From Methylococcaceae bacterium (lineage in GTDB: Bacteria; Pseudomonadota; Gammaproteobacteria; Methylococcales; Methylomonadaceae): DNA of 40,427 nt. The first letter of the stretch is position 1, and the number at the start of each line of letters is the position of its first letter. The position numbers were made by a program, and so were the translations under genes. The notes below the pieces were generated by a model. The model made no database searches. It was given only the letters and a program-made list of their open reading frames with translations, and was not told the origin of the DNA. This document shows, one piece after another, positions 1 through 40,427 of the stretch. The stretch spans positions 1-40,427 of the forward strand of contig BJHG01000013.1 in NCBI GenBank assembly GCA_014191975.1, in the 5' to 3' direction.

Positions 1-379
1 GTGTTATCCACGCCTGTCTTTCCGCTATAGGCTGATTCCAGACTTTTTTTTAAGCCAATCTAATTCCATATTCAACTGCCCAATTTTGGCATACAGCCGA
101 TCCGGATCGCTCTGTGCATTGACAGGCTTGGGACCCCGTTTACCTTCAAAAAGACTACCCGCATTGTCCATCAATTCCTTTTTCCATTGACTTACCTGGG
201 TCGGATGGACTCCGTTTTCCTGGGCGATCTCATTGATTGTCTTTGTGCCTTTAACCGCTTCCAAGGCAATCTTAGCTTTTTGTGATCCTGTAAAAATCTT
301 CCGCTTGCTTTCACTCATTTGCCACTTCTCTTTTTTCGACAGAGTATAGCTTAAACTATTGTCCGGATTTCAGGGTCCA
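1..379 (-). mobile_element. IS3-family insertion sequence, 5' (orfA) end; orfB continues beyond the left window edge
   Basis: IS3/IS911-type OrfA, A8G slippery run near the orfA end, and a terminal sequence on the minus strand TGGACCCTGAAATCCGGACAATAG that looks like an inverted-repeat end at 371-379. Confidence 0.8.
25..318 (-). CDS. IS3-family transposase OrfA (HTH, leucine-zipper-like C-terminus)
   Basis: KRKIFTGSQKAKIALEAVKGTKTINEIAQENGVHPTQVSQWKKELMDNAGSLFEGKRG is a typical IS3 OrfA HTH. Confidence 0.92.
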   Translation of the reverse strand: MSESKRKIFTGSQKAKIALEAVKGTKTINEIAQENGVHPTQVSQWKKELMDNAGSLFEGKRGPKPVNAQSDPDRLYAKIGQLNMELDWLKKKSGISL

Positions 380-388
380 CTATAGGTG

Positions 389-812
389 GCGTTTGAATCT
401 GATGAGATTGTTATTCAAATTGAGTCAATTGATTTACATCAAATTATTACGAACTTAGCGGTAAATGCCTGTGATGCAATGAAGGAAAATGGTGGAATCA
501 TTATACTATTTCTTTAAAAATACTAACAAACTTACAAGCCTGTTGTGTCACGTGCGCCGAAAAAATTGATGGCGAGTTTATTGAATTAAGTGTGATGGAT
601 AATGGAACAGGCATTCCCCCTGAAATTATTGACCAAATGTTCGCTGCTTTCTTCACAACAAAAAACGAGGGAGCAGGTACGTGATAAGGGCTATTTCTGT
701 AAGTGGAATGGTACATCCCTCAGGTTGGCATCTTTCAATAGATTCAAAATTAGATGCGTTAAATCATGGGACGACATTTAAATTATGGTTTCCAATTTCT
801 GCCAAAGCTTAA
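389..812 (+). pseudogene. Sensor histidine kinase fragment (HATPase_c domain), frameshifted and truncated by the IS
   Basis: Three-frame reading gives QIITNLAVNACDAMKENGG (N-box), then a frame change near 500, ELSVMDNGTGIPPEIIDQMFAAFFTTKNEGAGT (G1/F box), then a frame change near 684, AISVSGMVHPSGWHLSIDSKLDALNHGTTFKLWFPISAKA*. Confidence 0.8.
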
Positions 813-902
813 TAATTAAAAGCGTAAATGTAGCAGAGTCGTTAACTGCAAAATGCATGCATCCTAAAAAATTCCATTTTGGTGCGTTTATTTGTACTTT
901 AT

Positions 903-1013
903 GTAGTTAAAGTTCACTATCGCCGTTTAAGTAAAGATTATGAAGTCTTAACCGATTCAAGTACGGCGTTCATACATATTGCGATGATAAACTTGATGCT
1001 CGGACGGCTTTAA
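903..1013 (+). pseudogene. C-terminal remnant of a DDE (IS5-like) transposase
   Basis: Reads [36 protein letters not shown], resembling the common RRLSKDYE...AMI.LMLRRL transposase tail. Confidence 0.65.
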
Positions 1014-1075
1014 AGCGGATTTCTGACTTTTAAAACACGCACTAAGAATCCAGTAAATTAAGGTATCGCGGTATT

Positions 1076-1092
1076 TTGGCATATAAGATGCT
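1076..1092 (+). promoter_or_regulatory. Candidate sigma-54 (-24/-12) promoter upstream of narK
   Basis: TTGGCATATAAGATGCT: GG (1078-1079) and GC (1090-1091) separated by exactly 10 nt; close to TTGGCAC-N5-TTGCW; 40 nt before the narK ATG. Confidence 0.5.
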
Positions 1093-1131
1093 TATATCAT
1101 ATTAACTTTATTTTTAATCTTAAGGATTTTT

Positions 1132-2613
1132 ATGTCATTGCAAACTTTTAACCTGTTTTCGCTTACCGGAAAAATGCGGATTCTGCACGCTTCGTGGCTC
1201 GCGTTTTTTATAACGTTTGTTGTTTGGTTCAATCACGCGCCGTTGATGATGGCGATTGCGGAATCGCTGCATTTGAGCAAGTCCGAAATTAAAACCATCT
1301 TAATTTTAAACGTCGCGCTGACCATTCCCGCGCGGATTGTGATTGGTATTTTGGTGGATAAATTCGGGCCCAAACGCACTTATTCGACGTTGCTGGCGTT
1401 GGGCAGTATTCCTGCATTTATGTTTGCGTTTGCGAATAATTTTGAGCAATTGGCATTGGCGCGGTTTTTATCGGGTTTTATCGGCGCAGGTTTTGTGATT
1501 GGCATTCGATTAGTCGGCGAATGGTTCCCCGCAAAACAAGTCGGGATTGCCGAAGGGATTTATGGCGGTTGGGGCAATTTTGGTTCAGCCGCTGCCGCTG
1601 GCGTGTTGCCGATATTGGCATTAACATTCGGAGGCGCAGACGGTTGGCGTTATGCGATTGCCGCGACGGCCGTAATGTCGTTGGTTTATTCGGCAATTTT
1701 CTATTTTAGCGTTTCCGATACACCCAAAGGTTCCACCTATTTCAAACCCAAAAAAGCCGGCGCAATGGAAATCACCAGCGTAGGCGATTTGTGGTTTTAT
1801 ATTTTCATGACGATGCCACTTTACGCGACGTTGACGTTGTTAACGTGGAAATTATCGTCCGCACCAACGGGGAATTTATTGTCGATGCCCATCGCAACAG
1901 TGATTTATGTAGGCATTTGGTTGATGTATTTTTACAACGTTTACAAAATTTTCCACGTTAATTCTGAACATTTAAAACAACCGATTGAAGAAATTCACCG
2001 CTACAAATTCAAACAAGTTGCCGTTCTCAATTTAGCGTATTTCATCACGTTTGGTTCGGAATTAGCCGTCGTGTCCATGTTGCCGCTATTTTTCTTCGAT
2101 ACGTTTCATGAATCGCAAGGCGTAACGATGGTTCAAGCGGGATTATTAGCGGGAAGTTTTGCATTTATCAATTTGGTGGCCCGTCCAATGGGCGGTTTGT
2201 TGAGCGATAAATTTGGACGCAAACTGTCGTTGAGTATTTTCGTTTTAGGTTTGGCGTTGGGCTATTTTGGAATGTCGCAAATTGACGCGCAATGGTCATT
2301 ACCCGCAGCGGTTTTATTAACGATGACGTGTTCGTCTTTTGTATCGGCGGGATGTGGCGCGGTGTATGCGATTGTGCCGTTAATCAAACGTCGCATGACG
2401 GGACAAATTGCGGGAATGGTGGGCGCGTATGGCAACGTGGGCGGCGTATTATTCTTAACGATTTTATCTTTTGTGAATTCAAATGTATTTTTCACAACCA
2501 TTGCGTGCGTTGCACTGGTGATTGTGGGTTTCATTCAATTTATCGACGAACCCAAAGGTCACATGGTTGAAGTTCAGGAAGATGGAACGGTTGAAATGAT
2601 TGAGTTGAGTTAG
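1132..2613 (+). CDS. narK: NarK/NasA-type MFS nitrate/nitrite transporter
   Basis: 493 aa multi-TM protein; [50 protein letters not shown] and the GGWGNFG / GAYGNVGG nitrate-signature-like segments. Confidence 0.88.
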
Positions 2614-4334
2614 TGTTAAAACTAAAAATACTAGTCAGTGTCGCCAGCGACAAAGGCATAAAACCCCGCAACGAAGATTTTGTCGGCACACATTTTCCCG
2701 ACGGTTCGGAATTAACATTAAAAGGCGCAGTCGCCGCGATTGCCGACGGAATGAGCGGCAGCGAAGCGGGTCAACAAGCCAGCCAATGTTGCGTCGTCAG
2801 TTTTTTAGCAGATTATTACAGCACGCCCGATTCGTGGTCAGTGAAACACGCCGCGCAGAAAATTTTATCCGCCACTAATTCGTGGCTTTATAGTCAAGGT
2901 CAAGCGCGTTATCAATCCGCAAAAGGCATGGTCAGCACGTTGAGTTTGATTGTTTTTAAAGCGACCACCGCCCATTTATTTCACATTGGTGATTCTCGAA
3001 TTTACCGTTTACGCGCGGGGAATTTAGAACAATTAACACGCGATCATCGAGTTTGGGTGTCGAGCGATAAAAGTTATTTGAATCGTGCAATGGGAATCGA
3101 CCCGAGTTTGGAAGTCGATTATCAAGCGATTTCGTTAGAATTAGGCGACGTATTTTTGATGACGACCGACGGCGTGCATGATTTTATCGATGAAAAATCG
3201 ATGAAAAAATTGCTGCAAAGTGACCCAGATTTGAACGTTGTGGCACATCGTTTTATTCAAAAAGCCAGCGACAATAACAGCGACGATAATTTAACCTGTC
3301 AAATTCTGTGCGTGACGGAATTGCCCGAAATCAAAGAAGACGCAATTATGCGTTCACAAACGGCATTGCCTTTTCCGCCGCCGTTATCGATTGGCGACAA
3401 ATTAGACGGTTATCAAATCATTGCCGAACTTCATGCAAGCAAACGCACGCAAATTTATCAAGCGGTTGACATCGATTCGGACGAAATGGTGGTGTTAAAA
3501 ACGCCGTCTATTTTGTACGACGACGACACCAATTATATTGAAAATTTTCTGCATGAAGAATGGGCGGGAAAACGTTTGAATCACGCGAACATTTTGAACG
3601 TGTTAACGCCGAATCATGCCAGAACGCGGTTGTATTATGTGACGGAGTTTTTGGACGGAAAAACTTTGCGCGAATGGATTGAAGCGAATCCAAAACCTGA
3701 TATTAAAATCGTCGTCAAAATCATTGAACAATTGGTGAAAGGCTTGCAAGCGTTTCACCGAATGGAAATGTTACACCAAGATTTAAAACCCGAAAACGTG
3801 TTAATTGACGCAAATGGGGGGGTGAAAATTATTGATTTTGGTTCGGTGAAAATTGCTGGCATTGCGGAAATCAGTCCGTTGTATTCCGACGAAGAAGAAA
3901 ATGTGTTGGGAACGTTGAATTATACAGCGCCAGAATCTCACGCAGGACAACGTGGTATAATGAAATCAGATTTATTTTCGTTGGGTGTAATTGCTTATGA
4001 ATTGTTGAATGGCGCGTTGCCGTTTGGTGATACATTGCCCGATAAACCGACGGCAGCACATTTTGCAAAATTGATTTATGTGCCGAGTTCGCAGCATAAC
4101 GAAATGATTCCAAACTGGATGGATGGCGCGATGCGTAAAGCGACTGCAATCAATCCTGCGCTGCGTTATGACACATTATCTGAATTTTTGTACGATTTTA
4201 CGCACCCGAATTCGGCGTTTTTGAAAGCCGAAAAGTTTGTGCCGTTAATCGAACGAAACACGACGTTATTTTGGAAAATAACCGCGTTACTTTTACTTAT
4301 TATGAATCTTATTACTCTGTATCAACTTGTTTGA
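2613..4334 (+). CDS. Bifunctional PP2C-type protein phosphatase / Ser-Thr protein kinase with C-terminal TM helix
   Basis: PP2C motifs (IADGMSGSEAGQQAS, GDSRIYRLR, TTDGVHDF, DDNLTC) followed by kinase motifs (VVLKTP, HQDLKPENVLID, IIDFGSV) and terminal FWKITALLLLIMNLITLYQLV; GTG start overlapping the narK TAG. Confidence 0.9.
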   Translation: MLKLKILVSVASDKGIKPRNEDFVGTHFPDGSELTLKGAVAAIADGMSGSEAGQQASQCCVVSFLADYYSTPDSWSVKHAAQKILSATNSWLYSQGQARYQSAKGMVSTLSLIVFKATTAHLFHIGDSRIYRLRAGNLEQLTRDHRVWVSSDKSYLNRAMGIDPSLEVDYQAISLELGDVFLMTTDGVHDFIDEKSMKKLLQSDPDLNVVAHRFIQKASDNNSDDNLTCQILCVTELPEIKEDAIMRSQTALPFPPPLSIGDKLDGYQIIAELHASKRTQIYQAVDIDSDEMVVLKTPSILYDDDTNYIENFLHEEWAGKRLNHANILNVLTPNHARTRLYYVTEFLDGKTLREWIEANPKPDIKIVVKIIEQLVKGLQAFHRMEMLHQDLKPENVLIDANGGVKIIDFGSVKIAGIAEISPLYSDEEENVLGTLNYTAPESHAGQRGIMKSDLFSLGVIAYELLNGALPFGDTLPDKPTAAHFAKLIYVPSSQHNEMIPNWMDGAMRKATAINPALRYDTLSEFLYDFTHPNSAFLKAEKFVPLIERNTTLFWKITALLLLIMNLITLYQLV

Positions 4335-4363
4335 TTTTAAATAATAGTAATATAGAAGCTCAA

Positions 4364-4389
4364 AAAAACGAAAAGCCGTTGTCGTTTTT
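4364..4389. terminator. Candidate bidirectional terminator between the kinase gene and selO
   Basis: AAAAACGA-N10-TCGTTTTT dyad between convergent genes. Confidence 0.45.
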
Positions 4390-5932
4390 ATGAACTACAC
4401 GACAACATCGAACATCCCACACCATCAGGACGTTTTTCAGCATAATAAGAAAGTTCAGGTTGTTCATCATAGGGTCTACGTAGCACATCTAACAAACTAT
4501 GAATTTCAGTAAAATCACCATTTTCCGCAGTAGAAATAGCTTGTTGAGCCAAATAATTTCTCAACACATATTTTGGATTGACTGCGTTCATGCAAGAGCG
4601 TCTCTCAGTTTCTGAACTCTGTTCCTGCTTTAACTGCGATGCGTAACGACTCAACCAAGTTTGTAAGTGCCGCTGATAAGACTCGTCTAAATACCCATTA
4701 TCGTAATACGCATAAGTTAAATGTGTAGAATCGATTTCCCCAGACATATCCATTTTAGCAAGTTGCCGATAAAAAATAGTCATGTCTGTTTCGGTTGATT
4801 GCAATAAAACAACGAGATCATTCATCAACTTTTCATCAAATCGTTTAAGTCCCAACTTTCCTGCCATCATTTTTTCATAACCACGTTGAAACGTTTTGGT
4901 GTAATGCTGATCTAAAATATCTTGCAAAGATTGTGACGGTTCAATCAGCGGGTAAATAGCATTTGCTAACTGAGCCAAGTTCCAAAATGCCACTCGAGGT
5001 TGATTGCCAAAATGATAACGCTGATGATCTGAATCTGTTGTATTTGGAGTCCAGCGCAAATTAAAATTCTCTAGCCAGCCATAAGGACCGTAATCAATCG
5101 TAAGCCCTGTAATTGACATATTGTCAGTATTCATGACACCGTGAACAAATCCTACACGTTGCCAATGTATTATCAATTCAGCGGTTCGCTGACAGACTTC
5201 GCCAAACCAAGTTAAATAAGTTTCGACACTCGGTTTTCCTAAATGTGGAAAATCTGTTTGAATTGTGTGGTCAAGAAGCTGCTTGAGTAAAGTAATGTTA
5301 TTACGCGCAGCGAGAATTTGAAAATGCCCAAATCTTGTGAACGTTGGAGCGACCCGACAAACCACTGCACCAGGTTCATATTTAGCATTGCCATCATAAA
5401 ACATATCGCGCCAAACCGACTCCCCTGTCAGCATCAAACTTAAAGCACGGGTAGTTGGAACACCCAAATGGTGCATTGCTTCACTGCATAAAAATTCTCG
5501 GACGGAAGAACGTAACACAGCTAAACCGTCGGAATTGCGTGAATAAGGGGTTTTACCTGCCCCCTTGAGCTGTAGCACCCAACGCTCTTTTTTGCTGTTG
5601 ATGGCTTCACCCAAATTGATAGCTCGACCATCCCCTAATTGTCCAGCCCACTGCCCAAACTGATGACCACCATAGCAAGTTGCGTGAGGTTGCATACCTG
5701 GCAAAAGTTGATTACCTGAAAAAACCTGCTCAAATAAGAGAGATTTACAGTGTTTATCATCTAAATCAAGTAATTGCGCGACCTCTGGCGAATAAATAAT
5801 TTGCTGGGGTCGTGGTACTTTTTGTGGTTGAACCATTGAATAGCAAGCGTTAAACACCTGACGACAAGTATTATCCTGGTTTTCATCTTCAGGAAGTGTA
5901 TTAATGAACGTATTATCGAAATGAAATTCCAT
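4388..5932 (-). CDS. selO: SelO (YdiU) protein adenylyltransferase; likely start MEFHFDNTF at 5932 rather than 5992
   Basis: YSPEVAQLLDL, CYGGHQFGQWAGQLGDGRAINLGE, LQLKGAGKTPYSRNSDGLAVLRSSVREFLCSEAMHHLGVPTTRALSL; C-terminal C-x4-CSS. Confidence 0.95.
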   Translation of the reverse strand: MEFHFDNTFINTLPEDENQDNTCRQVFNACYSMVQPQKVPRPQQIIYSPEVAQLLDLDDKHCKSLLFEQVFSGNQLLPGMQPHATCYGGHQFGQWAGQLGDGRAINLGEAINSKKERWVLQLKGAGKTPYSRNSDGLAVLRSSVREFLCSEAMHHLGVPTTRALSLMLTGESVWRDMFYDGNAKYEPGAVVCRVAPTFTRFGHFQILAARNNITLLKQLLDHTIQTDFPHLGKPSVETYLTWFGEVCQRTAELIIHWQRVGFVHGVMNTDNMSITGLTIDYGPYGWLENFNLRWTPNTTDSDHQRYHFGNQPRVAFWNLAQLANAIYPLIEPSQSLQDILDQHYTKTFQRGYEKMMAGKLGLKRFDEKLMNDLVVLLQSTETDMTIFYRQLAKMDMSGEIDSTHLTYAYYDNGYLDESYQRHLQTWLSRYASQLKQEQSSETERRSCMNAVNPKYVLRNYLAQQAISTAENGDFTEIHSLLDVLRRPYDEQPELSYYAEKRPDGVGCSMLSCSS

Positions 5933-5996
5933 TATTAAAATAATCAGGTAGCTTGAGCGTCGAGCTCTGTTAAAGGTTCTAAAATAAATCAAGTTT

Positions 5997-6022
5997 CAAA
6001 GAGCAAGTAATGATTTGCTCTT
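5997..6022. terminator. Hairpin, candidate terminator of the first collagen-like gene
   Basis: Perfect 9-bp inverted repeat AAAGAGCAA-N8-TTGCTCTTT. Confidence 0.5.
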
Positions 6023-6045
6023 TAATTTTATCCAAAGAAAATTAA

Positions 6046-7524
6046 TTACGGTTTCACAGTAGAATCACCTTTCGGTCCCTTATCACCTTTATCCCCTTTA
6101 ACACCTAGATTGCCTTTTGAACCGGGCTCTCCTTTGGCGCCAGCATCGCCTTTTGGACCAGGATCACCTCTAAAGCCTTGATCACCTTTTGGACCTTGAT
6201 CACCTTTAAAGCCTTGATCACCTTTCACACCTTGATCACCTTTTGGACCTTGATCGCCTTTTGGACCTTGATCACCTTTTACGCTATCGCCTTTAGTACC
6301 TTGCTCACCTATTGGCCCTTGATCACCTTTAGGTCCTGGATCGCCCTTAAATCCTGGATCACCTTTAGGTCCTAAATCACCTTTAAAGCCTTGATCACCT
6401 TGTACGCCTTGATCACCTTTCAAGCCTTGGTCGCCTTTCAAACCTTGATCACCTTTCAAGCCTTGGTCGCCTTTTTGTCCTTTAATACCTTGTGGACCTT
6501 GATCACCTTTCACACCTTGATCACCTTTCACACCTTGAGGTCCTTGTACGCCTTGAAGTCCTTGTTCACCTTTGGAGCCGACATCACCTTTCACACCTTT
6601 GATACCTTGAATACCTTGATCACCTTTATCTCCTTGATCGCCAGTATCCCCTTTTGGTCCAGGGATGCCTTCTATTCCTGATATTCCTTTAATACCTTTA
6701 TCGCCTTTTGGTCCAGGGGGGCCTTCTTTACTTACGACTTTATCAATCCAGCTATAAATACGCTTTTCCAATGATCCATCCGCATGTAAATATAGATGCC
6801 CCTCATTTTCTATCTTAACTTGTTGATAATAAGAGTTTTTCTTTCCTGCGACCTGACGATCACGCGCACTTTCGACTACATTTAGCAGATCCTCTGAACC
6901 ATAAACATCTAGCATAGGCAGCCTAGATTTTGATATGAATGATAGGACTTGTATATTTGGATCCTTTGTTTCTGGAACGGGCAAACTAATGGTAATCAAC
7001 GCATTTACACCCAGTGTTTGTTCCGACAACATATAACTTGCCATCAATCCGCCTAAACCATAACCAATGACAACGATTCTTTCAGATTTTTCTTTTTTAG
7101 CGAATTTAATCGCCTCCAATAATCTCGCTTTAGCTTCAGGAAAAAGCGAATAATAATCTTGAGTGGTTGCGCCTTCTTCACGCAAAGGCATCTGTACCGA
7201 CAATGTTGCCCAATGATGATTAGGAAAAAATGATCGAAGCGGCTTAATCACGGTATCCAAATTTGGATGCCCGCCAATATCATGTAGAAGAATAATTACA
7301 CCATCACGATAACTTTGAGATGTATCCGTATAAAGATTTAAAAACTTTTTTCCACCGGTCTCAAGCCAAACGATATGCCCTAGTTTTAAGGTTTGCTGAA
7401 TATCATTTACGAATACAGTCTCTCGCTTTTCATCACTTGCGAGGCAAGCTAACGCACTACATAAACAAATCGCAAGACTTGCCTGAGTGAATTTTCTCAT
7501 GACTACAAATGAATTATCTTTCAT
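6046..7524 (-). CDS. Secreted DUF3530-like alpha/beta-hydrolase-fold protein with C-terminal collagen-like Gly-X-Y domain (copy 1)
   Basis: N-terminal signal peptide; DGVIILLHDIGGHPN...WATLSVQMPLRE...IVVIGYGLGGLMASYML; then about 225 aa of GPKGDQG-type triplets. Confidence 0.85.
   Translation of the reverse strand: MKDNSFVVMRKFTQASLAICLCSALACLASDEKRETVFVNDIQQTLKLGHIVWLETGGKKFLNLYTDTSQSYRDGVIILLHDIGGHPNLDTVIKPLRSFFPNHHWATLSVQMPLREEGATTQDYYSLFPEAKARLLEAIKFAKKEKSERIVVIGYGLGGLMASYMLSEQTLGVNALITISLPVPETKDPNIQVLSFISKSRLPMLDVYGSEDLLNVVESARDRQVAGKKNSYYQQVKIENEGHLYLHADGSLEKRIYSWIDKVVSKEGPPGPKGDKGIKGISGIEGIPGPKGDTGDQGDKGDQGIQGIKGVKGDVGSKGEQGLQGVQGPQGVKGDQGVKGDQGPQGIKGQKGDQGLKGDQGLKGDQGLKGDQGVQGDQGFKGDLGPKGDPGFKGDPGPKGDQGPIGEQGTKGDSVKGDQGPKGDQGPKGDQGVKGDQGFKGDQGPKGDQGFRGDPGPKGDAGAKGEPGSKGNLGVKGDKGDKGPKGDSTVKP
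6049..6723 (-). repeat. Collagen-like triplet-encoding repetitive DNA (copy 1)
   Basis: 9-bp-unit repeats encoding G-X-Y (GDQGPKGDQGVKGDQGFKGD...). Confidence 0.9.
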
Positions 7525-7557
7525 GATTTATAATGTTAAGTAACGACAAAATCATTA

Positions 7558-7752
7558 CTACACGTCTCTAACATTGTGCAATTCAATATTAATAAAACAA
7601 ATAGGCATATTTTCTCTTGATTCTGGATAGTTTCCTTTATTTACAATATCACCTTTTAGATTCTTATATTGCTCAATATAAACAGAATACGACTTATCTT
7701 TTTTTAAGAAAAACAAATTGGAACGTCGAATAATCGGAAAAAATATTTTCAT
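7558..7752 (-). CDS. Small hypothetical ORF between the collagen-like paralogues; uncertain
   Basis: ORF only (64 aa); no recognised family. Confidence 0.2.
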   Translation of the reverse strand: MKIFFPIIRRSNLFFLKKDKSYSVYIEQYKNLKGDIVNKGNYPESRENMPICFINIELHNVRDV

Positions 7753-7811
7753 ACATTTATAAAAGTAAGATTAAGTAATTGAGTTATTATGGTTTTACAA
7801 CGAAATCAATT

Positions 7812-9281
7812 TTATTGACCTTTATCGCCTTTTTCACCTTTATCGCCTTTTTCACCTAGATTGCCTTTTGAGCCAGGATCCCCTTTATCGCCTTTATCGC
7901 CTTTTGAACCTGGATCACCTTTTACGCCTGCATCCCCTTTTACGCCCGTATCGCCTTTTACGCCCGTATCGCCTTTTGAACCTGGATCACCTTTGGGTCC
8001 TTGATCACCCTTTGGCCCCTGATCACCTTTAAGGCTATCACCTTTAATGCCTTGCTCACCTATTGGTCCAGCGTCACCTTTTGCTCCAGGATCACCTTTG
8101 GGTCCTGCGCTACCTTTGGGACCTGGATCACCTTTGAAGCCAACATCGCCTTTCACACCTTGGTCGCCTCTCAAGCCAGCATCACCTTTCGCGCCTTGAG
8201 TACCTTTTTGTCCAGGTTCACCTTTTTGTCCCGCAACACCTTGTAGTCCTTGGTCACCTTTCACGCCTTGATCACCCCTAACGCCTTGCTGTCCTTGTGC
8301 GCCTTGCTGTCCTTGCTCACCTTTTGGACCAGCGTCACCTTTTTCACCTTTTATGCCTTCAAAACCTTGATCGCCTTTCTCACCTTGGTCGCCTGAATCA
8401 CCTTTCGGGCCAACACGTACTTCACGCACGTCACGTACTTGTTTTGTCCTACTCGAAGAAAGACTGCCACTTCCTGCTATGCCGTCAAGCACTTTTTTAT
8501 CAATCCAGCTATAAATGCGCTTTTCTAACAATCCATCCGCATGCAAATATAAACGCCCTTCGTTTTCGATTTTAATTTGTTGATAATAAAGATTATCTTT
8601 GCCTGCAAGCTGACGGTCACGTGCACTATCGACTACACTTTCCAGATCCAATGATCCATAAATATCTAGCATTGGCAGTTTAGATTTTGCTATAAATGAC
8701 AGTACTTTTGTATTAGGGTCGCTAGCTTTTGGAACAGGTAAACTAATGGTTATTAGCGCATTTACACCTAGTGTTTGTTCATCCAATATGTAGCTTGCCA
8801 TCAACCCTCCTAAACCGTAACCAATAACAACGATTTTTTCGGATTTTTCTTTTTTAGCAAATTTAATCGCTTCTAATAATCTCGTTTTGGCTTCAGGAAA
8901 AAGAGGGTAATAATCTTGACTACCTGCATTTTCTTCACGCAAAGGCATCTGCACCGACAATGTTGCCCAATGATGGTTAGGAAAAAATGTACGAAGTGAT
9001 TTAATTACCGCCTCCCGATTTGGATGCCCACCGGCATCATGTAGGATAATAATTACGCCATCACGGTGACTTTGTGTCGTATCCGTGTAGATATTTAAAA
9101 ATTTTTTTCCATCCGCTTCAAGCCAAACAGCATTCCCTAAATTTAAGCCTTGTTGAATATCGGTTGCAAATACATTCTCACGGCTGGTATCAGTTGCCAC
9201 GCACGTCAATGACCCACTTAAACAAAGAGCCAGACTTACTTGAGTTAATTTTTTAATAGATACAAATGAATTATTTTTCAT
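7812..9281 (-). CDS. Secreted DUF3530-like alpha/beta-hydrolase-fold protein with C-terminal collagen-like domain (copy 2, tandem paralogue); likely start MKNNSF at 9281 (ORF opens at 9296)
   Basis: Strongly similar to copy 1 over the whole N-terminal domain (DGVIIILHDAGGHPN, WATLSVQMPLREE, IVVIGYGLGGLMASYIL), then G-X-Y triplets. Confidence 0.85.
   Translation of the reverse strand: MKNNSFVSIKKLTQVSLALCLSGSLTCVATDTSRENVFATDIQQGLNLGNAVWLEADGKKFLNIYTDTTQSHRDGVIIILHDAGGHPNREAVIKSLRTFFPNHHWATLSVQMPLREENAGSQDYYPLFPEAKTRLLEAIKFAKKEKSEKIVVIGYGLGGLMASYILDEQTLGVNALITISLPVPKASDPNTKVLSFIAKSKLPMLDIYGSLDLESVVDSARDRQLAGKDNLYYQQIKIENEGRLYLHADGLLEKRIYSWIDKKVLDGIAGSGSLSSSRTKQVRDVREVRVGPKGDSGDQGEKGDQGFEGIKGEKGDAGPKGEQGQQGAQGQQGVRGDQGVKGDQGLQGVAGQKGEPGQKGTQGAKGDAGLRGDQGVKGDVGFKGDPGPKGSAGPKGDPGAKGDAGPIGEQGIKGDSLKGDQGPKGDQGPKGDPGSKGDTGVKGDTGVKGDAGVKGDPGSKGDKGDKGDPGSKGNLGEKGDKGEKGDKGQ
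7815..8411 (-). repeat. Collagen-like triplet-encoding repetitive DNA (copy 2)
   Basis: GPKGDSGDQGEKGDQGFEGIKGEKGDAG... G-X-Y repeats. Confidence 0.9.
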
Positions 9282-9449
9282 GATTATATGCTTCAAGTAA
9301 TGTCACAATTGCTACTACATGCCACTAACGCTAAGCAATTCCCTGTCAATAAAAAGTGGACGCTTCTTCGTTACAAGTACGCTGAAATTACAAGTATCTC
9401 GAATTAAACGTAAAATAGATAAACATTATAAACTGAAGCCCATTTTTTT

Positions 9450-11162
9450 ATGCTGGAATTTATCACTTTACTTCGCCAACGCTATCAAATCGTTTTGAAT
9501 TCAAATTTAAATTCAAACGAAATGCAAAATTATCAACACTCCTTTGAACAATTAACACTTGCCGAAGCTTTTTTTCGTAAAGGTCAACTTGTCAAAACAT
9601 CACCATTACACATAGTGATTATCGGACCCACGCAAGTAGGTAAAAGCTCGCTCACGAATGCTTTTCTACAATCGCAAAATGCTGGCGTGAGTCCCTTAGC
9701 TGGTTATACCGTTCACCCACAAGGTTTTTGTCATAATTTAGACTTATTCGATTGTAAAGATTTAGCAGATTATTTCATTCCATTTGTTCAAATTTCAAGC
9801 GAGAATTTGCGTAAAAATTGTTTTAATAATTATTCACTCGAAAAAACTGAAAATGCATCGCATTTTTTACCTCCTGCCATTTTTTGGGATACCCCCGATT
9901 TTGATTCCATCGATTCCACTGATTATCGAGAAGGGGTTTTGAAAACTATTGCGCTTGCTGATGTTATTATTCTAGTCGTCAGCAAAGAAAAATACGCAGA
10001 CCAAACTGTGTGGGACACGTTAAAAATTATCGAACCGTTGCGCCAACCTACGCTCATTTGCGTTAATAAATTAAATGAGGATTCGGAAGCGATTATTTTG
10101 GAATCACTCAAAGAAAAATGGCACGATTATCGGCGTGATATTTTTCCAGAAATCATTTCTTTGCTTTATCAACAAACCACAAAATCTCCTGAAATTCCGG
10201 AATCAAAACAGCATATTTTGTTTGAATTAACGAAAAAAGTGCAACGTGAAAAACAGAAACAACATGAACAAAAATTAGTACAAACGCATTGGCAAGAATG
10301 GACAAAACCATTACGCGTTGAACATGAGATTTATAGCGCGTGGCAAACATTGGTTGATGACGTAATGGGGCAAACATTAAAAAATTATGAACACGATTAT
10401 TTAAATCATCCGTATCACTACGAAACCTTTCAACAAGCTATTGCCGAGTTATTGTTATTGCTCGAAATTCCTGGCGTGGCCAAAGTTATGATGACAACAC
10501 GAAAAGTCTTACTTTATCCACTGAAATTAGTGCGGCGATTGGGTAAAAGTCGAAATCATCCTCAGCGCAGCCATGAAATGACGGTTTTAACATCTGCGTT
10601 AAATCACACATTGACTGAATTGGCACACGAATTATTGGATAAAAATACACATTCAATGTGGCGAGAGTTAAGTGAGCAATTACGCAAAAATCGAGCAGCT
10701 ATTTTAAATGAATTCCAGCACGAGACTGAAAATTATCATCAAAATTTTCAGCAAAATGTCGAACGTGCCGCGCAAGGACTTTATTCAAAATTAGAAGAAC
10801 AGCCGCTGGTTTTAAATACGCTTCGTGCTACTCGAATTACCGCTGACGCTGTAGTTGTTGCGTTAACACTTTACACGGGCGGGATTGGCTTACATGATTT
10901 AGCAATTGCGCCAGCGATGTTGATGTTGACAAATTTACTGACTGAAAGTGTAATTGGCAGCTACATGAAAAAAATCGAAACTGATTTAAAGGCACAGCAA
11001 CTGGCCGCAGTTAAACTGCAGGTTTTCACACCACTTGCACAACGTTTGCACGCTTTACCTCAACATCTAAAAACTAAAACGCATTTTGCGATTTCACCTG
11101 AACAACTGGCAATCGCCGAAACTAAATTTAATGAAAAACCGCATGGCTTACGATTACTCTGA
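9450..11162 (+). CDS. Dynamin/Era-like P-loop GTPase with C-terminal hydrophobic region (GTPase pair, member 1)
   Basis: G1 GPTQVGKSS, G3 WDTPDFDS, G4-like NKLN; hydrophobic segment VVVALTLYTGGIG...LAIAPAMLMLTNLL. Confidence 0.75.
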   Translation: MLEFITLLRQRYQIVLNSNLNSNEMQNYQHSFEQLTLAEAFFRKGQLVKTSPLHIVIIGPTQVGKSSLTNAFLQSQNAGVSPLAGYTVHPQGFCHNLDLFDCKDLADYFIPFVQISSENLRKNCFNNYSLEKTENASHFLPPAIFWDTPDFDSIDSTDYREGVLKTIALADVIILVVSKEKYADQTVWDTLKIIEPLRQPTLICVNKLNEDSEAIILESLKEKWHDYRRDIFPEIISLLYQQTTKSPEIPESKQHILFELTKKVQREKQKQHEQKLVQTHWQEWTKPLRVEHEIYSAWQTLVDDVMGQTLKNYEHDYLNHPYHYETFQQAIAELLLLLEIPGVAKVMMTTRKVLLYPLKLVRRLGKSRNHPQRSHEMTVLTSALNHTLTELAHELLDKNTHSMWRELSEQLRKNRAAILNEFQHETENYHQNFQQNVERAAQGLYSKLEEQPLVLNTLRATRITADAVVVALTLYTGGIGLHDLAIAPAMLMLTNLLTESVIGSYMKKIETDLKAQQLAAVKLQVFTPLAQRLHALPQHLKTKTHFAISPEQLAIAETKFNEKPHGLRLL

Positions 11163-12702
11163 ACTTTTACAGCGCACTGAAAACTGGGCGCAGCAGGCTT
11201 ATGAACTGGGTTGGATTAGTGAAGTAAATCCAACTTCTTTTTTGCAGAAAGAAAAAAATCCACTTTTTGAAAATACAATGCGTCCTTTAATTGTTGCTTT
11301 CATGGGTGGAACAGGCGTAGGTAAAAGTGCATTATTAAATCGACTCGCTGGTAAACCCATTGCAAAATCGGGTGTGGCGCGTCCAACGTCAAAAGAAATC
11401 ACGATTTTTCACCATCAAAATATTACGTTACCGCAATTACCGCTGACCGATATTCGTGTTGCCAATCACGATGATGATTCACAAAAAAACGTGGTTTGGA
11501 TTGACATGCCTGACTTTGACAGCACTGACACACATAACAAAGAGCTCGTTTTAAGTTGGTTGCCACATATTGATATCTTAATTTATGTTGTCAGCCCAGA
11601 GCGTTATCGAGACGAAAAAGCATGGCGATTATTACTTGCCGAAGGTGCAAATCATGCGTGGTTATTTGTAATGAATCAGTGGGATAGAGGACAAATAGAA
11701 CAAGCAGACGATTTTGAGAAACAATTGCACGTTGCGGGATTTGACGCGCCAATAATTTTTAAAACGTGCTGTGACATTCTATCGAATTTAAACGACGAAT
11801 TTAATGAATTAGCTGAAACATTAACGTCGCTCGCTACACAAAAAACTGTCGAACAATTAGAGCAGCGTGGCGAACACATTCGTATTAATGCGCTGCATAA
11901 TCAGTTACAAAATTATCTTCTTCAATTTGGTAATACAGCGGCTTTGAAAAAACTGCACTCACATTGGCTTTCAAATTGGAAAAGTACTGCCACGCAATTA
12001 CAACAAGGCTTTACGTGGCAACTTCAGCCCTTAGCGCAACAATTTGCAAAACTGTCACCATTTGAAAAAGGCATTGAGTGTCTTTGGGATCATTGGGCTA
12101 AAACCCGTTTTGATGATACTTTGAATGTATTGGTCATTGACACGCAAAATTTCGGATTACCAACTAAGCCGTTAGAAATCGAGCTTTTAAGCTTGCGTGA
12201 AAAGGCACAAAAACAGTTTACTTCCAATACAGAACTTCAAACGCGGCGAGCCATCACAGAGCGTGGGAATTTAGTGCAACGCACATTATTAAAACTCGTG
12301 GGAATAGCAGAAATTATTTTACCGTTAGCAGCTATGAGCTGGGTTGGCTTTCAAGTCGTAAATGGCTATTACGAAAGCAATCAAACACATGACCATTATT
12401 TGAATCTCGATTTTGCGATTCATAGTACGTTGGTTTGTGGCTTATCATGGCTGGTGCCATTTTTCATTTTGAAAAAATGCCAGCCATCCTTAGAAAAATG
12501 TGCATTACGCGGCTTAAATAAAGGGATTTTACAAAGTTTAGAGAACTTGAATCAGGAAGTAATTATGGCGATTGAGCAATTCGAACAGCAACGCGCAACG
12601 CAGTTACAAAATGCAAATGCGTTATTAACATTGTGTGAATCGATTACATCTGAAAAGATTGAATTTGAGCGAAATAGCACATTAAATAGAATGATGATTT
12701 AA
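11143..12702 (+). CDS. Dynamin/Era-like P-loop GTPase with C-terminal TM hairpin (GTPase pair, member 2); probable start MAYDYSELL at 11143 (ORF opens at 11086)
   Basis: G1 GGTGVGKS, G3 IDMPDFDS, G4 NQWD; TM segments IILPLAAMSWVGFQVV and LVCGLSWLVPFFIL. Confidence 0.75.
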   Translation: MAYDYSELLQRTENWAQQAYELGWISEVNPTSFLQKEKNPLFENTMRPLIVAFMGGTGVGKSALLNRLAGKPIAKSGVARPTSKEITIFHHQNITLPQLPLTDIRVANHDDDSQKNVVWIDMPDFDSTDTHNKELVLSWLPHIDILIYVVSPERYRDEKAWRLLLAEGANHAWLFVMNQWDRGQIEQADDFEKQLHVAGFDAPIIFKTCCDILSNLNDEFNELAETLTSLATQKTVEQLEQRGEHIRINALHNQLQNYLLQFGNTAALKKLHSHWLSNWKSTATQLQQGFTWQLQPLAQQFAKLSPFEKGIECLWDHWAKTRFDDTLNVLVIDTQNFGLPTKPLEIELLSLREKAQKQFTSNTELQTRRAITERGNLVQRTLLKLVGIAEIILPLAAMSWVGFQVVNGYYESNQTHDHYLNLDFAIHSTLVCGLSWLVPFFILKKCQPSLEKCALRGLNKGILQSLENLNQEVIMAIEQFEQQRATQLQNANALLTLCESITSEKIEFERNSTLNRMMI

Positions 12703-15335
12703 ATCGTTACCAATTGTTTAAAAATAGACTGCTTTAAGGCTTCTAGTTTTTGTGAATTATTAATTGCTAATTCATCAGTGTCGGTCACATAAAACATATC
12801 TTCAACACGGCTACCAATGGTAGTAATTTTTGCACTGTGCAAATGAATGTGTTGCTGTACAAATGCTTTGCCTACACTCGACAATAATCCCGCATGATCT
12901 GTCGTAATTAATTCAATAATAGTGTAACGATTTAAAGGATCGACATGAAACTCAATGCTGGTTGGAATTGGAAAATGCTTGGCTTGGCGTGAATTGGATT
13001 GTCGATGAATGTTTTTAGTTTTCTTCACTTTGTTTTGCAGTAAATTTTGTCGTAACGACGAGCAAATATGTACTTCTCGAAATAAATCTTCAATCGGTTC
13101 TCCCGATTGTTCAAGCACTAAAAAGCTATTTAAAACGTAATTATCCAGTGTCGTAATAATTCGCGCATCTAAAATCGTTAGCCCTAATTGATCTAACGTT
13201 GCAGTGCTGAGTGAAAAAATTGCCCCTTCATTTTTGGTATAAATAAAGACTTCTGCACTGCCTCGTTGCGTTTGTGGGCGTAATAAAACCAAAGGCAATT
13301 CTTGTTCATTTGACGCCGCAATTGCTATTGTATGCCATGCAATTTCGTCCGCAGAATAACGTAAAAAATAATCATCATTAACACGCTTCCATGCCGAATC
13401 AATTGCAATTTCTACCATTCCAAATTTGAGTAATTCTATTTTAGCTTCTAGCTTATTTTCGGTTAAACGATCTGCTAAAGCGGCAGGATTTGGCAAACCA
13501 GTACGAATTACTTTGTACGTTTCAGAATAAAGTTCTTTTAATAACGCATCTTTCCAGGAATTCCAAAGTTCAGGATTTGTGGCACGAATATCCGCGACGG
13601 TAAGTAAGTACAAATAATTTAAATACTCAGTACTAATGACTTTTTGTGCAAATTGATGAATGACATCAGGATCACTAATATCTTTACGCTGTGCAGTCGT
13701 AGACATGACTAAATGATTACGAACTAACCATGCCACTAAATTTGCATCAGGACGTGAAAGGTCGTGCTGCAAACAAAATTCCCGTGCCATATGTTCACCC
13801 AAAACCGAATGATCTCCGTTTTGACCTTTCGCAATATCATGAAATAACCCAGCCAAATACAATAACTCCGGTTTTTCAATATGTTGAAAAACGGTAGTAC
13901 AAAATGGAAACTCGTTATTGTGTTTTTCAATCGTAAAACGGCGTAAATTACGCACGACAAATAACGTATGTTCATCGACAGTATAAATGTGAAATAAATC
14001 GTATTGCATTCGTGCAACGATATTTGCAAATTGCGGAATGTAAGCCGCCAAAACGCCATATCGATTCATTCGCCGCAATTGATTTGTAATGCCATGCGGC
14101 TGGCGAAATGCTTCGATAAACAAATGATTTGCGGATTTATTAACACGAAAATCTGCATCGATTAAATACAAGTTTTTACGAATCAATCGTAATGTTGTGG
14201 CGCGAACGCCTTTGATGTTGTCGTGTTGCTCAAGAACTAAAAATAATTCAAACAATGCTAACGGATTTCGTTCAAAAACTTGCGTGTCTATGGCTTCTAA
14301 ATAACCATTAATCACGTCAAAATCTGCATTTAAACGACGGACTTCATTATATTCACGCGGTACAAAGCGCTCACTAAAAAGCTGTAATAACATTTCATTC
14401 AATCGCTCCAAACCCATCACAGTTTTGAAATAAAATTGCATAAATTGCTCAACGTCTTGGTTATATTCTTGATTACAACTTTTAAAACCAAATTGCTCGG
14501 CAAGATCACGCTGATAATCAAAAACCAAACGATCTTCAGAGCGATTTGTAAGTAAATGTAGTGCATAACGAATCCGCCAAAGGACGTTTAATAATGCGAC
14601 TAATTCAACATATTCTTCTTCAGGTAAAAAGTCGTATTTGATTAACTCTTTTAGCGTCGCTGCGTTGTAATGACGTTTAAAAACCCATGCGATAACTTGT
14701 CTATCACGCAATCCACCTGGACATTCTTTAACATTCGGCTCTAAGTTATAAGCCGTGTCGTGAAATTTCGCATAACGGGCTTGCTGCTCTGCCATTTTTG
14801 CAGCAAAAAACTTATCTGAAGCCCAGATTTTATCTGGTGTAATTTCGTTTTGGAGCATTTTTAATAATGCTGAACAACCGACAATTTGTCGAATTTCGAG
14901 CAAACTGGTCATGATTGTTTGATCATTTGTGGCTACGTCTACACATTCTGAAATGCTTCTTACGCTGTAACCAAGTTTTAAACCTATGTCCCAAAGAAAC
15001 GTAAAAAATTCCCCCAAGCTTTCTTGGAAATCCACAATATCGTCAACAGGTAAAAGTACCAAAATATCAATATCAGAATACGGAAACATTTCACGTCGCC
15101 CATAACCACCGACGGCACATAACGTCATTATATTTGTTTTATCACCTAAAAAATGTTGGAAACAAACGCTTAAAACACTGTCGATAAAATCAGATTTTTC
15201 ATGCAACAATTTTAAAACGGATAATTTTGGATTGAATTTTTCGCGTAATTCAATTTCTTTGTTTTTTATAAGTGTTTTAAATGCTACTAAAACGTTTGGT
15301 GATTCAAATAAAGTAATATCAAGTGTTGTATTCAT
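12699..15335 (-). CDS. glnD: [Protein-PII] uridylyltransferase / uridylyl-removing enzyme GlnD
   Basis: GGYGRREMFPYSDIDILVLLP nucleotidyltransferase motif, LFHDIAKGQNGDHSVLGE HD motif, C-terminal ACT-like region TIIELITTDHAGLLSSVGKAF. Confidence 0.95.
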   Translation of the reverse strand: MNTTLDITLFESPNVLVAFKTLIKNKEIELREKFNPKLSVLKLLHEKSDFIDSVLSVCFQHFLGDKTNIMTLCAVGGYGRREMFPYSDIDILVLLPVDDIVDFQESLGEFFTFLWDIGLKLGYSVRSISECVDVATNDQTIMTSLLEIRQIVGCSALLKMLQNEITPDKIWASDKFFAAKMAEQQARYAKFHDTAYNLEPNVKECPGGLRDRQVIAWVFKRHYNAATLKELIKYDFLPEEEYVELVALLNVLWRIRYALHLLTNRSEDRLVFDYQRDLAEQFGFKSCNQEYNQDVEQFMQFYFKTVMGLERLNEMLLQLFSERFVPREYNEVRRLNADFDVINGYLEAIDTQVFERNPLALFELFLVLEQHDNIKGVRATTLRLIRKNLYLIDADFRVNKSANHLFIEAFRQPHGITNQLRRMNRYGVLAAYIPQFANIVARMQYDLFHIYTVDEHTLFVVRNLRRFTIEKHNNEFPFCTTVFQHIEKPELLYLAGLFHDIAKGQNGDHSVLGEHMAREFCLQHDLSRPDANLVAWLVRNHLVMSTTAQRKDISDPDVIHQFAQKVISTEYLNYLYLLTVADIRATNPELWNSWKDALLKELYSETYKVIRTGLPNPAALADRLTENKLEAKIELLKFGMVEIAIDSAWKRVNDDYFLRYSADEIAWHTIAIAASNEQELPLVLLRPQTQRGSAEVFIYTKNEGAIFSLSTATLDQLGLTILDARIITTLDNYVLNSFLVLEQSGEPIEDLFREVHICSSLRQNLLQNKVKKTKNIHRQSNSRQAKHFPIPTSIEFHVDPLNRYTIIELITTDHAGLLSSVGKAFVQQHIHLHSAKITTIGSRVEDMFYVTDTDELAINNSQKLEALKQSIFKQLVTI

Positions 15336-15358
15336 GGCGGTTTATTACCCTGAGGAAT

Positions 15359-16324
15359 TTAATTTTTTACTTCGTAAAATGCTGTATACCACGCGACAAA
15401 TTTTTCAATTCCATCGTTCAATTGTGTTTTGGGCGAAAAACCGAAATCACGCTCCAAATCACGGATATCCGCATAAGTATCTTGTACGTCACCGGCTTGC
15501 ATCGGCAAAAGATTTTTCACCGCTGCCTTCCCCAAATGTTTTTCTAACGTTTCCACAAAGGTTAATAATTGTTCAGGCTGACTATTTCCAATGTTATAAA
15601 TGCGATATTTAGTGGTGGGCGGTTTATCAATGACGCACATAACACCTTCAACAATGTCATCAATATAAGTGAAGTCGCGCCGATGATTACCATAATTGAA
15701 TAAATCAATTGGCTTATCTGCCATGATTTGCCGCGCGAAAATAAACGGTGACATGTCGGGGCGTCCCCATTCGCCATAAACCGTAAAAAAGCGTAATCCT
15801 GTTGTCGAAAAGTTATATAAATGACTGTAGCTGTGCGCCATCAATTCATTTGCTTTCTTTGTCGCAGCATATAACGAAACAGGATTATCAACATTATCAT
15901 TCGTTGAAAAAGGTAATTTCGTATTCGCGCCATAAACCGAACTTGACGACGCATAAATCAAATGGTCAATGTGTTGATTTCGGCAGCCTTCTAAAATATT
16001 CAGAAAACCGATTAAATTCGATTCAGCATAAACATGTGGATTTGTAATTGAATAACGCACACCTGCTTGAGCCGCTAAATTTACTACACAATCCACTTTT
16101 TCCGCTTCAAATAATTGCGCCATTCCCTCACAATCTGCGATATTAAGGCGAATGAATTTAAAATTTTTGAATGGTGTTAATCGCGCCAATCGCGCAAGCT
16201 TTAAATTTACGTCATAGTAATCATTTAAATTATCCACACCTATTACATCGTCACCCCGTTCAAGTAAATGTAAACTTAACGCGGCACCAATAAAACCTGC
16301 TGCCCCCGTGACTAAAATCTTCAT
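15359..16324 (-). CDS. NAD-dependent epimerase, UDP-glucuronate 4-epimerase-like
   Basis: MKILVTGAAGFIGAALSLHLLERGDDVIGVDNLNDYYD; YAATKKANELMAHSYSHLY; TGLRFFTVYGEWGRPDM. Confidence 0.88.
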   Translation of the reverse strand: MKILVTGAAGFIGAALSLHLLERGDDVIGVDNLNDYYDVNLKLARLARLTPFKNFKFIRLNIADCEGMAQLFEAEKVDCVVNLAAQAGVRYSITNPHVYAESNLIGFLNILEGCRNQHIDHLIYASSSSVYGANTKLPFSTNDNVDNPVSLYAATKKANELMAHSYSHLYNFSTTGLRFFTVYGEWGRPDMSPFIFARQIMADKPIDLFNYGNHRRDFTYIDDIVEGVMCVIDKPPTTKYRIYNIGNSQPEQLLTFVETLEKHLGKAAVKNLLPMQAGDVQDTYADIRDLERDFGFSPKTQLNDGIEKFVAWYTAFYEVKN

Positions 16325-16415
16325 CTTTTTCTATCCTTGAGTTGTTTTTGTTGTTTTTTGAGATATTTTTGTTGTTTGGGGTAAAGCGTCAATCCACGCG
16401 CCACTCAATTTCCTA

Positions 16416-16421
16416 TATAAT
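16416..16421 (+). promoter_or_regulatory. Candidate sigma-70 -10 box upstream of ispA
   Basis: TATAAT in ttcctaTATAATgact, 60 nt before the ispA ATG; no convincing -35 seen. Confidence 0.3.
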
Positions 16422-16480
16422 GACTTATATTTTAGTCGTTAGTTGATAATAATCGGCGTTTCAAACTTTTGGAGTTTTTC

Positions 16481-17377
16481 ATGAATCAGGATTTAAAGAC
16501 TTATCTTAGCACTTGCCAAGCACGTGTCGAAAGCGCATTGAAACAACGCTTACCAAGTGAAAATATTTTGCCATTACGTCTACATGAATCAATGCGTTAC
16601 AGTGTTTTAAACGGTGGAAAACGAATGCGCCCAATGCTCACTTACGCAACGGGGAAAGTATTGGGGCTTTCACACGATGAATTAGATGCGATTGCTTGCG
16701 CTGTCGAATGTATTCACGTTTATTCACTAATTCATGACGATTTACCCGCGATGGATGACGATGATTTACGCCGTGGAAAACCAACATGCCATAAAGCATT
16801 CGACGAAGCGACCGCAATTTTGGCGGGTGATGGATTGCAAGCCTTCGCATTTGAATTATTAGCGCATGATCTAACCATTACAGCGAGCGCAGAAAAACGT
16901 CTCGAAATGATTACTTGCCTTGCAAAAGCAAGCGGTTCACAAGGTATGGTAGGTGGTCAGGCGATTGATTTAGAATCTGTTGGCAAAATGCTTACCTTAC
17001 CCGAACTTGAAAATATGCACATTCACAAAACAGGTGCATTGATTCGTGCAAGTGTGGTTTTGGCAACATTAGCAGGTAAAAATGTAGATGCTGAAACGGC
17101 GAAAAAACTTGATAATTATGCAAAATGTATCGGTTTATCCTTCCAAGTAAAAGACGATATTTTGGACGAAGAAAGTGACACGGCAACGCTTGGAAAAACG
17201 CAAGGTAAAGACAAAAATAATAATAAACCGACTTATCCTGCTCTTTTGGGATTAGCGGGTGCAAAAGAAAAAGCGCAATATTTACATGAAAAAGCCTTAG
17301 AAAATCTGGCTCATTTTGGTGACGAAGCCAATTTATTACGCGAACTTTCGCTTTACATCATTCAACGTGACTACTAA
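16481..17377 (+). CDS. ispA: (2E,6E)-farnesyl diphosphate synthase / polyprenyl synthetase
   Basis: GGKRMRPML, HDDLPAMDDDDLRRGKPTCHKAFDEATAILAGDGL, second motif QVKDDILDE; GGAG Shine-Dalgarno before ATG 16481. Confidence 0.93.
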   Translation: MNQDLKTYLSTCQARVESALKQRLPSENILPLRLHESMRYSVLNGGKRMRPMLTYATGKVLGLSHDELDAIACAVECIHVYSLIHDDLPAMDDDDLRRGKPTCHKAFDEATAILAGDGLQAFAFELLAHDLTITASAEKRLEMITCLAKASGSQGMVGGQAIDLESVGKMLTLPELENMHIHKTGALIRASVVLATLAGKNVDAETAKKLDNYAKCIGLSFQVKDDILDEESDTATLGKTQGKDKNNNKPTYPALLGLAGAKEKAQYLHEKALENLAHFGDEANLLRELSLYIIQRDY

Positions 17378-17419
17378 TCCAAGTCACTCACGCCCGAAAA
17401 TCAAGGAATTCAAAGCATC

Positions 17420-19282
17420 ATGACTTATACGACCTACCCTTTACTCGACAAAATTAATTCACCCATCGATGTTCGAAAACTCGAAAAAGACCAACTCAAA
17501 CAGCTTTCGAAAGAAGTGCGCGAATTTTTGACAAAATCTGTCAGTGTCTCAGGTGGGCATTTTTCAGCAGGGCTGGGAACAGTTGAATTAACAGTAGCAT
17601 TGCATTATGTTTTTGATACACCAAGCGATAAATTAATATGGGACGTTGGACATCAAGCCTATCCACATAAAATTTTGACGGGTCGTAAAGATCGAATGAC
17701 CAGTATTCGGGCAAAAAATGGCCTGTCAGCGTTTCCGAATCGCGATGAAAGTGAATACGATGCGTTTGGAGTTGGTCATTCGAGTACATCAATTAGCGCG
17801 GCATTAGGCATGGCGATTGCGGCAAATTTGAAAGGCGATAATAATCGTCAAATGGTCGCGATTATTGGGGATGGAAGCATTACGGGCGGTATGGCTTTCG
17901 AGGCTATGAATCATGCTGGGTCGATTGATGCGAATTTGCTAGTGATTTTGAATGACAACGATATGTCTATTTCCCCACCTGTTGGCGCGATGAGTAATTA
18001 TCTGACCAAGATTTTGTCGAGTCGATTGTATTCGTCAATGCGTGAAGAAAGTAAAAAAGTATTGAGTAAAATGCCACCGATGTGGGAATTGGCAAGACGT
18101 ACCGAAGAGCATATAAAAGGTATGGTGATTCCAGGAACGTTATTCGAAGAACTCGGTTTTAATTATATTGGTCCTATCGATGGGCATGATATTGAAATGT
18201 TAGTTTCAACATTAGAAAATTTGAAACACATTAATGGCCCACGTTTTTTGCATATTGTGACAAAAAAAGGCAAAGGTTATCCGCCTGCTGAAAAAGATCC
18301 TCTCGCATATCACGGTGTTCCTGCATTCGACCACACACTAGACCATTTGCCAAAATCTGCACCCGCACCACACCCAACTTACACCGAAATTTTTGGTCAA
18401 TGGCTATGCGATATGGCGGCGCAAGATTCACGTTTATTAGGTATTACGCCTGCAATGCGTGAAGGTTCGGGATTGGTTAAATTTTCAGAGCAATACCCTG
18501 AGCGTTATTTTGATGTGGCAATTGCTGAACAACATGCCGTGACACTCGCGGCAGGTCAAGCCTGTGAAGGTGCGAAACCTGTAGTGGCGATTTATTCGAC
18601 TTTTTTACAACGTGCTTACGACCAGTTAATTCACGACGTAGCATTACAAAACCTGGATGTACTGTTTGCGTTAGATCGCGCTGGATTAGTTGGACCTGAT
18701 GGTCCGACGCACGCAGGTAGTTTTGATTACAGTTATTTACGCTGTATTCCAAACATCATCATAATGGCGCCAGCCGATGAAAACGAATGCCGCCAAATGC
18801 TTACAACAGGATTTCTATACAAAGGAACTGCTGCGGTACGTTATCCACGGGGCAAAGGTCCAGGTGTGGCGGTTGATAAGCAATTAACAACCTTGGAAAT
18901 TGGCAAAGCGGAAATTTGCCATACAGGTAGTCGAATTGCCTTTTTAACCTGGGGAAGTATGGTTACTCCAGCATTGAAAGTGGGCAAGCAACTCGCTGCT
19001 ACTGTGGTAAATATGCGTTTTGTGAAACCTATTGATGAAGCGTTAATTTTAGAGCTTGCCAAGACTCACGATGTTTTTGTGACGGTTGAAGAAAATGTTT
19101 CGGCTGGCGGCGCAGGGGAAGCAGTAAATCGTTTTTTACAATCTCAAAAAATCTTGATGCCTGTTTTAAATTTAGGATTACCTGATTATTTCGTTGAACA
19201 AGGTACTCGCGAAGAATGTTTAACTGAATGTGGTTTGGACGCATCAGGTATTTTAACGAGCGTTGAAGAATTTTGTTCTTAA
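17420..19282 (+). CDS. dxs: 1-deoxy-D-xylulose-5-phosphate synthase
   Basis: [91 protein letters not shown]. Confidence 0.97.
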
Positions 19283-19308
19283 ATTTCTATTGCAGATATT
19301 TTCGCTTT

Positions 19309-20028
19309 TTAAAGGAAAATTTCAGTGAAAAAGTTTTCCATCGCTTGCCACGAACGATGGTTTGCTTTTTCATCAAATTTATAACCAGCAGCAAAATCGG
19401 TCGCCAAAGGATTGGTAAACGCATGAACGGTGTTGCCGTAAGAATGCAATTGCCAATCCACGCCGGCTTGCGTCATTTCGTGTTCAAAAGCGGCGACTTG
19501 TTCAGTCGGCACAAGTGGATCTTGGTGACCATGCAAAACTAAAACTTTCGCGCCGATGTTGGAATTCTCTAAATTAGTAGGCGGCGTTAAATTACCGTGA
19601 AAACTGACCACGCCTTTTACATTCGCACCGATTCGCGCCAAATCTAACACGCATAATCCGCCAAAACAAAAGCCCATCGCGGCAATTTTTTTGTCATTCA
19701 CCCACGGCAATAATCGAACATTTGCCAACGCGGCTGAAATTCGCCTTTGCAATGCTGCACGGTCAGCGATTAACGGATTCATCAACGCGCTACATTCTGC
19801 GTCGGTTTGTCCTAATTTCCCTGCTCCGTACATATCGAGCGCAAATCCAACGTAGCCTAATTTTGCTAATTCACGGGCTTTATTCTCTGTAAATTCGCTG
19901 CGTCCTGCCCATGGATGACTGATTAAAACGGCGGGGCGTTGTCCTTGAATTTCATCGTCGAACGCAAAAAATCCTTCTAAAAGCGTGTCGCCATCGACGT
20001 AATTGATGGTGTTTGTAATAATTGCCAT
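19309..20028 (-). CDS. Dienelactone hydrolase family protein
   Basis: VLISHPWAGRSEFTENKARELAKLGYVGFALDMYG; MGFCFGGLCVLDLAR; HGHQDPLVP; VHAFTNP. Confidence 0.88.
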   Translation of the reverse strand: MAIITNTINYVDGDTLLEGFFAFDDEIQGQRPAVLISHPWAGRSEFTENKARELAKLGYVGFALDMYGAGKLGQTDAECSALMNPLIADRAALQRRISAALANVRLLPWVNDKKIAAMGFCFGGLCVLDLARIGANVKGVVSFHGNLTPPTNLENSNIGAKVLVLHGHQDPLVPTEQVAAFEHEMTQAGVDWQLHSYGNTVHAFTNPLATDFAAGYKFDEKANHRSWQAMENFFTEIFL

Positions 20029-20030
20029 GT

Positions 20031-20516
20031 TTATCCTAATTTTTGGGTGTCGTGTAAATGTTGTAAAAAGCCTTCGCTTGCTGCTTCAATCATATCTAAA
20101 ACCCGTTCAAACCCGTTTCCGCTACCGTAATATGGATCTGGGACTTCGCGAATATTAAGCTGTGGCGCGTAATCAAGAAAGTAATGAATTTTGTACTGAA
20201 GTTGTGGTGGACACGCTGCCATTAAAATCGAATGATTTTCATCGTCCATCGCGAGAATAAAATCAAAATCTTCAAAATCGCCAAACACCACTTTACGCCC
20301 GCGTAAATTACTGATGTCAACTCCACGCTCTAATGCAGCTTTTTGTGAGCGTAAGTCTGGTGCATTACCGATATGATAAGCGTGTGTTCCAGCAGAATCG
20401 ATTGAAAAATGCTTCGTCAATTTTTTCTCCAAAACCAAATGTGTGAAAACACCTTCAGCGGTTGGAGATCGACAAATATTGCCCATACAAACAAATAAAA
20501 CGTTAATTTTTTTCAT
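20031..20516 (-). CDS. Low-molecular-weight protein tyrosine phosphatase
   Basis: VLFVCMGNICRSPTAEGVF (CX5R) and VPDPYYGSGNGFERVLDMIE (DPYY). Confidence 0.93.
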   Translation of the reverse strand: MKKINVLFVCMGNICRSPTAEGVFTHLVLEKKLTKHFSIDSAGTHAYHIGNAPDLRSQKAALERGVDISNLRGRKVVFGDFEDFDFILAMDDENHSILMAACPPQLQYKIHYFLDYAPQLNIREVPDPYYGSGNGFERVLDMIEAASEGFLQHLHDTQKLG

Positions 20517-20562
20517 GAAAAGCGGTGAACTCTCAAAATAAATAATACGCTGATTTTAACAC

Positions 20563-22653
20563 CTAAATTGTTTGTGCTTCCGCTAATAACATTGATTGTG
20601 CTTGAATAATTTCCTCATCTTCAGCACGCGTTACGCGATTATAACTGCCATCGGATTGTAAAATCCATGCTTGCGAATTATCACTCAAATACCATTCCAA
20701 ATTTCGAATAATACGTTGCGACAATTTTTTATTTTCAATCGGAAAGCAGATTTCAACTCGTTTAAACAAATTTCGACTCATTAAATCGGCACTAGACGCA
20801 TAAACTTCCGGATTACCGTCATTTTCAAACGTATAAATGCGAGCGTGCTCTAAAAATCGTCCCACAATCGCCCGCACTTCGATATTTTCAGAAACCCCCT
20901 TAATATTTGGACGCAAGCAACACATTCCACGCACAATTAATTGCACTTTAACGCCAGCTTGCGACGCACGATAAAGTGCTTGAATCGATTGTGGCTCAAC
21001 GATAGCGTTAACTTGGATAATTATTTTTGCTGATTTTCCACTTTTCGCGTGACGAATTTCACGTTCAATTTTCTCCATCAAACCGCTATACAACGTAAAG
21101 GGCGATTGTAAGAGTTTATTGAGTTTCGTGACCTTTCCCAAACTAGTTAATTGCGTGAATACACGTCGCACGTCATCACCCAATTCTTTGTTGCATGAAA
21201 ATAAACCGTAATCCGTATAAAAAAATGCTGTTTTTGGATGGTAATTTCCTGTACCTAAATGTACATAATTACGTAATTCCTTTCCTTCACGACGCAACAC
21301 TAAACACATTTTAGCGTGTGTTTTATACCCAACCACACCATAAACAACGTGAACTGCCGCCTCTTGAAGTTTCGATGCCAAATCGATATTTGCCTTTTCA
21401 TCAAAACGCGCACGCAATTCAATCACCACCGTAACCACTTTTCCATTTCGTGCTGCTTTCACCAACGCATTTACAATCGGCGAATCTAAACCTGTGCGAT
21501 AGAGCGTTTGTTGAATCGCCAACACATCAGAATCTGAAGCGGCTTGGCGTAAAAAATCAATGACAGAGCAAAAAGATTCAAACGGTTGATGCAGTAAAAT
21601 ATCGTTACGCCTTATCGCCGCAAAAATATCTTTGTGCCGTGTTAATTTTGCGGGAATGTTGGGTTTAAAAGGCACGAACTTTAAATCAGGTCGATCCAAA
21701 ATCAAGTCATTTATTTCTTGTAATCGACTTAAATTCACCGGGCCGTTTACTAAAAATAGTCGTTCGCGTGTCATGCCAAAACGCGCCAATAAAAAAGCAA
21801 TTGTTTCTTCGGGACAATTCGCATCGATTTCTAATCGCACTTCATAGCCATAATTGCGCATCGCTAATTCACCTGCTACTGCCAGTAACAAATCATCAAT
21901 GGCATCGTCATCAACAAAAAAATCAGTGTTGCGGGTCACACGAAATTGATAACAGCCTTTGACGTTCATGCCATGAAAAAGTTGGTCGATAAAGGCATGA
22001 ATAATGGAAGACAAGAATACAAAATCATTTGAGCTACTATTTGTTAAGGCACTAGGTAATTTAATAATTCTTGGTAACGAACGGGGCGCTTGTAGTACTG
22101 CACGTCCACTATTTCGACCAAACGCATCTTTGCCTGTCAATGAAATAATGAAATTTAAACTTTTATTTAAAATTCGTGGAAATGGATGGGCTGAATCTAA
22201 ACCGACTGGTGTTAAAACAGGCAGAATTTCTTCGTTAAAATACACTTCTAACCATTTACGCTGCACTTCCGTCCATTCCGCTCGACGCACAAAATTAATA
22301 CCTTCTTTTTTAAGTTCAGGTAACAAAATATTATTCAATGTCGCATATTGATCCTCAACCAAAATGCGTGATTGAACTGAAATTAACTCCAATTGTTCCT
22401 TAGGTTTTAAGTCGTCAATCGCACGCGTATCAGGATCGATCTCCACCATTTCAATGACGCTAGCGACACGAACCTCAAAAAACTCGTCTAAATTTGAGCA
22501 AGAAATACACAAATAATTCAGTCGTTCAAGAAGCGGGACGCTTTCATCTTTTGCCTGTGCTAAAACCCGTTTATTGAATTCTAATAAACTTAATTCGCGG
22601 TTAATGTAAAGATCAGGTGTTTTCAGGTTAATTTCTTCTGCAGCAGTTGTCAT
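20563..22653 (-). CDS. ppk1: Polyphosphate kinase 1 (alternative upstream start 22680)
   Basis: YINRELSLLEFNKRVLAQA; LYRTGLDSPIVNALVKAARNGKVVTVVIELRARFDEKANI; HLGTGNYHPKTAFFYTDYGL. Confidence 0.95.
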   Translation of the reverse strand: MTTAAEEINLKTPDLYINRELSLLEFNKRVLAQAKDESVPLLERLNYLCISCSNLDEFFEVRVASVIEMVEIDPDTRAIDDLKPKEQLELISVQSRILVEDQYATLNNILLPELKKEGINFVRRAEWTEVQRKWLEVYFNEEILPVLTPVGLDSAHPFPRILNKSLNFIISLTGKDAFGRNSGRAVLQAPRSLPRIIKLPSALTNSSSNDFVFLSSIIHAFIDQLFHGMNVKGCYQFRVTRNTDFFVDDDAIDDLLLAVAGELAMRNYGYEVRLEIDANCPEETIAFLLARFGMTRERLFLVNGPVNLSRLQEINDLILDRPDLKFVPFKPNIPAKLTRHKDIFAAIRRNDILLHQPFESFCSVIDFLRQAASDSDVLAIQQTLYRTGLDSPIVNALVKAARNGKVVTVVIELRARFDEKANIDLASKLQEAAVHVVYGVVGYKTHAKMCLVLRREGKELRNYVHLGTGNYHPKTAFFYTDYGLFSCNKELGDDVRRVFTQLTSLGKVTKLNKLLQSPFTLYSGLMEKIEREIRHAKSGKSAKIIIQVNAIVEPQSIQALYRASQAGVKVQLIVRGMCCLRPNIKGVSENIEVRAIVGRFLEHARIYTFENDGNPEVYASSADLMSRNLFKRVEICFPIENKKLSQRIIRNLEWYLSDNSQAWILQSDGSYNRVTRAEDEEIIQAQSMLLAEAQTI

Positions 22654-22744
22654 GATTAGATTTTTAAGGGCGTATGTCATTTTATTTTAAATGAAGGAAG
22701 ATTTTAATTACAAGATAGGTATAAGTATTTAAGTTTATTTAGCC

Positions 22745-22764
22745 ATTGTGACAAGATTGTGACT
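22745..22764 (-). promoter_or_regulatory. Candidate Pho-box-like direct repeat upstream of ppk1
   Basis: Minus strand AGTCACAATCTTGTCACAAT: 7-bp repeats GTCACAA with 11-nt periodicity, as in the PhoB box architecture. Confidence 0.4.
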
Positions 22765-22899
22765 AAATGATTTATTCAAATTTAAATCGTTAGAATTTTA
22801 ATACGAATTAAAATGTAAATATGGGGGCGAATCTTAAAAAATTAAGATGTTATTGACTACATAAAACACAGTTCACCTAATTCAATTCATCTCAGCATT

Positions 22900-23958
22900 T
22901 TATCTATGGGTAGTTCTATCAGAAAGCAGCGGTAAAATAATAGTGAAAATGGTTCGTCCTTTTTCACTGCTACATTCAATCAAGCCTTGATGTTCTGAAA
23001 TAAGGGTTTGTGAAATAGACAAGCCTAATCCGGTGCCTTCAACGCGCCCTGTGACCATAGGATAAAAAATTTTGTTCAGCATATCAGCTGAAATGCCTTC
23101 ACCATCATCAATAATTTCACAGCGTAACGCCAATTTATAAAGCTGGCGTTCAATAGTGACATGACGACAAATTCGTGTTTTCAACGTAACATTACCCGAT
23201 TCAGAAATGGCTTGTACCGCATTTCGGACAATATTCAAAACCGCTTGAATTAATTGATTTTTATCGCCCAAAAATTCTGGAATGCTTGGATCATAATCAC
23301 AATAAATTTGGATGTTTTCACCCACTTCGGTTTGAACCAACCAGCGCACACGCTCTAACACTTCATGAATATTGAGTAATTTTTTATTTGGCAATTCGTT
23401 TGAGCCAAGCAGTCGATTTACCAAATCTTGTAGCCTGTCAGCTTCTTCAATAATGACGTGTGTATATTCTTTAAGCTCAATATCTTCCAATTCTAAATCC
23501 AATAACTGCGCTGCGCCACGCAATCCACCAAGTGGATTTTTAATTTCATGTGCTAAACCTCGAACCATCAAACGGGCTGTATTTTGTTGTGCGTACAGTT
23601 GCTCTTCTTGTGAAATCCGCAGACGATTATCAATCGGTAATAATTCAACAATCATTTCATGAGTGGAATTTTCAAAATCGAATAATGTCATGCTAGCATT
23701 GACGAAAATGCTTTGGCTTGCACGGTGTAATTCTAATCCATAATCAATTAGCGATTCTCGGACATCATAGCAATGCTTTAAATTTTTGAGAAATGCGGCA
23801 TCCGATAATTTGAATAAATTTTCTGCTGAAATACCAACTAAATGTCGTGCGCTATCTCCGAATAAAATTTCTGCCGCCATATTTACATAACGTAAATTCA
23901 AATTTGCATCAAATAACAAAACAGCAGTGTTTAAATTATCAAGTAAATGACTTTTCAT
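22900..23958 (-). CDS. ntrB: Nitrogen regulation histidine kinase NtrB/GlnL
   Basis: PAS domain; RGLAHEIKNPLGGLRGAAQLL H-box; NIVRNAVQAI; GTGLGLSISQTLI. Confidence 0.93.
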   Translation of the reverse strand: MKSHLLDNLNTAVLLFDANLNLRYVNMAAEILFGDSARHLVGISAENLFKLSDAAFLKNLKHCYDVRESLIDYGLELHRASQSIFVNASMTLFDFENSTHEMIVELLPIDNRLRISQEEQLYAQQNTARLMVRGLAHEIKNPLGGLRGAAQLLDLELEDIELKEYTHVIIEEADRLQDLVNRLLGSNELPNKKLLNIHEVLERVRWLVQTEVGENIQIYCDYDPSIPEFLGDKNQLIQAVLNIVRNAVQAISESGNVTLKTRICRHVTIERQLYKLALRCEIIDDGEGISADMLNKIFYPMVTGRVEGTGLGLSISQTLISEHQGLIECSSEKGRTIFTIILPLLSDRTTHR

Positions 23959-23964
23959 GGTGTT

Positions 23965-25386
23965 TTAATTATCCATATCGATGTTTAATTCACTCACTTT
24001 TCGAGTCAGTGTATTTCGACCATAACCCAATAAAACTGCAGCTTCATTGCGTTTATTTCCCGTGAAATTTAACGCTGTTTTAATCAAAATACTTTCCACT
24101 ATTGGGATAATTTGTTTCGCAATATCGGATGTTTTATTGTGTAAAAGCTGATCAATTGTTAAACGTAACAACGCTTCCCAATTGCCACCCTCTGACGATG
24201 TATTTTCATTGTCTATCGCTAATATTTCGGGCGGCAAATCATGAAGATGAAGTTCTCGTCCAGAAGCCATTACCGTCAACCAGCGACAGGTATTTTCTAA
24301 TTGCCGTACATTTCCAGGCCAATCTAAATGACTTAATAGCTCTTCAACATCAGGTTTTAAAATTTTAATTTCCATATCTAATTCTTTTGCAGCTTCTTGC
24401 AAAAAATGATTTAACAATAATGGAATATCTTGTTTTCGATTACGTAACGGCGGAATGTGAATTCGAATCACATTCAAACGGTGAAATAAATCTTCGCGGA
24501 ATCGCCCTTTTTTCACCAACTCTTCTAATTTTTGATGCGTGGCAGCAATAATTCGCACGTCCACTTTGGTTGAAGCGTAAGCGCCAACGGAATAAAATTC
24601 ACCATCCGCCAATACGCGCAATAATCGCGTTTGTAATTCCGCAGGCATATCTCCAATCTCATCTAAAAATAACGTCCCGCCATTTGCTTGTTCAAACCGT
24701 CCCGCTCGACGCTGAATTGCGCCTGTAAATGCACCTTTTTCATGCCCAAATAATTCCGATTCCATTAAATCTTTCGGAATTGCGGCCATATTTAATGCAA
24801 TAAAGGGTTTCGCGCTTCGCGGACTGTGTCGATGCAATGCTTTTGCAACTAATTCTTTGCCCGTGCCAGATTCACCGTTAATTAACACCGTGATTTGTGA
24901 TCGTGCCAAACGCCCAATAGCACGAAAAACCTCCTGCATTGCAGGTGCTTCGCCAATAATATCGGGGGTAACACCTGCTAATATCGCAGTATTTGTAACA
25001 ACTTCACGTTGTTGTTGTGCGTGAATACAAGCACGATGGGTTAATTCAACGAGATCTTTAATATCAAAAGGCTTGGGTAAATAATCAAATGCCCCACCAT
25101 GAAATGAAGAAACGGCACTGTCCAAATCAGAATGCGCTGTCATGACAATAACGGGTAATTTGGGATGTTCAATTTGAAGTTTATCGAGTAATTCCAAGCC
25201 ATTCATGTTTGGCATTCGTATATCGGTAATCAGAACATCAGGCATTTCGGTTTGTAATGCAATCAGTAAGTCTTTTGAATTTTGAAAACTTCGAGTAGAT
25301 ATTTCAGATTTTTGCAGCGCTTTTTCGATTACCCATCTAATCGACTTATCATCGTCAACAATCCAAACTGCTTGTAATTCATTCAT
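23965..25386 (-). CDS. ntrC: Nitrogen regulation response regulator NtrC/GlnG (sigma-54 activator)
   Basis: Receiver domain [46 protein letters not shown]; Fis-type [27 protein letters not shown]. Confidence 0.95.
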
Positions 25387-25489
25387 TTATTTTTTAATTA
25401 TTTTTAGGTTTATTTAACGTTCGATTTTAACTTAAACTTTAGTCACGTGGGCAAGTAGTGTTCAACGAAAATTGCACAGTGTGTTTTTA

Positions 25490-25731
25490 GTTGGAAAAAT
25501 AGGTTACTTTTTTACGCTCTTTTTTCCGATAACTACTCTGATCAAGCAACTTAATGTTCTTACTGTCTTTTTCATCATCAAGCTCTACTTGTTCAACCCA
25601 TTTGTACAAAATACCGCTACCATCCACAAGTTTTTTACGGCTTCTGGCACCATTTTCTCGCCTTCAAGTACCAATTTTACTGCTGTTGCTTTGAATTCTT
25701 TTGTGTAGATTTTTTTAATGTTGCTTGTCAT
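25490..25731 (-). pseudogene. IS3-family OrfA remnant, frameshifted and truncated
   Basis: Minus-strand MTSNIKKIYTKEFKATAVKLVLEGEKMVPEAVKNL, then after a frame change GILYKWVEQVELDDEKDS... Confidence 0.75.
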
Positions 25732-25855
25732 TTAGAACGTCTTTTTGTTGTAGAATACCTCAAAAATGCGTCCTAATTTTTACATAGTGATCATTCACCT
25801 TCTTGTTTGCGTTCGCAAATTCGATTAAAACCATCCATATTAATAAAAATAAAAC

Positions 25856-26878
25856 ATGATGCAATCAACTCATAGAAAGCAAAATGTATTTGTCATTTAC
25901 GGCGGCTACACACAAGAAGCAAGCGTTTCAATAAGAAGTGGTCAAAATATCATTGATACTTTAGACGACTCTTTATTCATTGCTTATGCAATTACCTTTT
26001 TTGAACAAACCATTGTGTGTGTTTTAAATGGTGAAAAATATAAAATGGACTTAAATACCTTTTCCTTTATTACGCATGATGGCAGGAAAATAAACCCTGA
26101 TTATTGTTTTATTGCGGTGCATGGCGCCCCCGGGGAAAATGGGCAACTACAGTCTTTGTTTGAATTAATAGGTATTCCTTATTTTTCAGTCAATTCAAGA
26201 ATATCTGCATTAACCAATCATAAATACCATACCGTGTGTTACGTCAAATCACATGATGTTTGTGTAGCACAAAATCATTATATCAATAACGATCATTACG
26301 ATATTGATGTGATATGCGAAAAAATGGCATTTCCATTTTTTATTAAAGCTTGTAAAAATGGAAGTAGTATTGGTGTAAATAAGGCTTATTCAAAAGAACA
26401 AGCTGATCAATTTATAAAAGAAACTTTGAAAATAGATGATGAAATTATTATCGAACAATCTATTTCGGGGAGAGAATTTACCATTGGTATTTTTACGCTC
26501 GATAATCAAATTACTATAACGTCTCCGAGCGAAGAATTATTAATTGAAAATAATATTGATTTTTTATCACATGAAAACAAGATAGACAGCACAAAAAACA
26601 TTACATTGACGGTCGCAAATGTAGATAAACTGTTACTTTTAAAAATGCAAAATTTTGTCAGAAAAATTTATGGTATTTTTGGGAATAAAGGCGTTATGCG
26701 GATCGATTTTATTTTAAATGATAACGATAACGAGCTCTATTTTCTGGAAATTAATACCATTCCGGGTATGTCGCCGCAAAGTATATTTCCGAAAATGTTA
26801 GTGGCGGCGGGGATGACATTTAGTCATTTCTTAACCACAACTATCCGTGAAGCCATTGAAAATAATACATCACAATGA
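25856..26878 (+). CDS. D-alanine--D-alanine ligase-like ATP-grasp enzyme
   Basis: VIYGGYTQEASVSIRSGQNI; AVHGAPGENGQLQSLFELIGIPY; FFIKACKNGSSIGV; VMRIDFI...LYFLEINTIPGMSPQSIFPKML. Confidence 0.88.
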   Translation: MMQSTHRKQNVFVIYGGYTQEASVSIRSGQNIIDTLDDSLFIAYAITFFEQTIVCVLNGEKYKMDLNTFSFITHDGRKINPDYCFIAVHGAPGENGQLQSLFELIGIPYFSVNSRISALTNHKYHTVCYVKSHDVCVAQNHYINNDHYDIDVICEKMAFPFFIKACKNGSSIGVNKAYSKEQADQFIKETLKIDDEIIIEQSISGREFTIGIFTLDNQITITSPSEELLIENNIDFLSHENKIDSTKNITLTVANVDKLLLLKMQNFVRKIYGIFGNKGVMRIDFILNDNDNELYFLEINTIPGMSPQSIFPKMLVAAGMTFSHFLTTTIREAIENNTSQ

Positions 26879-26892
26879 TCCGTCAACAGTAA

Positions 26893-27135
26893 TCAGGACA
26901 AAAACACAGCGAACTTTACTATATGTTTCAAAATTTTCTGGTGGCATTGATCTATTAGGGGAATGGCTGTGTTTGTGGTTAAAAGTCTTCAATATATTCG
27001 AAGAGATAACTCCCGCTTGCCCTCTATAATTTTGTAGCGAATGTGCTAACCAACTCAGTTTTGAGTATGTGAAAAAGGCTCTCAGCGACCACGTTGTCGC
27101 AACAATCGCGACTTCTTTGTTCGATTTCATGCATT
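26893..27135 (-). pseudogene. IS3-family OrfB C-terminal (DDE) remnant with stops/frameshift
   Basis: Minus-strand RDCCDNVVAESLFHILKTELVSTFATKL*RASGSYLFEYIEDF* then NHKHSHSPNRSMPPENFE in a shifted frame; matches the IS3 OrfB pattern YDNAVAESFF.TLKTE...IFEYIE.FYNR.RRHS.L...SP..FE. Confidence 0.78.
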
Positions 27136-27169
27136 TTAAACAAAGCGCAATGTGATTTTGAAGCATATT

Positions 27170-27479
27170 GCAATCATTCTCCAGTTACGTTCTCATATTC
27201 CCTGCCATCGACCAGCTGACGATTTTGGGTAAAAATAAGTCAATCGCTGTTGCCAAAAGTAAAATAATCCTTCCCCAGATCATGAAAACAGCACGATTAG
27301 TCGAAACCGTTATCGGTCAATTAACAGATCATTTTCAAATCGAAAAAGTTCACGCTCGAGATTGTTTGCATCTAAATCATTGCTTCATCAGAAAAATTCT
27401 TGCTTATACTATGGGAACGTTTCTGAATAGAATTTTGGGGAATTCTATTTTATATTTTGATGACTTGGTTTTGACCTAA
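27170..27479 (+). pseudogene. C-terminal remnant of an IS982-like transposase
   Basis: ARLVETVIGQLTDHFQIEKVHARDCLHLNHCFIRKILAYTMGTFLNRILGN resembles the IS982-type tail (RIETVFSQL...FNIEK..ARD..HL..R..RKIL..T...FLN..LGN). Confidence 0.68.
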
Positions 27480-27724
27480 AAGTCGAACATTGCGTATCCA
27501 GCTAATTTTTATGAAAAATCCGTATCGACGATACAAGCTTTTGAGAGGTTGTATACGTTGTTGCCATAGGGTCTACTCCTGGTTGTGATTACTCAATGTG
27601 TTTCTACAAAATACCGTCAAAAAAACATTCCCTCTGTCAAAATGTTGAGAGCGGTTTTTTATGGGTAATGTGTGTAAAATCACAACTATATTTTTCACAT
27701 TTATATTTCGTAGGACAGTTATTC

Positions 27725-28507
27725 ATGCGTAGAGTTATTTTCAATCAAAAAGGTGGTGTTGGGAAATCGACTATCACCTGTAATTTAGCTGCCATTAGTG
27801 CAATGGAAGGCAAACGCACACTGGTTATTGATTTAGACGTGCAAGGAAATTCAAGTCAATATCTGCTTGGAAAAAAAGTCGCCGAAAGCGATAAAACTAT
27901 TGTGCATTTTTTCAAAGAAACATTAAGTGTTTCATTATTTGGCGGAAATAAAAGTGGTTCAGGCTTAGAAAATGCGATTCACGCCACACCATTTCCTAAT
28001 TTATTTGTATTACCATCACACCCTGAACTTGAACCATTGCAAGGACGTTTAGAATCGCGTTATAAAATTTTTAAACTCAAAGAAGCCCTCGATAAACTAG
28101 AAAATTTTGATGAAATTTACATTGATACGCCACCAATTTTGAATTTTTACAGTCAATCTGCGTTAATTGCAGCCCATAAATGTTTAATTCCATTTGATTG
28201 CGATACATTTGCGCGTGAAGCATTGTATTTATTGATGCAAACACTTACTGAAGTGAAAGCGGATCACAATCCTGGTTTAGAAATAGAAGGAATTGTCGTC
28301 AATCAATTTCAAAAACAAGCCAATTTACCACGTCAACTCGTTAATGAATTGATTGCAGAAGGTTTGCCTGTTTTAGCATCAATGCTTTCTTCGTCAGTGA
28401 AAGTACGTGAATCTCATTTTGAATCAAAACCCCTAATACATTACGTTCCCACTCACAAATTAACCGACGAATTCCGTGCGCTTCATGCTGAAATTCACAG
28501 CCGTTAA
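27725..28507 (+). CDS. ParA/Soj-family ATPase; likely start MRRVIFNQKGG at 27725
   Basis: Deviant Walker A FNQKGGVGKSTITCNLAA; LVIDLDVQGNSSQYLLG; IYIDTPPIL. Confidence 0.9.
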   Translation: MRRVIFNQKGGVGKSTITCNLAAISAMEGKRTLVIDLDVQGNSSQYLLGKKVAESDKTIVHFFKETLSVSLFGGNKSGSGLENAIHATPFPNLFVLPSHPELEPLQGRLESRYKIFKLKEALDKLENFDEIYIDTPPILNFYSQSALIAAHKCLIPFDCDTFAREALYLLMQTLTEVKADHNPGLEIEGIVVNQFQKQANLPRQLVNELIAEGLPVLASMLSSSVKVRESHFESKPLIHYVPTHKLTDEFRALHAEIHSR

Positions 28508-30047
28508 AACGTATGCTTTGCCGATTCTTTCAGGAATTTTTATCGGAACCAGTTACATTCCATTTCCACCTTGGGCAGCATTATTTGGATTTGTACCACT
28601 ATGGATTTTTTGGCAACGCCAAACTCAATTAAAATCCGTCATTTTCGGCGGCATGACGACAACATTTGTTTTTACGTTAATTGGATTTAATTGGATGACG
28701 TATTTGCTTCATGAATTCGCAGGTTTGCCATGGATTTTGGCGTTTGTCGGTATGATTTTATACGCACTATTTGCACATACGTTTGTAGTAATTGCAGGCG
28801 GATCGTGGTTTTTATTGAATCAGAAATTGAATTATTCGCCCGCGTTATCTGTGGGTTTAATGGCGATAATTACAATTTTAAGCGAAGCATATTCCTTTAC
28901 ATTGTTTGATTGGAATTTTGGCTATTCATGGTTTGGCTCTCAAATGCCAATTTATCAACTCGCTGAAATCATTGGTTTTAGTGGTTTAAGCGCAATTACA
29001 TTAGCGTTTAACTTACCCTTGTATTTGGCTTGGCAATGGCGAAATGAACAGCGGGGGAAAATCCTTTTTAGCGCAGTAATTAGCATTTTTGTGTTGTTGA
29101 ATGTTGGTGGATTAGCATTGGAAGCACGTTTACCGAAAACGGATGCTGAATTCAATGTATTAATGGTCCAAGGTAATGTCGGCAGCATGGAAAAAATGGC
29201 GGCTGAAACAGGCGACGGTTATGGACAAGTGATTCTAAATCGTTATTTATCACTCACGCATGAGACAGTAGAAAAATACAAAAACCAAAAAATCGATTTT
29301 GTATTTTGGGCAGAAACAGCGTTTCCGACATTTTTGGGTGAAAATTTAACACCACAAAATGATTATCCAAGACAACTCAGAAAATTTTTAAAAGCACATA
29401 ATGTACCGTTAATCACTGGGGCGTATAGCGTTAAATTTCCTGAAAAATTACTGACAAATTCGCTATTTTTGTTAGATGAAAACGGTGAAATTTTACCACC
29501 ACATTACAGCAAAACGATTTTATTGGCGTTTGGTGAGTACATTCCTTTTGAAAAATTTTTCCCACAAATCCGCAATTTTTTACCACCAATTGGACATTTT
29601 GCACGTGGTGATGGTGCGACGATGTTGTTTAATTTAAAAGGTTTAAAACTTGCGCCACAAATTTGTTACGAAGATTTATTTGCCTATTTTTCGCGTGATC
29701 TAGCGAATTTAGGTGCGGATGTGATGATCAATGTCACAAACGATTCTTGGTATGGGGCGTGGCAGCAACCGTATCAGCATTTTTATATGGCGTTCGCGCG
29801 GGGTGTTGAGTTTCGACGTCCTGTTTTACGGGTCACCAATACAGGAATTTCATCAGTTAGTTTAGCATCGGGTGAAATTTTGCAACGTTCGCCAATTAAT
29901 GAACAATGGGCGGATGTTTATCGTGTGCCGTATTTGAAAAATCCGCCCGCAACGTTTTATCAACAATGGTTTTATTTATTACCGATTTTGTTGTGGATGT
30001 CATTTTTTAGTTTGATAATTTTGGCGTGGCAACGTCGCACAAAATGA
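28485..30047 (+). CDS. lnt: Apolipoprotein N-acyltransferase (alternative start 28476)
   Basis: N-terminal TM bundle and CN-hydrolase domain: FWAETAFPTF, GEYIPFEKFFP, LAPQICYEDLF, NVTNDSWYGAWQQPYQHFYMAFARGVEFRRPVLRVTNTGIS. Confidence 0.95.
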   Translation: MLKFTAVKTYALPILSGIFIGTSYIPFPPWAALFGFVPLWIFWQRQTQLKSVIFGGMTTTFVFTLIGFNWMTYLLHEFAGLPWILAFVGMILYALFAHTFVVIAGGSWFLLNQKLNYSPALSVGLMAIITILSEAYSFTLFDWNFGYSWFGSQMPIYQLAEIIGFSGLSAITLAFNLPLYLAWQWRNEQRGKILFSAVISIFVLLNVGGLALEARLPKTDAEFNVLMVQGNVGSMEKMAAETGDGYGQVILNRYLSLTHETVEKYKNQKIDFVFWAETAFPTFLGENLTPQNDYPRQLRKFLKAHNVPLITGAYSVKFPEKLLTNSLFLLDENGEILPPHYSKTILLAFGEYIPFEKFFPQIRNFLPPIGHFARGDGATMLFNLKGLKLAPQICYEDLFAYFSRDLANLGADVMINVTNDSWYGAWQQPYQHFYMAFARGVEFRRPVLRVTNTGISSVSLASGEILQRSPINEQWADVYRVPYLKNPPATFYQQWFYLLPILLWMSFFSLIILAWQRRTK

Positions 30048-30077
30048 AATAGTTTTTTAACTTTTACGAGATTTGAA

Positions 30078-30968
30078 ATGAGCCAAAAAATCAGAAAAGC
30101 CGTTTTCCCCGTCGCCGGTTTAGGTACACGTTTTTTACCTGCAACGAAAGCTAGCCCAAAAGAAATGTTGCCAATTGTCGATAAACCATTGATTCAATAT
30201 GCAGTGGAAGAAGCGGTAGCGGCTGGCGTTGATACGATGATTTTCATTACAGGACGCAGTAAAAATGCGATTGTTGACCATTTCGACAAAGCCTATGAAC
30301 TTGAAAATGAGTTGATGATTCGCGGCAAAATCGAAACGTTGCAAATGATTCGTCAAATGATGCCGCCGAATGTGACGTTTATTTTTATTCGCCAAGCCGA
30401 AGCCTTAGGTTTAGGTCATGCGGTACATTGTGCGAAACGTGCTATTGGTAATGAACCGTTTGCGGTTATTTTGGCTGACGATTTAATTGTGAACGGTGAA
30501 AATAGCGGTTGTTTGACGCAAATGGTCGCGCAATATCACAAAAACCAATGCAGTATTTTAGGTGTTGAACGCATCAATCCGAGCGAAACCGACAAATACG
30601 GGATTGTGAAAACCAAAGAAATGACTCCAACATTGGGGCAAGTCGACTTGATTATTGAAAAACCTGCACCTGATCGTGCACCATCAAATTTAGCCGTGGT
30701 TGGACGTTATATTTTAACGCCTGCCATTTTCAAAAAAATCGAAGAAACAGGCAAAGGCGCAGGTGGTGAATTCCAATTGACCGACGCGATTGCGGCGTTA
30801 ATGCTAGATCAAAATGTATTTGCGTATGAGTTTGAAGGCAAGCGTTACGATTGCGGTTCAAAACTCGGTTATTTGCAAGCCAGTGTTGAAGAAGCCTTGA
30901 TTCATAGCGAATTGAAAGAAGACTTTTTGGCGTATTTGAAAGACTTCGTGGCGAATTTACCAGAATAA
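30078..30968 (+). CDS. galU: UTP--glucose-1-phosphate uridylyltransferase
   Basis: KAVFPVAGLGTRFLPATKASPKEMLPIVDKPLIQYAVEEAV; GLGHAVHCAK; VILADDLI. Confidence 0.97.
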   Translation: MSQKIRKAVFPVAGLGTRFLPATKASPKEMLPIVDKPLIQYAVEEAVAAGVDTMIFITGRSKNAIVDHFDKAYELENELMIRGKIETLQMIRQMMPPNVTFIFIRQAEALGLGHAVHCAKRAIGNEPFAVILADDLIVNGENSGCLTQMVAQYHKNQCSILGVERINPSETDKYGIVKTKEMTPTLGQVDLIIEKPAPDRAPSNLAVVGRYILTPAIFKKIEETGKGAGGEFQLTDAIAALMLDQNVFAYEFEGKRYDCGSKLGYLQASVEEALIHSELKEDFLAYLKDFVANLPE

Positions 30969-30983
30969 AAAAGGGAGCGTGAG

Positions 30984-31739
30984 ATGACGAAAAAAATTCC
31001 TTTAATTAGCATTCTAATTTTCGCACTAATGTTGACGGGTTGCGTATATTGGTTACGGGCGTTTCAGGTTTACCATCAAATGAACGATTTTGATAAACAC
31101 TTTGCAATTGTCGTAACCGACGAATTTATGTTGCAATTCAAAGAGCCGATTTTATACAGCAAAGATTTTGTGTCGCTGTCACGGTTGTATCCGACTGACG
31201 ATTCGCCCACGCCTGACGGGAGAAAATGGCGATATTGGTTTCGTAAAATTGACAAAGATGGAAATTTGATTAAACCCGAAATTCACTTTTACACCGATTT
31301 ATATTTCAACAAAGAAAGTAAGCTGACGGCGTGGGCTTTCTCGTCGTTATTTTTACAAATTGCGCCGCCGAAGTTTTTAGAAGTGTCTTTGCGTTCGATT
31401 GGTGGCGCGGAAATCGACAAAGAGAAGCATCAACTCAAAGCAAATAGTGCGTTGCTGGAAAAAATTTCTGCCGATTTGCCCAAAAAATCCGTGGTTGTGG
31501 CGAAATTAGGTGAACCGTTAGAAATCAAAGATGAACCCGAACAGGAAATTTATGTTTATCATTTCTTGCTCGAAACGCACGAAATCGAAAAAGGTTACGA
31601 AGACCGGGCGTTAAATGAAGTGAAAATCACATTTGACAAAAAAACGCAGGAGTTAACGCGCATGGCAGGTCGATTTGCCGGTTTGAAAGTGTCGATTAAC
31701 TACAAAAAGTTTTTAGTTGAACAAACTGAAGCGGATTGA
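30984..31739 (+). CDS. Hypothetical lipoprotein
   Basis: Signal peptide with lipobox LTGC (LISILIFALMLTGCVYW); no family recognised. Confidence 0.65.
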   Translation: MTKKIPLISILIFALMLTGCVYWLRAFQVYHQMNDFDKHFAIVVTDEFMLQFKEPILYSKDFVSLSRLYPTDDSPTPDGRKWRYWFRKIDKDGNLIKPEIHFYTDLYFNKESKLTAWAFSSLFLQIAPPKFLEVSLRSIGGAEIDKEKHQLKANSALLEKISADLPKKSVVVAKLGEPLEIKDEPEQEIYVYHFLLETHEIEKGYEDRALNEVKITFDKKTQELTRMAGRFAGLKVSINYKKFLVEQTEAD

Positions 31740-31747
31740 AAAACTGT

Positions 31748-31827
31748 GCGGGTTAACTGCGTGAACCCGCGCAACGCAAACGTCCCATTTACGCACATTT
31801 CGTCATGCGGGCGCACGCAGTGCGCCC
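31748..31827. repeat. Two-hairpin intergenic repeat (REP/MITE-like)
   Basis: GCGGGTT-N9-AACCCGC (31748-31770) and GGGCGCA-N5-TGCGCCC (31809-31827), GC-rich against an AT-rich background. Confidence 0.6.
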
Positions 31828-32541
31828 CTACATTTTCACATTCCCCGCGTGTAAACCACATTCTTTTTTCGTGCTATCTTCCCACCACCAACGCCCCACG
31901 CGCTCATGTTGATTCGGCAAAATCGCGCGGGTACACGGTTCGCAACCAATGCTGATAAAACCCTGTTGATGCAGCGGATTATAAGGCACTTGATACGCTT
32001 CGATATAATCCCAAACCTGCGCCGAAGTCCAATTCAACAACGGATTAAATTTAATCAACGTGTGTTCGGGAGTCGAAAACGCGCCATCGATTTGAACTTC
32101 AGGAACGGCTTGGCGCGTGTCCATACTTTGGTCTTTTCGTTGTCCAGTAATCCACGCATCGACATTCGCGAGTTTGCGCCGCAACGGTTCCACTTTCCGA
32201 ATCCCACAACATTCCGAATGCCCGTCTTCATAAAAACTAAACAAACCTTTCGTTTTCACAAACGCATCGAGCAATTCACGATTCGGACTTAACACCTCGA
32301 TTTGGATGCCGTAATGTTTTCGCACTTGCTCAATATAACGATAAGTTTCTGCGTGTAATCGTCCCGTATCCAGACAAAAAACCTGAATATCTTTGCGAAA
32401 ATTCAACGCCAAATCAATCAACACAACGTCTTCCGCGCCACTGAATGAAATGGCGATGTTGTCGAATTGCGCCAACGCCGCTTTTAAAATAACACGCGGA
32501 TTTTTGCCCGCAAGTTCTGTTTGTAAGGTTTCAATGTTCAT
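31828..32541 (-). CDS. cysH: Assimilatory adenylylsulfate (APS) reductase, CysH family with 4Fe-4S cysteine motif
   Basis: [53 protein letters not shown]. Confidence 0.93.
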
Positions 32542-34088
32542 GATTGGGAAAAATAATGGGTTAAAAACTGTTCAAAAGGCAGTTGTGGCGCGAATTCTAA
32601 TTCACGTTGTTTCGCGTGAGATTCTGCCGCCAAGTTTATAAATTTCTGCCGTGTGGTGTCGTCTAATAATTGAGCCGCGAAAATTTTTGCTAATTCTGCC
32701 GATTGATTTAGCGCAAAGCCTGCAAATGGTTTTTTCATTTCACGCATCGCAGCCAACATTTTCGCAGACGGCGTTAAATCGGGGTTTTTAACCAATTCGC
32801 GCTGTAAATTCAATGCTTCAGAATAAGGCGAATCGGTTTCAGTCGAATCCAACGCTTCACAAATCGGTTGCGTCGAAATCAAAATTTCACGCGCCCAGTT
32901 TTGCAATGTAATCGTTTCGCCATTTTTCACCAATTCCACGTTCGGTTTGCGTCCGTTATTCGCCACAATTAACTGATTAGCATTATTCACGCGCAATTCA
33001 TCAGCGGTAATTTCGGGACTTGCGGTCAATAAACACGTCAATAATAACGCTTCAATAAAACGCGCCGTCGGTTCATCAACGCCCAATGGCTGGAACGGAT
33101 TTAAATCCAACGCACGCATTTCCACATATTCAACGCCACCTCGACGCAATGCCGAAGTCGGTTTTTCACCTGATAACGCAATTTGTTTCGGGCGCATAAT
33201 GCTGTAAAACTCGTTTTCAATTTGTAAAATATTGGTGTTCAATTGCTGATATTCGCCGTTTTTACACACACCAATTTTTTCATAATCCGCGTAAGGCGTG
33301 CTAATTGCCGTGCTCAAACTTTCAACGTAACCGTGAATCGAATTGTAATCAATGTGCAAATCCGCCTGATTTTTGCTTTTATAACCAATGTCGCTCATCC
33401 GTAACGATGTGGCAAAAGGATGATAAAGCGTGCCGTTGTCGAATTCTTCAAATTGCGCCATTAACGATGGGCGACTGTTGAAAAAGTTTTTACAAATCGC
33501 CGGCGACGCGCCAAATAAATACAAAATCAACCAGCCAATCCGTTGGAAATTCCGAATCAGCCCAAAATATGCCGCGTTTTTAAAATCGGCGAATGATTCG
33601 GATTTTCCTGATTGTTGATGCAGAAATTCCCACAACGGTTCTGGCACCGAATAATTAAAATGAATGCCCGAAATCGCTTGCATCGTGCGCCCATAACGAT
33701 GCCACAAACCATGCCGGTAAACGTGTTTCATGCGCCCGATATTGGAACTACCGTATTCCGCAATCCGAATGCTGTCGTCGCCATTGATGCCACACGGCAT
33801 ACTCGCGCACAATAATTGCTCGTCGCCCAAATTTTCGTAAACGAATTGATGAATCTTCTGTAATTCGCGCAACGTGTCTTGAATGTCGGAAAATGGCGAC
33901 GTAATCAATTCAATTAACGCTTCCGAATAATCTGTGGTGATGTGCGAATGCGTCAACGTTGAACCCAAACTGCGCGGATGGGTCGCTTGTGAAATCAAGC
34001 CGTGTGCATTAATGCGAAGGCTTTCTTTTTCGATGCCTTTTAAACCGCCACCGAGTAAATGAGGAGTATTTTTAAGCCAAAAAGTCAT
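32538..34088 (-). CDS. gshA: Glutamate--cysteine ligase
   Basis: [62 protein letters not shown]. Confidence 0.95.
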
Positions 34089-34106
34089 AAAGTATGAAAA
34101 ACAGAA

Positions 34107-38477
<4,371 letters not shown>

Positions 38478-38497
38478 TGGTTATTTTTTAAAAGAAA

Positions 38498-38519
38498 AAA
38501 GGCGCTTAAATTCGCGCCC
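38498..38519 (-). terminator. Rho-independent terminator between the amidase gene and mutL
   Basis: Minus strand GGCGC-N8-GCGCC followed by a TTTTTT run. Confidence 0.6.
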
Positions 38520-38544
38520 TTGTAATTTTTGAATACGGTGAAAT

Positions 38545-39849
38545 TTATAATGCCGCAATCCGTTGTTGTTCGTTTTTAGGTTGTTTCATATAACTGTGAA
38601 CGCCTTTTAAAATTGCTGTCGCAATTTTAAACTGATGCCCTGAACTCAATAAATTGGCTTCTTCAATCGGATTAGAAATAAATGCTGTTTCAACCAAAAT
38701 TGATGGAATATCTGGCGACTTTAACACCGCAAAACCCGCTTTTTGTACTGCTTCAAAATGCAATTTTGATACATTTTCAAAGTTATGTAAAACCTTATTG
38801 GCTAACAAAACACTTGCCTCTTGTGTCGCACTTTGTGACAAATCTAGTAATACATTTGTTAATCCATTTTCGTCATCACTAAGCTGTTCACCTTCCACAA
38901 ATTCAACTGAATTTTCACTGTGTGCTAACCAATACGCAGATTCACTGGACGCGCCGTTAGTTGATAACGCATAAACTGAGGCACCACGAACGCCAGAATC
39001 TTTAATTGCATCGGCGTGAATTGAAATGAAAACATCTGCTTTAGCTGCGCGAGCGATGTCCATTCGTTTTCGCAAGGCAACGTAATAATCACCTTGGCGA
39101 ATCATGACTGTTTTCATACCTGCTTGAGCATTAACCATTACTTCTAATTTTTGTGCAATTGAAAGAACAACGTCTTTTTCATAAGTGCCCGCCAAACCTT
39201 GTGCACCAGAATCGTTGCCACCGTGTCCAGCATCAATAGCAACAATAAAAGGTTTTACAATTTTGCTGACTTCACTATTTTTAACAGGAACAATTTGAGA
39301 AACAGGCTTTTTAATTTCAACTTCTGAAATGGCTTTAGAAATTGGAACAACTTTAGGTAGTTTTTTTTCAGAAACGGGAATAATAGGGGTTGATTTTTCG
39401 GTAAGCTTTACGTCGGTCTTAGGTTCCATTTTTACTATTTTATTACTTAAACCTTTATCTAATAATTCAACAACAAAGTGATTATTTCCGAGCGCATCAG
39501 TATGTAACGTAGTGGTTTTATTAGAAAGTGGTTTTTTTAAATCAACCACAATTCGTAAATCCGTGCCATTTTTTGCGCCTACACGAATACCTGAAAATAA
39601 AGGATGTGACGCGGAAGGTTGTGCCAATTCTTTTGTGACCACTGCGTTATGTAAATCAATAACTAAACGTGCCGGATTTTCAAAAAACTGCACCTTATTT
39701 TGGCTAGCTGACGTATTAACATCAAATGTAATTCGTGACTGGCCCGGCGTCGTCCAATAACGTAGCGAATTTACACGCAAAACGTCTTCAGCATAAACCA
39801 GACCTTGCCAACTCAAAAGGATAAATAATATATTCAAATAATGTCGCAT
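38545..39849 (-). CDS. amiC: N-acetylmuramoyl-L-alanine amidase with AMIN domain (AmiC-like)
   Basis: AMIN domain N-terminus; Amidase_3 motifs VAIDAGHGGNDSGAQG, VFISIHADAI, SILVETAFISNPIEEANLL. Confidence 0.93.
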   Translation of the reverse strand: MRHYLNILFILLSWQGLVYAEDVLRVNSLRYWTTPGQSRITFDVNTSASQNKVQFFENPARLVIDLHNAVVTKELAQPSASHPLFSGIRVGAKNGTDLRIVVDLKKPLSNKTTTLHTDALGNNHFVVELLDKGLSNKIVKMEPKTDVKLTEKSTPIIPVSEKKLPKVVPISKAISEVEIKKPVSQIVPVKNSEVSKIVKPFIVAIDAGHGGNDSGAQGLAGTYEKDVVLSIAQKLEVMVNAQAGMKTVMIRQGDYYVALRKRMDIARAAKADVFISIHADAIKDSGVRGASVYALSTNGASSESAYWLAHSENSVEFVEGEQLSDDENGLTNVLLDLSQSATQEASVLLANKVLHNFENVSKLHFEAVQKAGFAVLKSPDIPSILVETAFISNPIEEANLLSSGHQFKIATAILKGVHSYMKQPKNEQQRIAAL

Positions 39850-40062
39850 ATTCTAAAAATCCATAATTGATAATATGGTTTAAAGTATATCAGTATGTTA
39901 TTGTTTTTTCATATACTAATTATTAAATATTAAATATTAATGAGCAACTTGCAAAATGGCTGAAAGTGGTTTGATTTATGGCTAGATTGGCCAAGGAAAA
40001 AGAAAAACACCTGCTCTGAAATGATAAAATAGAATCGTAAAATAACCATTACTATCAATAAT

Positions 40063-40427
40063 ATGAGCGGGCTACGAGAAACTTTATCACAAACATGGCT
40101 GAGTATTCAAATCAGTTTATTCCCCTGGTTATCCGAAGAGTTAGGGCCACTGACCAAAAAGCAACAAGAATTGGTGTCAATATTAGAGCTGATACGCATT
40201 GAAGAATTTATCTATTCAAGCCGCGGTTTTCCAGGGCGTCCACCAAAAGATCGTACGGCGATAGCCAGAGCCTTAGTGGCGAAAATGGTTTATCACCTGC
40301 CGACGACAAGGGCGTTGCTCGACCGGCTTGATTGCGATAGTGCATTAAGACGTCTTTGCGGATGGGAGCGAAAAAATGATGTTCCAGATGAATGCACGTT
40401 TTCTCGTGCCTTTGCCGAGTTCTCAGC
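40063..40427 (+). CDS. Transposase N-terminal region (DDE, IS1182/IS5-like), runs off the right edge
   Basis: MSGLRETLSQTWLSIQISLFPWLSEELGPLTKKQQELVSILELIRIEEFIYSSRGFPGRPPKDRTAIARALVAKMVYHLPTTRALLDRLDCDSALRRLCGWERKNDVPDECTFSRAFAEFS; open to the end of the window. Confidence 0.8.
   Translation, partial: MSGLRETLSQTWLSIQISLFPWLSEELGPLTKKQQELVSILELIRIEEFIYSSRGFPGRPPKDRTAIARALVAKMVYHLPTTRALLDRLDCDSALRRLCGWERKNDVPDECTFSRAFAEFS

Follow-up and report, generated by a model that had tools for sequence, protein, structure and literature searches.

Two neighbouring minus-strand genes in a 40,427-nucleotide stretch of DNA from a Methylococcaceae bacterium (the window) each encode a fusion between an N-terminal DUF3530 domain and a C-terminal collagen-like tail, as seen from their open reading frames (ORFs) and Pfam matches. 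In our assessment, there is about an even chance that the products are exported trimeric rods, approximately 55-65 nm long and carrying three non-catalytic binding heads, with a design like that of the Legionella collagen-like protein Lcl. The genes, hereafter copy A (492 aa) and copy B (489 aa from ATG), lie where the initial annotation placed them and are organized as follows.

6046-7524, minus: copy A, DUF3530-collagen fusion gene, 492 aa (ORF; Pfam PF12048 and PF01391)
7438-7524, minus: copy A apparent signal peptide, about residues 1-29 (by eye; CLA|SDEKRE conserved across relatives)
6742-7437, minus: copy A DUF3530 head, residues 30-261, predicted alpha/beta-hydrolase fold (Pfam, AlphaFold2 model, Foldseek)
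7051-7065, minus: copy A nucleophile elbow GYGLG, residues 154-158, Gly replacing Ser (head alignments)
6061-6723, minus: copy A Gly-X-Y domain, 49+24 triplets, ~63 nm if triple helix (triplet count)
6277-6282, minus: copy A VK break, two residues, within the Gly-X-Y domain
7812-9281, minus: copy B, DUF3530-collagen fusion gene, 489 aa (ORF; Pfam)
8499-9281, minus: copy B signal peptide and DUF3530 head, residues 1-261 (Pfam, head alignments)
8808-8822, minus: copy B nucleophile elbow, Gly at the nucleophile (head alignments)
8412-8498, minus: copy B linker, 29 residues, not Gly-X-Y
7821-8411, minus: copy B Gly-X-Y domain, 42+23 triplets, ~56 nm if triple helix (triplet count)
8028-8033, minus: copy B LK break, two residues, within the Gly-X-Y domain
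9450-12702, plus: two dynamin-like/MMR_HSR1 GTPase genes, next to the DUF3530 gene and divergent from it in most of the genus (Pfam, synteny; context only)

Both domain assignments of the initial annotation are borne out by Pfam. The DUF3530 matches (E = 6e-27 for copy A and 2e-24 for copy B; whole-protein scores of 95.2 and 87.0 bits) are above the gathering cut-off of 29.8, and the collagen matches to PF01391 (E = 1.5e-36 and 2e-32; 124 and 111 bits) identify genuine Gly-X-Y tails. Each protein starts with basic residues, about 12 hydrophobic residues and then CLA|SDEKRE, which by eye appears to be the signal peptide proposed earlier. The heads of the two copies are 77% identical over 261 aa and, as previously noted, are more conserved than the tails, with 44 of 212 sites differing in the heads versus 63 of 153 aligned non-Gly sites in the tails. 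Elsewhere in the window, an MFS transporter gene is followed, with a one-base overlap, by a gene with PP2C phosphatase and protein kinase domains (1132-4334).

Predicted fold and nucleophile position of the head

An AlphaFold2 model of the head, built from 22 related heads (mean pLDDT 75, pTM 0.76), has as its best Foldseek matches in the PDB alpha/beta hydrolases such as Est1E and dienelactone hydrolase (E ~1e-9, TM ~0.6). The fold proposed in the initial annotation is thus supported by prediction, but the catalytic nucleophile of a hydrolase is missing: the nucleophile elbow, a strand-to-helix turn, reads GYGLGG in both copies, without Ser, Cys or Asp, and Gly156 stands where Ser is expected in 22 of 22 aligned heads. 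Across a broader set of 70 heads, 63 have Gly at this position and Ser occurs in four distant heads only. Asp206 and Asp212 are retained in the aligned heads, and His243, the likely catalytic His, is present in most heads and is Arg in copy B. Loss of the nucleophile is well supported, and with Gly in its place the head is, judging from sequence, probably a pseudo-enzyme rather than a working hydrolase. A published report on DUF3530 describes the family as having no catalytic triad and as probably non-enzymatic (PMC11878206); with the Gly substitution, this suggests that ‘hydrolase’ here denotes a fold and not an activity.

An extracellular esterase or similar enzyme on a collagen stalk, using a different nucleophile, would be compatible with the predicted fold, with Asp212 and with the His243 kept in most heads, but the Gly shared by the 22 aligned relatives and by 63 of the 70 heads compared, the Arg at position 243 of copy B and the description of the family as lacking a triad make it very improbable, and we rejected the active-enzyme reading on the nucleophile position. 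Collagen-tailed acetylcholinesterase (AChE) of the animal synapse also carries an alpha/beta-hydrolase fold on a collagen stalk, formed by ColQ; there, enzyme and collagen are encoded by separate genes and the enzyme is active, and the resemblance to the window proteins is one of design only.

Repeat structure of the tails and selection on Gly-X-Y

The tails comprise 73 triplets in copy A and 65 in copy B, close to the earlier estimate of 66-74, and each has a single two-residue break (GDS-VK-GDQ in copy A, GDS-LK-GDQ in copy B). This GDS-xK-G break sits 23-26 triplets before the end in five proteins, and both window proteins stop 2-4 residues past the last triplet. Both copies have the long uninterrupted Gly-X-Y region typical of bacterial collagen-like proteins. 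At the collagen triple-helix rise of 0.286 nm per residue, the tails would form rods of ~63 nm (copy A) and ~56 nm (copy B), if triple-helical. The tail begins right after the last conserved motif of the head: tail-less relatives finish there in a short variable stretch (YSWIDKITNRNTTESL...), and tailed proteins turn to Gly-X-Y within ~8 residues of the same motif (YSWIDKVVSKEGPPGPKGD...). Copy A runs almost directly into Gly-X-Y, and copy B has its linker at this point.

Comparison of related tails indicates that the glycines are under constraint. Between copy A and its counterpart in genome G204 (aligned with one gap), the 73 Gly sites show no residue change and 39 synonymous codon changes, and residues differ at 41 of 160 non-Gly tail sites. 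Between G151 and G205, 82 Gly sites have 1 residue change and 45 synonymous changes, with changed residues at 35 of 176 other sites; copy A and G192 give the same pattern, from which copy B deviates only at the tail start, where the 29-residue linker replaces the first triplets. As glycines are kept while their codons change synonymously and the X and Y residues change, selection for Gly-X-Y is well supported at the sequence level. Lys/Arg-Gly-Asp/Glu steps, which make interchain salt bridges in collagen and are expected to stabilize triple helices, occur 27 times in each copy, compared with 14.4 (copy A) and 15.0 (copy B) expected from triplet shuffling (14.4 ± 2.1 for KG[DE]-type steps, with a maximum of 23 in 2,000 shuffles). 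All full-length tails have about twice the shuffled expectation of such steps. This excess and the constraint on glycine bear only indirectly on whether the tails form a trimeric triple helix. The tail charges balance at 33:33, with no Cys.

Tandem repeats of 18 and 36 bases run through the tails, tail length ranges from 63 to 82 triplets across tailed proteins and related genomes lack the tail, all of which would fit a tail that arose incidentally, through slippage of the repeat in a C terminus tolerant of such change, and that forms no functional triple helix. We consider this origin improbable, given the retained glycines, the excess of salt-bridge steps and the reading frame kept intact in all full-length tails. 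Two plus-strand ORFs (6391-6681 and 8001-8246) were rejected as genes, being antisense shadows of the collagen repeat; such ORFs, rich in TLITF/AFRS and also seen at locus L018 (2317-3021, minus), could be mis-annotated as genes.

Distribution and history of the tailed gene

The host assembly is 2.1 Mb in size and belongs to a genus represented by 18 genomes. Its named close relatives are Methylococcales metagenome bins, several of them from lakes, and one is the isolate UBA10906; a clade of that name has been reported among lake methanotrophs (PMC11192741). In view of these relatives, a deep-sea mussel symbiont, considered on account of the genome size, was rejected. The DUF3530 head is present in 143 of 311 genomes of the order, and head-only genes are common. 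A DUF3530 gene occurs in 17 genomes of the genus, 9 of them without the tail; the tailed form is found in 8 of the 18 (the window genome, G151, G192, G201, G204, G205, G207 and G211), with the G201 tail cut off after 13 triplets, where its contig ends. In the order searched, DUF3530 and collagen in one protein, the combination that the initial annotation suggested looking for, was found only in this genus among the frames long enough to carry a tail. Outside the genus, none of 24 long-frame candidates from the order, family and class has a collagen run behind the head; in a class-wide sample of 369 genomes, the long frames read from the matches listed contained no additional tailed case. A plasmid search with the head returned no match. 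Apparent collagen matches at G207:C165 were rejected as the antisense of a VDPVVP repeat.

The genus also has a second collagen-like gene, found at G000:C10:28672 (locus L010, 1150-1749) and on G205:C210 (L175), in which a signal peptide is directly followed by Gly-X-Y (GDKGPAGPAGPVGAKG); the C-terminal region of the L010 protein has no Pfam match.

Two tailed copies in tandem are unique to the window lineage. In the head tree, copies A and B are sisters (98/91), joined by G204 and G192 (100/99), and the tree of the neighbouring GTPase likewise places the window genome with G204/G192 (95/96). In the GlnD tree, the G204/G192 group goes with the tail-less G206 (99/96), and the window genome groups with G212, G210, G207, G203 and G202 (100/99). 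G212 has the gene order argJ-lipoprotein-DUF3530-metF, with which G210 is compatible across two contigs; the window genome has argJ-lipoprotein-metF without DUF3530 (L176 2150-3457, G000:C8; compared with L117 and L110) and ~34 bases from lipoprotein to metF, which suggests that a native tail-less DUF3530 copy has been lost. Copy B occupies the position held by the lipoprotein in G204 and G192, and the lipoprotein gene of the window genome is on another contig than the DUF3530 pair. Taken at their simplest, these single-gene trees and metagenome assemblies suggest acquisition of the tailed locus by recombination from a G204/G192 relative, its duplication, and loss of the native tail-less gene; the tailed form seems to have moved between lineages.

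In a second tailed group (G151, G201, G205 and G211), a tail-less copy adjoins the tailed gene. G205 has a second tailed DUF3530 protein (L106 3129-4583, G205:C270), on a long branch and with a degraded tail start, encoded on another contig than the G205 tandem pair. Two further genes recur beside DUF3530. A 144-aa lipoprotein gene (L103 5480-5914 and others) adjoins it in nearly all relatives and is named only DUF6694-like, as it falls below the Pfam cut-off for DUF6694. The GTPase pair is a conserved neighbour across most of the genus, and a functional link with DUF3530 is possible.

Possible export and function, and related systems

From these observations, we infer trimerization, a surface location beyond the outer membrane and a ligand for the head. 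In the proposed sequence of events, each protein would be exported by Sec through its signal peptide, and its head, with an alpha/beta-hydrolase fold and no nucleophile, would bind rather than cleave. Three such C-terminal tails would coil around one another to form a collagen triple helix ~55-65 nm long, stabilized by Lys-Gly-Asp/Glu salt bridges in the absence of hydroxyproline, so that the rod carries its three binding heads together at one of its ends. The rod would most likely exit the periplasm and serve attachment, matrix or capture, either at the cell or beyond it. The genome encodes the type II secretin GspD (E = 1e-156), although its presence does not make the fusion protein a substrate. 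No trimerization domain, anchor or secretion signal other than the signal peptide was recognized in either protein, and lipoprotein anchoring was rejected by eye, as the cysteines lie outside a fitting lipobox. It also counts against the proposed account that 9 of the 17 genomes of the genus with a DUF3530 gene manage without a tail.

The periplasm is narrower than 55-65 nm, so that a rod of this length could be housed there only in a flat orientation, and we found no precedent for a periplasmic collagen. Both points weigh against the chief alternative, a periplasmic envelope protein in which the head keeps its ancestral periplasmic role and the triple helix, rather than being an extracellular stalk, serves as a spacer or organizer along the envelope. 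We hold this alternative to be possible but doubtful: the majority of DUF3530 proteins are tail-less and may function in the periplasm, head-only genes are widespread in the order, no surface anchor was recognized in the fusions, and a conserved DUF3530 neighbourhood with lptD in Pseudomonas is described in the family report (PMC11878206). The Pseudomonas aeruginosa DUF3530 protein PA0599 resembles the window proteins in its domain, missing nucleophile and apparent signal peptide, whereas it and other head-only relatives lack the collagen tail. PA0599 is listed among culture-supernatant proteins (PMC13411936), in favour of the exported-rod reading, although this may reflect lysis.

The exported-rod reading has its closest counterpart in Lcl, an experimentally established trimeric lollipop and type II secretion substrate; Methylomonas and Methylobacter are also reported to have relatives of this DUF1566-collagen type (PMC11162425). 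Lcl and the window proteins have in common charged Gly-X-Y repeats of the GPKGDK type and a globular domain, and Lcl is exported, as the window proteins would be. In Lcl, however, the C-terminal domain is DUF1566 and the N terminus holds an amphipathic helix, whereas the window proteins have an N-terminal DUF3530 head, nothing after the tail and no Pfam match to DUF1566. Streptococcus Scl, Burkholderia Bucl and Bacillus BclA/Clp similarly combine a globular domain with a Gly-X-Y stalk, and several have roles in adhesion and biofilms (PMC8968730, PMC4565658, PMC4319854); their partner domains and anchors belong to other families, with no DUF3530 reported in the literature searched. Bacterial collagen-like proteins are known, including in Methylococcales with another partner domain (PMC11162425). 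The earlier remark that this head is not known as a described partner agrees with the openly available papers whose mentions of DUF3530 were read, in which no collagen fusion is described, and with the titles and abstracts searched for collagen-like proteins together with methanotrophs or hydrolase folds, which contain no such pairing.

On the proposed account, the tail would have been joined within the genus to an old family of exported proteins, and the tailed gene then exchanged between lineages and duplicated in the window genome. Adhesins and phage-exposed surface proteins are often swapped between lineages. We advance only tentatively the broader idea that a pseudo-hydrolase was recruited as the binding head of a collagen stalk, and that lake methanotrophs thereby have a new class of surface protein, one that passes from lineage to lineage and takes the place of the native tail-less gene. 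The genus offers a case in which a predicted collagen triple helix has been added to an old domain family, and in which a tailed gene can be compared with a tail-less one occupying the same position. The fusions may help to show what DUF3530, a domain widespread in Gammaproteobacteria, does, and in what way uncultured methanotrophs of lakes make contact with surfaces or other cells.
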